A DNA stretch of 64,000 nt. Source: Candidatus Fermentibacteraceae bacterium. Its GTDB lineage: Bacteria; Fermentibacterota; Fermentibacteria; Fermentibacterales; JCC-6. Location of the stretch: the NCBI GenBank assembly GCA_016744855.1, contig JADGDO010000005.1, positions 1 to 64,000 of the forward strand, read 5' to 3'. The notes under the pieces were generated by a model, which did no database searches, was not told the DNA's origin, and saw only the letters and a list, made by a program, of their open reading frames with translations. The position numbers were made by a program, and so were the translations under genes. Shown piece by piece: positions 1-64,000 of this stretch (position 1 is the stretch's first letter; each line of letters opens with the position of its first letter).

Positions 1-157
1 GCGCTGAAAGCATCTAAGTGCGAAACCTACCTCAAGATAAGACTTCCCGATCGAAAGATCCTCAAGGCCACTTGGAGACTACAAGTTTGATAGGTTGCAA
101 GTGTAAGCGCAGCAATGTGTTCAGCTGAGCAATACTAATCGGCCGTGAGGCTTCATC
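1..157 (+). rRNA. 23S ribosomal RNA, 3' end (partial)
   Basis: The first ~157 bases match the conserved 3' end of bacterial 23S rRNA: a GCTGAAAGCATCTAAG block at 4-19, then GTGTAAGCGCAGCAATG near 101-117, TACTAATCGGCCGTGAGGC near 133-152, and the closing TTCATCAC. The gene starts before the window. The exact 3' end is set only by similarity to known 23S ends and could be off by a few bases. It lies about 95 bases upstream of the 5S gene in the usual 23S-5S order. Confidence 0.95.
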
Positions 158-250
158 ACAAAAATATATTGTATCCTTCTGTTTTTGCGGTTTATAAGTT
201 TATCCCATTCAAATGTGAAAGAGCGGTGCATTTTGCACTTGCTAAGTCAT

Positions 251-369
251 TGCCTAGCGATAATGGCGGAGGAGCCCCACCCGTTCCCATTCCGAACACG
301 GTAGTTAAGTCCTCCAGCGCCGATGGTACTAGTTGGTCTCCGGCTGGGAGAGTAGGACATCGCCGGGCA
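251..369 (+). rRNA. 5S ribosomal RNA
   Basis: This is a ~119-base 5S rRNA with the conserved core CCCATTCCGAACACGG at 287-302, followed by AGTTAAG and the GAGAGTAGGACATCGCC region. The ends pair to form helix I: TGCCTAGCG at 251-259 with CGCCGGGCA at 361-369, with one A-C mismatch. It follows the 23S end and is closed by a strong terminator, so it is the last gene of an rRNA operon. Confidence 0.95.
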
Positions 370-380
370 TATAAATAAGA

Positions 381-416
381 AAGCCTCTGATCGAAAGATC
401 AGAGGCTTTTTTTTTG
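381..416 (+). terminator. Rho-independent terminator of the rRNA operon
   Basis: A perfect 12-bp stem (AAGCCTCTGATC at 381-392 and its complement at 397-408) with a GAAA tetraloop runs straight into a T tract at 407-415. It sits 12 bases after the 5S gene. A decayed version of the same stem recurs at about 1254-1287. Confidence 0.95.
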
Positions 417-434
417 CTTTTTTTACGAAAGAAC

Positions 435-463
435 TTGATTATTAATTATTAATATTGTATTAT
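435..463 (+). promoter_or_regulatory. Likely sigma-70-type promoter for the 512 gene
   Basis: TTGATT at 435-440 and TATTAT at 458-463 are separated by exactly 17 bases in a very AT-rich stretch. This sits between the rRNA terminator and a gene with a good ribosome binding site. It suggests the gene at 512 has its own promoter rather than depending on rRNA read-through. Inferred from consensus only. Confidence 0.55.
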
Positions 464-511
464 TAAAGCATATGAGCATTAAGCAGAATGATTTAATCAA
501 GGAGAACTAAA

Positions 512-1150
512 ATGATAAAGCAATTACTTGTACTAGCAATAGTTTTTTCTGGAGCAAATGCAGGACCAATAGAAATCGGTACAATGGAAGATGGTGGCAA
601 CCAGCCCTTTGATTGTTGAGGAGCTCTCCAACACTGCCAGGTGGTGGTATTGCAGGAAGACATTGGGACCGCATTCGAAATCAGTGAAATCACGTTTGTT
701 ATTGATCATTCATCTGGAGCCTCATATGTAAACGAGTTTACTCTCAGTTTGGCACATGTTGAAAGTGATCAGCTTACAAACACATTCACCGCTAACTATC
801 AAACGGCATCGCTGGTCGAAGTTTACTATACCGATTCGCTTGATCTCTCCGGTGAGAATGGAGATGAAATTTGCTTGGAATTGCAAACTCCATTTCAATA
901 CAATGGTCAAGATAATCTCCTTTTAGACATTAATTACCCGGATGGAAGTTGCTGGACTGCTGCCTATATGTGGGAAGCAGGCTCTGCCAGGTGCCTTACT
1001 GGTATGTTTCTGCCGGGTGGAAGTGCAGGATCAACAGGAGATCTTTTCGACAGTGTTCCGTACATGATACTTGAGGGCACTGAGAGCCTTGATCAGTGCA
1101 CTTTTGGCGCTATTAAAATAGAACTCGGTGGGATGGGAACCGACCAGTAA
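512..1150 (+). CDS. Secreted protein with an in-frame TGA at codon 36 (candidate selenoprotein, else nonsense-interrupted)
   Basis: ATG at 512 follows AAGGAG (499-504) with 7-base spacing. The first codons encode a clear signal peptide (MIKQLLVLAIVFSGANA, then GPIEIG). After Cys35 there is one TGA (617-619), and the same frame then continues openly for 176 codons to TAA at 1148-1150, giving 212 residues if TGA is read. The part after TGA has no signal peptide and no ribosome binding site of its own. It reads as a normal secreted beta-rich domain with several Cys, and there is no frameshift or second stop. A hairpin with an AGGT loop follows the TGA. I do not recognise the family, and no sorting domain is visible at the C-terminus. 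The TGA could be selenocysteine, read-through as Cys or Trp, or a nonsense mutation that has killed the gene. Neighbours give no functional clue. Confidence 0.65.
629..652 (+). promoter_or_regulatory. SECIS-like hairpin after the TGA at 617
   Basis: Positions 629-638 pair with 643-652 around a four-base loop AGGT (639-642), giving nine pairs (two G-U) with one C-A mismatch. The loop begins 20 bases after the last base of the TGA, with 19 nt between. Known bacterial SECIS elements have an apical loop about 16-37 nt after UGA with G at its start; the E. coli fdhF loop is AGGUCU at 17 nt. Folded by hand, so the significance of the stem is untested. Confidence 0.45.
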
Positions 1151-1199
1151 AATTACTACCTGCAGTTCATATAGAAGCGACTGATTGGAATCTTGATAT

Positions 1200-1287
1200 T
1201 TAGTGGTTTATCTCCGGTAGTGAGAGCAGGACATCACCTAACAAATAATAAGAAAGTCTCTGATCTAAAGAGTGGGAGCTGTTTTTG
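1200..1287 (+). pseudogene. Decayed copy of the 5S rRNA 3' end plus its terminator
   Basis: This stretch aligns with 330-416 of the real 5S and terminator. TCTCCGG, then GAGAG-AGGACATC, then AATAAGAAAG-CTCTGATC and TAAAGAG followed by a T-rich end recur in the same order and nearly the same spacing. Many substitutions break the helix I strand (CGCCGGGCA has become CACCTAACA) and the terminator stem. Weaker similarity may begin near 1171. The 5' half of the 5S is not recognisable. It looks like a remnant of an rRNA operon end left by an old duplication or rearrangement, with the 512 gene between the two copies. Confidence 0.7.
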
Positions 1288-1303
1288 TTCTAATGAAATG
1301 ACG

Positions 1304-2341
1304 TTAGAGAGATTGAGAATTTACAAGGTCAATTGCGTATTCAAGTACTGGGTCAATCCCGTGCGCAAAGTCTTCTTTGGTTGCTTCAACATATATATCC
1401 GGTGGAATACCGAACGATTCAACTGGCTCCTTGTCGACCGTCCGAAGGGACCATCCGGGTGCTCTGATCGCCCAACCGCCCACCAAATCAACAGTATAAC
1501 AGAAGGCTGCTGCGCCATTGGTAGTGTCACCAATAACAGTGACATTTTCCAGGCAGTTCAAAAATAGAGTGAAAGTTTCAGTTGCGCTGGCACATTCTCG
1601 GCCAATCAGAAGGTATACCTCTCCCTCGAAGAAAGTGGAATGATTGGGAAAGGTATAATACGGCAAATAGTTAACATCATCGTAGCCCGGACCATCTCGA
1701 CCGCGACTGAAAAACGCGAGTTCGGTGCTGCTGGTAAAACAACCGGCTAAATCCCTGCCGATCCAGCTGTTGCCACCACTGTTCATTCTCACATCAATTA
1801 TGATGGCTGGAACACCCTCACATAGTTCAACGTATTCTCTTGCACGCTCTACGTTGCAGCTGTCTCCCCATGAGTCAATGACAAAATACGGTAGTAACTC
1901 CGGATCACAGAATCCGACATTCTCTGTAAATCCGCTGAAACCGGCAGGCAAAAGATAATTAGAGTAAAGAACGGGGAAGTCATAATTACGGTTTATCGGA
2001 GGATTCGACCACTGCGGAAAGCATCGTGTACCGGAAGGATCGTACATGAAAATATGACGATCTCTGAGTTCTGCAAGCATTGGAAGGATGGCTTCTCTTA
2101 CGATATCTTCGTAGGAAACAGCCTCTTCGGCGAATATTGAATAAGTATAGAAAGCTTCTTTCCAATCGACACCCTTGAGTGTGAATTCTGGATAATCGCT
2201 TTCGTAGAGTTCCCAGACCTGACGGAAAAGAGAGTAGTTCTCGCTGACGTTGTTCGGTTCGACCGGGCTGTGAAAGCAACTGCACAGGCATACCAGAAGA
2301 GCAATGAGACCGATAATAAATGCGAAACGATGAATATTCAT
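1304..2341 (-). CDS. S41-family (tail-specific-like) serine peptidase, lipoprotein
   Basis: A 345-residue protein with an N-terminal hydrophobic segment ending in LCSC, which fits a lipobox with Cys22 as the lipidated residue. It would therefore be anchored in a membrane on the outside of the cytoplasm. The C-terminal half has S41 peptidase features: DVRMNSGG at about 183-190 and GRECASATETF at about 248-257, where Ser252 fits the catalytic Ser of the GxxxSAxE-type motif. I see no PDZ domain, so it resembles the compact S41 enzymes rather than CtpA-type proteases. Substrate unknown. The gene stands alone, convergent with the gene and rRNA remnant upstream on the plus strand, and divergent from the M42 gene. 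Confidence 0.8.
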   Translation of the reverse strand: MNIHRFAFIIGLIALLVCLCSCFHSPVEPNNVSENYSLFRQVWELYESDYPEFTLKGVDWKEAFYTYSIFAEEAVSYEDIVREAILPMLAELRDRHIFMYDPSGTRCFPQWSNPPINRNYDFPVLYSNYLLPAGFSGFTENVGFCDPELLPYFVIDSWGDSCNVERAREYVELCEGVPAIIIDVRMNSGGNSWIGRDLAGCFTSSTELAFFSRGRDGPGYDDVNYLPYYTFPNHSTFFEGEVYLLIGRECASATETFTLFLNCLENVTVIGDTTNGAAAFCYTVDLVGGWAIRAPGWSLRTVDKEPVESFGIPPDIYVEATKEDFAHGIDPVLEYAIDLVNSQSL

Positions 2342-2555
2342 ACTTACCTTGTCTCAGAAATACGTTTAGTATGACAACAATGAAAATATATATCGATTTA
2401 AAATACGGAACAATAGACTGTCGACTTAAGTGAAGAATGTAGAAAAAGCAATATGTATAAATGAATTTATCGGTTCTAAGATCTGGTCACCTCCTCGCCC
2501 TATCTGTTAGTATATATTCCATTGTCTTTAAACAATTAAAGTGAAGGAGAATATT

Positions 2556-3617
2556 TTGAACAAAGAATCAAAACAGTTTCTTGGAAAGCTTCTAAAGGAA
2601 TCAAGCCCATCTGGCTATGAAAACTCTGCTGCAACAATTTGGAGGGCGGAGGCCAAGAAGTTTAGTGATGAGGTTAAAGGCGATTACCACGGAAACTCAT
2701 ATGCCACCATTAACCCAAAAGGTAAGGTTTCAGTCTATATGTCAGGACATATCGATGAAATCGGTTTTATGATAAAATCAATCACTGAAAAGGGATTCCT
2801 GAAGATTGCTCCAATTGGCGGTGTCGATCCTCATGTGGTAGCTGGGCAGAGAGTTAATGTATACACCAAGAAGGGTTCCATTCTCGGTGTTCTCGGCAGA
2901 AAGGCTATTCATCTCCTTACTCCTGATGAACGCAAAAAGGTTACAGACATCAAGGACATGTGGATCGATATCGGTGTAAAGGACAAAAAGGAAGCCGAAA
3001 AGCTTGTTGAGATAGGTGATACTGCAACTATCGCTGTCGGGTTTGAGAAGCTGCGGAAATCAATTTATGTTGCAAGAGGATTTGATGACAGGGCTGGGTC
3101 ATTCGTTGTTCTCGAAGCCCTTAGAATGCTTTCTGAAGAAATGAACTTTTCACACAAGGTAACATCTGTTGCCACAGTCCAGGAGGAAATCGGAGTAAGG
3201 GGCGCTATTACAAGCTCCTTCAATGTTAATCCTCAGATCGGTTTTGCTGTTGATGTAACGCATACTTCGGATATGCCCGGTATCGACAAGGATCTTTTTG
3301 GAGATATCAAGCTTGGTGATGGTGCAATCATCGCTAGAGGTCCAAACATCAACCCGAGACTCTTTGAGCTTCTCGTGAAAACTGCTGAGGAAAACAAGAT
3401 TCCATACAAGGTAATTGCTGAAAGCAGAGGCACTGGTACAGATGCAAATGCAATTCAGCTTGCCAGAGGTGGTGTTGCAACTGCTCTTGTAAGTATTCCT
3501 AACAGATACATGCATACACCTGTTGAAGTTGTTTCTCTTGATGATGTAGAGAACTGCGCAAAACTCCTTGCAAAGACTATTGCAGCAATCAATAGTGCAG
3601 AGGATTTTATCATATAG
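2556..3617 (+). CDS. M42-family metallo-aminopeptidase
   Basis: The start is chosen as TTG at 2556 because AAGGAG (2544-2549) sits 6 bases before it; an in-frame GTG at 2541 would place that site inside the gene. The ~353-residue protein has the M42 metal-site signature: MSGHIDEIGF (His ligand near residue 65), RGFDDRAG (bridging Asp), VQEEIGVRGA (catalytic Glu and metal Glu), AVDVTHTSDMPG, and a C-terminal RYMHTPVEVV with the last His ligand. M42 enzymes are cytosolic, tetrahedral dodecameric aminopeptidases that trim peptides after proteasome or Lon-type breakdown, using two Zn or Co ions. A strong terminator follows immediately, so it is probably a single-gene unit. Confidence 0.9.
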   Translation: MNKESKQFLGKLLKESSPSGYENSAATIWRAEAKKFSDEVKGDYHGNSYATINPKGKVSVYMSGHIDEIGFMIKSITEKGFLKIAPIGGVDPHVVAGQRVNVYTKKGSILGVLGRKAIHLLTPDERKKVTDIKDMWIDIGVKDKKEAEKLVEIGDTATIAVGFEKLRKSIYVARGFDDRAGSFVVLEALRMLSEEMNFSHKVTSVATVQEEIGVRGAITSSFNVNPQIGFAVDVTHTSDMPGIDKDLFGDIKLGDGAIIARGPNINPRLFELLVKTAEENKIPYKVIAESRGTGTDANAIQLARGGVATALVSIPNRYMHTPVEVVSLDDVENCAKLLAKTIAAINSAEDFII

Positions 3618-3624
3618 CGATAGG

Positions 3625-3658
3625 AAGACCCCGGTTTCAGGCCGGGGTCTTTACTTTT
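3625..3658 (+). terminator. Terminator after the M42 peptidase gene
   Basis: AAGACCCCGG at 3625-3634 pairs perfectly with CCGGGGTCTT at 3642-3651 around a 7-base loop, followed by TTACTTTT. It lies 7 bases after the stop codon. Confidence 0.85.
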
Positions 3659-3734
3659 CAAACTGTCTACCCTAATCAATTATCAGAGTATTGAGACTTA
3701 GTTTCTCGAGGAGATCGATGCAGGGAAGGAAACT

Positions 3735-3962
3735 ATGAATGAACTAATAGCAGTTGGTGAATTTGAAAATCGAATTGAAGCGGAGATTGCTCAAGGGCTT
3801 CTCACCGATGCGGGAATAGAATCAATAATAAAGGCCGACGATTGTGGTGGAATGCTTATGGGTGTTTCTCTGATCCGCAAAGGGGGCATCAAAATAATGG
3901 TTTCGGGTGAAATGAGTGAGAAAGCCATCGATGTACTGTCCGTGCTTTCAGAAGAGGAGTGA
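3735..3962 (+). CDS. DUF2007 family small protein
   Basis: A 75-residue acidic protein. ATG at 3735 follows GGAAGGAAACT. The pattern (VGEFENRIEAEIAQGLLTDA, then GIESIIKADDCGGM, then GGIKIMVSGEMSEKAIDVL) fits the DUF2007 family, annotated as a putative prokaryotic signal-transducing domain. These are small ferredoxin-like-fold proteins that read as one repeat of about 70 residues; their role is unknown. There is no signal peptide or membrane segment. It lies between the M42 terminator and the NlpC/P60 gene 46 bases downstream, which may be co-transcribed. Confidence 0.75.
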   Translation: MNELIAVGEFENRIEAEIAQGLLTDAGIESIIKADDCGGMLMGVSLIRKGGIKIMVSGEMSEKAIDVLSVLSEEE

Positions 3963-4008
3963 ACTTTTTAGTTTTTGCGGGGTAGAACACTAAAAAGAAA
4001 GGTCCTTT

Positions 4009-4488
4009 ATGTTAAAAATTACTTTTTTGCTAATTGTTACAGCCTCGGTTCTCTTTGCTGAAACTACGCAAACTACGGAAACAGATATTGTTTCAGAAGT
4101 TACTGTGGAAGAGCATTCTGCCGTTATAGATGCAATTCTTGAGCAAGCTGAATCTTATCTCGGTGTTCCATATGTTTGGGGCGGGGCAGATGCAAATGGA
4201 TTTGACTGCAGTGGATTAACCTACAGGGTATTTAATGATAACGGTATAGAGTTACCAAGAACTGTTTCCGCCATTGAAGAAATCGGAACAGCAGTGAGCC
4301 GCGATAGTTTGCTGCCGGGAGACATTCTCATCTTCCACAACCCCACACATACAGGTATCTATATGGGAGAGGGGAACTTTATTCACTGTTCCTCTTGGCA
4401 AGACAGAGGCGTGGTTATAACAGAGATAACTCAGTCCAACTATGCCAGAAGATATCATTCGGCGGTAAGAATTATTCCCTCAGAATGA
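4009..4488 (+). CDS. NlpC/P60 family cell-wall hydrolase, secreted
   Basis: A 159-residue protein. Residues 1-17 form a signal peptide (hydrophobic core FLLIVTASVLFA), followed by a short acidic linker and an NlpC/P60 cysteine peptidase domain from about residue 42. Catalytic residues are visible: Cys67 in GFDCSGL, His114 in THTGIYMG, and a third polar residue likely His126 in FIHCSS. The PYVWGGADANGFDCSGL block is typical. NlpC/P60 enzymes cut the D-Glu to diamino-acid bond in peptidoglycan stem peptides, here presumably in the periplasm. There is no SH3 or LysM wall-binding domain, so it is a minimal enzyme. The gene is convergent with the ion-channel gene on the minus strand. Confidence 0.88.
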   Translation: MLKITFLLIVTASVLFAETTQTTETDIVSEVTVEEHSAVIDAILEQAESYLGVPYVWGGADANGFDCSGLTYRVFNDNGIELPRTVSAIEEIGTAVSRDSLLPGDILIFHNPTHTGIYMGEGNFIHCSSWQDRGVVITEITQSNYARRYHSAVRIIPSE

Positions 4489-4532
4489 CAGGTTGCTTAT
4501 TTCTGTAGGATTGATGTGTGAGCATATTACTC

Positions 4533-6419
4533 CTAATCCTCTGCCAGTACAATAATCATATCTGTTTCAGTGAATTGAACCATTTCACTCTTGTCGGGAT
4601 TTACCTGGATGCCATAGACCATCTCAGGGTTACTCTTCTGTGAAGTAATTCTGTAACCAAAGGCAATTTCATTCAATTCAGAAGCGCTATTCACTACAGT
4701 ATAGAAATTAACAGGTTCCTCGCAGGAAACATATCTCTTGACGGGTTTCAGATAGATTTCAGAACCTTCCGGATCGAACAGGTCCCAGAAGAGGGTACTA
4801 AGATCTTTGTTCTCTGATATCTGGGTGAGAAGCAGACTGAGTATCTGGTCGCTTACTATGTAGTCATCGGCTCCAGCAATCTGGGCAAGATTCCTATTTT
4901 GAACATCTCTCATCTCGCTGATAATTGAAAATGGCTGCCCGATTGATTGACCTATGTCTCTGATATGCAGCAGCGTCATTAAAGTGGAAGAATCAGCGGT
5001 TTGAACATCGAGATTATCTGAGTAGCTTAGAAGAATAATGTGATCGTACTGTTCGATTGAGAGAGCTTCCAGAACACTGCGATCGGTTGTGTCCCCCGGG
5101 ACATAGTTGATGGAAAGATTCTTTAGAGCAAGAGGAAGCTCCGGATCGCAGAGAGAGTCGTCTGCTACAAGAGTGAGGCTTGAATCCTGCTGAAGGTAGT
5201 TGGAAAGCTCTCTGATGATAATTGGTGCTCTCCAATTCCATCCCAGCATAACAATTTTGCGAGATGTATTCTCCTCATCGGGTAAATGGGAGATGGCACC
5301 AGGTTGTGTCTGTATATCCTGTTTTCCGGAGGGAACCACTGTATCATCGTCTTCAGATACTGCAATTACAGAGTCACTAGAGGATATAACAGTGTTCATC
5401 GGTGGGTTAAGAATTGCAGGGGCATTGTCGGGTTTTAACCCAATAACACTGCTGGTTTCATACATCAGAAGGGCTTCTGCGAACGTTTTACCGGTAAGCT
5501 TGGGTTCCTTCTGGAAATAGATCTCGTCCCCGTCGTAATCCAATAGTTCCTGATAAACAACAGAAAGACCTGACTGAAGGCATGTCTGAGCAGCCATTCT
5601 GGCAATGATATCTCCTGCTAGAATAACTTCAGCTTGGTCTCCACCAACAATCCTTGCCGCCTGGATGTTGTCAGGATCGCTTATCAGAGCTACCATGTGA
5701 ACGGGATTTTTTCTTTTATTAGATCCACCAGTGATTGCAAGCATAATCTTGATAACTTCCGGGTCAGGATTATCACAGTCAGGTGACAGAATAATTATTG
5801 ATTTAGAAGTGTGAAGACTTATCCTTTCCAGATCTCCCGGAACAACCGGTCTGCCAGTTCTGCAAACCACTCTGGTGTTTCTGAGATTCTCAACTTTCTC
5901 CCTAATCTCATCTTCCATTTCAATTTTATCTTTGTCTGCCATTATGGAGACACATGGGTTCTTTTGATTTTCATTTGCAATAGAGAGTTCGGAGATTATT
6001 GTGAAAACCTGCTCTGACCAGCCTAGAATAACGGTGTGTCCGGTTTCCACAATTCTTGACTTGCCTTTTCGAAGTGAATCAAGTTTTGCTTCAAGCCCGG
6101 TTGTAAGAATACCAATAAGTGTACTAAAAATGAAGATACCGCTGAATGTTACAAGCAGCATGCTCAAGAGGAATCCTACCCCTCCGGCATCTCCTCCAAT
6201 TGTTCCAGGGTCCATAGTTCTCATTAGACTCATCCAGAGCAGGGTGGGGAACCCCTCACCATCCGGTGCAGTTCCGCTGAGCATTATGATTGCCGAAAAA
6301 ATAACAATCAGTATTGCGGAGAGAACTCCCAACCAAAAGATCAAGCCAGCGGTTCCTCTGGACATCATTGTATCGAAAGCGTATCGGAACTTGTCTTTAC
6401 GGCTGAATTCGCGGCTCAT
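4533..6419 (-). CDS. CASTOR/POLLUX-like ion channel with RCK/TrkA-N-type domains
   Basis: A 628-residue protein. Two transmembrane helices near residues 24-48 and 80-106 flank a pore-like segment (TLLWMSLMRTMDPGTIGG, 59-76). A first nucleotide-binding RCK-type domain starts near HTVILGWSEQ (128-137) and a second near KIVMLGWNWRAP (about 388). The LGW-x pattern in place of the canonical GxGxxG is typical of the CASTOR/POLLUX/DMI1 family, known as calcium-gated or cation channels in plants, with bacterial homologs of about this length. Ion selectivity cannot be read here. It lies 48 bases downstream of the GGDEF-STAND gene on the same strand, so the two may be co-transcribed. Confidence 0.82.
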   Translation of the reverse strand: MSREFSRKDKFRYAFDTMMSRGTAGLIFWLGVLSAILIVIFSAIIMLSGTAPDGEGFPTLLWMSLMRTMDPGTIGGDAGGVGFLLSMLLVTFSGIFIFSTLIGILTTGLEAKLDSLRKGKSRIVETGHTVILGWSEQVFTIISELSIANENQKNPCVSIMADKDKIEMEDEIREKVENLRNTRVVCRTGRPVVPGDLERISLHTSKSIIILSPDCDNPDPEVIKIMLAITGGSNKRKNPVHMVALISDPDNIQAARIVGGDQAEVILAGDIIARMAAQTCLQSGLSVVYQELLDYDGDEIYFQKEPKLTGKTFAEALLMYETSSVIGLKPDNAPAILNPPMNTVISSSDSVIAVSEDDDTVVPSGKQDIQTQPGAISHLPDEENTSRKIVMLGWNWRAPIIIRELSNYLQQDSSLTLVADDSLCDPELPLALKNLSINYVPGDTTDRSVLEALSIEQYDHIILLSYSDNLDVQTADSSTLMTLLHIRDIGQSIGQPFSIISEMRDVQNRNLAQIAGADDYIVSDQILSLLLTQISENKDLSTLFWDLFDPEGSEIYLKPVKRYVSCEEPVNFYTVVNSASELNEIAFGYRITSQKSNPEMVYGIQVNPDKSEMVQFTETDMIIVLAED

Positions 6420-6467
6420 TGATTCTCCTCTTGAAATTTTTTATTTGAAAATATCGAACAGTGGAAA

Positions 6468-9400
6468 TTAATCATTGAGAAGCGGAATGGCAATTCCCCT
6501 TTCTCGGCAGCTGTTCAGAAAGAAAGCAATATCTGACCTCGATAGAATACTGTTGCGGACAGATTCCGAGTCAATCGCTGAAAGTTGCCCTGCTAATAGT
6601 TCAAGAGCTTTCTCCAGCACACTAATCCCCTCACTTGAATTGCCGTTTTTTTCCAGGGCAAGAAGAAGGTTACCATACATGTAAACTATCTCATCAGGTG
6701 CGGGGTTATTTGTCTCTGAAATTGATAGCTTTATTGTAGTGATAGCTTCGGTAAAAGAGGCAGGTTCTTCCTTGTGTGTGACAGGGTAAAGCATAAGAAC
6801 GCCCCTGAGATGACGCAGTATGCTGGAGAATTTGTGTTCTGTCTCGGAAGACGGCAATGCTGCAAGTATATTCCTGCAGCTATCAAAATCACCTACAGTA
6901 AGCAGTGCTTTAACTGTCTCCAATTGAGATTCGTACATCATTTCAATGCAATTGAGCTCAGAAAAAATTTCAGTAGCCTTTCGGAGATAATCTACCGCCT
7001 GATCTCCTTTTTGGTTCAGAAGTGATAGCTTCCCGAGACCAAATTGTCCGTATGCCATGCCCAGTTGATTCTCAATTTTGCTGTTAAGCTCAATGTACAT
7101 CTGGAAGTATCTTCTTGCCAGGTCCAGCATGTTGAGTTGTGTGTAAGATTCAGCCAGATTGTAGTATCCGATGGCAAGACCGAGTCGATCATCGAGTTTA
7201 CTGTTTAGCTTTATCACTTTTTTAAGAGTTTCCAGCATCGAGTTATAATCACCTTTTTGTGCGTAGATATCGTGCATGTTGTTCAGAATCACCGCTTCAC
7301 CAGTGGGGTCATTACCTTCAATACAGATATCCAGTCCCTTTACATAGTGCGCAAGTGCTTTGTCTGAAGAACCGGTTTCTGCTTCCAGATCAGCAAGTCT
7401 CGTGAAATACATACCCTCAATTACCGGTTTGTAGTTATTGTTTTCTTGATCCAGAAGTTTTCTTGCCTGTTCCAGTTTATCAGCAGCCTGTTTGAAACTG
7501 CATTGAATTCTATAGATGAAAGACAATCCCAGAAGCGCACCAAGCATATCATTAATGAGACTGCTTGGCCTTGTGCTCAGTGAAAAAGCTAATGTCAGTG
7601 TTTTATTGAAAAACTCAATTGCTTTCGGATACATGCTGCGTCTGTTGTAATTATCACCCAACCTGTGGTAAACTCCACACAAATCCGCAGGATCCTCTGT
7701 GAGAGTCAGAGCGAAGGTTAGGTGTTTCTCTGCAAGTTCTGCTTTTCCGGTTATCGAAAAGAGTATACCTATGTTAATGTGGGCCCTGAAGAAAGCTTCT
7801 GGGTCATCATCACCGGAAACAAGATTTAAGTATTCCCTGTACCAGTGGATGGATTCAGAGTGCAAGCCAGCACTGAAAGTAAGTTTTGCAGCTTGTTTCG
7901 AGTACCTTGCGGCCATAATTTGGTTTCCGCTATTACAGAAATGATGAGCAATCTCGGAAGCAAGAGGAAGTTCCGCTGATGCATCTGACACTCTGAGCAC
8001 TAGAGACTCGGCAGTTCTTTCATGAAGTTTGCGACGAAGAGATGGAGATATTCTGGATATCAGGTGGCTTCGCATAACTCCATAAGTAAAGCTGTATTTG
8101 CTTCCATCATCTTTCAGAAAACCTTTTACAACAAAACGATCTAGGATTTCAGCTAGTTCAAATTCTCTCATTGATGTTAGTTCTGTGAGCAGATTAAGGG
8201 TGAGCATCGTACCTGCAAGGGCTGCTCTTTTTAACACTCTCATTTCGCTTTCAGAGCAGTCTGAAAGCATCATTTCAACTATCGAGCAAACATCATCAGG
8301 GAGTTTCTGCTCTTCCGGCTCCACCCAGAGGCAGATATCTCCTTTACCGATTTTCAGCGAACCAGTTTCAACACACCAACTGATCAGTTTTCGTAAGAAA
8401 AGAGCATTTCCACCGCTTTGTCGCATCATATAGTCGAGTACATCAACAGGAACTCCTGGAGATTTCATTGCAAAGAAAACCATCGTTCTTACATTCAGTT
8501 TACTGAGAGGAGCAAGATGAATTTTATGGAAATTGATTCTGCTCCAGACAGGTTTCAACTGATTCCAGGTAGCCACATCTCTACTGATCGCTATATAAAA
8601 TATTTTTGCTTCCGGTACTGAGGAAATAACACTTCCTGCAAACTCGATACTTTCAGGAGAGGCCCACTGGAAATTGTCAATAATGAAGACAAGGGGTTTG
8701 ATATTGGATAATTCTCTGAGAATTATGCCTAGATCCCTGGTGTTTCTTGCCTTTTCTGCTAGCGGTACAGCAGATATTGTTCGGTGGGTTGTATTCAATG
8801 AATATTCACCAAGCTGCTCGGCTGTATAGCATTCGACAGGGCTCAGTGAATTTCTCAGTTTGTTCAAATTGATCTCTGAAAGGTCAGAAAGGGCATTCCT
8901 TAGTAAATCGAGAATAAGAGAGTTCTCTTCTTGATTAACAGCACTTGCTTGTGTTTTGTACACCGGGGTTTGTCTGAATCGGCAGTAGTTGAGAAGCTCA
9001 TCCACGAGCTTTGTTTTCCCAGTGCCCTGCAATCCTGTGATTAGACAAAAACCTGCGCGCTTGTTTGAATTGTCAAGAAGTTCTCTGAGTTGCCGGAGCT
9101 CATCTCGTCTGCCAACCATATGGGAGAAGTCGGGATCAACTTGCCGCTGAATTTTGAGATCGTCTGCAAGGACAAACCGCCCTCTGCCTGTATCCTTTGC
9201 CCTGTATAGGGCCTGATCCGCCATCGAAATCAGATCCGATAACTCACTGTCCGCCGGCTTGCTTTGAGCAATTCCGAGAGAAGCACTGATTTTTAAACCT
9301 CCTGGGAACTCTCTGCTTCCAAGTTCAAAAAGGAGTCTTTGTGCGAGATCAAGAGCAGAGTTCCCATCTGTGTCCGGAAGAATTACAACAAATTCATCAC

Positions 9401-9644
9401 CACCGAATCTGAGTGCATGATCATTGCTTTTCAGGTTAACTCTGATTGTCTGGCCTACATGCGAAAGTACCTCATCACCTGCCAAGTGACCGTATATATC
9501 ATTTACAAGTTTGAAATGATCAATGTCAAGAATAAGAAGTGACCAGACATGTTTTCTGAGAGAGAATGCTCTGTTAAGAGCAACGAGTGCGGTTCTGTCT
9601 TTCAGACCAGTCAGGGGGTCTGTCCCCTTCAGCCCGGTGTTCAA
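6468..9644 (-). CDS. GGDEF domain-STAND ATPase-TPR fusion regulator
   Basis: A 1058-residue soluble protein. Residues 1-160 are a GGDEF diguanylate cyclase domain with an intact FGGDEF at 80-85; the inhibitory I-site RxxD reads KSND, so product inhibition is probably lost. Residues ~175-520 form an AAA/STAND-type ATPase with Walker A GLQGTGKT (204-211) and a Walker B-like PLVFIIDNFQWAS. The rest is a long helical TPR-like array (for example AVILNNMHDIYAQKGDYNSM, AIGYYNLAESYTQL). The layout copies the cyclase-STAND-TPR regulators in which an adenylate or guanylate cyclase domain holds the first position, but with GGDEF instead. It should make c-di-GMP under control of an unknown ligand sensed by the TPR part. 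The start is taken as TTG at 9644; I see no convincing ribosome binding site, so the true start may lie slightly upstream. Confidence 0.82.
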   Translation of the reverse strand: MNTGLKGTDPLTGLKDRTALVALNRAFSLRKHVWSLLILDIDHFKLVNDIYGHLAGDEVLSHVGQTIRVNLKSNDHALRFGGDEFVVILPDTDGNSALDLAQRLLFELGSREFPGGLKISASLGIAQSKPADSELSDLISMADQALYRAKDTGRGRFVLADDLKIQRQVDPDFSHMVGRRDELRQLRELLDNSNKRAGFCLITGLQGTGKTKLVDELLNYCRFRQTPVYKTQASAVNQEENSLILDLLRNALSDLSEINLNKLRNSLSPVECYTAEQLGEYSLNTTHRTISAVPLAEKARNTRDLGIILRELSNIKPLVFIIDNFQWASPESIEFAGSVISSVPEAKIFYIAISRDVATWNQLKPVWSRINFHKIHLAPLSKLNVRTMVFFAMKSPGVPVDVLDYMMRQSGGNALFLRKLISWCVETGSLKIGKGDICLWVEPEEQKLPDDVCSIVEMMLSDCSESEMRVLKRAALAGTMLTLNLLTELTSMREFELAEILDRFVVKGFLKDDGSKYSFTYGVMRSHLISRISPSLRRKLHERTAESLVLRVSDASAELPLASEIAHHFCNSGNQIMAARYSKQAAKLTFSAGLHSESIHWYREYLNLVSGDDDPEAFFRAHINIGILFSITGKAELAEKHLTFALTLTEDPADLCGVYHRLGDNYNRRSMYPKAIEFFNKTLTLAFSLSTRPSSLINDMLGALLGLSFIYRIQCSFKQAADKLEQARKLLDQENNNYKPVIEGMYFTRLADLEAETGSSDKALAHYVKGLDICIEGNDPTGEAVILNNMHDIYAQKGDYNSMLETLKKVIKLNSKLDDRLGLAIGYYNLAESYTQLNMLDLARRYFQMYIELNSKIENQLGMAYGQFGLGKLSLLNQKGDQAVDYLRKATEIFSELNCIEMMYESQLETVKALLTVGDFDSCRNILAALPSSETEHKFSSILRHLRGVLMLYPVTHKEEPASFTEAITTIKLSISETNNPAPDEIVYMYGNLLLALEKNGNSSEGISVLEKALELLAGQLSAIDSESVRNSILSRSDIAFFLNSCRERGIAIPLLND

Positions 9645-9803
9645 TGGAATATTCTCGGTATGTACAGCGCACCCCCCGTAAAAGAAACCCCTCTACGCTA
9701 TGCATAAGCATATTAGCTTCCAAGAGTAAGCTGCAGTATAGTGGCCCTGGGCGCTATTAAGTAAGCAAAACCAATTGTCATCAACAGTCATCTACAGGTT
9801 TTT

Positions 9804-12185
9804 CTACTCGCTTACATAGACATTAAGCCAGTTTTCTGTTTCCCACAAACAATGCAGAACAGACTCCCTGGCGGAGTAAGAGTGTCCTTCCAGTGGCAAC
9901 ATTACAAGCCTTGAAGTGCCTCCCAGACCCTTGATTGCTCCAAACAGTCTTTCGCTCTGAATAGGGAATGTGCCTGAATTACTATCCTCTGCACCGTGAA
10001 TGATCAACAAAGGTTCATTAATTCTGTCTGCAAACATGAATGGGGACATCTGCCAGTAAACCTCAGGAGCTTCCCACAATGACCTGTCTTCAGACTGAAA
10101 GCCGAAAGGTGTTAGAGTTCTGTTGTATGCTCCTGATCTTGCGAGACCCGCTCTGAAGATGTCCGAGTGTGCCAATAGATTTGCTGTCATGAACGCGCCA
10201 TAAGAATGTCCCCCGACTACAAATCTGCTGCGATCCCCGATTCCCATTTCAACCACAGCATCCACAGCAGCTTCAGCATTCATTACCAGCTGATCTATGT
10301 ATGTATCATTCGGATTTTCACCGACAATTGGCATTGACGGATCATCAAGAACAGCGTAACCCATTGTCAGCCAGATTAGTGGGGACCACCAGCCAATATA
10401 GTCGTACATATAGGGAGATGATGTTATCTGTGAAGCAGCAGAGGAAGATACGAATTCCTCCGGATAGGCCCAGACAATCACCGGCAATGGACCATCCTCC
10501 GGAGAGTAGGCGGGTGGTGTATAGAGGGTTGCCGAAAGCTCGAGACCATCTTCTCTTGTATAGGTTATCAACTCTTTTGTAAACCCGTTAAGCTGGGGTG
10601 TTGGATTGGCGAAGTCAGTGATTCTACGATCTGTATTTTCTGCAAGATTCCTTATAAAGTAATTCGGGTACTCGGTTGGGGCTTCGCGCAGGAAGAGAAG
10701 GTTTCCCCCGGAGTCATTGGTAAATGCCATTGGTCTTTCATAGTAAGGGGCCTCTGAACTAAAAACGGTTTCTGTTTGATTTGTAGATAGATCAGTTTTC
10801 TTCAGAAAGGGAATGTTACCTTCTGGTGATGCTCCATCGCCTGACATCCAGATAGATTCACCGTCTTCTGAGAAGAGAACAGATCTTCCCATCTCATTCA
10901 GTATTTTCATAGGCGAGCCAGGATCGTTATAAGCATCTTCCCAGGAGTAGTCGTAGATCAGCTGTTTCGAGTAATCAGGATTTCCGGGGGCAATTCTCCA
11001 TGTGCGCATGTTTCTGGTCGGCCACCACCATTCAGAAATCAAGGCAAGAGAGGCGGTTCCCCAATCAATTCCACCAAATCTATTCTCAAGTACTGCCAGT
11101 TCTGAAGGATTGTCATCGAATGGATATGCAAGTTGCAATACCCTGTCGCGAAGCTCCGCCGGTTCACCGGCATCTCCTCCGTCAATAGCTTCCACCCAGA
11201 CCAGTGTTGACGATACATCAGCTCTCCATTCCACTGATCTTGGTCCATTGTATACACTTCCGATTGCAAGAGGGATGTTATCGCGCACCGGTAGATCTGC
11301 TATTGCATGCAGAGTCGTGCCATCTAGATCCCGTACCTCAATTCTCATGGGGAACCTTGAAGCAGTTACAGAATAAGAGAAGGGCTCATGTAGGGTGTGG
11401 ATAAGAACAATTTCCTCTCCCGGAGCAGGATCAAAGTCCCACACAATTCCAGGAAGACCTATCTCTGAGATGTTTCCGTTCAAATCAATCAGAGAAAGCT
11501 GAGAGGTCAGGTAGTATTTGAAAAGATCTTCATCGCGTTGGTTTTCAAGCAAATTCTGAAGAGTTCGAACCGGTGCTTCCTCTCCTGATGTTTCTTGTAC
11601 TACAGGTCCTTCGGGTACTGGGTTGTACTCCTGAAGAAGTAAGTCATCCACACGGGTACAGGTCAGTATACCATCGCTCGAGGGAAGCCACTTGGGGTAG
11701 GCTCTAGCTGTAAGATTGAGCACCGGTCCGGTGAGTTGTCTCGCTTCGAGCGTGGAGATTTCTATAAGCCAGAGCTCAACACCGTTTTCTGTCTCATTTG
11801 TAATTGCAACCATTGATCCATCGGGTGACCATGCCCTGCTTAACGACCTAAGTCCTTCGGGAAGACCTTCTATCGCTTGTGTTTCCAGAGTTTCCATGTT
11901 CATCAATACAATTTCTGTATAGACTGATGCTCTTGTTGGAGCAAATGTTTCCGGTCGGAATAGCATTCCAGCCAGCTTGAGCTCAGGCTGTGCTAGTTCG
12001 AGGATTGTTGAATTTTTTCTCCGCGTTCTTAGAATGCACCACTTAAAATCAGGTGAGATGCTTATCGATGGGGACCATTTCGCATCTACAATATCTATCA
12101 GAATCTGCTCAGGTTCCTGGTAGTCGATAGCGAAAAGAGAGGTAACTACAATAAAAAGGGGAATACAAGCGAATATACTTTTCAT
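9804..12185 (-). CDS. S9 family (S9D glutamyl endopeptidase-like) serine peptidase, secreted
   Basis: A 793-residue protein with a signal peptide (hydrophobic core IPLFIVVTSLFA). The N-terminal ~500 residues would be the beta-propeller; the alpha/beta-hydrolase domain follows. The catalytic triad is readable: Ser661 in GGHSYGAF, Asp734 in IHGAEDSNSG, His768 in LPLEGHSYS. The stretch around AHSDIFRAGLARSGAYNRT and the SPF-ADRI-EPLLIIHG pattern matches S9D glutamyl endopeptidases better than DPP-IV. These cut peptides in the periplasm or outside the cell. The gene sits alone, 159 bases upstream of the GGDEF-STAND gene on the same strand and divergent from the FG-GAP gene. Confidence 0.88.
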   Translation of the reverse strand: MKSIFACIPLFIVVTSLFAIDYQEPEQILIDIVDAKWSPSISISPDFKWCILRTRRKNSTILELAQPELKLAGMLFRPETFAPTRASVYTEIVLMNMETLETQAIEGLPEGLRSLSRAWSPDGSMVAITNETENGVELWLIEISTLEARQLTGPVLNLTARAYPKWLPSSDGILTCTRVDDLLLQEYNPVPEGPVVQETSGEEAPVRTLQNLLENQRDEDLFKYYLTSQLSLIDLNGNISEIGLPGIVWDFDPAPGEEIVLIHTLHEPFSYSVTASRFPMRIEVRDLDGTTLHAIADLPVRDNIPLAIGSVYNGPRSVEWRADVSSTLVWVEAIDGGDAGEPAELRDRVLQLAYPFDDNPSELAVLENRFGGIDWGTASLALISEWWWPTRNMRTWRIAPGNPDYSKQLIYDYSWEDAYNDPGSPMKILNEMGRSVLFSEDGESIWMSGDGASPEGNIPFLKKTDLSTNQTETVFSSEAPYYERPMAFTNDSGGNLLFLREAPTEYPNYFIRNLAENTDRRITDFANPTPQLNGFTKELITYTREDGLELSATLYTPPAYSPEDGPLPVIVWAYPEEFVSSSAASQITSSPYMYDYIGWWSPLIWLTMGYAVLDDPSMPIVGENPNDTYIDQLVMNAEAAVDAVVEMGIGDRSRFVVGGHSYGAFMTANLLAHSDIFRAGLARSGAYNRTLTPFGFQSEDRSLWEAPEVYWQMSPFMFADRINEPLLIIHGAEDSNSGTFPIQSERLFGAIKGLGGTSRLVMLPLEGHSYSARESVLHCLWETENWLNVYVSE

Positions 12186-12336
12186 TTTCGCACCTTTCAG
12201 AAAGAGCTTTTGTGTTGTTTATATGAATATGCAACACTAAACATAGAAAGGCGAATTTTACTTGTTTTATATAGTGTTTGATTTTATAGTAGTGCACGGT
12301 GTTCTATGATAAGTTTCGCGAAATGAAAGGAAATCG

Positions 12337-13560
12337 ATGAAAATGAAGTTTTGCTTGATTGCTTTGGCTCTGCTCTGCTTTTCAGCAGCGGTTGCGCTTG
12401 ATTACCAGGCTCCTTTTAAAATTAATGCAAATGGATCTCCCATTGAGTTGGGGCTGGGTCATGCTAACCCCCTTGTTACTGACTGGAACGGAGATGGCCT
12501 GAAGGATCTAATGATTGGGCAGTACAGTTCGGCAAAAATCAGATACTATATCAACTCGGGCTCCAACGAAGCGCCTGTGTTTACTTCATTTACCTATCTT
12601 CAGGCAGATGGAACAGATATTTCCCTCTCTTCCGGTTGATGCACCGGAGCAACAAATCCACAGGCTGTGGACTTTAATAATGACGGACTTGATGACTTAA
12701 TCGTTGGAGAAAGAGAAGGCTTCGTAAATTATTTCAGAAGGCTTGCAGATGGAACTCTTACCAGTGAGGGAAGAATTCAATCAGGAGCTGCTGACCTTGA
12801 TGTTGGCAATAACTCTGCACCTTTTGTGTACGACTGGAATAACGACGGTCTGCTTGATCTAATTGTAGGCAGAGAAGCTACTTCCGGTGGAAGCGTACAT
12901 CTCTTTCTAAATGAGGGAACCGAAGAGACTGCTGTTTTCGACGGATTTACTCCTGTGATGAAGGGTTCTTCTCCGGTTTCCTGGTCAAGAAGCATACCGC
13001 ACATGAGAGATATGAATGATGATGGTCTAACGGATCTTCTTGTTGGAGAGGATAATGGTCACACTTATTATCTCGAAAACTCTGGAAGTGTAGGTTCTCC
13101 TGTTTTTACAACAAGTCCTGCAATTTCTGTTAACGGCAGTGCTTATGCATGGCCTTCAGGACAGACAGATTGCACAGTTTATGTAAATGACTGGAATGAA
13201 GATGGTGTTCTTGACATTATTCAGGGGAATTACGTTAAGAATGTATGGGTCTTCCTCGGTAACAGCGTTTCTGTAGAGGGATCAACTTCTCAGGCTGTTG
13301 GTCCTGAAGTTTCAATAGATCTATACACCAATCCTCTTTTCAACTCTTTGAACTATTCCCTTACATCAGCGCAACCGGTTTCCGTTGCAATCAGCATTGT
13401 AGGAATGGATGGAAGAATTGTACAGCAGTGGGACCTTGGAGTTCTACAGGGATCCTCGGATCATATTCATAACGTATCAGACTTGCCATGCGGTGTTTAC
13501 TCGATGGTGGTTCAGGCCGGCAGCGAGATGTCCAGCCGTCAGATTGCAGTGATTCGCTAA
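12337..13560 (+). CDS. Secreted FG-GAP/VCBS repeat protein with sorting domain and an in-frame TGA at codon 101 (candidate selenoprotein)
   Basis: ATG at 12337 follows AAAGGAAATCG. A signal peptide (MKMKFCLIALALLCFSAAVA) leads into five FG-GAP/VCBS Ca-binding repeats with cores DWNGDGLKDLMIG, DFNNDGLDDLIVG, DWNNDGLLDLIVG, DMNDDGLTDLLVG and DWNEDGVLDII. Residues ~320-407 form a FlgD/type IX-like C-terminal domain. One TGA (12637-12639) lies between repeats 1 and 2, followed at once by a Cys codon: SSG-TGA-Cys-TGA(Thr-Gly-Ala)TNPQ. The frame is open on both sides to TAA at 13558-13560, 407 residues in all. Repeat 4-5 has a Cys at the matching linker. The part after TGA has no start site or signal of its own, since the next possible start is a GTG inside a repeat. 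Selenocysteine insertion is the most attractive reading; a nonsense mutation or sequencing error remains possible. The role is probably cell-surface adhesion or binding. Confidence 0.75.
12654..12674 (+). promoter_or_regulatory. SECIS-like hairpin after the TGA at 12637
   Basis: TCCAC (12657-12661) pairs perfectly with GTGGA (12667-12671) around the loop AGGCT. A mismatch and two further A-U pairs extend it outward. The loop begins 23 bases after the TGA, with 22 nt between, inside the 16-37 nt window known for bacterial SECIS elements. Its AGG start resembles the E. coli fdhF loop AGGUCU and the hairpin at 629-652 in this window. Folded by hand only. Confidence 0.45.
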
Positions 13561-13578
13561 AGATTACCGAATTAGATC

Positions 13579-13600
13579 AGGGCGGCTGAAAGGCCGCCCT
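13579..13600 (+). terminator. Hairpin after the FG-GAP gene, possible terminator
   Basis: AGGGCGGC (13579-13586) pairs perfectly with GCCGCCCT (13593-13600) around TGAAAG. No clear T run follows, so it may be a weak or factor-assisted terminator. Confidence 0.6.
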
Positions 13601-13718
13601 GTCTCATAATCAGCTTTCTCCTGCCTACTACAAGATTAAATCAATGTGACAGGGAACTACTGGAAATTGAATGGGTTATCTTCTTAAGTTGCCATACAAC
13701 CAAACCAGGAGTGTATGA

Positions 13719-14780
13719 TTGAAAATTGTTAAATTCAAGAATCCTTCTACACATTTGATTGTCCTTTCGTTTATCATGCTTACTCTGGGGTTTGTTATGG
13801 CTTACTACGTTAACAGCACTGTGAATAATCTCAAGTTTGATGCTCTGATAATCAATGAAACAGGTACCCTCCGTGGATCTATCCAACGGGCGACAAAGCT
13901 TGCTCTTTTAAATTCTCCTGAACTTGCCGGGCAGTTGATAACAGATATCAACAGGCAATTTGATCACTTTGTGTCGAGTGATGATTGCAACAATCATGAA
14001 GGTGCTGAAGACATTGTATTCAGGGGGGTTATTGAACTCCGGAGGGAGTGGAATTCACTCGAAAACCTTTTGAATGAGTTTTTAGTTGTCCCATCCGATG
14101 AGATAATAATGGGTATTATTCTTGAAAGTGAGCATTGTTGGGAAACTGCTGATTCAATCGTACTTAATGCACAGTTTGCTACGGAAGGTAAAGTGGGTGA
14201 ATTTGAGCTTTTCTATAAAATCCTGGTGATTAATGCTATAACAGCTGTTTTGATAATACTATACATAGTTCTTTATGTCAGAAAGAAGCTTGAATTTGAA
14301 GCCTTCCATGATCCTCTTACCGGTTTACTCAATAGAAGGTCTTATGGTGAAGTGATCCAATCAGAGGTTGCCAGAAGCGTTAGATATAATTCAAGATTGT
14401 CTCTGATAATATTTGACATTGATAATTTCAAACTCGTGAATGATAACCATGGGCATGGAGTGGGGGATAGGCTATTTATTGATCTCGCAAGAGAAGTGTC
14501 TCAATCTGTGCGCGAAAGTGACTTTGTATTTAGAGTGGGTGGTGATGAGTTTGCCATCTTATGTCCTGAGACATCTGCAGATGGTGCATTCAAACTTGCA
14601 GAAAAGATTAGAAAGAAAACAGAGGGGTACAGTTTTGGAACAGGTGAAACTGAGACAATAAGCCTTGGTGTTGCAGAATTCCATAAGGGCTTAACCAAAA
14701 AGCAACTGGATAAACTTGCCGACCAAGCTCTGTACAAGGCGAAGAACAATGGAAGAAATCGTACTGAGATCAGTACTTAG
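13719..14780 (+). CDS. Membrane diguanylate cyclase with PilJ/NarX-like sensor segment
   Basis: Start TTG at 13719 follows AGGAG (13707-13711) with 7-base spacing. The 353-residue protein has a transmembrane helix at about 13-31, a periplasmic helical segment (residues ~32-175) beginning NETGTLRGSIQRATKLAL, which recalls type IV pilus/NarX-type nitrate-sensing four-helix domains, and a second helix at ~177-197. The cytoplasmic GGDEF domain has VGGDEF (273-278) and an intact RESD I-site (265-268), so it should make c-di-GMP with product inhibition. The EAFHDPLTGLLNRRSYGEV segment marks the domain start. The signal sensed is unknown. A small secreted-protein gene follows 13 bases later, probably in the same transcript. 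Confidence 0.9.
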   Translation: MKIVKFKNPSTHLIVLSFIMLTLGFVMAYYVNSTVNNLKFDALIINETGTLRGSIQRATKLALLNSPELAGQLITDINRQFDHFVSSDDCNNHEGAEDIVFRGVIELRREWNSLENLLNEFLVVPSDEIIMGIILESEHCWETADSIVLNAQFATEGKVGEFELFYKILVINAITAVLIILYIVLYVRKKLEFEAFHDPLTGLLNRRSYGEVIQSEVARSVRYNSRLSLIIFDIDNFKLVNDNHGHGVGDRLFIDLAREVSQSVRESDFVFRVGGDEFAILCPETSADGAFKLAEKIRKKTEGYSFGTGETETISLGVAEFHKGLTKKQLDKLADQALYKAKNNGRNRTEIST

Positions 14781-14793
14781 GGGAGGATAGTAC

Positions 14794-15375
14794 ATGAATA
14801 GTGTATCAAGCTTACTATGCGTAGTTACATTGTTAATTGTGTCCACGGTTTTCGCAGAGCCTGACACTGGTTGCTATTTGGTTGAAACCTCTTATCCAAT
14901 TACCGATTTCTACTTTAGTCTCCCTGTTTCTCAATCAAATGATGATGCCATTATCCGCGACCTGGACTTGGCAAGCAGCCTGGGATGGATGTTTGTTCTG
15001 GATGACAGAATTGATTTAGGTCCCTCGCTTTTTTTCAGTTCTTACAAAAATGGCGGGTGGCACAGTCAGATAGGGGCCAGGGCAAATTTAAGATACAATT
15101 TAAATGATTCCTTCAATCTGAATCTCTCTCCCGGCCTTATCTTTGGCGATAGTCCTACCCCGGGAGGATTTGCCGGCTATACTGCTGAGCTTTCAGTTGA
15201 TTGGAAACGTTGGGCTGGGCTTTCCATCAGACTGGACAATGTGGAGACTTTCCAATCTGATCGTGACCAGATAGTGCACGTCGGTCTGCAATTCGGATCT
15301 TATGCAGGTATGGGTCTTTCAGCTCTTGGAGCAATAAGCGGTGGGATAGCCTATCTGTCAGACCGGATAGATTAA
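14794..15375 (+). CDS. Secreted or outer-membrane protein of unknown function
   Basis: A 193-residue protein with a signal peptide (SLLCVVTLLIVSTVFA, then EPDTG). The remainder alternates polar and hydrophobic residues in short strands with many aromatic and glycine positions (GWMFVLDDRIDLGPSLFFSS, ARANLRYNLNDSFNLNLS, GYTAELSVDWKRWAGLS), as in small eight-stranded outer-membrane beta-barrels. It does not end in a classic terminal aromatic residue. I do not recognise the family. It follows the diguanylate cyclase by 13 bases, so it may be a c-di-GMP-linked surface component; that is inference from position only. Confidence 0.7.
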   Translation: MNSVSSLLCVVTLLIVSTVFAEPDTGCYLVETSYPITDFYFSLPVSQSNDDAIIRDLDLASSLGWMFVLDDRIDLGPSLFFSSYKNGGWHSQIGARANLRYNLNDSFNLNLSPGLIFGDSPTPGGFAGYTAELSVDWKRWAGLSIRLDNVETFQSDRDQIVHVGLQFGSYAGMGLSALGAISGGIAYLSDRID

Positions 15376-15405
15376 CAGTCTGGTTAATCCATCCGGCAGG
15401 AAAGT

Positions 15406-17076
15406 CTATTTTTTGTTTTTCTTGAGCTTTTTCCAGGAATCTCTGAGAGTGATAGTGCGATTGAATACCATCTTTTCAGAAGTGGAATCAGGATCAATGC
15501 TGAAATAACCCTTTCGTTCAAACTGGCAGATAAAACCCGGTGTCTTACTTCTCATATGGTCTTCCACCATGCAGTTTGTTGTGACTAGGAGAGAATCAGG
15601 ATTCAGATTAGAAGTGAAATCGATCCCATCTTCATTATCCATTGGATTTTCTTTATTGAAGAGTCGGTCATAGAGCCTAGCTTCAACAGGGAAGCTGTGG
15701 GCTGCAGAGACCCAGTGCAGAGTTCCTTTAACCCTTCTACCGTCTGGAGCATTCCCTCCTCTTGTGTCAGGATCGTATGTGCATCTGATCTCTGTTATCA
15801 GTCCATCTTCGTCTTTAACAACAGCTGTACAGGTTACTAGATAGGCATATCTCAATCTGACTTCTCTTCCGGGGCCCATCCTGAAGAACTTCTTCGGAGG
15901 GTCCTCCATGAAATCATCTCTCTCAATGTAGAGTTCTCTGCTGAAGGGAGTCGGACGGGTTCCAGCAGATTCATCCTCTGGGTTCACAACGTAATCAAAA
16001 TGCTCAGTTTTATCTTCAGGATAGTTTTCGATAACCAGTTTTACCGGGTTCATCACAGACATTACCCTTGGTGCAACTTTGTTCAATTTCTCCCGAATGC
16101 TGTGTTCGAAGAGAGCAACATCTACTGTGCTGTTCCGTTTTGCGAGACCTATTAAAGAACAGAAATTCCTGATTGCATCAGCAGGAACACCTCGTCTGCG
16201 AAGCCCGCTTAACGTAGGCATTCTTGGATCATCCCACCCGTTAACGAGGCCCTTTTCCACCAGTGTTCTTAGATTACGCTTGCTCAAAACGGTATAGCTC
16301 ATGTTGAGTCGTGCAAACTCAATTTGTCTGGAGCGGTAGATGTCGAGTTTTTCCAGGTACCAGTTGTAAAGTGGGCGGTTGGGTTCGAATTCAAGAGTAC
16401 AGATGCTGTGGGTTATGTTCTCTGAGGAATCCTCTAGGCAGTGAGCAAAATCATACATGGGATAGATACACCATGTGCTGCCTGTTCTGTGATGATCTCG
16501 GTGCAGAATTCTGTACATGTGAGGGTCTCTCAGGCACATGGTCGGGCTTGTCATGTCGATTTTTGCCCTCAGCGTTCTAGTACCCTCTGGAAACTCTCCG
16601 TTTTTCATTCTTCTGAACAGATCCAGGTTTTCCTCAATTGACCGGTCTCTGAAAGGACTGTTTTTGCCTGGTTTTGAAGCAAAACCTCTATATGCTCTTG
16701 TATCTTCTGGAGATAGGTCGCATACATACGCCAAGCCCATCCCAATTAGCTTCTCTGCAAGTATATACATTCTTTCAAAGTAATCTGATGCAAAGTGAAG
16801 ACTGCTCCACTTGAAGCCAAGCCACTCTACGTCGTGCTTGATTGCATCAACATATTCAATGTCTTCTTTGACTGGATTTGTGTCATCAAACCTTAGATTG
16901 CACTTGCCATTGTATTCCTGGGCAATCCCGAAATTTGTGCATATTGATTTTGCATGACCAATGTGCAGGTATCCGTTCGGCTCTGGCGGGAATCTGGTTG
17001 TAATATCCGAATGCTTACCTGAAGCAATGTCGGCGTCTATTATTTCTCTGATGAAATCTTTTGCTTTTTCGTCCAT
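15406..17076 (-). CDS. glnS: Glutaminyl-tRNA synthetase
   Basis: The start is placed at ATG 17076 because AAAGGAG lies 8 bases before it; upstream in-frame starts would take in that site. About 556 residues, normal for GlnRS. Class I signatures: HIGH in [10 protein letters not shown] (about 38-41) and the KMSKS-type VLSKRNL. The order [24 protein letters not shown] and [11 protein letters not shown] is typical of GlnRS, and separates it from GluRS. The C-terminal part is the anticodon-binding beta-barrel domain. It charges tRNA-Gln directly, so Gln-tRNA need not be made by the GatCAB route. It is the last gene of the asnB-GCS2-glnS run. Confidence 0.95.
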
Positions 17077-17121
17077 TATAAACTCTCCTTTAAGATGATA
17101 TGATAGCAATCATAATTGAAA

Positions 17122-18036
17122 TCAGTTACCGTTATCATGCATTACTTGCTGAACCATATCGAGGAAAGTTATCCAGGTGTTCCGGAACATGTGCAGGGGT
17201 CTGGAATCGAGAGTGCGCAACTCGAGTGTTGTTCCTTTTGTATTAAGTCTGACATCTGTAAAAATAGTTGTGAAATGGACAAGGAATTCGTCAAAGGACG
17301 GAGAAGGACTGATTTCCTCGAATGGCAGACCGCTTTGTAATTCCAAAGCGTTGAGCGCAAAACTTATCAACTTTTCAAGTAGAATATCAGAGGTAAAAAT
17401 CTCATCAGATTTACTGCACCGAAGACCACATCTGGATGGATCTGTTTTGTCCCAGATATCCCTTCGCTGATCACCCATTGCAAATCCATCTTCTCTGGAA
17501 AGAGCACACATGAAAGCCCATATCTGTAACAGCTCATCAAACTTCATCAGAGAAACATGAAGATGTATTGCTGCTGTGCCTTTCATCATTTCTCTTCCTC
17601 TGTCACTTACCGTGCCAAGAAGATCATGCAAATCGTGATACCTTTTTGCTTCAAGCAGCATCTCGGCACTGCCGCGATCTGGAATGAAAGGAACAGGTAT
17701 ATAACTAACACCTGTTAATTCCTTCACGCTCTTTACTGTTTTTTCAATGGTCTCAAGTAGCTGATCAAATCTTACAAGTTCATTCAGTTTAAGGGGTGGG
17801 CTGCTGAATTCTAATTGACCTCCTGGCTCGAAGGTAATGTACATTTTCTGCTTATTGATGACCTTGCCGTCAATATTGTCGAAACCCAATGAAGGTAAAG
17901 TGTTTATTACCCTTTTCAGATCATCGCGGGAGAGTGGCTTCTCTGCCATCAACTCGTACTCAAAACCGAATTCCCTCTCGTCTCTTCCGGCAATTCTGTT
18001 TTTCAGTAAAGATTTGAACTTATCAAAATATCTCAA
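17122..18036 (-). CDS. GCS2-family glutamate-cysteine ligase-like protein
   Basis: A 304-residue protein with GCS2 (PF04107-type) features: GFEYELMAEKP near the N-terminus, ITFEPGGQLEFSSPP (about 68-82), and KGTAAIHLHVSL (about 152-163). These correspond to the ATP/Mg and glutamate-binding strands of plant and proteobacterial gamma-glutamylcysteine ligases. The protein is shorter than those enzymes (about 450 residues), so the product may be gamma-glutamylcysteine or another gamma-glutamyl amide. The TTG start at 18036 overlaps the asnB stop codon (TTGA), with GGAAGG just upstream, so it is translationally coupled to asnB. No glutathione synthetase is in the window. Confidence 0.78.
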   Translation of the reverse strand: MRYFDKFKSLLKNRIAGRDEREFGFEYELMAEKPLSRDDLKRVINTLPSLGFDNIDGKVINKQKMYITFEPGGQLEFSSPPLKLNELVRFDQLLETIEKTVKSVKELTGVSYIPVPFIPDRGSAEMLLEAKRYHDLHDLLGTVSDRGREMMKGTAAIHLHVSLMKFDELLQIWAFMCALSREDGFAMGDQRRDIWDKTDPSRCGLRCSKSDEIFTSDILLEKLISFALNALELQSGLPFEEISPSPSFDEFLVHFTTIFTDVRLNTKGTTLELRTLDSRPLHMFRNTWITFLDMVQQVMHDNGN

Positions 18037-19919
18037 AATGTGCCTTCCATAAACTCTCTGTACCAGAGAGAAAAAACAACGATAGAAAAAATACGGTCAC
18101 CGGCGGAAATCATCGTTTCGGGCCCTACGCCTGTTCCTGTTACTTGTTTTGCCAATTCTCTTACCAGATTGCCGTCGAGTATTCCCTGACGGTCGACTTC
18201 ACTACCTAAAAGAATATCTTGCACAGGTTCAGGCAGAAGCTTTGTATTGCTGAACCAGTCTGCAATAGGCATGGTGAATGGTTTTTTTGCCCGGTCTGTC
18301 ACTGATGAAGGAAGAACACCGTGATCTCTAAAGGATTCCCTGCAAATGAATTTTTCCTTCCCCGCTGCCAGATTTACTCTCAAATTCACTGGAAGAGATG
18401 CCGAGAATTCAGCGAGTCTGTAGTCAAGAAATGGAGTTCTTGTTTCCAAACTGTGCTTCATGCTGAGTTTGTCCAGTCTTAGGTTTACGTAATGGGGAAG
18501 ACGGGACCTGACCTCAATTGCCTGCATCGCAGAAATAGGGTTGGTGCCGGGAGAGAGAGAAGGAGGGATAATACCCGACATGTCAAGTTTAGGTTCTCCC
18601 GATAGGCCAAGCAGCGGAACAAGCTCTTCGCCATGGAAAAGCTTTTCACTTGCGATGTGTCTCATTATGTGATTTTCACCCGGGTTATCGAGCCTAAGAG
18701 AGAGTTCCGGACACAAGGCAAGAAGTCTTCTCTTTTCAGAAGCATTTGCTGATGGATACTCAAGTGCAGCCGCTTCCACAAGGAATTTTCTGTAACCAGC
18801 AAAGATCTCATCAGCACCTTCACCGGAGAGAACTACTTTCAATTTTTCAGCTGCAAGTGAGCAAACCTGGTCAGTCGGTACCATTGTTCCAAGTGAAATC
18901 GGTTCTTCAATCGATCGAATAATACAGGAAAGAGCAGAAAGCTGATCGCTTCTGCAATTGCGCTTGATAGATTCTGCGCTTGCAAAACGGTTTCCCATCA
19001 GACCTAGAAATTCATCAACATCGCTTGTTTCATCGTACTTGTCTTCTCCGAAGCCGATTGTAAAGAGTTTAATTGATGGTTTGTGGATGGCAGCAATGCT
19101 TGCTACAGCAGAAGAATCGATACCTCCTGATATAAAACTGCCGACCTCTACATCGCTTCTGAGTCTTAAACTGACTGCATCGTTGAACAAATAATTGAAC
19201 TCTTCAGATGCTTCCTGAAGAGATATTTTTCTTTCCTCGCTCGGGAAGGTCCACTCCCAGTACTGTTTTATCCGTATCTCACCTGTTTCTGTATCCAGTA
19301 CAAGAATGGAAGCCGGTGGAAGTTTACGAATTCCTTTGAACAAAGTTTTTTCGCCGGGAATGTAGCGATACGTGAAGTATGCGGGAAGCAGTGAATTGTC
19401 CATTTCAGGTCGAGCACCACTCGCAATGAGAAGAGGCTTGATTTCACTGCCGAAGAAAAACCCTCTAGCTGTTTGGGTGAAATAAACCGGTTTAATTCCA
19501 AACCGGTCTCTGAAAAGGAGAAGCTTGTGTTTCCGTGGATCATGAATAACCCCGGCAAACATTCCATTAAGGCTGTTTGGAAAATTCTCTCCCAGATGTC
19601 TATATGCGTTCAGAGCAACTTCCATATCACCCGAGGTCTCATAGTGTGTGGTGGGCAGCTGTTCACGAAGCTCAATGTAATTGTATATCTGCCCATTACA
19701 GGCAATAGTTGTTTCATCTTCTTTTGATACAATGGGTTGCATGCCGGTTGAAAGGTCAAGAATAGACAAACGAACAAAACTGATTCCAACTGGTCCGTTC
19801 ATCAGAACGGCAGAATCATCAGGCCCCCTGTGTGACTGGATTTTACCCATGTCTCTAAGAACAGAAAGACCTTCATCTCTACAGATTGAATTTGAAAAAA
19901 AGCCACTGAATCCACACAT
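18033..19919 (-). CDS. asnB: Asparagine synthetase (glutamine-hydrolysing)
   Basis: The start is placed at ATG 19919, preceded by AAGGAGATAAT, because this puts the catalytic Cys at position 2 (MCGFSGFF) as the class II glutaminase domain requires. About 628 residues. Further glutaminase motifs are QSHRGPDD and a CNGQIYNYIELR stretch. The C-terminal synthetase domain has the ATP pyrophosphatase P-loop SGGIDSSA and the VVLSGEGADEIFAGYRK motif. It converts aspartate to asparagine using glutamine amide and ATP. It heads a run with the GCS2 ligase (4-base overlap) and glnS (45 bases further on). Confidence 0.95.
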   Translation of the reverse strand: MCGFSGFFSNSICRDEGLSVLRDMGKIQSHRGPDDSAVLMNGPVGISFVRLSILDLSTGMQPIVSKEDETTIACNGQIYNYIELREQLPTTHYETSGDMEVALNAYRHLGENFPNSLNGMFAGVIHDPRKHKLLLFRDRFGIKPVYFTQTARGFFFGSEIKPLLIASGARPEMDNSLLPAYFTYRYIPGEKTLFKGIRKLPPASILVLDTETGEIRIKQYWEWTFPSEERKISLQEASEEFNYLFNDAVSLRLRSDVEVGSFISGGIDSSAVASIAAIHKPSIKLFTIGFGEDKYDETSDVDEFLGLMGNRFASAESIKRNCRSDQLSALSCIIRSIEEPISLGTMVPTDQVCSLAAEKLKVVLSGEGADEIFAGYRKFLVEAAALEYPSANASEKRRLLALCPELSLRLDNPGENHIMRHIASEKLFHGEELVPLLGLSGEPKLDMSGIIPPSLSPGTNPISAMQAIEVRSRLPHYVNLRLDKLSMKHSLETRTPFLDYRLAEFSASLPVNLRVNLAAGKEKFICRESFRDHGVLPSSVTDRAKKPFTMPIADWFSNTKLLPEPVQDILLGSEVDRQGILDGNLVRELAKQVTGTGVGPETMISAGDRIFSIVVFSLWYREFMEGTF

Positions 19920-20112
19920 ATTATCTCCTTCATTCACCGGGAGAATAATACAATTCTGAAATATTTCCAACAAATTATGTATGGATTTGGTGAAGACAAC
20001 TATTGATTAGAGAAACCAAACTGCTCCATATTCTTCATCGTTCATCATGGATATCTCCGATGCTATATTAGCATGTGATTTTAGGGAGAGTTAATTATAC
20101 AGGGAGGGTTTT

Positions 20113-21441
20113 TTGAAAGTAAGTGTTGTTGGTGCGGGTCTTGCCGGTTGTGAAGCGGCTCTTCAGTTGGCAAATTCTGGTGTAGAAGTAAAACTTTGTG
20201 AAATGCGTCCCGGTAAAATGACACCTGCTCATACCACAGCTCTTCCCGCTGAGCTTGTCTGCTCTAACTCTCTTCGCTCTGACCAGCTTCACAACGCTCC
20301 TGGTCTTCTGAAAGAGGAGCTTCGCAGGTGCGGATCATTCTTAATGAAAGCTGCTGACATCTGCAGAATTCCAGCAGGAGGAGCACTTGCTGTTGACAGA
20401 ATTGAATTCAGCCGGACAGTTCAAAGCATGATCGCAAATCAGAAGCTTATAACCATGGTGAATGAAGAAGTTACTGCCATTCCTGATGGAGAGGTTATCT
20501 TAGCTGCCGGGCCTCTTGTTTCTGATTCACTGACTGACTCCGTTATCAGTCTTACCGGAAGTGACTCTCTTTATTTTTACGATGCTATTGCTCCAGTGGT
20601 TGATTTTGAATCGATAGATACGGGCAAGGCTTTTTTTCAGAATCGGTACGAATCGGAGAGCGACAGCCGGGCAGATTATCTGAATTGTCCGTTTTCTGAA
20701 GATGAATACCGCAATTTTGTTAGGGAGCTGAAAGCAGGAGAAAGAGTTACAACAAGAGATTTCGAAAAAGAAATACATTTTCAAGGCTGCATGCCAGTCG
20801 AAGCGATAGCAGACAGCGGTGATATGTCACTTGCCTTCGGTCCAATGAAGCCTGTTGGTCTTGTTGACCCCGGAACCGGTAACCAACCCTTCGCTGCTGT
20901 TCAACTGCGAATGGAGAACAAGGCTGGAACAGCATGGAATCTGGTCGGATTCCAGACAAAGCTGACTTACGCGGAGCAGAAGAGAGTTTTCAGACTGATT
21001 CCGGGTCTTGAGAATGCAGAGTTCATCCGACTTGGCTCAATGCACAGGAATACCTTTATCAATGGCCCTGCCGTACTTGACAGCAGAATGCGCTTAAAGA
21101 GTGATTCCAGAATTATGTTCGCTGGGCAGATAACCGGCATCGAGGGTTACATTGAATCAATTGCCTCGGGTTTCCTAGCAGGTAAACTAATGAGCGGTAT
21201 GCAATTGTTCCCCCCTGCAGAGACGGCTCTCGGATCTGTTCTAAGATATTCTACTGAGACAATTACACAAAACTATCAACCGTCAAACATCAATTTCGGG
21301 CTTTTCCCCCCTTTAAAGAAGAAACCCAGGAGGGGGCGTAGAGCCAGAAGAGAAGCTCAGGCCGAAAGAGCTCTTGAGGGTCTTGAAAAGTGGTTGTCAG
21401 AAATTCCTTCTATGAAGAAGTGTGTAGATCCCGGCCGTTAA
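20113..21441 (+). CDS. trmFO: Folate/FAD-dependent tRNA (uracil-5-)-methyltransferase TrmFO
   Basis: Start TTG at 20113 with AGGGAGGG just upstream. 442 residues, normal for TrmFO. An N-terminal FAD site VVGAGLAGCEAALQLANSG is followed by the family hallmark CEMRPGKMTPAH, LVCSNSLRSDQLHNAPGLLK and, later, FAGQITGIEGYIESIASG. It makes m5U54 in the T-loop of tRNA using methylene-THF and FADH2. The last ~30 residues are a basic tail (KKKPRRGRRARREAQ). Its final 45 bases overlap the convergent membrane-protein gene. Confidence 0.95.
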   Translation: MKVSVVGAGLAGCEAALQLANSGVEVKLCEMRPGKMTPAHTTALPAELVCSNSLRSDQLHNAPGLLKEELRRCGSFLMKAADICRIPAGGALAVDRIEFSRTVQSMIANQKLITMVNEEVTAIPDGEVILAAGPLVSDSLTDSVISLTGSDSLYFYDAIAPVVDFESIDTGKAFFQNRYESESDSRADYLNCPFSEDEYRNFVRELKAGERVTTRDFEKEIHFQGCMPVEAIADSGDMSLAFGPMKPVGLVDPGTGNQPFAAVQLRMENKAGTAWNLVGFQTKLTYAEQKRVFRLIPGLENAEFIRLGSMHRNTFINGPAVLDSRMRLKSDSRIMFAGQITGIEGYIESIASGFLAGKLMSGMQLFPPAETALGSVLRYSTETITQNYQPSNINFGLFPPLKKKPRRGRRARREAQAERALEGLEKWLSEIPSMKKCVDPGR

Positions 21442-22035
21442 AAACACCGTTATCAGAGAGGCAAGAACATATGTGTCCGAATGGTTCGATCCAGTGTTTG
21501 AATCATACAGAAGAACGGATGCTGGATATCCTGTAAACAGTAGCAGATCAGTTACTGGACCTTTTTGCAGGGAGCCTGTTAACTGAGTCAACCACAGTAG
21601 ACTGAGAGCGGTTCTTCCTGCATTCCTCAGATGCTGTTCTGTAATAACAAACACCAGAGAAAATGAGATCGCTATCAAAGGTGTGACGACCCAGAATTGC
21701 CACGGTGGTGGGGCAGAAACCAGAAAAACAGCTAATGATGAAATGACCATTCCTGCGAGAGAAGGTAAGAGCCACTCCGCAGTTTCGATTTGCTTTCGAC
21801 TGTCACTCCTTGCAGTTACAGAAACGATTCCCTTTTTCGCAGAGGAGTTATTCCAGTCTGTCAGAAAAAAGACTGCAGGGAAAATCACAGAAAATGAAAC
21901 AAACTGAGCAGGGAACTTGTCTAGGGGAGTAACAATAAACATGCCTACTAAAAAGAGAGCACAGAGCCACCATCGGCTTTTCAGATTCGCTGCTCTTTCC
22001 CACATCGTTTTTGAAGTGAAAATGATAATCTGCAA
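21397..22035 (-). CDS. Multi-pass membrane protein, likely permease partner of the degenerate ABC ATPase
   Basis: A 212-residue protein with about five or six hydrophobic segments (for example WWLCALFLVGMFIVTP, VSFSVIFPAVFFL, GMVISSLAVFLVS, WVVTPLIAISFSLVFVI, TYVLASLITVFLTAGIY). It probably starts at TTG 22035, two bases past the stop of the ABC ATPase-like gene, with GGGGAGGAAGG about 10 bases upstream of that. No known family is recognised. The position suggests it is the membrane part of a system with the degenerate ATPase. The C-terminal 45 bases overlap the end of trmFO on the other strand. Confidence 0.7.
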   Translation of the reverse strand: MQIIIFTSKTMWERAANLKSRWWLCALFLVGMFIVTPLDKFPAQFVSFSVIFPAVFFLTDWNNSSAKKGIVSVTARSDSRKQIETAEWLLPSLAGMVISSLAVFLVSAPPPWQFWVVTPLIAISFSLVFVITEQHLRNAGRTALSLLWLTQLTGSLQKGPVTDLLLFTGYPASVLLYDSNTGSNHSDTYVLASLITVFLTAGIYTLLHRRNF

Positions 22036-22037
22036 GT

Positions 22038-22988
22038 TTAGAAGCCTTCCTCCCCACCAAACAAATCGACTGATCCTGGTGATTCATCAGGTGGATTGAA
22101 CATCTTGAGAAGGGTGCCTGGAGGAATGGGGGACAAATTCAGTTCTACAACTGCTCTTGAATTTGCCCTTGCTGTAAGCATAAGTTTGGTCACTGCGTGC
22201 ACTGTGTCTGAATGAGTAAACTTGTACACTCCATTGGTGTGAACCAGGTTTTTAATACCTTCGATATTTTCAAGCTGTTTTCTGGAAATTGACGGGTAGA
22301 ATGAAACGGCAATTTCGGATCCTCCCATCGAGATAGCAGCAAGTTCCGAATGTCTAACTAGCCTTCTAATACCGTTTTCGTCACAAAGAGCTATTCGCTC
22401 CACTCCATACGGTATCTGCCCAAGAGACGATGCCCTGAAGATGACAGTGTTCCCAACATCAGAAAACGTTTTGAGTTTTGCATGAAGGGAGTCATGAACC
22501 GGACAATCAACAACAAGAAGGTTGGGTGATGTTGCCATTGCGATTGCAAGGGTAGTTCTTTGTATCTCTGAGGAATCAAGATCTGCAACAGGAAGAGCTG
22601 AAATGAGTTTTAGATCCAGCCAGTCAATTAACTCGTTTGTTCGCTGTGCAGCTTCATTTTTACTTTTCCCGTAACCTGTTACAGCAAGGCTTATACAACC
22701 TCTTACGGTCATCCCCGGAGGAGCTGAGATCTTGTCCGAGATGTATCCGGTTGAGCTTCTTCCCTCACGAGAAGTGGCAAGGGCCATGTCTACACCTGTT
22801 ACAACCTTGCCGACCGCCGGGGTGGAAAATCCTGCTGCATAGTCTGCAAGGGCAGCAGCAGCAGAATTCTCATCACCAAGAAGAGCTGCCATAGTTCCTG
22901 CAAGTACTGCGAAATCAATGGAGAGGGGTAATCCCTTTTCCAAAGAAACCCCAAGATACTTCAGAAGTACTTTCGGCGGCTGCTTCAT
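22038..22988 (-). CDS. Degenerate ABC transporter ATPase-like protein
   Basis: A 316-residue protein built like an ABC ATPase but missing its catalytic residues. Where the Walker A loop should be, the sequence is LLGDENSAAAALADYAAG (37-54), without the invariant Lys. In place of LSGGQ it has DLDSSEIQRTTLAIAMATSP (137-154). The Walker B is LLVVDCPV (157-164), with Cys where the catalytic Glu would be. The fold order (strand-loop-helix, Q-loop-like region, signature, Walker B) is otherwise kept. It probably cannot hydrolyse ATP alone and may be a regulatory or structural partner. It is 7 bases downstream of the oxidoreductase and 2 bases upstream of the membrane protein. Confidence 0.7.
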   Translation of the reverse strand: MKQPPKVLLKYLGVSLEKGLPLSIDFAVLAGTMAALLGDENSAAAALADYAAGFSTPAVGKVVTGVDMALATSREGRSSTGYISDKISAPPGMTVRGCISLAVTGYGKSKNEAAQRTNELIDWLDLKLISALPVADLDSSEIQRTTLAIAMATSPNLLVVDCPVHDSLHAKLKTFSDVGNTVIFRASSLGQIPYGVERIALCDENGIRRLVRHSELAAISMGGSEIAVSFYPSISRKQLENIEGIKNLVHTNGVYKFTHSDTVHAVTKLMLTARANSRAVVELNLSPIPPGTLLKMFNPPDESPGSVDLFGGEEGF

Positions 22989-22995
22989 ATCTCTG

Positions 22996-23991
22996 CTATT
23001 TATTCAGCTTGGCAGCAAGGCTCAAGTCTGCTGTTTCAAGTGCCTTTACAACACCCATTCCACTTCTACCTGATGTTCTTGGAGTTCCACCGGTTTCTAC
23101 GCAGCGGAGGAATTCTTCCATTTCAGAATGAAGAGGCTCAAAAGAGTCGATCTGAGGGCTGACAATGTCTCCGGTTCTGTAAGAGAGCTGATACTCTCCA
23201 AAGGTTTCCGGTTCGAGAATGTCAACACCCTTATCAAAGATCTTGATCTTTTCGTAAGGTTCTGTATCATCGTAAATAAGCATTTTTCTGCTTCCAACGA
23301 TAACTGTTTTTCTGAGTTTTGAAGGAGCAAGCCAGGCAACCTGAACATTTGCAGTGGCGCCGCTCGGGAAGCCGAGGTTGATGAAAGCTACATCAGGAAT
23401 GCCCTTCAATACATAGTCGTGCCCGAAAGCTTCCACGAAGTTGGGTTCTTCACCAAGCCAGTAGAAAAGCATGGAGAAATCGTGAGGTGCAAGATCCCAG
23501 ATTACAGAGACATCCTTCTGGTGTAATCCAAGATTTACTCTGGTGCTTGTGATGAATCTGATATCGCCCAGTTCCTTGTTGTCAAGAATCTGTTTGATTT
23601 TAATAACGGGAGGAGAGTAGAGGAATGTGTGTCCAACCATGGTGACAAGCTTGTTGTCCTCGGCGAACTTTACCATTTCCTCAGCTTTTTTTGTATCCTC
23701 TGCGAATGGCTTTTCTACAAAAACATGCTTCCCTGCCTTCATTGCCTCCATAGCAAGGGGGTAATGGCTGGAAACGCTTGTAGCAATTACTACCGCATCA
23801 ATGTCTTTGTCATTGAAGATGTCTTTTGCATCAAGTGTTTTTTCACAAGTCGGGAATCTTTCAGAAATTTTGTTCAAACGTCCCGGATCACTGTCACATA
23901 TCACAATTCTGTTACTTCTTCTGTTTGCTGTGATGTTGCGAAGAAGATTTGGACCCCAATAACCGAGCCCTATTACTCCAATGTTAGCCAT
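22996..23991 (-). CDS. Gfo/Idh/MocA-family NAD(P)-dependent oxidoreductase
   Basis: A 331-residue protein. ATG at 23991 follows GGAGGTAACA. The N-terminal Rossmann fold has GLGYWGPNLLRN (8-19), and EKPFA (93-97) is the family's conserved loop whose Lys binds substrate and cofactor. The C-terminal alpha/beta domain contains the Gfo/Idh/MocA C domain with the DLAPHDFSML motif. Members oxidise sugar or nucleotide-sugar hydroxyls, often in surface glycan synthesis (for example WlbA-like UDP-sugar dehydrogenases). The short form and YWGPNLLRN resemble those nucleotide-sugar enzymes, but the substrate is not fixed here. It heads the operon with the degenerate ABC ATPase. Confidence 0.88.
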   Translation of the reverse strand: MANIGVIGLGYWGPNLLRNITANRRSNRIVICDSDPGRLNKISERFPTCEKTLDAKDIFNDKDIDAVVIATSVSSHYPLAMEAMKAGKHVFVEKPFAEDTKKAEEMVKFAEDNKLVTMVGHTFLYSPPVIKIKQILDNKELGDIRFITSTRVNLGLHQKDVSVIWDLAPHDFSMLFYWLGEEPNFVEAFGHDYVLKGIPDVAFINLGFPSGATANVQVAWLAPSKLRKTVIVGSRKMLIYDDTEPYEKIKIFDKGVDILEPETFGEYQLSYRTGDIVSPQIDSFEPLHSEMEEFLRCVETGGTPRTSGRSGMGVVKALETADLSLAAKLNK

Positions 23992-24245
23992 TGTTACCTC
24001 CGAAAATCTGTTTTTAAATACGGCGCCTATGGCTGAAAGCTACAACAAATGTTTTCAATGGTAAAGAGAGGATTGTGTGGATAGATGTTTTAGTGTTTGG
24101 CAAATTTTGTGCAGGTCCTGTGTCATTACGACGCAGTGTTCTGTAATACTTCAATTGAAGCTATCAATACTAAACAAAAACAGCAATATACAGCACAAAC
24201 TCTTGGCTTAAGGATTGCTTTAATATTTCGCAAAAGGAGAAAAAA

Positions 24246-26828
24246 ATGACAATGGAAAAACTTACGATAAAAGCCCGTGAAGCGGTAACTGAAGCAGTTA
24301 ATTCTGCTTCCTCTTCTGGCAATCCGGAGGTAACACCTCTACATATTCTTTCAGCACTTGTACTTGATGACAGTGGAACAATTCCCGGCGTGTTGAATCG
24401 TCTCGGCGTTACACATTCTTTGCTTACGGGAAGCATCGGTACTGCCCTAGGTGCTCTTCCTCGTTCTTCAGGAGGAGGGCAACCAGCCTTGTCCCGATCT
24501 TCATTGAACGCATTGAAGGCCTCCGAAAAGGCCTCTTCAGAGATGAAAGATGACTTTGTAGCGAGCGAACACTTGTTCATGGGTATTCTTTCCTCTCGAG
24601 GAAAAGCAGCCGAGCTCCTGAAGGAATCTGGGATCACCGAACAGAATTTCCTTGAGGCACTCTCAGAGATAAGAGGCTCCTCCAGAGTTACAAGCGAGAA
24701 TTCAGAGGATAGTTACGAAGCCTTAAAGAAATACACACGTGATCTTACTTCACTCGCAAGACAGCAGAAGCTGGATCCGGTTGTGGGCAGAGATGACGAG
24801 ATAATGCGCACTATGCAGATACTCAGTCGTAGAAGGAAGAACAACCCGGTTCTTATCGGTGAGCCTGGAGTCGGTAAAACTGCGATAGCAGAGGGTTTGG
24901 CTGCTAGAATAGCAGAAGGTGATGTTCCAGAATCGCTTAAGAATAAGAGTCTAATGGCACTGGACATGGGTTCTTTGATAGCAGGAGCAAAATTCAGAGG
25001 AGAGTTTGAAGAAAGGCTTAAAGCGGTCTTGTCTGAGATTTCGGCCAGTGATGGGAAAGTTATTCTGTTCATTGATGAAATGCACACTCTCGTTGGTGCT
25101 GGAGCAGCCGAGGGAGCTGTTGATGCTGCAAACATGCTAAAACCAGCTCTTGCACGGGGAGAACTGCATTGCATAGGAGCTACAACTCTTGATGAATACA
25201 GGAAACACATTGAAAAAGATGCCGCTCTAGAAAGACGATTCCAGCCAGTTCTTATTGAACCACCCTCAGTTGAGGATACTGTTAATATCCTGAGAGGACT
25301 CAGGGAGAAGTATGAAGTTCATCATGGAATTCACATTCAGGATCCCGCACTTGTTGCAGCAGCAACGCTTAGTGACAGATATATCTCAGACCGCTTCCTT
25401 CCTGATAAGGCAATTGATCTTGTAGATGAGGCAGCTAGTCGTCTTCGAATCGAAATTGATAGTATGCCTGCAGAGGTTGATGCTTTGAAGCGGCAGATTG
25501 TCAGGCTTGAAATTGCTCGAGAAGGACTTAAAAGGGAGAGAGATAAGGCTTCAAAAAGCAAGCTGAGTGAGATTAAAAAAGAAATCGCTGACTTCCGGGA
25601 GGAGTATTCTGCTCTTGAAGCCAGATGGATTAACGAAAGAGAAGCAATCAACCGTACCAGAGAGCTTTCCAGAAGGCTTGATGATCTTCGGATTGAGGAG
25701 AAAAAGGCTGAAAGAAAAGGCGATCTTTCTGAAGTTGCCCGGATTCGGTATGGGGATTTAAGATCTGTTGCTGATGAACTTGAAGAAGCTAGAGAGGACC
25801 TCGCATCCCTTCAAGAGAATGGAGCGATGCTGACTGAAGAAATAACTTCCGAGCAAATTGCTGCTGTGGTTTCGAAATGGACAGGTATTCCGGTTTCAAG
25901 AATGCTCGAAGGGGAGCGTGAACGCCTTCTTCAGATGGAAGAAAGTCTCCGGAAGAGAGTTGTCGGGCAGGATGAAGCAGTAACTGCAGTGTCTCGGGCT
26001 ATCAGGCGAGCCAGAGCAGGTGTGCAGGATCCAAATCAGCCTCTTGGAAGCTTTATTTTCATGGGACCCACTGGAGTCGGCAAAACAGAACTTGCTAAAA
26101 GCCTGGCAGATTTTTTGTTTGACAGTTCCGAGGCGATGATAAGGGTAGACATGAGTGAGTTCATGGAAAAACACTCCGTTTCCAGACTTATCGGAGCACC
26201 TCCCGGTTATGTGGGGTACGATGAAGGCGGATTTCTCACTGAAGCAATTAGAAGAAAACCATACTCGGTCGTTCTCTTCGATGAGATCGAGAAGGCTCAT
26301 CCGGATGTTTTCAACGTTTTTCTTCAGATTCTTGATGAAGGCCGACTCACCGATGGTCAGGGCAGAACAGTGGATTTCAGGAATTCTGTGCTTATCATGA
26401 CATCCAACCTCGGTAGTGACTGGATCGGAACGGTAGGAAGAGATCTCCCATCTGATGAGAAGAAGAAAAGAGCAAAGAGAGATCTCGAAGGCCATTTTCG
26501 CCCGGAATTCCTCAACAGGATTGATGAAGTTGTTATTTTTGACTCTCTTGCTCGGGAACAGATTCGAGGAATTGTTGCTATTCAGATAGAAAGGCTGAAT
26601 GCAATTCTTGCAGGTCAGAATCTTGTTCTATCAGTTTCAGACAAAGCCCTTGATTTTCTGGCTGAGCTGGGATACGATCCTGCCTACGGTGCAAGACCAC
26701 TCAAGAGAGTTGTTCAGCGAGAAATACAGAACAAACTTGCTGAGGCTATCCTAAGAGGAGAGGTGCCGGAAGGTAGCAACATCAGGGTTGATCTGGACGG
26801 AGACATACTGGTATTTGTGCCTCAATAG
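24246..26828 (+). CDS. clpB: ATP-dependent disaggregase ClpB
   Basis: An 860-residue protein of standard length. ATG at 24246 follows AAAAGGAGAAAAAA; Met3 is a possible alternative. The Clp N domain (residues ~1-145) precedes two AAA+ modules: Walker A GEPGVGKT (205-212) and GPTGVGKT (607-614). The second has [16 protein letters not shown] as Walker B. The coiled-coil middle domain lies at ~400-530 (rich in [19 protein letters not shown]), separating ClpB from ClpA and ClpC. With DnaK it threads aggregated proteins through a hexameric ring. A 254-base gap separates it from the divergent oxidoreductase gene; I saw no CIRCE element there. Confidence 0.97.
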
Positions 26829-26836
26829 AAGCAAAT

Positions 26837-26869
26837 CAGCCTTCCGGCAATGTATTTGCCGGAAGGCTG
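26837..26869. terminator. Bidirectional hairpin terminator between clpB and the methyltransferase
   Basis: CAGCCTTCCGGCAA (26837-26850) pairs perfectly with its complement at 26856-26869 around TGTAT, between two convergent genes. The downstream bases are only mildly T-rich. Confidence 0.8.
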
Positions 26870-26876
26870 TTCGATG

Positions 26877-27644
26877 TCATTCAGGCTTGGTTCCAACTGC
26901 AATTAGCGCTCTTGTGCCGGTAAAACCGTATTTGATTAAATGAGCTTTGGCTTCCTTCCCCTGCTTTACGAGAGATTCGCATCCTGAAGCTCGCTGATCA
27001 TATTTTTCCAATGCTTTGTTCAGATAACTCATCAGCTCTTCGCTATATGGGTCACCAGTAAGATTTTCGGAGATCTGAAAAATAGGATTAACGAGCCCTA
27101 TGCTTTCAATAGTGGAACGAACTTCCTGTTCGGTATAGACATGATTGTGTACAACACCATTCTGGGAATCAGTAGCTGCCCACCAGTTATGAAGAAGAGT
27201 ATGAGTCTTCTGGGAAAGAGTCTGGTCACCATCGCTGAACATCTCCCTGATTACAAAGAAACCTCCTGGTCTGAGTGTGCGCATCATTTCGGATAAAACA
27301 ACAGAGGGGTTGTTTAGATGATGCAGGGAATTAGAAATTGCTACGGTATCGAAAGTATTATCCAGGAAAGCAAGAAGAGCAGCATCCATTACAGAAGGAA
27401 CAATTGTATTTGATTCCAGTCCCTTTGCAATATTTAAAAGTGGTTTTGCTGAAGTATCGATTGCTGTAATCAGAGAACAGTCGGAGAAATTGAACTCCAT
27501 TTCAGCTGCAAAATTGCCAGCACCTGTAGCTACGTCGAGCACTCTTCCTCCGGGTAATCCTCTCAGAATAGATTTCAGTGTATTACTATGATCACTAGAC
27601 AAGCTTTTCCTCCCTGTTACAGAATCGACATATCCGTACTTCAT
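26877..27644 (-). CDS. Class I SAM-dependent methyltransferase
   Basis: A 255-residue cytosolic protein with SAM-binding motif I GGRVLDVATGAGNFAAEM (33-50), an acidic motif II loop (LITAIDTSAKPLLNIAKG), and the post-motif VAISNSLHHLNNPSVVLSEM typical of UbiE/Methyltransf_11 enzymes. The acceptor cannot be told from sequence: quinone, lipid or small molecule are all possible. It has no neighbour on its strand and is convergent with clpB. Confidence 0.85.
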   Translation of the reverse strand: MKYGYVDSVTGRKSLSSDHSNTLKSILRGLPGGRVLDVATGAGNFAAEMEFNFSDCSLITAIDTSAKPLLNIAKGLESNTIVPSVMDAALLAFLDNTFDTVAISNSLHHLNNPSVVLSEMMRTLRPGGFFVIREMFSDGDQTLSQKTHTLLHNWWAATDSQNGVVHNHVYTEQEVRSTIESIGLVNPIFQISENLTGDPYSEELMSYLNKALEKYDQRASGCESLVKQGKEAKAHLIKYGFTGTRALIAVGTKPE

Positions 27645-27767
27645 TGTGAAAACTATCAGAAAATTGATTGACTGTCATCTCTGGAATGAATATTTTCAGG
27701 TGAATTCGGTGTCTCATGCGGAATCATTTTTGCATTCATTGCTCAATTCAGGTAAGGCGTTGGTATC

Positions 27768-28562
27768 TTGAAAAAATTATGGCCGGAATTTCTTGTTCTT
27801 GCATTGTTCCTGGCCGGTGATATGCTTTGGAACGGATTTGCTTCTGCCGCAGCAGGGGTTGGTGCAGGGCTTCTAGCATTTGTTATCCTACTCTTCTTCA
27901 AAAAAAGAAAACCGGCTTTGATTGTAGAGGGTTTTCTTTTCGGCGGACTTACAGCAGCCGGTGAGCTCATCGAATACCCCGGTGGAACGATTCTTCTTAC
28001 AGAGCTGGTTTTTTCGCTAATCCTGCTTTTATCTGTCCTTGCAGGGAAAGACATTGTTTCAAGAATGACAGGGGATTTCGGGAAAGGTCTTTTCTCGGCC
28101 ACTCAATCCAGAGTTGTTTCGATTACTCTTGGTTCAGTTTTCTTCTTTCACAGTGTGTTGTGTTCCGTTTTAGCTTTGTTCGGTTGTACTTCACCATGGA
28201 TATACGGCATTTTGTTTGTTCTGGTTTACGTATTAGCTTCGAAATCGGCAAAAAAACAAATGAAAAGCGCTGCTCAAAGCGATCTTCCTGTTCTCGTTGC
28301 TAATGGGGATGGATTTTTCACCCTCGAGAGGGAAAACCGCCCTCTCGGTGGAGTCCGCTTGATAAGCGAGTCGGGTAGGGCAGCCCTTCTTGAAATAACC
28401 AGCCTTGATTCTGAACCACATGATTTTCTGTCTCAACTTCAGGTTGCATTGAGAAGAAGAGGAATTAAAAGCTTCACAATCAGCTCCTGGAGCTTTGACG
28501 AGATTGAATTGGAAATGGCTGGATTCATCAATTCTGAAGGTAAGTGGAAGAAGATGATCTGA
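27768..28562 (+). CDS. IspZ/YciB-like membrane protein with GNAT-like C-terminal domain
   Basis: A 264-residue protein with an apparent TTG start at 27768, though the ribosome binding site is weak. The first ~160 residues hold four or five hydrophobic helices and begin KKLWPEFLVLALFLAGDMLW, like the inner-membrane IspZ/YciB family linked to cell-envelope and septum function. The soluble C-terminal ~85 residues contain GGVRLISESGRAALLEI, QVALRRRGIKSFTI and ELEMAGF, a pattern like part of a GNAT acyltransferase or its relatives. The similarity of both halves is inferred by eye. The gene is monocistronic, with the 2-oxoacid oxidoreductase operon 210 bases downstream. Confidence 0.6.
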   Translation: MKKLWPEFLVLALFLAGDMLWNGFASAAAGVGAGLLAFVILLFFKKRKPALIVEGFLFGGLTAAGELIEYPGGTILLTELVFSLILLLSVLAGKDIVSRMTGDFGKGLFSATQSRVVSITLGSVFFFHSVLCSVLALFGCTSPWIYGILFVLVYVLASKSAKKQMKSAAQSDLPVLVANGDGFFTLERENRPLGGVRLISESGRAALLEITSLDSEPHDFLSQLQVALRRRGIKSFTISSWSFDEIELEMAGFINSEGKWKKMI

Positions 28563-28772
28563 GCCGTCCTGCGTTTCATGAAAAACCCATGTTTCTCTCT
28601 TTCAGTACCCCACTTACGCAGATTGCTAGCATACTTTGATATACCTGTTTCAGTGCCTTCAAAGCTTGACTTCTTGCGGGAGTAATGTCATTGTATAAGT
28701 GCTAGGGCTATAAGATGTAATGAATTTATTGATGAGTTAATACATAATAAACTAAGCAAGGAGGTCCCTCAA

Positions 28773-29018
28773 TTGACAGACCCCAAGTACCCTCGATCTG
28801 AAGTGAATTCAGAGAAGTGCAAAGGATGCGGCTTGTGTATTGCTGCCTGTCCAATGCATGTACTGGTTGAATCACCGAAGTTGAACTCTAAAGGTTATCA
28901 CTTTGCAGAGTATGTAGGTAAGGGTTGTGTCGGATGTGGTAATTGTTTCTACAATTGCCCCGAGCCAGATGCAATACTTGTATATCTTAAAAACTACGAC
29001 CCAGAGAAGGAGGTGTAG
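28773..29018 (+). CDS. 2[4Fe-4S] ferredoxin-like subunit of 2-oxoacid:ferredoxin oxidoreductase
   Basis: An 81-residue protein. Start TTG at 28773 follows AAGGAGGT. Two [4Fe-4S] sites are visible: [12 protein letters not shown] and [13 protein letters not shown]. It matches the delta (KorD/VorD-like) subunit of ferredoxin-linked 2-oxoacid oxidoreductases, which passes electrons from the TPP site to ferredoxin. It is the first gene of a three-gene operon; its stop is 2 bases before the next start. Confidence 0.9.
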
Positions 29019-29019
29019 A

Positions 29020-30078
29020 ATGGCCAGAATGCTGATGAAGGGAAACTATGCTGCAGTATACGGAGCAGCAATGGCTGGATGCACCGCATACTACGGATAC
29101 CCCATTACCCCAGCAAGCGAGATTGCGGAGTCGGCAGCATCTCTTTTCCCCAAACTTGGAAGAACCTTTTTGCAGGCCGAAAGTGAAGTTGCTGCGATTA
29201 ATATGGTTTATGGTGCTGCGGGAAGCGGCCAGCGAGTTATGACAGGAAGCTCGGGTCCAGGAATAAGTCTTAAACTCGAAGGTATTTCATACTGTGCCGG
29301 CGCAGCACTGCCATGTGTAATTGTCGATATTATGCGCGGTGGTCCCGGACTTGGAAACATTGGGCCGGAGCAGAGTGATTACAACCAGGTGGTTAAGGGT
29401 GGAGGGCACGGAAACTACAGCAGTATCGTTCTTGCTCCCAACAGCTGCCAGGAAATGTGTGATTACACCATGAAAGCTTTTGAGCTTGCCGACAAGTACA
29501 GAACACCCGTTTTTGTGCTTACGGATGGTGTTATTGGTCAGATGATGGAATCAGTGACAATACCTGAGCCTGTTAAGGAATTGCCGGACAAAAGCGATTA
29601 TGCTGTTTACGGAACACCATTGCATAAGAATCTGGTAAACTCCATCTATATCGATCATGATGATCTTGAAGAATGGAATCTGACTCTGCACAAGAAGTAT
29701 CAAGTTATCAAGAAGGAAGAAGTCATGTATGAGGAATACATGATGGAAGATGCTGAAATTGCTGTAATAGGTTACGGTTCAGTAAGCAGAGTCCTTCGGA
29801 CAGCTGTTGATGCAGCACGTGCAAAGGGAATCAAAATGGGTCTTTTTCGACCTGTTACCTTGTTCCCCTTCCCGGAGAAGGAAATTGCTGCTATGCCTGG
29901 TAAAGGTGTTAAGCATATCCTTACAGTAGAACTTTCAACGGGTCAGATGGTTGATGATGTAAATCTTGCCCTCGCTGGCTCCATCAAGAGTGATCTATAC
30001 TTCAGACTGGGTGGAAACGTGCCATCAGCCGACGAGATTCTTGGAAAAATCTCCGAGTTATACGGGGAGGTAAAATAA
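29020..30078 (+). CDS. 2-oxoacid:ferredoxin oxidoreductase, alpha subunit (VorB/KorA-like)
   Basis: The start is chosen at ATG 29020 after AAGGAGGTGTAGA; the reading frame extends further upstream but overlaps the ferredoxin gene. About 352 residues. The hallmarks [53 protein letters not shown] and [18 protein letters not shown] match alpha subunits usually named VorB or KorA. It forms the pyrimidine-binding half of the TPP site with the beta subunit. The enzyme decarboxylates a 2-oxoacid (2-oxoisovalerate or 2-oxoglutarate are both possible) to acyl-CoA, reducing ferredoxin. This is typical of anaerobes fermenting amino acids. Confidence 0.93.
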
Positions 30079-31517
30079 TGAAGAAAACAATGCTTCAGAA
30101 GCCTAAAGGCTTCATTGACGAATACAAGCACAAAGCAGGTGCCGAGAAAGATAGAACCCATTACTGCCCAGGATGCGGCCACGGTATTCTGCATAAACTG
30201 ATTGCAGAGGCTCTGGAAGATTTCGGACTTGTAGACGAAACTATTCTTATCAGTCCTGTTGGATGCAGCGTGTTTGCTTATTACTATTTTGACACAGGTA
30301 ATTTCCAGGCAGCTCATGGCCGAGCTCCTGCAGTTGCTACAGCTGCAAGCAGAGCGAATCCAGATAAGATCGTCATCAGTTATCAGGGTGATGGAGACCT
30401 TGCCGCCATCGGAGGTAACAACATTCTTCAGGCAGCAAACAGGGGAGAGAACATTGTTGTTTTCTTCATAAACAATGCTATCTATGGAATGACAGGCGGG
30501 CAGATGGCTCCAACTACTCTTGAGGGACAGGTTACAACAACCACTCCTTACGGTAGAAATACCGACACCGATGGTTTTCCAATCAAGATGAGCGAGGTTT
30601 TAAGCCAGCTCACTGCTCCTACGTATATCGAGCGCGTTTCTCTTCACGATGCTCCACACATCCGCAAAACTCGAAATGCTGTCAGAAAAGCCATCAAGAA
30701 TGCTAAAGAAAGAAAAGGTTTCCAGTTTGTGGAAGTTCTTTCAACCTGCCCCAGCGGATGGAAGATGGATCCGGTAAAAAGCATGAAATGGGTTAAGGAG
30801 AAAATGCTTCCTCTTTACCCTCTCGGAGTTTACAGGGACCTCGGTGATGACGCTAAGATCACAACCAGACCTGTACCGGTCATGGATCCGGTAGCTGTTT
30901 GGGAAAAACTTGGAATTTCAGCTGAAGCTGATGTTGATTTCCCAAGAGGCGATGTAGCTGAAGAGTACCGTAAATTGTCCATCAGGGTTGCCGGTTTCGG
31001 CGGTCAGGGAATCATGGTTACCGGTCAGGCTCTTGCCAGTGTTGCACTTGAATACGGCTACAATGTCTCCTGGCTTCCAAGCTACGGCCCCGAGATGCGC
31101 GGAGGAACAGCCAACTGTTCTGTGAATATACAGGACGGTCAAATCGGTGCAGCAGAAGCAGTTAAACCAAGCATGCTTCTTGCGATGAACAGACCAAGTC
31201 TCGAGAAGTTTGAAGAGGCGGTTGAACCGGGTGGAACACTTATCTATAACAGTACTCTTATAGATATTGAACCAACCAGAGCAGATATCAAAGTCTTCGC
31301 TATACCGATTACCGGTATTGCAGATGAACTCGGCAATACCAGAGTTCAGAGCATGGTGAATATTGGAGCATATGCTGCAATAACAGATATGTTCAGAGTT
31401 GAAGATGTAATTGCTCTTTTGCCCAAGCTTTTTAAGGGTAAGAAACAGGCCATCCTAGACTTGAATGCGAAAGCTGTTAAGGCCGGTTTCGCTTATGTGA
31501 AAGATAACTTCAAGTAA
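30078..31517 (+). CDS. 2-oxoacid:ferredoxin oxidoreductase, fused beta and gamma subunits
   Basis: ATG at 30078 overlaps the alpha stop by one base (TAATG). The 479-residue protein joins two subunits. Residues ~1-270 are the TPP-binding beta subunit, with YCPGCGHGILHKL (29-41) and YQGDGDLAAIGGNN. Residues ~300-479 are the gamma subunit, starting RVAGFGGQGIMVTGQALA and holding PSYGPEMRGGTANCSV. In many organisms these are separate genes, so the fusion is notable though known elsewhere. It supplies the TPP pyrophosphate site and the CoA-binding/domain III function of the complex. A terminator follows. Confidence 0.93.
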   Translation: MKKTMLQKPKGFIDEYKHKAGAEKDRTHYCPGCGHGILHKLIAEALEDFGLVDETILISPVGCSVFAYYYFDTGNFQAAHGRAPAVATAASRANPDKIVISYQGDGDLAAIGGNNILQAANRGENIVVFFINNAIYGMTGGQMAPTTLEGQVTTTTPYGRNTDTDGFPIKMSEVLSQLTAPTYIERVSLHDAPHIRKTRNAVRKAIKNAKERKGFQFVEVLSTCPSGWKMDPVKSMKWVKEKMLPLYPLGVYRDLGDDAKITTRPVPVMDPVAVWEKLGISAEADVDFPRGDVAEEYRKLSIRVAGFGGQGIMVTGQALASVALEYGYNVSWLPSYGPEMRGGTANCSVNIQDGQIGAAEAVKPSMLLAMNRPSLEKFEEAVEPGGTLIYNSTLIDIEPTRADIKVFAIPITGIADELGNTRVQSMVNIGAYAAITDMFRVEDVIALLPKLFKGKKQAILDLNAKAVKAGFAYVKDNFK

Positions 31518-31536
31518 GAAGTTTCCCGATAAAAAT

Positions 31537-31571
31537 ACCCCTCGAAACCAGATGGTTTCGAGGGGTTCTTT
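31537..31571 (+). terminator. Terminator of the 2-oxoacid oxidoreductase operon
   Basis: ACCCCTCGAAACC (31537-31549) pairs perfectly with GGTTTCGAGGGGT (31554-31566) around AGAT, then TCTTTGTT. It also lies just past the end of the minus-strand gene at 31582, so it may serve both directions. Confidence 0.88.
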
Positions 31572-31581
31572 GTTACAGAAA

Positions 31582-32181
31582 TTATCTTGCGGTTTTAATC
31601 CCGGCCCATGTTGTGTTTTCCAGAGTTTGTGGGAATGTAAGAGTAAGGAAGGGACGTACTGAGGGCACTGATGCATTGTTTGAGTAGAATCTGTGCTCAG
31701 CCTGGTTGCTGTTTACTGATTCGAAGACAAGTCCATAGTTCTCAACAGATCCCGATAACCAGCCATTTATTAGATCAGTAACATCAAGCTGATACCATTG
31801 CAGTTCATCAATGGTGAATGTTCCCCAGTCTGTTGCTCCATGGGTCAGATGGGTGCCAGTCCATGATTCATCCCATTCCTCTGTCGCCGCATAAGTGTGA
31901 AACGTTGTAGGAAGTCCACAACCACTCATATAGAAAACATCAATATTTACAGTCGCTGATTCAGCAATCCAACCGGAATACTCGGAGAGATCAAACGCTA
32001 GAGAACCTCTAGTATCAGGATGCTGGTGTGCCGGTCTGAAGCAGATCTCAATGTATCCTGTTGTCGTTGCAGCTGCTGTAGTTGTTGTTGTCATATCAGA
32101 AGTTACTGGGATATCTACTACAGTCGCAGTTGCTGTCGAAAGAAACGCGAGCACTATTACCGTTAAAAAAAAGAATTTCAT
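31582..32181 (-). CDS. Secreted DNRLRE-domain-like protein
   Basis: The start is chosen at ATG 32181 (after GAGGAAT), because it gives a clean signal peptide (MKFFFLTVIVLAFLSTATA); longer in-frame starts do not. About 199 residues. The mature protein has a short Thr/Ala run (TTTTTAAATTT), then a beta-rich domain with SLAFDLSEYSGWIAESATVN, ATEEWDESW, DWGTFTI, LDVTDLINGW and YGLVFES. This matches the DNRLRE/CBM96-type fold of secreted, often carbohydrate- or surface-associated proteins. It lacks a C-terminal sorting domain. It is divergent from the FadL-like pair, with a 112-base shared upstream region. Confidence 0.75.
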   Translation of the reverse strand: MKFFFLTVIVLAFLSTATATVVDIPVTSDMTTTTTAAATTTGYIEICFRPAHQHPDTRGSLAFDLSEYSGWIAESATVNIDVFYMSGCGLPTTFHTYAATEEWDESWTGTHLTHGATDWGTFTIDELQWYQLDVTDLINGWLSGSVENYGLVFESVNSNQAEHRFYSNNASVPSVRPFLTLTFPQTLENTTWAGIKTAR

Positions 32182-32293
32182 ATTCCTCACTTTGGTGTTA
32201 ATAAAAACATACCGAATGCGTGGGTTTTTCCCGCACTGAAAAATGTGTATTATTACTTGTAAGAACAACCCCCTTTATTTATTGGAGACTGGA

Positions 32294-33370
32294 ATGAAAA
32301 AATTGGCCATTTGTTTCGTCGCTGCCCTTTTCATCTTTCCTTTTTCTGCTTTTGGTTATGGATACCCGGATGCAATAGGGCAGGGAAGTCCACTTCCCGG
32401 TGTTGATGCGGTTTCTCACGGTTTCGGTGGCGTCATGGCAGTAAATGTTGGAAGTATGAATCTCTTTTGCAATCCTGCTGAGCTAACCTCTTTTAACCCT
32501 ACATTTACTGCTTCAATCGGCCCAGCAATTCTTAAGCAAACAGTTGATGATGATGCAGGAAAGCATTCCTTAACCTATGCAGGATTTAGCAGTTGCAGTT
32601 TTCAGACGGGCTTCAACACAGGCTCTGTCTCTCTTTCTATGGGAGTTGCCAGGATTCGTGACTATACCTACAAGGGAGAGTATTTCTTTATCGATACATT
32701 ACCTGAAATCCACATAGTCGGTTTCGAAAATTTGATTGTAGACGGTGGAGTATGGGAAGCTGCCGGCGGTGCTGCGACAACCTTGCCAGGAAATGTGAAC
32801 ATTGGAGCTTCGGTTGGATACCGTACCGGTGAAGTGAAATATGATTATTACTGGCACTACTTCGAAGAGGATATTCCTGATTCATCATTTATTTGGAGCA
32901 GAGATGAGGCAGAACTATCATGGAGGGCCGGGGCGTCCTACCCTGCCGGAGAAAACGTTTCTCTGGGTGCTGTGTTTGCTTCGGAATCAGAGAATTGCCC
33001 TTCCAGTATAGCAGCTGCTATCAGAGTGGGAAATCTTGGCTCTTACTATCCCGGTTTTGGAGTTGAAGCCAGAGTGTATGATACGGAGATCAATCAAGCA
33101 TGGGTTGTAAATCTCTTTGGAGGTGTTCACCCTGATCCCAATCTGTTTTTTCGTGGAGGGCTTGTTCTTGCTTCACGGGGTGGTGATGAGGCAAACACTT
33201 CTCTCGGAATGGCCTTGGGAGCAACAATTGATCTCGGGAAAACAGATATCAGTGCAGCTTTCAACTTCGGGAGCGAGAAACGCAATGATTTTGTACTTGA
33301 GCATTTACCAAAGAACGCCATCAATGATGTAGTAACTGCCTTCTCGGTCGGGGCGGCAATAGAACTCTAA
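32294..33370 (+). CDS. FadL/OmpP1-like outer-membrane protein, first paralog
   Basis: ATG at 32294 follows TTGGAGACTGG; the reading frame extends upstream but this start gives the signal peptide MKKLAICFVAALFIFPFSAFG. About 358 residues. The mature N-terminus has GVDAVSHGFGGVMAVNVGS and NLFCNPAELTSF, the Gly- and Asn-rich plug-like opening seen in FadL/PorV-type barrels, followed by alternating strands. Such proteins move hydrophobic compounds across the outer membrane or, as PorV, serve type IX secretion; which applies here is unknown. The next gene is a diverged paralog 20 bases downstream. Confidence 0.72.
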   Translation: MKKLAICFVAALFIFPFSAFGYGYPDAIGQGSPLPGVDAVSHGFGGVMAVNVGSMNLFCNPAELTSFNPTFTASIGPAILKQTVDDDAGKHSLTYAGFSSCSFQTGFNTGSVSLSMGVARIRDYTYKGEYFFIDTLPEIHIVGFENLIVDGGVWEAAGGAATTLPGNVNIGASVGYRTGEVKYDYYWHYFEEDIPDSSFIWSRDEAELSWRAGASYPAGENVSLGAVFASESENCPSSIAAAIRVGNLGSYYPGFGVEARVYDTEINQAWVVNLFGGVHPDPNLFFRGGLVLASRGGDEANTSLGMALGATIDLGKTDISAAFNFGSEKRNDFVLEHLPKNAINDVVTAFSVGAAIEL

Positions 33371-33390
33371 CTCACCAACTGGAGAAAAGA

Positions 33391-34464
33391 ATGAAAACCT
33401 TCGTCCTCTTCATGCTTTCGACAATACTTGTTTCTAATGCTTTTGCCTTTGGTTACTATGACGCTATAACAAAGGGTACCATGGTTCCCGGTTTATCTCC
33501 ATCCACTGTAGCTCTAGGCTCCCTTCGTGCTGTTGGGATAAATGAACCAGCAAGTATTTTTACCAATCCTGCACAAACTTCTCTTCTTGAGTCTGAAGTT
33601 CAACTTGCCTGGTCATCCATTCAGTGGGCTGAGCGTGTTATTCAATCAGATTTAGAGAAAACTGTAAGAACCTATATGACTAATGATAACGGAACAGTCG
33701 CTATGGTATTTCCTGCTGGTAGAGTAGTACTCGGCGCAGGAATAGCAAAGGTAGGCGAATATGGTTATCAGGGTTCCCACACAATTTATGATGATCCGGA
33801 AGACCCTGAACTCGGAGTTGCAGTACTTGATGCGACTGGATCCCAGTGGGAATCTGTTGCCAGCATTTCTGCTGTTATTACAGGACCATTGTCTGTCGGC
33901 TTCTCCGGTGGTGCCAGAATAGTAAAAGCAGACTACGACTATGAATTTAGCAGCAGTCAGTTTTTAATTCCTGATTCATCCGCGATATGGTCTGTTGATG
34001 AAACTGAATTTGCATGGCATGGCGGCCTTGCCCTGAACGGCGATATGTTTAAATCTGGCGTATCCTACTCTTCAGAAACCGATTACATGGATGACATTAT
34101 CGCATTCGGAGCAAGTGCTCTTGCTCCTCATCTTAGAAATACCACTGTTGGTTTTGAGGCCGAAATAGTATCACCGTTCGATCACAATCGCTTTCTTGGA
34201 AACCTGTTTGTCCTGATGCCTCTCACGGAAGATCTCAACATTCTTACATCTGTAAGTTTTGATGACAACCGGGTTGCAAACAGAGCAGGTCTCGGATTCG
34301 GTCTGGGCTTCGATATGCGCGTCAGTAGTTTTACTCTTGGCGGAGGACTTCTAAGCAGGTTTAAATCGAGAAAGAATACAGCATTTCCCAGTGAAAGCTC
34401 TGACAGGGTAGATGATTCCTCTACTTTGTTCACTCTTGGAGTTTCCTGCCCTCTGGGTATCTGA
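33391..34464 (+). CDS. FadL/OmpP1-like outer-membrane protein, second paralog
   Basis: ATG at 33391 follows ACTGGAGAAAAGA. 357 residues with a signal peptide (FVLFMLSTILVSNAFAFG). Paralogous to the preceding gene: both start the mature protein with GY-DAI-G, both have a FTNPA or FCNPA-type turn, and share PDSSxIWSxDExE--W near residue 200. The same length and order of strands suggest tandem duplication followed by strong divergence. They may work as two barrels for different ligands or as partners. The PAS sensor gene begins 5 bases after the stop, so all three may be one transcript. Confidence 0.72.
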   Translation: MKTFVLFMLSTILVSNAFAFGYYDAITKGTMVPGLSPSTVALGSLRAVGINEPASIFTNPAQTSLLESEVQLAWSSIQWAERVIQSDLEKTVRTYMTNDNGTVAMVFPAGRVVLGAGIAKVGEYGYQGSHTIYDDPEDPELGVAVLDATGSQWESVASISAVITGPLSVGFSGGARIVKADYDYEFSSSQFLIPDSSAIWSVDETEFAWHGGLALNGDMFKSGVSYSSETDYMDDIIAFGASALAPHLRNTTVGFEAEIVSPFDHNRFLGNLFVLMPLTEDLNILTSVSFDDNRVANRAGLGFGLGFDMRVSSFTLGGGLLSRFKSRKNTAFPSESSDRVDDSSTLFTLGVSCPLGI

Positions 34465-34469
34465 CACAT

Positions 34470-37292
34470 ATGCCCATTGGAACGAGTTCCTGGGCTAGAT
34501 TGACTTTCACACCGTCCACTGGAGAAATTTCAGTGGACGGTGATCTTTTTGCAGTCCTCGGCGTTAACAGCGGGGATTTGATCAATTCCACAGATCCATT
34601 TAATGTACTCCCTGATTCTGTTGCAAGGTCTCTAATAGAAGGAGAAGAGATAACTCGTGACGAGGATCTTTCTCTGGTTATACTTCCCGGAAAAACAGCA
34701 CACAGAAATACAGTAACACTGATTGCTGAAAAGGTTGCAGATGACGATCTTGTATCCGATATTGCAGCCGGTGTTGTCGGTTTTACCCCTGATGGAACAA
34801 TCAAGCGCTGGAACATGCGAATGACTCATCTTTTTGGCCCAAGAGAGAAGGATGTCACAGGTAGAAATGCCTCAGACATTCTCCCTAATCCGGTTCTCTA
34901 TGACTGGAATAGTGTCATTTCATCGGCACATTTCGGTCATGAAGTAAGAATTGAGTTTAAGCCTTCTGGGGAAAAAAGAGTAGAAGGTGTCCTCAGCAGA
35001 GGAGGTCCAGGAGTAATTGGATTATTCAGGGATTCAACAGAGAATTACAAGATAGCGAAAAGACTTCGTGCCCTCAATCGCCTTAACCAGGCTTATCTGC
35101 AGTCAACTGGTACAGGTCTACTCCTTCTCGACAGCCGCTTAAGGGTTCTGTTATCTAATTCCGGTTTTTCGAAAATTACAGGTTATCGTGGATCTCTTAT
35201 CGGCCTTCAACTTCATGACGTTCTCTCCGCCGAATCATACAAATGGTTCCATGACGCTTCAGAGCATTTGTTTGCAGAAGAACGATCTGAGCAATCTGGA
35301 GTCGTCTCCTTTACAACCCGTGATGGCCGTGATGTACTCCTCCGTCAAACCCTTAGATCAGTTAGAAATGAAACCAATGCCACGCTTAACTTTGTCTGCC
35401 TATTTGAGGATGAAACAAAATTGACCTTGTTGCAGAATGAAGTAAGCCACTTGAAGACGAATCTTCTTGCCGTATCCAGAATTTCCGGTTGGTTGTTGAA
35501 TCCCGACACTTCCGAGAGTTCTGGAGTTTGCAGAGAAATACTTCGCCTCACAAGATCCAGAGCCGTTGCACAATACCTTTATGATCCTTATGAAACAGTA
35601 AAACTTGCAGGGTTTGCTGGAGAATGGCCGAGAGGCTTTCCTTCGAATGAGTTGGGAAAGTTCGGTTTTCCAGCATTTGTATGGGATGGAGAAAAGCAAT
35701 ACGTCATATCAGCTCAGGAGTTGGGAAATCTCTCTCATCATTTTAAGTCCTGTATGGTGCTCCCAATCGGTATGGGTGTCGATAACAGAGGTTTTCTGAT
35801 TCTTGCGGAACCGGTTCTCTCAGATTTGGATTCAGACCTTCTCAGCACAGTAGCGTCTATGGTGAAGTTTCAGAGCGATATCTCCAGAGAACGAACTGCT
35901 AGATCTACTGCAGAGAAACACCTTGAAATTAACGAAGGTTATTCAGAAAATATTCTTGACGGGATCCCTCTTCCTATCGCGATTATTCGAATGGATGGGA
36001 AGATTGATCACTGGAATAGAGCTATGGAACTTGTTTGCGGTGTAAATGCAAACGAGGTAGGCAATGACGACGTGAATAACCTCATTGATCCGGATGGGGC
36101 TGGATTTACTCTTGATTCCCGTGCTTCAGTATCGAGTTTTGAAGACTCCGATTCTTCCAATGAATGGGCCGTTACAAGGAAAGACGGCTCAGTATCAGCC
36201 ATTCACAGATGGAGTGTTTCTGTCGTAGATCGATTTGCCGGTTATTACGGTGATCCAGCTTTCCTTGTCTCAGGTCTTCTTTCTGACAACCGTTCATGTT
36301 TCTCTGGAGAAAGCGCTTTTCCCGGACGGTCAGAAAGGAAAATCTTCAGGGAGACCATTGGCGACTTGATGACGGTTTCAGAACAGCATGATGTTCTCGA
36401 GATTCTCTCCCGAATTTGTTTTCTAATGAGTGGGGGAGGGGTTATAGAATTTAACCGCAACGGGGAACTTAATGCTTTCCCCACCGAAAGAGATGACAGA
36501 TACGGCCCAATGGGCAGTTTTTATGAGAGGTATATCGGGGGAGAAATGTATCAGATAAGAACAACTGATTCTATCGATCAGGTATCACTTGATACAGCTA
36601 TCAGTCTCATTGAATTCGGAAATAGCGGCGGTTTTCAAACCAATAATCTTCCTGGGAGCATAAAAACTGAAATTGTGGACTATACAAGTGGTCTTGTTTC
36701 ATATTTGGAGCATTTCTGCTCAGATTCAATTGAGCAGAATAATGCAATTCTTCACATCGTGGATAAATCAGACCCACTTGCCGGTTTCGCCAGAACAATG
36801 CTTTACTCTAATGAAACTGCATCAAGAGTTTCTCACCTCCTCAAGCTTTCCATCCAGGTGAATACGGACAGCTTCACCGAAGAACACCCGGACAGGTTTC
36901 TGATGAGGTTGCACAGAACCTTCTCAAATCTTGGTCTTCGCCCTCCATCTCTTTCTCTAGCAGATAAGATGCCACAGGTTTTCATCATACCAGAAGTTCT
37001 TTTGCAGTGCTTCGGTCTGCTCTGTCAACTTGTTATCCTTGATAGTGTGGTTTCTTTTAAAGCCAGAAAAGCCGGGATTAATGAAGAACCAGGAGTTCTG
37101 TTAACCCTTACGGGGTTGAATGATCACTTCCGTACGAATTCCAGAGAAAAGATACTCCAACAACTTGAATTGGGGCGATTCAATTTCGAAACAGAGGCTG
37201 CGATTATTTTCAGGCTACTGGAAGTTGCTGGTTGCCCTCTAACCTTTACCGGCAGGGGAGAATTAATCTTTACGCTGAAGCCGGTTCTTTAG
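34470..37292 (+). CDS. PAS/GAF-domain sensor protein with degenerate C-terminal kinase-like domain
   Basis: A 940-residue cytosolic protein. PAS-like segments are visible near 95-140 (AAGVVGFTPDGTIKRWN), 205-300 (GTGLLLLDSRLRVLLSNSGF) and 510-610 (DGIPLPIAIIRMDGKIDHWN), with a GAF-like region between. The C-terminal ~200 residues look like the remains of a histidine-kinase ATPase domain (LLQCFGLLCQLVILDSV, GVLLTLTG, LELGRFNFETEAAIIFRLLE). No His-box or N-box with Asn and no GxG lid are seen, so kinase activity is doubtful. It may act as a scaffold or sensor. The start is the ATG 5 bases after the FadL-like gene; no strong ribosome binding site, so coupling is likely. Confidence 0.7.
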   Translation: MPIGTSSWARLTFTPSTGEISVDGDLFAVLGVNSGDLINSTDPFNVLPDSVARSLIEGEEITRDEDLSLVILPGKTAHRNTVTLIAEKVADDDLVSDIAAGVVGFTPDGTIKRWNMRMTHLFGPREKDVTGRNASDILPNPVLYDWNSVISSAHFGHEVRIEFKPSGEKRVEGVLSRGGPGVIGLFRDSTENYKIAKRLRALNRLNQAYLQSTGTGLLLLDSRLRVLLSNSGFSKITGYRGSLIGLQLHDVLSAESYKWFHDASEHLFAEERSEQSGVVSFTTRDGRDVLLRQTLRSVRNETNATLNFVCLFEDETKLTLLQNEVSHLKTNLLAVSRISGWLLNPDTSESSGVCREILRLTRSRAVAQYLYDPYETVKLAGFAGEWPRGFPSNELGKFGFPAFVWDGEKQYVISAQELGNLSHHFKSCMVLPIGMGVDNRGFLILAEPVLSDLDSDLLSTVASMVKFQSDISRERTARSTAEKHLEINEGYSENILDGIPLPIAIIRMDGKIDHWNRAMELVCGVNANEVGNDDVNNLIDPDGAGFTLDSRASVSSFEDSDSSNEWAVTRKDGSVSAIHRWSVSVVDRFAGYYGDPAFLVSGLLSDNRSCFSGESAFPGRSERKIFRETIGDLMTVSEQHDVLEILSRICFLMSGGGVIEFNRNGELNAFPTERDDRYGPMGSFYERYIGGEMYQIRTTDSIDQVSLDTAISLIEFGNSGGFQTNNLPGSIKTEIVDYTSGLVSYLEHFCSDSIEQNNAILHIVDKSDPLAGFARTMLYSNETASRVSHLLKLSIQVNTDSFTEEHPDRFLMRLHRTFSNLGLRPPSLSLADKMPQVFIIPEVLLQCFGLLCQLVILDSVVSFKARKAGINEEPGVLLTLTGLNDHFRTNSREKILQQLELGRFNFETEAAIIFRLLEVAGCPLTFTGRGELIFTLKPVL

Positions 37293-37355
37293 CGGGCATC
37301 TCAACTCACCGCTCATCTTGTATATTTCCGCTTAACATACACAGGAGGCCTGATT

Positions 37356-39818
37356 ATGAGCACTTATAATTTTAAGCAACTTGAGAAGAAATGGTCTCCC
37401 ATATGGGAGAAGGCTGGTCTCTATAAAACAGGGGATGATCCAGCAAAGAATAATTTCTACTGCCTGGACTATTTCCCTTACCCTTCCGGCGCAGGTCTAT
37501 CGGTAGGGCATTGCAGAAATTACATACCTACAGACGTGATTTGTCGCAAGAAAAGGATGGATGGGCACAATGTTCTTCACCCCATGGGTTGGGATGCATT
37601 CGGCCAACCGGCAGAAGAGTATGCTATCAAAACAGGCATGCACCCCGCCGAGGTTACGCGCATAAACACGGAAAATTACAAGAGACAGATGCAGCTTTTT
37701 GAAGCCGGTTATGACTGGGACAGAGAGATTAATTCAAGTCATCCCGATTACTACAGATGGACTCAGTATTTCTTCCTTCTTCTATTCGATCGTGGGCTTG
37801 CATATCAGTCTGACAACTTTCAGATGTATTGCCCTGACTGTAAGATTGTATTGTCCAATGAGGAATCAGCTGGAGGAATCTGCTGGAGGTGCAGTGGTGA
37901 GGTTGTCAAGAAAAGATTGCCTCAGTGGTACTTCAGGATTACTGAATACGCAGACAGACTTCTCGATGAACTCGACGGACTGGACTGGCCGGAGAACATA
38001 AAAGCGATGCAGCGGAACTGGATAGGCCGCTCTCACGGTGCTGAGGTTAATTTTTCTATTGAGACAGAAAGTAACGGTACGATTAATCTGCCTGTATACA
38101 CTACCAGGATCGATACAATTTACGGTGCTACTTTCTGCGTTCTCGCCCCTGAACATCCTGACCTGGCTTCAATCACGACAGAAGAGATGAAAAAGGAGGT
38201 TGATGACTACATCAGGGCTTCCAGTGCGAAAACAGATCTCCAGCGTCTTGTGGCGAGTGAGAAGGGTAAAACTGGCATATTTACAGGTGCATATGCAAAA
38301 AATCCTTTCAACGGTGAAGAAGTTCCCGTCTGGACTGCAGACTATGTTCTGGCTGGATATGGAACTGCTGCTATTATGGCGGTACCTGCCCATGACGAGA
38401 GAGATCATGCGTTTGCAAAGAAATACAGTCTTCCCATAGTCGAGGTAATTGCGCCCGGTGGTGTTGCTCAGGGGGTTGACGAAGAGGCTACTGTTGCGGA
38501 TGGAGAGCTGATAAACAGCGGTGAATTTACCGGTCTTAGCTCTGATGAATCCAGGAAGGTCATGGCTGCGTTCGCTGAGAAAAACAATTTCGGAAAAGCT
38601 GAAACAAGATATAGAATCAGAGACTGGCTGGTGAGCAGACAGAGGTACTGGGGAGCTCCTATCCCTATAATTCACTGCGAGAAGTGCGGTGCAGTTCCAG
38701 AAAGAAACCTGCCTGTGGTACTTCCTGATGTTGAGGGTTACGAGCCCGATGATTCCGGAAGATCACCTCTCGCTGCCTGTGAAGAATGGGTTAATACTAC
38801 CTGTCCTGAATGCGGTTCCGATGCAAAGCGGGAAACGAGTACTATGGCTGGTTTTGCATGTTCCAGCTGGTACTTTCTCCGGTTTGCCTCACCCCACTAT
38901 TCAGATGCTCCATTTGACAGAGAAGAAGTAAACAAATGGCTTCCAGTGGATTTGTATGTAGGTGGAGCCGAGCATGCTGTAATGCACCTGATCTATGCCA
39001 GGTTCTGGACAAAGGTCATGTATGATGCGGGTATGCTTAACTTTACTGAGCCATTCTCCTCGCTGAAGAATCAGGGAATGCTGATCAGCTATGATCACCA
39101 GAAGATGTCTAAAAGCAAAGGTAATGTTATTACCCCTGATGAAATGGTTGTGAAATACGGTGCTGATGCACTAAGACTCTACATAATTTTTATGGGTCCT
39201 TTTGAAGCAGAGATTGAGTGGAGTGAGGAAGGGCTTGCGGGTACCTATAGATTCGTTAAGCGTTTGTGGAATCTGTTCCAAGAGACAACGGATGTTCAAG
39301 CCGGTGAGTTCGATGAGACTTTTGACAGGGAATTGAGGTATGAGCTCGCTCGTACGATCAAGAAGGTTACTGAGGATATAGATGGTTTTCAGTTCAATAC
39401 TGGAGTTGCCGCAATGATGGAGTTCCTGAATTTTCTTTCTGCAAATAGAGGAAAGGCAGCATCTGCCTCAACCACCTGGAGAAAGGCACAGAAGGATTTC
39501 CTGACTGTTCTTGCTCCTGCGGCACCATTTATTACAGATGAGCTCTGGCATCTCTTGAATTTCGGTGATGAAACTGAGACCATACATACACAGAAATGGC
39601 CACTTTGGATCGAAGAGGATTTGGTTAAAGATACAGTAGATATCGTGATTCAGATAAAGGGTAAAATTAGAGACAGAATCTCTGTTCCAGCAGATTCTTC
39701 CAAAGAAGAGTTGGAAGAGATTGCTTTGAGTCTGGCAAAGGTTCAGTCATACTTGAACGGTTCTGCGCCCAAACGAGTGATAGTTGTTCCAGGCAGACTT
39801 GTTAACATTATAGGATAG
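37356..39818 (+). CDS. leuS: Leucyl-tRNA synthetase
   Basis: ATG at 37356 follows CAGGAGGCCTGATT. 820 residues, normal for bacterial LeuRS. The class I HIGH signature reads SVGH (in [14 protein letters not shown], ~44-56), with Ser in place of the first His, a variant I believe occurs in other bacterial LeuRS. KMSKS is intact ([11 protein letters not shown]). The CP1 editing domain (~residues 220-420) contains [12 protein letters not shown] and the AVPAHDERD motif needed for hydrolysis of mischarged tRNA. Zn-type CxxC pairs are present (ALTV-CPDC, ICWRC). It charges tRNA-Leu. A cyclophilin gene follows 7 bases later. Confidence 0.96.
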
Positions 39819-39825
39819 GAGAATT

Positions 39826-40305
39826 ATGGCTAAGCAGTACAGCGCCGCCCCGGCAATGAATATCAAGACAGATATTGTTTACAAAGTTTCAATTGAAACT
39901 ACTAGGGGAACAATCAATATTGATCTCTTCCCTGAATTTGCACCCGTCACAGTTAACAATTTCGTGACACTTGCCAAAGACGGTTTTTATGACGGTGTTT
40001 CATTTCATCGCGTAATCAATAATTTCATGATTCAGGGGGGAGACCCTACTGGTACTGGAATGGGTGGTCCGGGTTACAACTTCAAAGACGAATTTGACGG
40101 CAACCCACTCAGACATGAGACTGGATCACTTTCCATGGCCAATGCTGGTCCTGCAACAAATGGAAGCCAGTTTTTCATTACACATGCACCACAGCCTCAC
40201 CTTGATGGGAAGCACACTGTTTTCGGCAAGGTAACCTCCGGACAGGATGTTGTCGACGGCATTCTGCAGGGAGACTTGATGCAGAAGGTTACAGTTAGCG
40301 GCTAA
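39826..40305 (+). CDS. Cyclophilin-type peptidyl-prolyl cis-trans isomerase
   Basis: A 159-residue cytosolic protein without a signal peptide. Cyclophilin motifs: [20 protein letters not shown] near 26-45, [20 protein letters not shown] (54-73, containing the catalytic Arg), [32 protein letters not shown] (with the conserved Gln-Phe), and [11 protein letters not shown]. It speeds X-Pro bond rotation during folding. Probably co-transcribed with leuS; ATG at 39826 follows GGATAGGAGAATT. Confidence 0.95.
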
Positions 40306-40320
40306 TAAGTCTTTAGCTTT

Positions 40321-40355
40321 CAGGGGAGGGGCAATCCCTCCCCTGTTGTATTTTT
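40321..40355 (+). terminator. Terminator after the leuS-cyclophilin unit
   Basis: CAGGGGAGGG (40321-40330) pairs perfectly with CCCTCCCCTG (40336-40345) around GCAAT, followed by TTGTATTTTT. Confidence 0.93.
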
Positions 40356-40395
40356 AGGAAAAGTATCGGTTACTCCAGGTATTGAGGGGAGAACT

Positions 40396-41928
40396 ATGCT
40401 TGCATTCACCCGTAGCGTCGGGCTTGTTGGTATTAATGCTTTTCAGGTCGATGTAGAGGTTGATCTCACTAGAGGGCTACCAACTTTCACGATTGTGGGT
40501 CTTCCCGATAACGCCGTTAAAGAGTCCCGCGAAAGAGTTCAGGCCGCAATCGGAAACACCGGTTTCTCTCTTCCCTCTAAGAAACTCACAATCAATCTTG
40601 CTCCAGCCGGTCGGAAAAAAGAGGGAGCAGCCTTTGATCTTCCCATTGCTGTAGGCCTTCTTGCCGCCTCAGGCTTCATTCCAATCGAAAGGGCAGCACG
40701 GTATGCCTATCTTGCAGAACTGGCCCTGGACGGCACTCTGCGTCCAGTAAAAGGCGTTCTACCAATGGCAGCAGGGCTTCAAGTGCAAGGAATTGATGGT
40801 TTCATAGTTCCATCATCAAATGCAGGTGAGGCAGCAATTGCTTCCCCTGTTCCTGTGTTCCCCGCAGACAACCTGGAACAGGTATCCCTGTTTCTTCAAG
40901 GGCTGGGCAACCTGAAGGAAGCAGAAGAAACTGATTTAGTTCAGAATATGGAGTTGAATGTAGCAGATTTTTCTGAGGTTAAGGGGCAGCAGCAGGCCAA
41001 AAGAGCTCTTGAGATAGCAGCTGCCGGTGGTCATAATGTACTAATGATAGGCCCTCCGGGTTCCGGTAAAACGATGCTTGCAGCACGGCTTCCTGGGATA
41101 TTACCCCCAATGTCACGGGAAGAGGCTGTAGAAACTACAAAGGTTCATAGCGTTGCGGGTCTATTGCCAGAGGGTCAGGCTCTTGTTACCAACCGCCCAT
41201 TTCGCGCCCCTCATCACACGGTATCAACCCCCGGCCTTGCTGGGGGCGGAAGTAACCCCCGCCCCGGTGAGGTGAGTCTGGCCCACAACGGTGTTCTATT
41301 TCTCGATGAATTTCCGGAATTCAAAAGGGGTGCTCTTGAAGTAATGCGCCAACCGATGGAATCCGGAATGGTGATAATTTCAAGGTCATCAGCAAGTGTC
41401 GAGCTACCGGCCAGGTTTATGTTGGTTGCTGCAATGAATCCCTGTCCTTGTGGCTATCTTACGCATCCTGCTAAGTCCTGCAACTGCACAGCTTCTCAGG
41501 TTCAGCGGTATCTGGGCAAAATATCCGGTCCTCTCCTGGACAGAATCGACATTCATCTGGAAGTACTTCCTGTCCCACGAAACGAACTCAGCGAACCCCG
41601 GTTATCAGGAGAGACCAGCAATGTGATAAGAGAACGAGTCACTGCAGCCAGAGAGATACAGAGAAAAAGATTCCAAAGTGTTGTTGGTGTACACTGCAAC
41701 GCGCACATGACAAGCACACTGACAAGATCTCATTGCGCTCTCGATTCATCCGGCAGAAAACTACTGGACACGGCAGCTGCTCGTTTCGGTCTTTCTGCGA
41801 GAGGTTATTACCGAACATTGAGGGTCGCTAGAACAGTCGCAGACCTCGAGTCATCGAGCAGTGTAAACAGCTCTCACATTGCAGAAGCAGTTCAGTACAG
41901 AGCACTGGAAAAAGACTACTGGGTTTAG
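40396..41928 (+). CDS. comM: ComM/YifB-family Mg-chelatase-like AAA+ ATPase
   Basis: A 510-residue protein. An N-terminal ChlI-like domain (GINAFQVDVEVDLTRGLPTF, IVGLPDNAVKESRERV) precedes an AAA+ core with Walker A GPPGSGKT (219-226), Walker B LFLDEFPEF and the family motif AAMNPCPCGY. A C-terminal Mg-chelatase C domain includes FGLSARGYYRTLRVART. ComM is a hexameric helicase that helps branch migration during integration of DNA in natural transformation, and is widespread outside competent species. ATG at 40396 follows GAGGGGAGAACT. A bidirectional hairpin follows. Confidence 0.94.
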   Translation: MLAFTRSVGLVGINAFQVDVEVDLTRGLPTFTIVGLPDNAVKESRERVQAAIGNTGFSLPSKKLTINLAPAGRKKEGAAFDLPIAVGLLAASGFIPIERAARYAYLAELALDGTLRPVKGVLPMAAGLQVQGIDGFIVPSSNAGEAAIASPVPVFPADNLEQVSLFLQGLGNLKEAEETDLVQNMELNVADFSEVKGQQQAKRALEIAAAGGHNVLMIGPPGSGKTMLAARLPGILPPMSREEAVETTKVHSVAGLLPEGQALVTNRPFRAPHHTVSTPGLAGGGSNPRPGEVSLAHNGVLFLDEFPEFKRGALEVMRQPMESGMVIISRSSASVELPARFMLVAAMNPCPCGYLTHPAKSCNCTASQVQRYLGKISGPLLDRIDIHLEVLPVPRNELSEPRLSGETSNVIRERVTAAREIQRKRFQSVVGVHCNAHMTSTLTRSHCALDSSGRKLLDTAAARFGLSARGYYRTLRVARTVADLESSSSVNSSHIAEAVQYRALEKDYWV

Positions 41929-41937
41929 CCTACAAAA

Positions 41938-41962
41938 AAGGGGCACCATTACGGTGCCCCTT
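41938..41962. terminator. Bidirectional terminator between comM and the C25 peptidase gene
   Basis: AAGGGGCACC (41938-41947) pairs perfectly with GGTGCCCCTT (41953-41962) around ATTAC, between two convergent genes. An A run precedes it, which gives a T run for the minus-strand transcript. Confidence 0.88.
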
Positions 41963-41978
41963 CGTTTGATTCAGAAGA

Positions 41979-44351
41979 TTATCTAAGAACCATTACCCGC
42001 TCGGTCATTACAGTATCACCTGTTGTGATTACAACACTGTAGAAACCATTTGGAATCCTTGCTCCATTGGAGCTTGTAAGATCCCAGTTTACGGTGTGCT
42101 GACCTGCTGCGAAGTTTTCACTTGCTGGCATGGCAACGGTGCGTCCTGTAAGATCAAAAACCTGAATGGATGCGGTTCCAGCATTCGCCAGAGAGAATGG
42201 AATAGCAGCATTTGTTGTTGCTGGATTCGGGTAAGGAGAGCTGATTGCTGTTACAGCAAGCATACCTTCGCCCTGTTCCTCTATACCGGTACCGCCAACA
42301 GTAATAGTTCCAAGGTGACTGAGATGGTTGTGAGCCCATACTGTTACAAGCATATCGCCTGTGGAAGATGGACTAACTGGAATGTTAACCACACCGGAGC
42401 CATTCGTGTTCTCAACTTCATAAACCTCAGCTGTTGCCCAGTCATCACCCTTCCAGAGACAAACTCTGGCTCCGGATACAGGAGAAGCACCTGAAGTAAC
42501 AGTAACTGTAACAGTTGTTGAACCGGATATTGATGCAGGATAGGAAGCAGACATTGCAGCAGCATCGGCTGTCCAGAGTGGAAGTTCCGGCTCACCGAAC
42601 ATGTTGTATTCTTTTACACACCAGTCCATAACTTCGTTGCTGCCAGGGTTCATTTCATCACGGCCCATAGCGTGGGATTCACCAAGGGTTATTGCATTCT
42701 CTACCCAGTTTTCTTCATAGATTGCCTGGCAGAGAACTTCACTGGTACCATTACCCGGGCTGGAGGGGTTTCCCCATCCGTATCTTGCGTTAAAGGCTCC
42801 GAAACCTCCACCGTTGGGGCTTGCTAACCATGCATCACCCATACATTCGCTACCATCAAGATGACCGATAAGGCAACTGATGGAGTTCCAGATTGCAGGC
42901 AAACCGCCATTAGCGATGTTCTGAAGAGCCATGAAGTTTGCAGTGCTGTATGAGCCACCCGGAAGTGAGAAGCTTGTGTTACTTCCGTGGCTGGAATGGT
43001 AAACAGCAGCAGGTCCGGCATTTATCATTGCTGTTGTAATTGATACACTGTTTGTACCGGCAGAATCGTAGCATTTCTCTTCTTCCCAGTCACTTGATGG
43101 AACATCATTACTGATGATCTCAGCACCTGCAGAACCCCAGCATCCAGGCCAGAGCTGCTCAGTGGTGTAACCCACGCGCATTTCAATAGGAGCTGTTTCA
43201 AAATAATCTGTGGAAGTTACCTGCTCGTAAGCAAGAACCTTCTCAAGGAAAAGAGCGGATTCAGAAGCGCTGTTTACACTGGCACGGGCAGTGAAGAGGT
43301 CAGGGTGGTAATCAACATTGTCCGCTCCAAATTCTCCCCAGATGCTGTTTCCATTGGAGTTCCACTGATCGGCTCCGGGAGAGGAGTCATTGATGTCTGA
43401 CCAGTAAAGATCAACTGGAGGATACTCTGTATAGGAGGAGTAATGTATTTTTGCATCACGCCCTGCGATGATGTTGTCATCACCCCAGATAAGAACGTAT
43501 TCTACACCTTCGTCGCGACAGTCTGTAAGGAAAGCACGAATTTCCTGCTGGAGATCAGCGCAGGAGTACTGTGACTGAATCCATGTTGTTGTGTAAACAC
43601 TGGTAGGAACTCCCTTTCGGGTTTTCCAGTCTGCGAACTCCTGAGCCTTACTCTGATAGGCAGTAGTAGCAATTACTACGTACTCGCCATAAACAAGGTC
43701 ACGGCTGGGAACTATGGCCGCACCGCTTGCCTGAACCATTTCAGGATTGATAACGGTATTCTCAACAATTCTTCTTGTACGAGCTTCACTCTGAGCAGAG
43801 CGAGTTCTGACAGAATAGTTGTCTGTTGATGTTTCTGTAGTAACTCTCAGCTCAAGATTGTTGAGAATTTCGAGCGTTTTTGATGCAGGGTTCCAGCGAA
43901 CAGGGTAAACACTTGCGTAAGCAACTGGGAACCCAAGAAGCATTGTCGACTCTTCCAGTTTTACCGGAGTTGAGGGGAAATTGCTTGAAGAGCTGTAGAT
44001 AACCGGGTCTGGAACTGGAAGTGAAATTGCAGTTTCGCCCATAAGGCTGAGAGGGAACTGTTCTGTTGCCGGAAGAACAGTGCAGTTGCTGCGAAGAGGC
44101 AGATATGAAGCACTGATAACCTCTATTGAGGTTACCTTTGTTCCCGAGGGAATAGAGATAGGAGTATTCATAACTGGCAACGCAGGAGCTCCCATTGTAC
44201 TCATAGATGGAACACCCGGGATAGTAACGGCTGTGTATTCAGCCATTTGTTCAATGTTAACATCTGCTGATGAAAATGGAACAGTAACAGTGAATTCACC
44301 GGCAAATGCAAGCGAAATTACTATAACCGCTAGAAAAGTAGCAATTCTCAT
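41979..44351 (-). CDS. C25 (gingipain-like) secreted cysteine peptidase with FlgD-like/type IX-like sorting domain, first copy
   Basis: The start is chosen at ATG 44351 because it follows AAAGGGAGAA and begins a signal peptide (MRIATFLAVIVISLAFAG). 790 residues. Residues ~20-230 are a C25-type propeptide (VPFSSADVNI, YTAVTIPGVPSMSTMGAPAL). The catalytic domain has ADWKTRKGVPTSVYTT, His455 in VYHSSHGSN and Cys493 in IWNSISCLIGHLDG; this spacing suits the gingipain His-Cys pair. A beta domain follows at ~590-690. The last ~85 residues (SSPYPNPATTNAAIPFSLAN to the end RVMVLR) are a FlgD-like Ig/type IX-like sorting domain. It is exported and probably surface-attached. A paralog is at 51054. Confidence 0.92.
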   Translation of the reverse strand: MRIATFLAVIVISLAFAGEFTVTVPFSSADVNIEQMAEYTAVTIPGVPSMSTMGAPALPVMNTPISIPSGTKVTSIEVISASYLPLRSNCTVLPATEQFPLSLMGETAISLPVPDPVIYSSSSNFPSTPVKLEESTMLLGFPVAYASVYPVRWNPASKTLEILNNLELRVTTETSTDNYSVRTRSAQSEARTRRIVENTVINPEMVQASGAAIVPSRDLVYGEYVVIATTAYQSKAQEFADWKTRKGVPTSVYTTTWIQSQYSCADLQQEIRAFLTDCRDEGVEYVLIWGDDNIIAGRDAKIHYSSYTEYPPVDLYWSDINDSSPGADQWNSNGNSIWGEFGADNVDYHPDLFTARASVNSASESALFLEKVLAYEQVTSTDYFETAPIEMRVGYTTEQLWPGCWGSAGAEIISNDVPSSDWEEEKCYDSAGTNSVSITTAMINAGPAAVYHSSHGSNTSFSLPGGSYSTANFMALQNIANGGLPAIWNSISCLIGHLDGSECMGDAWLASPNGGGFGAFNARYGWGNPSSPGNGTSEVLCQAIYEENWVENAITLGESHAMGRDEMNPGSNEVMDWCVKEYNMFGEPELPLWTADAAAMSASYPASISGSTTVTVTVTSGASPVSGARVCLWKGDDWATAEVYEVENTNGSGVVNIPVSPSSTGDMLVTVWAHNHLSHLGTITVGGTGIEEQGEGMLAVTAISSPYPNPATTNAAIPFSLANAGTASIQVFDLTGRTVAMPASENFAAGQHTVNWDLTSSNGARIPNGFYSVVITTGDTVMTERVMVLR

Positions 44352-44530
44352 TTTTTCTCCCTTCAAAGAGTAAATTAGAAATTTGACGACATATATATAT
44401 ACAAGCCCAGTTAGCAACAAAACAGTAGTATAGGAAGTAAATTAGCAAGCTTGCGCTTGGGGTTGATTTAATTATTGGTTAACCATGTAATGGTCTATGG
44501 AGAGTGCTTTTGGATCAATCAAATTTTCAG

Positions 44531-45148
44531 TCAGTTGTTTCTAAAGAACTCCATGAAACTTGATGAGGCTTCCGAAACAACAACTGAATCCCACTCTGTA
44601 GTATCAAATGACCAGATGGGGATGTCTGAATCTTCTTCGTACAATTCCAAACCTGAAGAACCCGTTGCTATGAACATTTGGCAATCCAGGAAAGAAAAAC
44701 CTGTTTCAGCAGCCTCGAGTGGGTCCATCTGACCGAAAGAAACGGGAGATGTGTACAAATCGAAGTAAACGTTGTTTCCCTGGGTAAGAAGATTGCTGAA
44801 GTAAAATGAGAGATTTCTGCCATTATCTCCGGGAAAAACTGATACTGCAAGAATTGGAATCAATGATTGTTCAGTGCCTTCATTGAGCTGGCCCCAGTTT
44901 ACTCCGGTCTCTTCAGCCAGCGCCTCTTCCTCGACACCGGAAATAGTATCCTGCGAGTCAGTCAAGTTGTCGGCGAGGATATCCGTTACTAGAAGTGCGG
45001 CAACGCCAGCAACTACTACAATTGTTAGAATCACAGATAGATTGGCATCCTCGGAGGAGGATGCAGATCCTCCTCCGGAATCAAACGAATGCGCCACTGC
45101 AAGATTGGAGATTAGAAGTAAACAAATCAGTGCTGTGGTGCGTTTCAT
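44531..45148 (-). CDS. Secreted or envelope protein of unknown function
   Basis: A 205-residue protein. ATG at 45148 follows GAGGAATAGCAAA. Residues 1-19 form a signal peptide (RTTALICLLLISNLAVA), followed by a Ser/Gly-rich stretch (DSGGGSASSSEDAN) and a second hydrophobic segment (VILTIVVVAGVAALLVTDIL, 39-58), which may be a membrane anchor. The rest is acidic with regular aromatic positions (NLSFYFSN, NNVYFDLYTS). No known family. It starts 4 bases after the stop of the EF-G paralog gene and so is probably co-transcribed with it. Confidence 0.65.
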   Translation of the reverse strand: MKRTTALICLLLISNLAVAHSFDSGGGSASSSEDANLSVILTIVVVAGVAALLVTDILADNLTDSQDTISGVEEEALAEETGVNWGQLNEGTEQSLIPILAVSVFPGDNGRNLSFYFSNLLTQGNNVYFDLYTSPVSFGQMDPLEAAETGFSFLDCQMFIATGSSGLELYEEDSDIPIWSFDTTEWDSVVVSEASSSFMEFFRNN

Positions 45149-45152
45149 TTTG

Positions 45153-47201
45153 CTATTCCTCTTCTTTCTGATAGTCTTCCATGATTTTTTTCTGGACCTC
45201 TCTAGGAGTTGCTTCGTAGTGAGAGAATGACTGCGTGAAGCTTCCTCTGGCCTGGGTAAGAGAGCGCAGAGAACTGGTGTACTGATAAAGCTCTGCCTGA
45301 GGAACTGCAGCTTTGATTACCTGGAAACCACCCTGAGCTTCCATTCCCTGAATTTTTCCTCTTCTTGAGTTCACATCACCCATTACATCTCCCATGTAAT
45401 CATCCGGTACTGTTATCTCAATTGTCATGATGGGCTCGAGAAGGATAGGGTTGGCTTCCATCATGAGATTCTGGAAGCATTTACTTGCAGCCAGCTTGAA
45501 GGCCATATCAGAAGAATCAACTGCATGGGATGAACCATCAGTTAGTACGGCTTTTATGTCGATAACTTCACTACCGGAGAGAGGGCCCTTGTGTAGTGCT
45601 TCAACAACACCCTTTTCAACTGCAGGGATGAACTTTGTTGGAACATTACCGCCGGAAACCTCACTGGTGAATGCATAACCTTCACCTCTTGATGTAGGCT
45701 CAATTCTCATGAGAACATGACCATACTGGCCTCTGCCACCGGACTGCTTTTTGTGTTTGTAAGCACCGTTAGCCTTTTTCGTAATAGTTTCCTGGTATGC
45801 GATCCTTGGCTTGAAGAGCTCACCCTCAACACCACTCATCTCTTTGAGACGGGCAAGCATTGTCATTAAATGAAGCTCACCCATTCCGTTTACAGTAATC
45901 TGTCCGATGTTTGCTTCATTTCGTGTAATGAAGGTAGGATCCATCGAGCCAAGTTTGTGTAGACCCGCACCCATCTTATCTTCGTCGCCACGTTTTTTAG
46001 CTCTGATGGCAGCTCTGTAAACAGGATTGGGGAAGGAAATAGGAACCAGTTTTACCTGATCACTCTTATCGCAGAGAACATCATTCGTGATAGTGCCTTT
46101 CAGCTTTGCAACGGCAATAACATCTCCTACCACCATAGAATTGGCGTCTTCACGGGTCGCACCATTCATGTAGTAGTAGTTTCCCAGCCGTTCGGTCTGA
46201 TGTCTTGCAATGTTTATAGCTTCATGCGAGCCATCAACAGTTCCACGAAGAATTTTGATGTAAACCATATCTCCAACGTGCTTGTCATGCTTGGTGCTGA
46301 AAGCACGTGCAACAAAGCCACCCTTAGGATCCGGAAGAATAAGTTCGCCGTCAATGGACTGTGCTGGTTTAGCTTCAAGTGGTGTTGGAGAGTATTCGGC
46401 TACTGCATCAAGAACAAACTTGAGACCCACAGGAGGAATTGAGGTGCCACAGTAAAGGGGGAACATGCCTCTGTTTTTTACAGCAAGTTTGATTCCCTTT
46501 TTAAGTTCCTTTTCCGTAAGGGTTTCATTTGCAAAGAAAATTTCCATAAGAGCTTCATCAGCTTCCGCAGCTTCTTCAATCAACTGCATTCTGTAATCTT
46601 CGCACTGGTCCTTTGCGCTGTCAGGAAGAGGAATTTCCTTGCCTTCCGCATCAACAGCTTTGCCGGTAATTGCATTGGCAACACCTGCGAATACATCGCC
46701 ATTGAAAATAGGGAAAGTTACAGGAACTACATGCTTATTAAACATTTCCTTCGCCTGTTCAACAACTCTATCGAAATTGGCGTTTTCTCTGTCTATTCTG
46801 CTCACGTAAACAAATACAGGAGTCTCTGCCTTCTGTGTAAAACTCCAGGTTTTATAGCTTCCTACTTCAACACCGTCTTTACCGTCAAGAAGAAGAATTG
46901 CCATGTCTGATGCAGAGATTGCACCGATAGTTTCGCCGTGAAAGTCAGCCAGTCCCGGTGTGTCAATGATGTTAATTTTAAGATCATTCCAGTCGAGAGA
47001 GGCAATTGATGAACCGAAGCTGTGCTTCTTCTCTCTACTCTCGGAGGTATAATCGAAGACACTTGTTCCCTCGTCGACACTTCCAAGTCTCTCACATCCT
47101 CCACCGGCAAGAAGCATAGCATCGCAGAAGCTGGTTTTTCCAACAGAACCATGTCCAAGTACGGACACAGTTCTCAGTTTTTCTGAACTATAGTTTGTCA
47201 T
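45153..47201 (-). CDS. EF-G-like translational GTPase paralog
   Basis: The start is chosen at ATG 47201 after GGAGAAAACC. About 682 residues, standard for EF-G. P-loop GHGSVGKTS (16-24) and G3 DTPGL are present, but the guanine-specificity NKxD motif reads SRID (in VYVSRIDRENANF), a clear departure from canonical EF-G. Domains II-V follow, with the GGRGQYGHV and EPTSRG-type motifs of the EF-G C-terminal half. This fits the divergent EF-G-like paralogs found beside a normal EF-G in many bacteria, rather than the housekeeping FusA. Its role could be recycling, a specialised translocation, or stress response. Confidence 0.85.
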   Translation of the reverse strand: MTNYSSEKLRTVSVLGHGSVGKTSFCDAMLLAGGGCERLGSVDEGTSVFDYTSESREKKHSFGSSIASLDWNDLKINIIDTPGLADFHGETIGAISASDMAILLLDGKDGVEVGSYKTWSFTQKAETPVFVYVSRIDRENANFDRVVEQAKEMFNKHVVPVTFPIFNGDVFAGVANAITGKAVDAEGKEIPLPDSAKDQCEDYRMQLIEEAAEADEALMEIFFANETLTEKELKKGIKLAVKNRGMFPLYCGTSIPPVGLKFVLDAVAEYSPTPLEAKPAQSIDGELILPDPKGGFVARAFSTKHDKHVGDMVYIKILRGTVDGSHEAINIARHQTERLGNYYYMNGATREDANSMVVGDVIAVAKLKGTITNDVLCDKSDQVKLVPISFPNPVYRAAIRAKKRGDEDKMGAGLHKLGSMDPTFITRNEANIGQITVNGMGELHLMTMLARLKEMSGVEGELFKPRIAYQETITKKANGAYKHKKQSGGRGQYGHVLMRIEPTSRGEGYAFTSEVSGGNVPTKFIPAVEKGVVEALHKGPLSGSEVIDIKAVLTDGSSHAVDSSDMAFKLAASKCFQNLMMEANPILLEPIMTIEITVPDDYMGDVMGDVNSRRGKIQGMEAQGGFQVIKAAVPQAELYQYTSSLRSLTQARGSFTQSFSHYEATPREVQKKIMEDYQKEEE

Positions 47202-47397
47202 GGTTTTCTCCGATGTGTTAATTTGCATTATTGTCTAATAATGTGCACTGCTCGTTTCCTTCTTAGAGACTGAATATTACCGGCAGAGGTATACTTGTGT
47301 CAACGCCTTATTCAGGGTCTGGTCAAAGGACGGTATATTGTATTATCAAATCAGGCTGAGGATAACATGTTTCTAGTATAACAGCGAGGTGAAACTG

Positions 47398-47712
47398 TTG
47401 GAATTTTTCAGATTGTTTTCCGTAGCAGGGGCGATTTTTGCGGGTTTTCTTATTGTGAGAAAGGTAATATCTGAATTCGGGGGTTCTTCCCGGAAGAATG
47501 ATTACCGGCAAATGGAAGAAGAATTGAAAAAAGCAGATACCAAAGTTACCGGACCTAATACACCCCGCTGTCCGCATTGTGGTGGTGACACCGAGAGATT
47601 TGAGTATCCCCACCTGCGAGTATGGAGATGTGTAAAATTCCCAGAATGCAGGGGTTTTGTAAAAGCTACCAGGGGCGGGTCAAGATATGCCAGAAAATGG
47701 TACCAACGTTAA
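47398..47712 (+). CDS. Small membrane protein with a topoisomerase-type C4 zinc finger
   Basis: Start TTG at 47398 is preferred, since GAGGTG lies 6 bases before it; an in-frame GTG at 47389 overlaps that site. About 104 residues. An N-terminal hydrophobic segment (LFSVAGAIFAGFLIV) may anchor it, followed by a short charged coil. The C-terminal half is a C4 finger like those of DNA topoisomerase I tails: RCPHCGGDTERFEYPHLRVW then RCVKFPECRGFV, with Cys pairs CPHC and C-x5-C. It is unknown what it binds. The stop lies 13 bases before the start of the flavoprotein gene. Confidence 0.7.
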   Translation: MEFFRLFSVAGAIFAGFLIVRKVISEFGGSSRKNDYRQMEEELKKADTKVTGPNTPRCPHCGGDTERFEYPHLRVWRCVKFPECRGFVKATRGGSRYARKWYQR

Positions 47713-47725
47713 AAGGAGAGCAGAA

Positions 47726-49798
47726 TTGGATATTGAAGCCAGAATCAGGCGCCATCCAGTTTTGCCACCTCTTCCAGACAGCTGGGTGAAATTCACCTTT
47801 AATGGAAGAGACATGGTGGGCAGAACAGGTGAGATGGTTTCCTCGGCAGTGTTTGCCAACGGCGAACACATTTTCGGTCATCACAGCAAAGACGACGGGG
47901 CACAGGGAATTTACTGTGCAAACGGACAATGTTCACAGTGTACGCTACTTATAAATGGCGTTCCACTTAAAAGCTGCATTGTACCTCTTGAGGAAGGGAT
48001 GGTTGTTCGTTCTGTTGAAGGACTACCTGATCTTGAGAACACCGAACCACCTTCCGTCAGCCCCCCGGAGAATATCAGTACAGATGTCTTGATTATTGGT
48101 GCGGGTCCTTCGGGTATGGCAGCGGCAAAAGAACTCGGTACTCACGGTTTTGATGTTATTCTTGTTGATGACAAGGACAGACTTGGCGGTAAACTTGTTC
48201 TTCAGACACACAAATTTTTTGGTTCAGAAGAAGATTGCCGTGCTGGGATTCGAGGAACAAGAATAGCAGAAATTCTTGCCGGTGAAATTCAGAACAGCAA
48301 AGGAATAGATGTTTGGCTCGAGTCAGTTGCTCTTGCAGTTTTCAGTGATGGAACAGTTGGTATCCGAAAAACTGATGGTTACAAAATAGTAAAACCGAAA
48401 TATCTTCTTGTTGCTGCCGGTGCCAGGGAGAAGTCTCTGCCTTTCCCAGGATGTACTATTCCCGGAGTCTACGGAGCTGGAGCATTCCAGACTCTCGTTA
48501 ACAGAGATCAGATCAGATGTTCTGAGCGAATTTTTATTCTCGGAGGCGGTAATGTGGGCTTAATCGGAGCCTATCATGCCTTGCAGGCCGGAATGACGGT
48601 TGTGGGTCTCGCCGAGGGAATGGCTTCCTGTGGTGGATACAAGGTTCATGCCGACAAAATTGTGAGAATGGGTGTACCGGTTTATACCAGACATACTGTT
48701 CTTGCGGCTCACGGGGAAGAAAATCTTGAAAGTGTTACAATTTCAGAAATAGATGAAAATTTCACTCCGATCCCGGGCACAGAAAAAAACTTCAAAGTAG
48801 ATACTCTTCTTGTTGCGGTGGGTTTGAGTTCTGTTAACGAGTTCCATGCTAAAGCAGTTGAATACGGAATCCCTTCAATGCTTACCGGAGATTCTGAAGA
48901 GATAGCCGAAGCCAGTGCAGCAATGTTCAGTGGAAGAATCTGTGGCAGAAAAATAGCAGATACACTTAATGGAGAATCAGAGAATACACCCCCAGAATGG
49001 CTCGAGAAGGCTGATATTTTGAAGAGCCCTGGCGGAGCTGTAGAGGAATATGTCGTTTCCGACATCAAGACTGGAGTCTTTCCTGTCATACACTGTTATC
49101 AGGAGATTCCATGCAATCCATGTATGACAGTCTGTCCGAAGGGATTGATTACAACTGCAGGTCATCCGATAATGGGATTACCGAAGTACCATGATGGATG
49201 CATTGGTTGTAAAAAATGTGTTGCTATCTGCCCAGGTCTTGCTGTTTCTCTTGTCGACTACCGAAAAAACAGTGAGTTTCCTACAGTAACAATCCCTTGG
49301 GAACTTGGAGACTGGACTCTTGAGGAAGGTCAGACTGTTGTTCTTACAGAATGGCAGGGGAGTCCCCTCGGTGAGGGTACTGTTCTCGGTTTGAAAAATG
49401 CACCGGGTTATCCTTCAACCATGCTTCTCGATATTCAGGTTCCGGAGAACATTGCTAACAGGGTTGCTGGTGTTAGAGTTCAAGAACCCAAGGTTACAAT
49501 TACAGAGGAAACTATCCCTGAGATACCTATTCCTGATGATGCAATTGTCTGCCGTTGCGAAAGAGTTACCGCTGGAGAAATAAGAGAGCTGCTTCGAGAA
49601 GGTGTCAGAGATATGAACGAACTGAAAGCAAGAACAAGAGCAGGTTTCGGAGCTTGTGGTGGAAAAACATGCAAAACTCTTATACCGCGAGTTATCAGAT
49701 CTGAAGGTATTAACCCTGACGAAGTGACAGAATTTACAGAGCGACCTCTTTTTGCTGAAACCCGATTGGGTATTTTCTGCGGAAAGGAGGAAGAGTAA
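47726..49798 (+). CDS. Multi-domain iron-sulfur/FAD oxidoreductase, sarcosine oxidase alpha-like (amino-acid dehydrogenase subunit)
   Basis: Start TTG at 47726 is preferred because AAGGAG lies 7 bases upstream. About 690 residues. An N-terminal [2Fe-2S] domain has Cys64, Cys69, Cys72 and Cys84 (GIYCANGQCSQC). A FAD/NAD(P) disulfide-reductase-type domain starts VLIIGAGPSGMAAAKELG. A double [4Fe-4S] domain follows (CNPCMTVCPKG and GCIGCKKCVAICPG). A C-terminal BFD-like [2Fe-2S] domain is CRCERVTAGEIRELL with FGACGGKTC. The domain order fits the large subunit of anaerobe-type proline, hydroxyproline, opine or sarcosine dehydrogenases. The next gene supplies the DAO subunit, overlapping by one base. 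Confidence 0.9.
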   Translation: MDIEARIRRHPVLPPLPDSWVKFTFNGRDMVGRTGEMVSSAVFANGEHIFGHHSKDDGAQGIYCANGQCSQCTLLINGVPLKSCIVPLEEGMVVRSVEGLPDLENTEPPSVSPPENISTDVLIIGAGPSGMAAAKELGTHGFDVILVDDKDRLGGKLVLQTHKFFGSEEDCRAGIRGTRIAEILAGEIQNSKGIDVWLESVALAVFSDGTVGIRKTDGYKIVKPKYLLVAAGAREKSLPFPGCTIPGVYGAGAFQTLVNRDQIRCSERIFILGGGNVGLIGAYHALQAGMTVVGLAEGMASCGGYKVHADKIVRMGVPVYTRHTVLAAHGEENLESVTISEIDENFTPIPGTEKNFKVDTLLVAVGLSSVNEFHAKAVEYGIPSMLTGDSEEIAEASAAMFSGRICGRKIADTLNGESENTPPEWLEKADILKSPGGAVEEYVVSDIKTGVFPVIHCYQEIPCNPCMTVCPKGLITTAGHPIMGLPKYHDGCIGCKKCVAICPGLAVSLVDYRKNSEFPTVTIPWELGDWTLEEGQTVVLTEWQGSPLGEGTVLGLKNAPGYPSTMLLDIQVPENIANRVAGVRVQEPKVTITEETIPEIPIPDDAIVCRCERVTAGEIRELLREGVRDMNELKARTRAGFGACGGKTCKTLIPRVIRSEGINPDEVTEFTERPLFAETRLGIFCGKEEE

Positions 49799-50934
49799 TG
49801 TATGACGTTATCGTTATAGGATCAGGTTCCGTTGGAACCCCAACGGCAATGTCTCTTGCTGCAAGGGGTGTCAAAACTCTTGTTATTGATTCTGGAAAAT
49901 CCGCCGGGCAGGGAAACAACAAGTGTGCAATCGGTGGTATTAGGGCTACGCACAGCGACCCCGCCAAGGTAGCACTGAGTCTTCACTCGTTGCGAACATT
50001 TGCGAGCTGGGAGGAAATTCACGGAGATAGCATCGGATGGCATATGGGAGGTTACACATTTGTAGCCTACACCGAAGCCATCGCCGAATCTCTGAGGCAG
50101 ATGATCCCATTGCAGCAGAAGGCCGGCCTGAACATCAAGTGGTGTACTCCTGAAGAAATAGCTGAAATTGTTCCTGGAATCAGAAAAGAAGGTCTTATCG
50201 GTGGAACATTCTCACCGGAAGACGGAAGCGCCAGCCCTATGGAGAGTGCCTTTGCTTTCCATCGACAGGCAGTAAAAAACGGTGCTGAATTTCTTTTCGG
50301 TGAAACTGTTATCTCAATTGAAAAGAACACAGAGTTCACCGTTGTTACAGACAAAGGCAGCTATTCTTCGGCGAAAGTGATTAACTGTGCCGGTTCTTTC
50401 GGGCGTGAAGTAGGTGCTATGCTGAACGTTGACCTTCCTGTCTATCCTGATATGCATGAAGCTGGAATCACAGAGCCCGTTAAGCGCTTTTTCGAACCTA
50501 TGGTGGTTGATATAAGTAAGGCTGTTGGCAGCGCTAACTACTATTTTTATCAGTACAGCTCGGGGCAGATCGTTTTCTGCATTACTCCGGACCCACCACA
50601 GCTCGGTACAGGAACTGATGAAACATCTACTTTCCTTCCCCAGGTTGCAAGTAGAATGGTGAAACTGTATCCAAGGCTTGCTAACATCAAAATCAGAAGA
50701 ACATGGCGTGGGTGTTACCCTCAGACACCGGACGGTTCTCCTATTATTGGTGAGGTTGGGCCAGAAGGATTCCTTGTTGCAGTTGGGATGTGCGGCCAAG
50801 GCTATATGCTCGGGCCCGGTGTTGGCGAGGTTCTTGCAAGACTTGTTACAGGACAATCTACTGAAGAGGACCTTATGGTACTTGACTCTATGAAACTTCA
50901 CAGGGGGTTCAGCGGTACCGAAGCTCTGAAATAG
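49798..50934 (+). CDS. DAO-family FAD-dependent amino-acid oxidoreductase (sarcosine oxidase beta-like)
   Basis: ATG at 49798 overlaps the previous stop (TAATG) and follows AAAGGAGGAAGA. 378 residues. The N-terminal FAD motif is DVIVIGSGSVGTPTAMSLA (2-20), the KCAIGGIRATHSD segment follows, and a C-terminal PQTPDGSPIIGEVG and AVGMCGQGYMLGPGVGEVLA pattern is typical of DAO-family enzymes (sarcosine oxidase beta, proline and hydroxyproline dehydrogenases). With the preceding subunit it likely forms a membrane-free dehydrogenase oxidising an amino or imino acid and passing electrons to a carrier. The substrate is not determinable here. Confidence 0.9.
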   Translation: MYDVIVIGSGSVGTPTAMSLAARGVKTLVIDSGKSAGQGNNKCAIGGIRATHSDPAKVALSLHSLRTFASWEEIHGDSIGWHMGGYTFVAYTEAIAESLRQMIPLQQKAGLNIKWCTPEEIAEIVPGIRKEGLIGGTFSPEDGSASPMESAFAFHRQAVKNGAEFLFGETVISIEKNTEFTVVTDKGSYSSAKVINCAGSFGREVGAMLNVDLPVYPDMHEAGITEPVKRFFEPMVVDISKAVGSANYYFYQYSSGQIVFCITPDPPQLGTGTDETSTFLPQVASRMVKLYPRLANIKIRRTWRGCYPQTPDGSPIIGEVGPEGFLVAVGMCGQGYMLGPGVGEVLARLVTGQSTEEDLMVLDSMKLHRGFSGTEALK

Positions 50935-50950
50935 AATACTTTCCTTGATT

Positions 50951-50981
50951 GGCCGGTCGCAATTATGCGGCCGGCCTTGTT
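50951..50981 (+). terminator. Terminator of the amino-acid dehydrogenase operon
   Basis: GGCCGG (50951-50956) pairs with CCGGCC (50971-50976). CGC/GCG and a T-G pair continue the stem inward to an AATTAT loop. TTGTTG and TATATA follow. Confidence 0.8.
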
Positions 50982-51053
50982 GTATATATATATGTGAGCT
51001 ATCTTATCATCGTGTATTTTTATAGAAACACTAACAATTAAGAGGGATTGCGT

Positions 51054-53456
51054 ATGAGAAGATCAATTTACATTCTGTTTCTGTTGTCATTAATACTGTT
51101 TGCTGGAGAGCTCTCCGTTGTCGTTCCTTTTGACTCAGCAAATTTGAACATTACTCGTGAGGGGATGTATACAGCTGTTACCATTCCTAATATGCCGAGT
51201 ATGTTCACCCCCGGAACACCTGCTCTTCCAATTATGCCGGTCAGAATTGCTCTGCCTACCGGCTGCAAAGCTACTGATGTAGAGATCATTGATGAGAACT
51301 GGGAGGATATTCCAGGTAGGTTTGAAGTACAACCATCCAGCGGCTGCGTGCCTATTTCAGCCGGCGCAACCCAGGTTCAGGCTGAACCCAACAGTCGAAT
51401 TTACACAAGAGACTCCTTTTTCCCGGTTACATCGACAGTTTTAACCAGCTCGAGTGTTTATTGGGGAATTCCCATCGCCTATGTTTCAATACATCCTGTG
51501 AGATGGAATCCCACAACAAAGAACCTGCAGGTTCTTAGAAGTCTTTCTGTAAACGTGCAGTACGAGGAAGACGAGTCAACCAGACTGGTTTCCAGAAGAA
51601 CCGGTGCGAGTGAAGATATGGCAATGGATATCGCACGGAGACTTGTTTTAAATCCTGAAGGTGTGAGTACTTCAGGTGCAGAGATAGTCGCCCCCAGGGA
51701 TCTTAATTATGGACAATATGTGATTATCACACACCCTGATTATGAGTCTCAGGCTCAGGAGCTTGCTGACTGGAAAACTGCTAAAGGTATTCCTGCAAGT
51801 GTTTACACTACAACCTGGGTTGAGGCAAACTACTCTTTTGCTGACCTGCAGCAGGAGATGCGCGCATTTCTTACCGACTGCCGTGATGACGGTACAGACT
51901 ATGTTCTCATTTTCGGAGATGATGACAAAGTTGAATGTCGTGACGCACTACTCGTAGGAAGCGCCAGTTACACCGAAGAAGCTCCAGCAGACTTGTATTT
52001 TGTCGACATCAACGACACTGCCCCGGGGGCAGATCTGTGGAACTCTAATGGCAACAACGTATGGGGAGAAGTGCCATATCCATATCAGTCTCCACAGCCT
52101 TCCAACTATGATCAGGTTGATTACCATCCGGATCTCTGGGTCGGAAGAGCAAGTGTTAATTCTGTTTCCGAAGCAGACATTTTTGTAGACAAGGTTTTCA
52201 TATACGAAAGAATACAGTCTGTTGATTATTTCGAGACTGCCCCTGTAGAACTTCGTATTGGCTACTCAACTGGCCTTCTCTTTTCCGCTCAGAATATCTG
52301 GGGTTATTCCGATGCCGAGTCCATTGGAACCTTCCTCCCCTCAGCTGAGTGGGAAGAAGAGAAGTGCTATGAGTTTACCGGCACCAACAGTTATCAGAAT
52401 ACAATCGACATGATCGATGCTGGTCCTCATCATGTTTTTCACGCAAGCCACGGTGCACAGACATCAATGTGGACTTCGGCAAACAGCAGTTATACAACTG
52501 CACACATTATGGCTCAGACAAATATTTCCAGTGGCAACCTTCCAGCAATCTGGCAATCTATTTCATGTCTAATCGGTCAGCTTGATGGATATGAATGCTG
52601 CGGAGATGCCTGGTTGAATTCACCCAATGGTGGTGGCTTCGGTAACTTCAACAGCCGTGAAGGCTGGGGAAACTTTGCCGGTCCATGCACAGGACCAAGC
52701 CAGATGCTTTGCATAAGATTTTACCAGGATCACTGGGACAATGATATCTATAATCTCGGAATAGCACATGGAACCAGCATGGATTTTTACAGTCCTCCTG
52801 ACAGCATATACATGGATTGGTGCTTGAAAGAATACAATCTATTTGGTGATCCTGAGCTCCCAATGTGGACCGAAGTCGCAGCAGATCTTACCGTTTCGCA
52901 TGTTTCCTCAATCAGTGGCAATACACCGGTAAACTTTACCGTAACATCCGGTGGAAACCCAGTTGAGAATGCCAGAGTATGCATACAAAAGGGTGATTGG
53001 AAAACTGGTGAAACCTATGTTGTAGGGTACACCGATGTTTCCGGTCAGGTCAGCCTCTACGCAACACCTGCAACCACCGGCACAATAAATGCAACAGTGT
53101 GGGCTAGAAATCACATCTCCTATCAGGGATCCATATCCGTCACCGGTGTTGGTATTTCCGAAACCAACTCTCCGGTAACAGTAAACTCATTCAACCCAGT
53201 CAGCCCTAACCCTACTACAGAAACTGCTATGCTTTCATTCAGCCTTGCATCCTCCTCTGTAGTCTCTCTTGAAGTTTATGATCTTGGCGGAAGAATTGTT
53301 ACGACAATCGCGAATGAACTGATGCAGTCCGGCAGCCACAGTATCGTCTGGGATCTTTCTAATGCTTCCGGAGCAGCAGTTCCTGCAGGAGTATATCATG
53401 TAAGACTCAACACAGCGGACTACTCTGAAGTAAATCCTGTGATGGTTCTCAGATAA
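51054..53456 (+). CDS. C25 (gingipain-like) secreted cysteine peptidase with sorting domain, second copy
   Basis: The start is chosen at ATG 51054 with AGAGGG 7 bases upstream; a TTG at 51048 is too close to that site. 800 residues. Signal peptide (RRSIYILFLLSLILFAGEL), then a C25 propeptide whose opening VVPFDSANLNI matches the first copy's VPFSSADVNI. The catalytic His and Cys are in VFHASHGAQTSM and IWQSISCLIGQLDG. The last ~85 residues are a FlgD/type IX-like sorting domain (NPVSPNPTTETAMLSFSLAS to NPVMVLR), and both paralogs end MVLR. Similar throughout to the gene at 41979-44351, so an old duplication. Probably secreted, with different substrate loops. Confidence 0.92.
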   Translation: MRRSIYILFLLSLILFAGELSVVVPFDSANLNITREGMYTAVTIPNMPSMFTPGTPALPIMPVRIALPTGCKATDVEIIDENWEDIPGRFEVQPSSGCVPISAGATQVQAEPNSRIYTRDSFFPVTSTVLTSSSVYWGIPIAYVSIHPVRWNPTTKNLQVLRSLSVNVQYEEDESTRLVSRRTGASEDMAMDIARRLVLNPEGVSTSGAEIVAPRDLNYGQYVIITHPDYESQAQELADWKTAKGIPASVYTTTWVEANYSFADLQQEMRAFLTDCRDDGTDYVLIFGDDDKVECRDALLVGSASYTEEAPADLYFVDINDTAPGADLWNSNGNNVWGEVPYPYQSPQPSNYDQVDYHPDLWVGRASVNSVSEADIFVDKVFIYERIQSVDYFETAPVELRIGYSTGLLFSAQNIWGYSDAESIGTFLPSAEWEEEKCYEFTGTNSYQNTIDMIDAGPHHVFHASHGAQTSMWTSANSSYTTAHIMAQTNISSGNLPAIWQSISCLIGQLDGYECCGDAWLNSPNGGGFGNFNSREGWGNFAGPCTGPSQMLCIRFYQDHWDNDIYNLGIAHGTSMDFYSPPDSIYMDWCLKEYNLFGDPELPMWTEVAADLTVSHVSSISGNTPVNFTVTSGGNPVENARVCIQKGDWKTGETYVVGYTDVSGQVSLYATPATTGTINATVWARNHISYQGSISVTGVGISETNSPVTVNSFNPVSPNPTTETAMLSFSLASSSVVSLEVYDLGGRIVTTIANELMQSGSHSIVWDLSNASGAAVPAGVYHVRLNTADYSEVNPVMVLR

Positions 53457-53475
53457 CTGTAAATCAATTGCTTGA

Positions 53476-53511
53476 ATGGGAGAGGGTCATGCCCTCTCCC
53501 ATTCTTTTTTT
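53476..53511 (+). terminator. Terminator after the second C25 peptidase gene
   Basis: GGGAGAGGG (53478-53486) pairs perfectly with CCCTCTCCC (53492-53500), extended by AAT-ATT pairs, followed by CTTTTTTT. Confidence 0.93.
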
Positions 53512-53573
53512 CAGGGCTGCTTGCCCATTTCTGTTTAAATTAGCATAGTGTGGAAAATGAAATGGAGAGTAAA

Positions 53574-53987
53574 ATGAGATCTATCCTGATAACTGTTCTT
53601 CTGCTCCTTCTTCCACTGACTGCTCTTTCTTATCCGTTCATGGTTGGAGCAAGGCTCTCCACTCCGCAGATAGCATCTGTTTCTCTAACATACAGACCCG
53701 CTGATCTGTGGTTTGTACAGGTTGAGCCGGGAGTTGCCGGTGGGAAAGCTGCACTGGGAATAGGTGGCAGTTGGGATTACATGTTCGGAATAGCTCTTAA
53801 GAGTTCTCTTCTATATACATGGGGAAATCCGATGGGTGACACTCAGCCAAAGCAGACATACGCAGGTGGTGAGGGTGTTATCATGGTTTCCGGTATTAAT
53901 CTTACATTTGGTCTTTACGGACATATTGATGGAGATGATAAGGAAAAGGATATGCTTGTATCTGTTGGAGCGGGACTGGGATTTTAA
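53574..53987 (+). CDS. Small secreted or outer-membrane beta-barrel-like protein
   Basis: ATG at 53574 is chosen because GGAGAG lies just upstream and it opens a signal peptide (MRSILITVLLLLLPLTALSYP). About 137 residues. The mature part alternates hydrophobic and polar residues (FVQVEPGVAGGKAALGIGGS, INLTFGLYGHID) and ends in GAGLGF, a C-terminal Phe as in outer-membrane barrels. Too short for a full eight-stranded barrel with long loops, but possible. I do not recognise the family. It is convergent with the gamma-glutamylcyclotransferase gene, two bases apart. Confidence 0.65.
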   Translation: MRSILITVLLLLLPLTALSYPFMVGARLSTPQIASVSLTYRPADLWFVQVEPGVAGGKAALGIGGSWDYMFGIALKSSLLYTWGNPMGDTQPKQTYAGGEGVIMVSGINLTFGLYGHIDGDDKEKDMLVSVGAGLGF

Positions 53988-53989
53988 AC

Positions 53990-54478
53990 TCAGTTGTAGA
54001 TTGACAACTCTTGATTTCTTCTTTCAGAATTCATATCTGACACCGTTTCGACTTCATCGATCCTCTGGATATAATCTGAAGGCAAACTGTTTTCCAAAGC
54101 CCCTACGAGAACATGTTGTTTGTACCATGCGAAGGGTTTCAGTGATGGATTAATGCTGATTGCGTAGTAGGTGAAAGCATCAACAGATTTGTTCCCCATA
54201 GCTACGGTAACTGTTTTTATACTGTAGCCAAAACCAAGTCCTTCAATTCCGTCAAGAATTGGTTTCTGCGATTCTTCGATTTCATACACTACCCCCAGAA
54301 TGAAGTCATCCGGGTCGCCGGTATAAAGGATGTCACACTTTGCACTACCATCAGATTCACTCGCTTTATGGAAGCAGAGCCGGTGCTCTCTGAGTTCAGC
54401 AACACCTATTTTCATCGCGCGAATTCTTTGCAGAAGCCGTTTTGCTGACATATTCGACCCGTAAGAGAAATAAAGCAC
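53990..54478 (-). CDS. Gamma-glutamylcyclotransferase-like protein
   Basis: A 162-residue cytosolic protein. GTG at 54478 follows AAGGAG. The family opening LYFSYGSNMSAKRLLQR is at 2-18, with HRLCFHK, GVVYEIEESQKPILDGIEG (catalytic Glu region near the end) and the C-terminal SLKPFAWYKQHVLVGALENS and LPSDYIQRI. These enzymes release 5-oxoproline from gamma-glutamyl peptides. With the GCS2 ligase at 17122 it could be part of gamma-glutamyl compound turnover, but the two are far apart. Confidence 0.87.
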   Translation of the reverse strand: MLYFSYGSNMSAKRLLQRIRAMKIGVAELREHRLCFHKASESDGSAKCDILYTGDPDDFILGVVYEIEESQKPILDGIEGLGFGYSIKTVTVAMGNKSVDAFTYYAISINPSLKPFAWYKQHVLVGALENSLPSDYIQRIDEVETVSDMNSERRNQELSIYN

Positions 54479-54598
54479 ATGACTCCTTGTGGTACAAAAT
54501 TATTACCAATATTGATAACCCGATTTTCCGAATAACAGGTTATTATATAAGAATTCTCCTTCTGTGTCATTTGTATTTAATTCTACTCGGTTTGAAGT

Positions 54599-56713
54599 TC
54601 AGTTAAGACAATATCCAGTTGTATTGATGAAAATTCTCAGACTACCGTCAGAGTTTACGGCAATATCGAGCTTTCCATCCACATTTATATCGATGGCTGT
54701 GATTCCCCAGCTATTAAAAACTCGCGTACCCGACAGCCATGTGACATCTGTGAAAGTGCCGTCACCGTTATTCCTGTAGAGAAATGAGCGTCTGTTTTCC
54801 CAGATACAGGTAATGTAAAGATCAGGTAATCCATCGCAATCAAAATCAGCCCAGGCCGGGTAAGAGTGCGTTTCTTCATAGCGGATACCGGCACTCGCTG
54901 CTCTATCGGTAAATACTCCACTGTTATTCTCCAGTAGCATAGATCGATCTGAAGTAGTGATGTCTCGGGGATGAGCAAGATTAGCAGAAAACAGATCCTG
55001 GTCACCGTCATTGTCGAAATCCCCCCATGCACTGCCGATTGTGTTGCCCCAGCTATTGCTCTTTTCTTCACCGGCAGTGTTCGTTACTGAAGCAATGTCG
55101 GAAAGCGACGAATCGCTGTTCAGCCAGAGAGAATTGGGCTGATTGCGGTAGTTGGAGATGAAGATTTCGTTGTTGCCGTCACCGTCGAAGTCAACAAGGT
55201 CAATATCTCTTCCGCACCATGGTCCTGCAGGAAAGGTAAACAGATCGTATGACTCAGAAAAACTTCCGTCACCGTTGTTTATGTACAGTCGGTCGTTATT
55301 TCCTTCCCCGGTTTTTTCTGGGGTTTCATAGATTGTCATGCATATATCGGGCAGGCCGTCTCTGTTCCAGTCGGGAAATGCAATTCCCTCAACAGGTCCA
55401 GGTGGAGCTGATAGAATGACATGAGAGTACTGCATGGGAATGCTGTCTGTCAGCCAAATTGCCGGTTCTTGCCCTCCAGTTACAATGTCAGCAAATCCAT
55501 CTTGGTTAAGGTCGACTGCCGCTGCTCCATTGCATGGATGATTCAGAATTGTATGCAGTTTCAGCTTATCCCCGGAGTTCTTGTAGATTCTGTCACCGAT
55601 AATAAGATCAGGTATCTCGTCATTGTTCAGGTCCGACCACTCATGTCTAACTCCAGGTACCGGTTCGGTTCCAAAATATTGATCAGTTCTCTCTTCGAAG
55701 ATCGGTCCCGTGTAGGAGTATGAATTTCTTGCTTCTGACATGTATTCGCGGCCGAGGATTTGCCTGAGTAATGCTTCTGCCTCACCTGAATACTTATTGT
55801 TTAGATCTCCTGCAATACAAGCACTGACAAAGAAATCTGTGCTGTTTGTTATCCTGCCGGCCAGAAGAAAGAAGGGAGCCGGTGAATGGAAATCGGATAT
55901 GGGGTAAAGGTCGGATCTAAGGAGTGGTGATACAAATTCAAGGGCTTCGTCAGTATCATCAAGCTGCCATAACGCCTCTGCTTTTCTCATTGTAAGATGA
56001 TTTCGCAGGGCGGGGAAATAGAGGTCAAATTCCTCTGTTGGCATTCCTGGTACAGCCCAGTTGCTGGAAACTGCGAGCCCCTGTGTAGCATATTCAAGCT
56101 CTTCCAACCACATAGAGTCTTCCGATGCCCCTTCTGCTCGTTTGAGCCAGGCTTCCATTGAGTAGGGGCAGTTGTCTGTCCACTCCACAAGTTCCTCTGA
56201 GTTTCGAAGAGAATCAAGCGCAATCATCCTGTATGCGGTACTTGTCCAGTAGGGATGGATGCTGGAGTAGTTGAGAAGAAATGCTTCGGCCAGAATCGCT
56301 CTTTCTGAAGGCTTTTCCCGTGAAGCTCTGGTAATTACTGTTCTGTTAAACAACGTTCGCGCTGAAGAGAAAAGAGCCCCGGATTCAGGATATTCAATAG
56401 AGAGTACAAGAAGAAGGCTGTCTGCGGTGTCGGACAGGACAAGCCTGTATGCGGTATTGGCAGCTTCAGCAATAGCTTCAGAGCTGTGAATCTGATGACC
56501 ATGGCTTTCAAGAAAACTGAGATATAGTGGAACCGCTTCGTCACTTTTCTTTTCTTCCAGGCTTTGGAAGAAACTGATAATACTTGTTTCATCCAAGTTT
56601 TTTATGAGGTTAATCCCGAACTGAATTTCGGGTGCAGCTATGGCAGAGATGATACCGTACATAAAGAAAATAAGTATATTCATATTTAGCAATAATCTAG
56701 TATTTTTAGCCAT
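54599..56713 (-). CDS. Secreted FG-GAP/VCBS repeat protein with helical N-terminal domain
   Basis: ATG at 56713 is favoured over Met at 56683 because it keeps Lys/Arg before the hydrophobic stretch (RLLLNMNILIFFMYGIISAIAA). No clear ribosome binding site is seen. About 704 residues. Residues ~30-330 are helical and TPR-like (LYLSFLESHGHQIHSSEAIA). The rest has seven FG-GAP/VCBS Ca-binding repeats with cores such as DLNNDEIPDLIIG, DLNQDGFADIVTG, DWNRDGLPDI, DFDGDGNNEIFIS, DFDNDGDQDLFSA, DFDCDGLPDLYIT and DINVDGKLDIAVN. It ends without the FlgD-like sorting domain seen in the other secreted proteins. The role is probably envelope or surface binding. Confidence 0.8.
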   Translation of the reverse strand: MAKNTRLLLNMNILIFFMYGIISAIAAPEIQFGINLIKNLDETSIISFFQSLEEKKSDEAVPLYLSFLESHGHQIHSSEAIAEAANTAYRLVLSDTADSLLLVLSIEYPESGALFSSARTLFNRTVITRASREKPSERAILAEAFLLNYSSIHPYWTSTAYRMIALDSLRNSEELVEWTDNCPYSMEAWLKRAEGASEDSMWLEELEYATQGLAVSSNWAVPGMPTEEFDLYFPALRNHLTMRKAEALWQLDDTDEALEFVSPLLRSDLYPISDFHSPAPFFLLAGRITNSTDFFVSACIAGDLNNKYSGEAEALLRQILGREYMSEARNSYSYTGPIFEERTDQYFGTEPVPGVRHEWSDLNNDEIPDLIIGDRIYKNSGDKLKLHTILNHPCNGAAAVDLNQDGFADIVTGGQEPAIWLTDSIPMQYSHVILSAPPGPVEGIAFPDWNRDGLPDICMTIYETPEKTGEGNNDRLYINNGDGSFSESYDLFTFPAGPWCGRDIDLVDFDGDGNNEIFISNYRNQPNSLWLNSDSSLSDIASVTNTAGEEKSNSWGNTIGSAWGDFDNDGDQDLFSANLAHPRDITTSDRSMLLENNSGVFTDRAASAGIRYEETHSYPAWADFDCDGLPDLYITCIWENRRSFLYRNNGDGTFTDVTWLSGTRVFNSWGITAIDINVDGKLDIAVNSDGSLRIFINTTGYCLN

Positions 56714-56742
56714 TTGTACCAAGGGAAAGTCTTAGAATTAAG

Positions 56743-59319
56743 ATGAAAAGAAAACATTCTGTCAAATTGCCTGCTTCAGTGTTAGCTTTTCTTTTTGTTT
56801 TAGCCATTCCGTTCTTTGCTGTTGCGGACGGCCTCCAAGAATACCATCTAACTATAGATCAGGTTCATCTTGATTCACTTTATGCTAATCCATCATCTTC
56901 CACTGAGTACCCTGCAGTTCTTTCCTGTTCCGCAGGAACTTCTGAGTGTTTTGTACGATTCCGCGGGAAATCCGCCATACAGTTCCCCAAGAAAAGCTGG
57001 GCTCTTATCCTCTCCGACAGTTCACTCCTTGGCAGGGAAAGACTTAACCTGAATTCGGAATACATGGATCCGGGAATGATGCGAAACTGTATTGCAATGC
57101 ATGTTTCACGGTTTATGGACCTTCCGGCATCGGAAACTGAGCACTGCAAGTTTTTCGTGAATGACGAATACTACGGAGTTTATCTGGATGTGGAGAGGGT
57201 CGATTCGTACTATTTCCAGCGTTTCAGTATTAGCCCTGTTGCTGTTTTCAAAGGGTGTATGGAGGGAGCCCGGTTCATGAATCTGCAATCAGGTTTTTCG
57301 CAGGAACAAGCGTACCGTCCCTGCGGAGACGAGTCTATTGTCAACATCAATGTTCTTGATAACTTCATCGATTGTGTCAACGCCGGCGTGGAACCGCTTC
57401 CCGTTGATGTTGAAAACCTTATGGGCTACTACGCGGTAAATTTAGCGCTTCTTGAGCGGGACTCCGGTTCTAACAACTATTACTTTGTTCTCTGCTCAGA
57501 CGGTAAGTGGAGAGTGTTTCCATGGGATAGGGGCAGTTGCCTTGGAGGTGTCAGCAACGGTGAGTTTTACCCTGAGATGGTTGACGATACATCTCTACCT
57601 TACTTCAGAGTTAATTCTCTCTATCAGCAACTCATAAAGAGCCCTGCAAACATGGAGATGTTTGAAAGCAACATGGTTGAATTGAGCGATCTGCTTTCAA
57701 TCGAGGTCCCATTGCTGATTGATTCAGTTTTCAACGAAATCAGATGTGATTTGTATGAAGATCCCCTGTCCATGTGGACCCCCGAAGAAATTGATCAGGC
57801 GTATGAGGACCTGGTCTGGTTTGTAGAAGAGAGAGCAAATTTTCTGAAGGAAACCATTCCATTACCAGAGAGTGCCTCGGTGATCCTTTTAGACATTACC
57901 GACCCGTGGCTGCTCCCGGGAGAAACTACTCAGATAACTGTTGGTATTGATTCTCCCTTCAACTCAGCCTCCCTGAAATGGGTGCTAAATGGAACAGTCA
58001 GGATTCTCAACATGAACCCTGTTCCAGGGTACACGGGGACACAATGGACCAGAGAGTTTGTAATGCCTCCTAATGTAAATTACTGCCCTGTTGGTTTCTA
58101 TTTTCTTTCTGCTGGAGATGAAACACAATATTTTTTCCATCCGTCAAGTGGCTTTCAGATGTATTACCTTATGCCTTCAGCTCACCCAGGCGTGGTACGG
58201 CTTGCTCCTGGTTGCAACCCGCCGGGACCCGGAGACGATTGTGATTTTACCATACTCGCACCTATTATCTATGGTTCTTCTCTCTGGGCTGTTCCAGTCG
58301 TAAATAATGGGGGCTGTGATGTTGATATCTCGGGTTGTGTGTTTGTCGCCGGAAATACTCCGCACCGCGTGTTTGCCCCTTCACAGACAATTGTATCCGA
58401 GGGGGATACTCTCTTCATTACAAACTCATTTCAGCGGTTTTGTGCTGAGTTCCCCGATAGGAATGTTCTGGGAAACTGTGCCTGTTCATCACCGGGGGGC
58501 GGTACAATTACAATGCTTGACCCCGGGTGGGGTGAGCTATGGACTATGCCAGTTCCTGCAGATATTGAGGCTGAGCCCTTTCCTGTCGCCGTAATGGTTA
58601 CTGAGGTGAATTTCATCCCCGGTGGTGAATACAACTGTGGAGACTGGGTAGAACTCTATAACCCCGCTGATACCTCTTTTAACATCGGTGGATTTGTTCT
58701 CTCTGACAGAGACGGTAATCAATCTATGATTCCATGGGACACAGTGATTGAGCCAGGTGGGTTTCACCTGCTGGTCCGTGAAGAATTCAGATTCACCAAC
58801 AGCTTTCCAGCTGTTGAATGCGCTGCTTCCGAACTCGGATTCGGTCTTGATTCCCAGAGCGACAATCTTTCTGTTTTTGACAGAAGCGGTGAAAGACTTT
58901 GCAGTATTGCCTGGAGCATTGACGACTATTCCTCCAGTGGCAGCGCAGGTGTGCTCGGTCTCATCTCGCCTTTTCTACCCGTTGAGAATCTTGATTCGTG
59001 GGAGCTGGCACCATTTCCAGGAAGTCCCGGGGAACCCAACAGGTTGTGGAAGGCAGGAGGTGAACACCTTCAATTGCGAACTCTTTACCCAAATCCAGTG
59101 AAATCAGGTAGTATCTCTTTCGATTACACATCTTTAACATGGCCAGTTAGGGTGTTTGTGCTTGATCTCTCAGGAAGAGTAGTAATTGATCGGGGGCTTT
59201 TAGATTCCGCCACCGGAAGTTACTCTATTGATTTGCCTATAGCTTCTCCAGCAGGGATCTACTTCCTTGTGCTTCAAAGTGCCGGGTGGCTGGCTGCGGA
59301 GAAATTCACAATTCTGTGA
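56743..59319 (+). CDS. CotH-like kinase with lamin-tail and sorting domains, secreted
   Basis: An 858-residue protein with a signal peptide (LPASVLAFLFVLAIPFFAVA). The CotH domain (~30-375) has VRFRGKSAIQFPKKSW (71-86), NDEYYGVYLDVERVD and PWDRGSCLGG, corresponding to the CotH atypical-kinase motifs (the usual PWDxD reads PWDRG). A Lamin-tail domain (~615-720) begins VMVTEVNFIPG and holds WVELYNPADTSFNIGGFVLS. The C-terminal ~85 residues (RTLYPNPVKSGSISFDY to AEKFTIL) are a type IX-like sorting domain. CotH kinases phosphorylate other surface proteins. The ATG is only 30 bases from the start of the divergent FG-GAP gene, which suggests a linked function. Confidence 0.85.
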   Translation: MKRKHSVKLPASVLAFLFVLAIPFFAVADGLQEYHLTIDQVHLDSLYANPSSSTEYPAVLSCSAGTSECFVRFRGKSAIQFPKKSWALILSDSSLLGRERLNLNSEYMDPGMMRNCIAMHVSRFMDLPASETEHCKFFVNDEYYGVYLDVERVDSYYFQRFSISPVAVFKGCMEGARFMNLQSGFSQEQAYRPCGDESIVNINVLDNFIDCVNAGVEPLPVDVENLMGYYAVNLALLERDSGSNNYYFVLCSDGKWRVFPWDRGSCLGGVSNGEFYPEMVDDTSLPYFRVNSLYQQLIKSPANMEMFESNMVELSDLLSIEVPLLIDSVFNEIRCDLYEDPLSMWTPEEIDQAYEDLVWFVEERANFLKETIPLPESASVILLDITDPWLLPGETTQITVGIDSPFNSASLKWVLNGTVRILNMNPVPGYTGTQWTREFVMPPNVNYCPVGFYFLSAGDETQYFFHPSSGFQMYYLMPSAHPGVVRLAPGCNPPGPGDDCDFTILAPIIYGSSLWAVPVVNNGGCDVDISGCVFVAGNTPHRVFAPSQTIVSEGDTLFITNSFQRFCAEFPDRNVLGNCACSSPGGGTITMLDPGWGELWTMPVPADIEAEPFPVAVMVTEVNFIPGGEYNCGDWVELYNPADTSFNIGGFVLSDRDGNQSMIPWDTVIEPGGFHLLVREEFRFTNSFPAVECAASELGFGLDSQSDNLSVFDRSGERLCSIAWSIDDYSSSGSAGVLGLISPFLPVENLDSWELAPFPGSPGEPNRLWKAGGEHLQLRTLYPNPVKSGSISFDYTSLTWPVRVFVLDLSGRVVIDRGLLDSATGSYSIDLPIASPAGIYFLVLQSAGWLAAEKFTIL

Positions 59320-59400
59320 GCACAGTCCTGCTGAAACACTTGTTCGTGTGTGACAATCGCAATACTTTTGGTTAAATTGTGGGATATCAGGAGGTTTTAC

Positions 59401-59841
59401 ATGATTCAGCGCGGTGTAGTTATGGAACTGGATAATGGTAATGCAAAGGTTGCTGTCGGGGGAGGCCAGGGTTGTAATGCTTGTGCCTCAAAGGAGAGTT
59501 GTGTTTCTATAACAGGAACAAGACCCGAGGAAAAAATTATTACAACAGAGAATATCCTTGGTGTTGAGGTGGGTGATATCGTTGAACTTGAATTGCCTGT
59601 ATCAATAACAATGCAGATTATCTTTGTGACTTTCATCCTTCCTGTTGTGCTTCTTCTAATCGGTTATTTCATAATGCTTGAAGGAGGACCAACGCAGGGT
59701 GCGACTGGTGCTGTTGGAGGTCTTGCAGTGGGTATGGTGCTTGCAATTACAGTGAACCGGTCTATGGGAAAACGAGCGTCTTACAAAATGAAGATGACAA
59801 AAATTCTTGCAAAATGCAGTGAGGAGGAATCAGCAAAGTGA
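59401..59841 (+). CDS. rseC: RseC/MucC family membrane protein
   Basis: The start is chosen at ATG 59401 after AGGAGGTTTTAC; the upstream in-frame start is excluded. About 146 residues. The N-terminal soluble part has the family's Cys cluster (GCNACASKESC, ~24-34) and TTENILGVEVGDIVELELP. Two transmembrane helices follow (IIFVTFILPVVLLLIGYFIM and VGGLAVGMVLAITV), with a basic tail. RseC-family proteins are associated with sigma-E regulation, thiamine or Rnf/SoxR-reducing systems, so the exact role is open. GTGA overlap couples it to tldD. Confidence 0.85.
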   Translation: MIQRGVVMELDNGNAKVAVGGGQGCNACASKESCVSITGTRPEEKIITTENILGVEVGDIVELELPVSITMQIIFVTFILPVVLLLIGYFIMLEGGPTQGATGAVGGLAVGMVLAITVNRSMGKRASYKMKMTKILAKCSEEESAK

Positions 59842-61271
59842 AGCAGCTTGTTCAGAGAGCAGTAGAAATGCTCAAAGATGTGGGTGTTGATTACGGTGAT
59901 GTCAGAGCAGAACTGATACGAACCGAGAACACGGATTTCGAAAACGCCAGGCTAGATGACTGCAGAACAGTGGAAACTGAAGGAGTGGGAATAAGGGTTC
60001 TGGTGAATGGCTCCTGGGGATTTGCAGCATGTACTGGTCTTGTAAAAGAAGATATTGATTCTGCAGTGACCAGGGCTGTTGATATTGCCAGGGCTGCAGG
60101 AAGCAGGGGCAAAGTTGAACTGGCTCCTCTGGATGTACAGCAGGGAGTTTATTCCGGTCCCTGCCAGAAAAATCCTTTTGAGGTTTCTCGCGAAGACAAG
60201 ATCGCGCTGCTTCAAAAAGTTTCAGATGATATGATGAAAGACCCCCGGATAAAAAACAGCTATGCGGAGTTATGGTTCGAGAAGCGTGATCGGATAATCG
60301 GCTCTACACGTGGTGATCTGATTGAAACCAACCTTGTTTTCACACAACCTTCTCTTAAGGCAACTGCAGTTGCTGGTGGTGACGCACAGAGTCGTACCCT
60401 GCAGGATGGTGCTAGAATATCCGGTTGGGAATGGGTAGAAGAATCAGGCATCGAGAACTGGGGAGAAAAAGCCAGAGAAGAAGCACTGATGAAAGTTCTT
60501 GCAGATGAGAGCCCCTCCGGGGAAATGGATCTTCTTCTGGATGGGCACCATTTAAGTCTTACCATGCATGAGTCAGTTGGTCACCCTACTGAGAGCGATC
60601 GCGCTCTTGGCTGGGAAGCTAATATGGCCGGCAGATCTTTCGTTCAACTCTCTGACCAGAGAAGCTTGAAGTACGGTTCCAATCTGGTGAATTTTGTTGC
60701 TGATAATACTCAGCCTTTTGGTGTCGCAAGCTGGGGATGGGATGATGACATGGTTCCCGGACAGAAGTGGTACACTGTCAAGAATGGTATTTTTCAGGAG
60801 TTTGGATCTGTTCGCGAAACAGCTCTTCTTGTTGGCAGGAAAGCAAGCAATGGTTGCTGCAGGGCTATGAACGCTCAGTGTTTCCCTATCAACAGGCAAC
60901 CCAATTTTTACCTGGAAGCTCCTGAAAATGGCATAACACCAGAGGATCTTGCTTCAGATATCGAGCACGGAATCTGGATTGAGGGCAGGGGATCTTTCTC
61001 TATCGACCAGAGAAGGGAGAGCTTCCAGTTCGGAGGAGATCTTTTCTGGGAGATCAAGAACGGAAAGAAAGTGAGACCCTTGAAAAAAGTAATATACAGG
61101 AGCAGAACTCCACAATTCTGGGGATCTCTCGACGGGATTGCAGACAAGAAATACTTCCGTAGCATGGGTCTCCTTACCTGTGGTAAAGGTGAACCTATGC
61201 AGTCAGCTAGAATGACTCACGGAGCCAGTTACAGCAGGTTCAGGGGTGTCGAAGTTGGAGGTGGCAAATAA
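59838..61271 (+). CDS. tldD: TldD-like metallopeptidase subunit
   Basis: Start GTG at 59838 overlaps the rseC stop (GTGA) with GAGGAGGAAT upstream. 477 residues. The metal site HESVGH (HExxxH) lies near residue 240 in TMHESVGHPTESDRALGWEA; further His/Cys ligands are in the C-terminal part, where LTCGKGEP is typical of TldD. The N-terminal part (RTVETEGVGIRVLVNGSWGF) is the propeller-like family fold. TldD/TldE heterodimers degrade unfolded peptides, remove leader peptides from some RiPPs and cleave CcdA antitoxin. The tldE gene follows with a one-base overlap. Confidence 0.94.
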   Translation: MKQLVQRAVEMLKDVGVDYGDVRAELIRTENTDFENARLDDCRTVETEGVGIRVLVNGSWGFAACTGLVKEDIDSAVTRAVDIARAAGSRGKVELAPLDVQQGVYSGPCQKNPFEVSREDKIALLQKVSDDMMKDPRIKNSYAELWFEKRDRIIGSTRGDLIETNLVFTQPSLKATAVAGGDAQSRTLQDGARISGWEWVEESGIENWGEKAREEALMKVLADESPSGEMDLLLDGHHLSLTMHESVGHPTESDRALGWEANMAGRSFVQLSDQRSLKYGSNLVNFVADNTQPFGVASWGWDDDMVPGQKWYTVKNGIFQEFGSVRETALLVGRKASNGCCRAMNAQCFPINRQPNFYLEAPENGITPEDLASDIEHGIWIEGRGSFSIDQRRESFQFGGDLFWEIKNGKKVRPLKKVIYRSRTPQFWGSLDGIADKKYFRSMGLLTCGKGEPMQSARMTHGASYSRFRGVEVGGGK

Positions 61272-62551
61272 TGACAAAGCAGGAAATGCTTGATTTCGTA
61301 CAGGCCGCAGTTGATGCTTCCGGCACAACCGATGCCGTTGCTGTGCTTTCCGAGAGCCGAAATGCTTCTGTTCGATTCGGGCAGAACAGGATAACACAGA
61401 ATCTTGATGTCTTTAAAAGAGAACTTCGGCTTACTGTTGGTGACGGAGAAAAGCAGGCAACTGTTACCTCACAGAGAATAGATATTCATGCTCTTCCAGG
61501 AATTGCTTCTGAGGCTCGTGCTCTCCTGGAAACTTCTAGTCCTGATCCTGAGTATATGGCCCCCGTTCCGGGGAAGCAGATTTACCCGGTAATTGAAGAA
61601 GCCTGGGATGAGTTTACCTCTGAGTGCCCCGCTGCTCCCCGGATGGAGGCGGTCGGAAAGGTGATTGATGCTGCTGAAACGAATGGTTTCATCGCTGCAG
61701 GTATTTGTGGAATGCATAACAAGCAGACTGCGCTTGCAACATCAACTGGTAACCTGGTCGCTCACAGAGACACTTCTGCTGAACTCTCCTTTACCATGGA
61801 CAAGGGTCTTGCCTCCAGTTATGTCGATCTTGCAGGTACCTCCTGGGGTGAGTTGTCTATCGACTCAGCGATTACAACTGTTGCAGAGCAGGTTAAACTG
61901 AATGAAAATGCAACAGAGATTGAGCCGGGAGACTACAAGATCATTCTTGAACCGGAAGCTACCTGGAATCTGCTTATGTTTCTTCCGTGGATGATGAGCG
62001 CTCGCAGTGCCGATGAGGGAACTTCTGTATTCAGCGGTATGGAAGGCAAAAAAATTACCGGGGAAAGCTTTACCTTGTCTTCGTCTCTTTTCGGCGGTAG
62101 ACCCGGAAACCCTTTCAATGGAGAAGGTCTTCCAGCTGAAGATGTGATGTGGTTTGATAAAGGTGTTTTGAAGAATCTCTCATGTGATCGATTCACCGCA
62201 CAGAAAACCGGTAGATCACCTTTTTTCATTCCCAACACTATTGATATGGATGGTGGTGAAGGGTCAATAGAAGACCTTATAAGAGGCGTGGACAGAGGAA
62301 TTCTTATCAGAAGGTTCTGGTACATAAGATTTGTAGATCAGAAAACAATGAAGCTTACCGGTATGACCCGAGATGGAGTATTTCTGGTTGAAAATGGGAA
62401 AATAGTGAAGCCACTTAAGGACTTCCGCTGGAACTGGAGACCGCTTACACTCTTCTCAAACATACTTAACATTGGTGCACAGCAACGAAAAGGTGGAGGA
62501 TTGATACCACCTGTCGTTATTGATAAGCAACACTACCCGTTTACTGATTAG
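61271..62551 (+). CDS. pmbA: TldE/PmbA-like subunit
   Basis: ATG at 61271 overlaps the tldD stop (TAATG). 426 residues, of the TldE/PmbA type. It shares the family fold (NASVRFGQNRITQNLDVFKR, ELRLTVGDGEKQ) but lacks the HExxxH metal site, as PmbA subunits do. C-terminal RFWYIRFVDQKTMKLTGMTR and DGVFLVENGKIVKPLKDFR match the family. It forms the heterodimer with TldD that encloses the active-site cavity. The gene for a small membrane protein follows 11 bases later. Confidence 0.93.
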   Translation: MTKQEMLDFVQAAVDASGTTDAVAVLSESRNASVRFGQNRITQNLDVFKRELRLTVGDGEKQATVTSQRIDIHALPGIASEARALLETSSPDPEYMAPVPGKQIYPVIEEAWDEFTSECPAAPRMEAVGKVIDAAETNGFIAAGICGMHNKQTALATSTGNLVAHRDTSAELSFTMDKGLASSYVDLAGTSWGELSIDSAITTVAEQVKLNENATEIEPGDYKIILEPEATWNLLMFLPWMMSARSADEGTSVFSGMEGKKITGESFTLSSSLFGGRPGNPFNGEGLPAEDVMWFDKGVLKNLSCDRFTAQKTGRSPFFIPNTIDMDGGEGSIEDLIRGVDRGILIRRFWYIRFVDQKTMKLTGMTRDGVFLVENGKIVKPLKDFRWNWRPLTLFSNILNIGAQQRKGGGLIPPVVIDKQHYPFTD

Positions 62552-62562
62552 AAGGGAGAACG

Positions 62563-62940
62563 ATGGGTTACTTGGCGCTGAGCATTGGAGGGCTGTTTTT
62601 TGTAGCCTTTCTTGTTGTAATACTTGATTCTTTCTTTCTGCATATAGGAGCGAAACTGGCTGGAGTTAACAGAGCTTCATTCGGAAAAGCGGTAAAGGCA
62701 TCCATTGCCTGCGCTCTTTCAACACTTCTTCTGGCCATCCTGTTCTCATGGATTCCCATTGCAGGAACAGCTGCCGGTTTCCTGATTGGTCTGGGACTGA
62801 CAATTCTGGTGCTTCAGGCGTCCTACTCTACTTCTTTCGGTAAAGCCTTTCTGCTCTGGATCTTCAATGTTGTAGCTCAGATTATTGCAGTTGTTCTGGG
62901 TGCAGTTCTTTTCTCCAGTGTGCTTGCGTTCTTCAGCTGA
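62563..62940 (+). CDS. Small multi-pass membrane protein of unknown function
   Basis: A 125-residue protein. ATG at 62563 follows AAGGGAGAACG. Three or four hydrophobic helices are seen: LALSIGGLFFVAFLVVILDSF, IACALSTLLLAILFSWIPI, GTAAGFLIGLGLTILVLQAS and IIAVVLGAVLFSSVLAFF. No known family is recognised. It is the last gene of the rseC-tldD-tldE run, ahead of a strong convergent terminator. Confidence 0.7.
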   Translation: MGYLALSIGGLFFVAFLVVILDSFFLHIGAKLAGVNRASFGKAVKASIACALSTLLLAILFSWIPIAGTAAGFLIGLGLTILVLQASYSTSFGKAFLLWIFNVVAQIIAVVLGAVLFSSVLAFFS

Positions 62941-62948
62941 ACCTAAAA

Positions 62949-62985
62949 AAGGTGTGATGCTTCTGTTTGTGAAGCATCGCACCTT
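62949..62985. terminator. Bidirectional terminator after the tldE unit
   Basis: AAGGTGTGATGCTTC (62949-62963) pairs with GAAGCATCGCACCTT (62971-62985) around TGTTTGT, with one G-U type pair. It lies between convergent genes and is flanked by an A run on the left. Confidence 0.88.
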
Positions 62986-63008
62986 CTCTCAAAATGCCAT
63001 ATGAAAGA

Positions 63009-64000
63009 CTAATCTCTAGTTTTACAGGGACACCTGTTCAGATTTTCCAGCAATTGCAGCAGAGCTGGAAGAAAGATCAGAGCGCTGAGCAGAGTTGAGG
63101 CAATGCCCAATACGGATATATAACCTATTGATCTTAAACCCGGATGCGAACTCAGAAGAGAACCTGAAAAACCTATCATTGTTGTTACAGAAGCCATTGC
63201 AACATGTTTTCCCGTTGTAGACAACACCTGTCTGATTGATCCAGGGCCAAGCTCAATGTATCGGTGTACAATATGAACACCAGCATCATTTCCAATTCCC
63301 AGTAGAACTGGTAGAACAATCATATTGTAAAAGTTAAGTTTGACACCGGTGGCCTGCATAAGAAGGAAAGTCCACAGCATACCGACAATCAACGGTGTCA
63401 ATGCCAGCAATGTCAGGTACATGTTTTTGAAATTGAGATACATTAGAAGCAGGACAAGAATAAATGTTGCAGAAATTATCCAGGAACTTTCCTTCTGTAG
63501 TAAACGCAGCATCTCTGCAGCGACGAGGGATGTGGAAGCAGCATAATATGTTGAACCATTCTCTAGCTCAATTTTACCTATTGATTTACTAAATGCTATT
63601 GAGTTTCGTCCGTCTGAGAGTCCCTGTTCGGGAAAAATCAGGATAAATGAGCCGAGGGACCCGTCTTTTGAGGTATACATGCCGGTTAGGTATTCGGGTA
63701 CATCAGAGAGTTGAATCGCTTGTGTCGTCTGGGCTGCTTGCCTCAGTCTCTGAACATCCTCCGTGTTGGCAATTCTGAAAAAAGGTCCATCCAACAGTTC
63801 TCGGATTTCCGCTAGATACCCAAGGCGTCTGGCCTGATCGACAGGGTTCGAAGGAAGTCTCTCCTGGAGAGCTTCAACAGCAAGAATTGTTGTATCGCTT
63901 TCAACTCTTCCCCTTAGGTTGGTCAGGAGGGGTTCGGTATCTTCATTCTCGTCTAGCAGAATAAATGCAGGGTTTCTGTAGTTCGATGTAGGATAAACGC
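63009..64000 (-). CDS. RND/MMPL-family transporter, C-terminal part (cut by window end)
   Basis: The reading frame is open without a stop from 63009 to the window edge, so at least the last 330 residues are present and the N-terminus is missing. It starts in a periplasmic loop region (NSIAFSKSIGKIELENGSTY), then has the second set of transmembrane helices (IISATFILVLLLMYL, MYLTLLALTPLIVGMLWTF, YNMIVLPVLLGIGNDAGVH, ASVTTMIGFSGSLLSSHPG, ISVLGIASTLLSALIFLPAL). The GIGNDAGVHIVHR motif is the MMPL/RND helix-10-like acidic pair used for proton coupling. It may export lipids or hydrophobic compounds to the outer membrane. Confidence 0.85.
   Translation of the reverse strand, partial: VYPTSNYRNPAFILLDENEDTEPLLTNLRGRVESDTTILAVEALQERLPSNPVDQARRLGYLAEIRELLDGPFFRIANTEDVQRLRQAAQTTQAIQLSDVPEYLTGMYTSKDGSLGSFILIFPEQGLSDGRNSIAFSKSIGKIELENGSTYYAASTSLVAAEMLRLLQKESSWIISATFILVLLLMYLNFKNMYLTLLALTPLIVGMLWTFLLMQATGVKLNFYNMIVLPVLLGIGNDAGVHIVHRYIELGPGSIRQVLSTTGKHVAMASVTTMIGFSGSLLSSHPGLRSIGYISVLGIASTLLSALIFLPALLQLLENLNRCPCKTRD

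Follow-up and report, generated by a model that had tools for sequence, protein, structure and literature searches.

The catalogue of prokaryotic selenoproteins of 2026 comprises 119 families; most characterised selenoproteins have a thioredoxin-like fold, and the largest bacterial selenoproteome cited as previously known counts at least 57 genes (PMC13188914). The published constraints on the bacterial SECIS hairpin (bSECIS) are a loop of 3-9 nt with G in loop position 1-2, a stem of 4-16 bp, a spacing of 16-37 nt and a minimum free energy (MFE) of -7.5 kcal/mol or lower. It is against this background that two interrupted genes of a Fermentibacterota genome are considered here.

The window, that is the whole stretch of 64,000 nucleotides that was analysed, is contig C63 of a 3.24 Mb genome in 107 contigs. 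It holds gene A, downstream of a 5S rRNA gene, and gene B (Table 1). Both are very probably intact genes whose TGA is read as selenocysteine (Sec, U) in exported proteins, a conclusion reached without protein or selenium data. An earlier note had described two non-homologous genes with exactly one internal stop apiece, TGA in both, and this description was confirmed. Gene A has no match in Pfam or NCBIfam, whereas gene B is an FG-GAP protein in Pfam (PF13517, 84.6 bits against a cut-off of 26.9, in four stretches; PF01839, 43.9 against 22.1). The AlphaFold model of B is a confident propeller (pLDDT 86.7) that matches FG-GAP structures. The structure of A predicted from a single sequence reached a pLDDT of 36, and a sequence search of the PDB with family A gave no match. 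In its repeats and its confident model gene B is thus like the FG-GAP beta-propellers (PF13517, PF01839) of the integrin alpha head, BBS7 and CRTAC1; it differs from them by a U-C-[TQ]-G-A insertion in the loop before the first strand of one repeat, an insertion that the consensus shows in no other repeat. The tail of B scores below the curated cut-offs (20.4 bits against 27, 20.1 against 23). Hydrophobic N-termini equivalent to that of A are found in its homologues.

Table 1. Coordinates of the recoded genes and their features (positions in the window unless a contig is named)
Feature	Position	Strand	Remarks
Gene A, family A exported selenoprotein (predicted)	512..1150	+	212 aa with read-through, one Sec (U36); ATG 512, internal TGA 617-619 = codon 36 (...PFDC-U-GALQHC...), terminal TAA 1148-1150
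Signal-peptide-like N-terminus of A, MIKQLLVLAIVFSGANA	512..562	+	judged by eye
Cys35 (TGT) then Sec TGA (617-619) of A	614..619	+	alignment column: 35 U and 13 C among 49 members
SECIS hairpin of A	632..647	+	loop AGGT 639-642, 19 nt after TGA; MFE -10.0 kcal/mol
Gene B, family B exported FG-GAP selenoprotein (predicted)	12337..13560	+	407 aa, one Sec (U101); ATG 12337, internal TGA 12637-12639 = codon 101 (...SSG-U-CTGATNPQ...), terminal TAA 13558-13560
Signal-peptide-like N-terminus of B, MKMKFCLIALALLCFSAAVA	12337..12396	+	judged by eye
Sec TGA (12637-12639) then Cys102 (TGC) of B	12637..12642	+	conserved in Fermentibacterota and other phyla
SECIS hairpin of B	12655..12674	+	AGG at 12662, 22 nt after TGA; MFE -8.2 kcal/mol
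C-terminal domain of B resembling the T9SS type A sorting domain (Por_Secre_tail)	13321..13545	+	below curated cut-offs
Family C gene	C19:284587-285594 (L233:4587-5594)	-	336 aa, AYC-U-GG (U118)

The AGG-loop hairpins noticed earlier at 19-22 nt after each TGA proved to be real in both genes, and they satisfy every published bacterial SECIS constraint. The hairpin of A is 5'-[GA]CTACC-AGGT-GGTAG-3' and that of B is 5'-ATCCAC-AGGTT-GTGGAT-3'. Each was retained among homologues well beyond what the encoded protein would dictate: 30 of 34 A homologues have the hairpin, as against 14.6 (maximum 22) after protein-preserving codon shuffling, and 42 of 42 B homologues have it, as against 15.7 (maximum 23). 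Compensatory changes were found in both stems (TAC/GTA to TAT/ATA in A, CCA/GTG to CCG/GCG in B), a silent change being matched to an amino-acid change with the pairs kept. Covariation amounted to 0.393 for the A hairpin, with no more than 0.211 in slid registers, and to 0.226 for the B hairpin, with no more than 0.099; none of 500 shuffles was as high in either case. Where a codon has been inserted in a member of either family, the spacing to the loop shifts by 3 nt.

Relatives of gene A occur in 40 of the 42 Fermentibacterota genomes, usually several in each, and nearly all have exactly one TGA. In one aligned member the TGA lies two columns away; all 13 Cys-type members have their Cys in the TGA column itself (PFCADC as against PFCADU). 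The motifs range from CU (PFDCUG) to CxxU (PFCADU), the latter with CxxC counterparts (PFCADC). The contention that a Cys codon adjoins the TGA stands for gene A (Cys-TGA) and gene B (TGA-Cys) and fails as a rule for the families at large, in which variants without a directly adjacent Cys are found, both CxxU (PFCADU, CGGU) and U-G-H (STUGHAA). Members of the two families are 24-72% identical to the window genes, and the position of the TGA is nonetheless kept. Downstream of the TGA, close B orthologues have a pN/pS of 0.22-0.27, similar to the value upstream; among A homologues the five closest give 0.27-0.45, at a pS close to saturation.

These comparisons bear on the possibility that each TGA is a nonsense mutation or a miscall, and A and B are pseudogenes or assembly errors, as might be supposed from the presence of an internal stop in both genes of one MAG. 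That possibility is already refuted by the recurrence of TGA at one codon in large families, across independent genomes and phyla, by the absence of TAA or TAG at that codon in the alignments, and by purifying selection that continues after the TGA, together with covarying hairpins. In essentials, the interpretation given in the earlier note was right.

Outside the phylum, profile and alignment reveal a related domain that has neither Cys nor Sec and forms part of large proteins; a free-standing TGA-type family A member (PFCGGU) occurs in one genome of another phylum. The Cys-free extracellular domain, IGTGT...RxQxLYLASEIG, recurs within proteins as long as about 2,200 aa in genome G181 (L180, L188, L190 and others) and is apparently the ancestor-type of family A. 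Family A is clearly related to this domain of G181, G115, G081 and other genomes; the latter has no Cys or Sec, and most of the proteins that contain it are hundreds to thousands of residues long, whereas family A proteins are free-standing, about 210 aa long, and carry C(xx)U.

Family B is represented at about 100 places in the phylum with one TGA. Its motif is U-C-T-G-A-[TS]-N-P-Q, with C-U and U-G-H as rare variants, and the TGA codons line up in a single alignment column (43 U, or 47 U in a wider set). Exchange of Sec for Cys is rare and confined to the second position of the pair; in some members the TGA stands one codon later (L158, GULGVFPR), aligned with Cys elsewhere (L161, GCQGVFPR). 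Members of families B and C without TGA have lost the motif or have other residues. The closest named loci are in Sabulitectum, Aegiribacteria and Fermentibacteraceae, and G016, of the same family as the window genome, carries a family B gene pair. At a further locus, L081:2975-7013 (G000:C19:67974-72012), two tandem B genes end 10 bp before a gene for a pyridine nucleotide-disulphide oxidoreductase (PF07992).

When the scan for family B was widened to 84,980 species genomes of bacteria and archaea, TGA-type genes with the TGA at the same site were found in MAGs of WOR-3/Stahlbacteria, Fibrobacterota, Chitinivibrionales, Planctomycetota, Lentisphaerae and Nitrospirota. The names of these MAGs may be wrong; the spread is broad nonetheless. 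Of the other-phylum genomes with TGA-type B, 25 of 30 have a clear tRNA-Sec; where the B copy fetched is TGA-free, the figure is 10 of 20. The five without one are mostly incomplete MAGs and remain unexplained. Two TGA-type B genes (L109, CP070834.1; L135, CP070644.1) are in MAG records titled as chromosomes in which no tRNA-Sec above about 41 bits was found; whether this reflects a divergent tRNA-Sec, missing sequence or loss is unexplained. Some family B genes of other phyla have no GG loop, and several loops in these MAGs (L108-L172) depart from AGG (GTGT, AGAT, ATGT), hinting at lineage-specific recognition by SelB.

Each of the checks proposed in the earlier note came out in its favour: the scan for further genes of this kind, the search for the Sec machinery and the comparison of TGA-interrupted genes with those interrupted by TAA or TAG. 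The genome encodes tRNA-Sec (68 bits against a cut-off of 47; ARAGORN calls a TCA anticodon), SelB (317 against 242) and SelA (503 against 268), the last two adjacent on C85, and selD adjoins them. This selD is of the Sec type, with an in-frame TGA at the active site (CAGUAGKMAPG) and an AGG-loop hairpin 22 nt downstream. Because Sec-containing SelD is a known selenoprotein, the gene serves as an internal positive control for the signal in A and B. The selenium gene cluster (L078:2894-9183; G000:C85:26893-33182) comprises selB, selA, selD, a family A gene, Se_S_carrier (PF11823) and TusA-DsrE; it was not seen at the other fetched loci, which have short flanks. A tRNA-Sec above about 59 bits was not found in six of the 42 Fermentibacterota genomes (G013, G016, G017, G019, G023, G031), mostly incomplete MAGs, five of which still carry TGA genes, and this is unexplained. 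G017 is the sole genome of the 42 in which a clear tRNA-Sec, family A and a strong B are all missing, with only a TGA-free C relative; it is possible that Sec has been lost there, though the genome is 73% complete.

The scan for interrupted genes covered C63, C85, C96, C19 and 20 kb of C74 (about 836 kb, about 26% of the genome) and retained stops with coding-like sequence on both sides and a SECIS-like hairpin. It yielded nine TGA cases, belonging to families A and B, selD and a new family, C, as against two TAA and three TAG cases, which on inspection resemble gene boundaries. The outcome of an earlier scan on a smaller scale was similar. In all, the window genome has at least nine A, at least nine B and at least three C genes with TGA (at least 21), plus selD.

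An in-frame TGA within coding sequence would also be expected if the codon were reassigned globally, for example to Trp or Gly. This too is already refuted. As had been pointed out before, TGA is an ordinary terminator elsewhere: it ends the NlpC/P60 gene and, in the scanned contigs, 147 of 413 long ORFs, a share comparable to that of TAA or TAG. The code is therefore unaltered. Within those contigs, an in-frame TGA flanked on either side by coding sequence is found only in genes that have the SECIS hairpin, and the residue with which it exchanges is Cys. A subtler proposal is that the short product is the main one and that the TGA, inefficiently read as Sec or otherwise, acts as a selenium-responsive switch between truncation and read-through. 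Sec decoding competes with termination in bacteria, and the sequence is compatible with such regulation. The proposal is nevertheless highly improbable, given that A cut at the TGA would retain only about 18 residues after signal removal and B one propeller fragment, and that the part downstream of the TGA is conserved.

Family C strengthens the suggestion that secreted selenoproteins form a class, since it is a third, unrelated exported Cys-Sec family. In the gene found in the scan (Table 1), a signal-peptide-like start is followed by a propeller-like body, and the T9SS tail scores 29 bits against a cut-off of 23. Its relatives occur in 42 of 42 genomes, with about 120 places that have one TGA, and in the alignment of 38 members the TGA lies in one motif, CU or CGGU. 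No exchange of Sec for Cys was seen in this family, the fetched TGA-free members being without the motif. One genome outside the phylum (G099) has TGA-type members. Family C resembles Vgb lyase/NHL-like propellers with a T9SS tail by weak matches, below the cut-offs, to Vgb_lyase, DUF6923 and PQQ_2; unlike them it has the CU/CGGU insertion and a SECIS, and no such selenoprotein is catalogued. At four inspected loci (L053, L054, L104, L116), B and C genes adjoin on the same strand, 24-136 bp apart, and coordinates suggest further such neighbours (G008:C152, G032:C200, G013:C168, G008:C166). This adjacency is suggestive of a shared pathway. The genome has the T9SS component SprA (416.7 bits).

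For A, B and C, the recoding and the family membership rest on tool results; their export is predicted from signal sequences, judged by eye for A and B, and from the tails. UGA would be decoded by the ordinary bacterial route (tRNA-Sec, SelA, SelB, SelD), with the SECIS hairpin just downstream recruiting SelB, and the products with signal peptides would then be exported. The T9SS-like tail of B, which stays below the cut-offs, and the clearer one of family C make delivery to the cell surface probable, and the family A product may be periplasmic or released. In this way a Cys/Sec pair (CU, UC or CxxU) would be placed on a beta scaffold in three unrelated lineage-expanded families. For A this scaffold is an IGTGT-type beta domain, for B an FG-GAP propeller and for C an NHL/SMP-30-like propeller.

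The function of the pair can be inferred only from the motif. The likeliest role for the extracellular thiol/selenol pair is a redox-active one, with cycling through a selenylsulfide, and to this we would give about an even chance. Redox is favoured by the Cys exchange in A and by the alternation of CU and CxxU common to A and C, whereas lineage expansion on propellers fits binding as well. With the same recoding, the pairs could instead bind soft metals or metalloids (Hg, As, Cu, Cd), scavenge electrophiles or cross-link surface structures through selenylsulfides. Many paralogues per genome, on propellers, resemble a repertoire of binding or structural surfaces more than one enzyme, and a capacity for binding is predicted for about 20% of known selenoprotein families, with metals involved in about 70% of it (PMC13188914). 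Such roles are possible but remain the less favoured: a partial look by eye at the listed neighbourhoods of A and B genes brought no metal-resistance gene to light, and thiol redox motifs typically show the kind of CxxC/CxxU exchange that family A has. Nor did gene neighbourhoods reveal a conserved enzymatic partner.

Whichever chemistry applies, the phylum probably runs a large extracellular selenoproteome of three unrelated, duplicated and partly T9SS-exported families, with the FG-GAP-Sec proteins that extend over many phyla serving at the surface as a selenium-based system for redox or capture that had gone unrecognised. The known selenoproteins would thereby gain at least three families, apparently unreported, with roughly 100 or more TGA-bearing genes each in one phylum. 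Standard gene calling stops at TGA, and A, B and C genes would appear truncated or as pseudogenes. Why selenium should be spent by anaerobic bacteria on exported proteins by the dozen is a question that follows directly. The sequences of the Sec peptides are fixed, as in one that spans SSG-U-CTGATNPQ, and metaproteomics can test the prediction.

No paper joining selenoproteins with FG-GAP, VCBS or Fermentibacter was found in the literature searched, most subscription papers being outside the search. Deng et al. (2026, groundwater MAGs, Cell Rep) are said to report unvalidated candidates. The NCBIfam selenoprotein models gave no match for families A, B and C. The three families are likewise absent from the 119-family table, which has no FG-GAP, propeller or T9SS entry (PMC13188914), the comparison having been made by name and domain, not by sequence against every representative.

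As far as could be checked, then, the decoding mechanism is known and the class, location and scale are new. Like the bacterial bSECIS selenoproteins already described (PMC13188914), A, B and C use UGA, a coding-region hairpin 16-37 nt away with G in the first two loop positions, the tRNA-Sec/SelA/SelB/SelD machinery and CU, UC and CxxU motifs. They share with the known envelope selenoproteins, namely the FCYXU TonB receptor, the GSU2204-type outer-membrane barrel and the ExtKL cytochrome (PMC13188914), the presence of Sec in an envelope or exported protein, but the domains are unrelated by name and no T9SS tails are noted for these proteins in the table. In contrast to the catalogued thioredoxin-like selenoproteins, A, B and C are beta scaffolds, exported by prediction, with many copies per genome, and in B and C Sec would be put on cell-surface beta-propellers instead of thioredoxin-fold enzymes.
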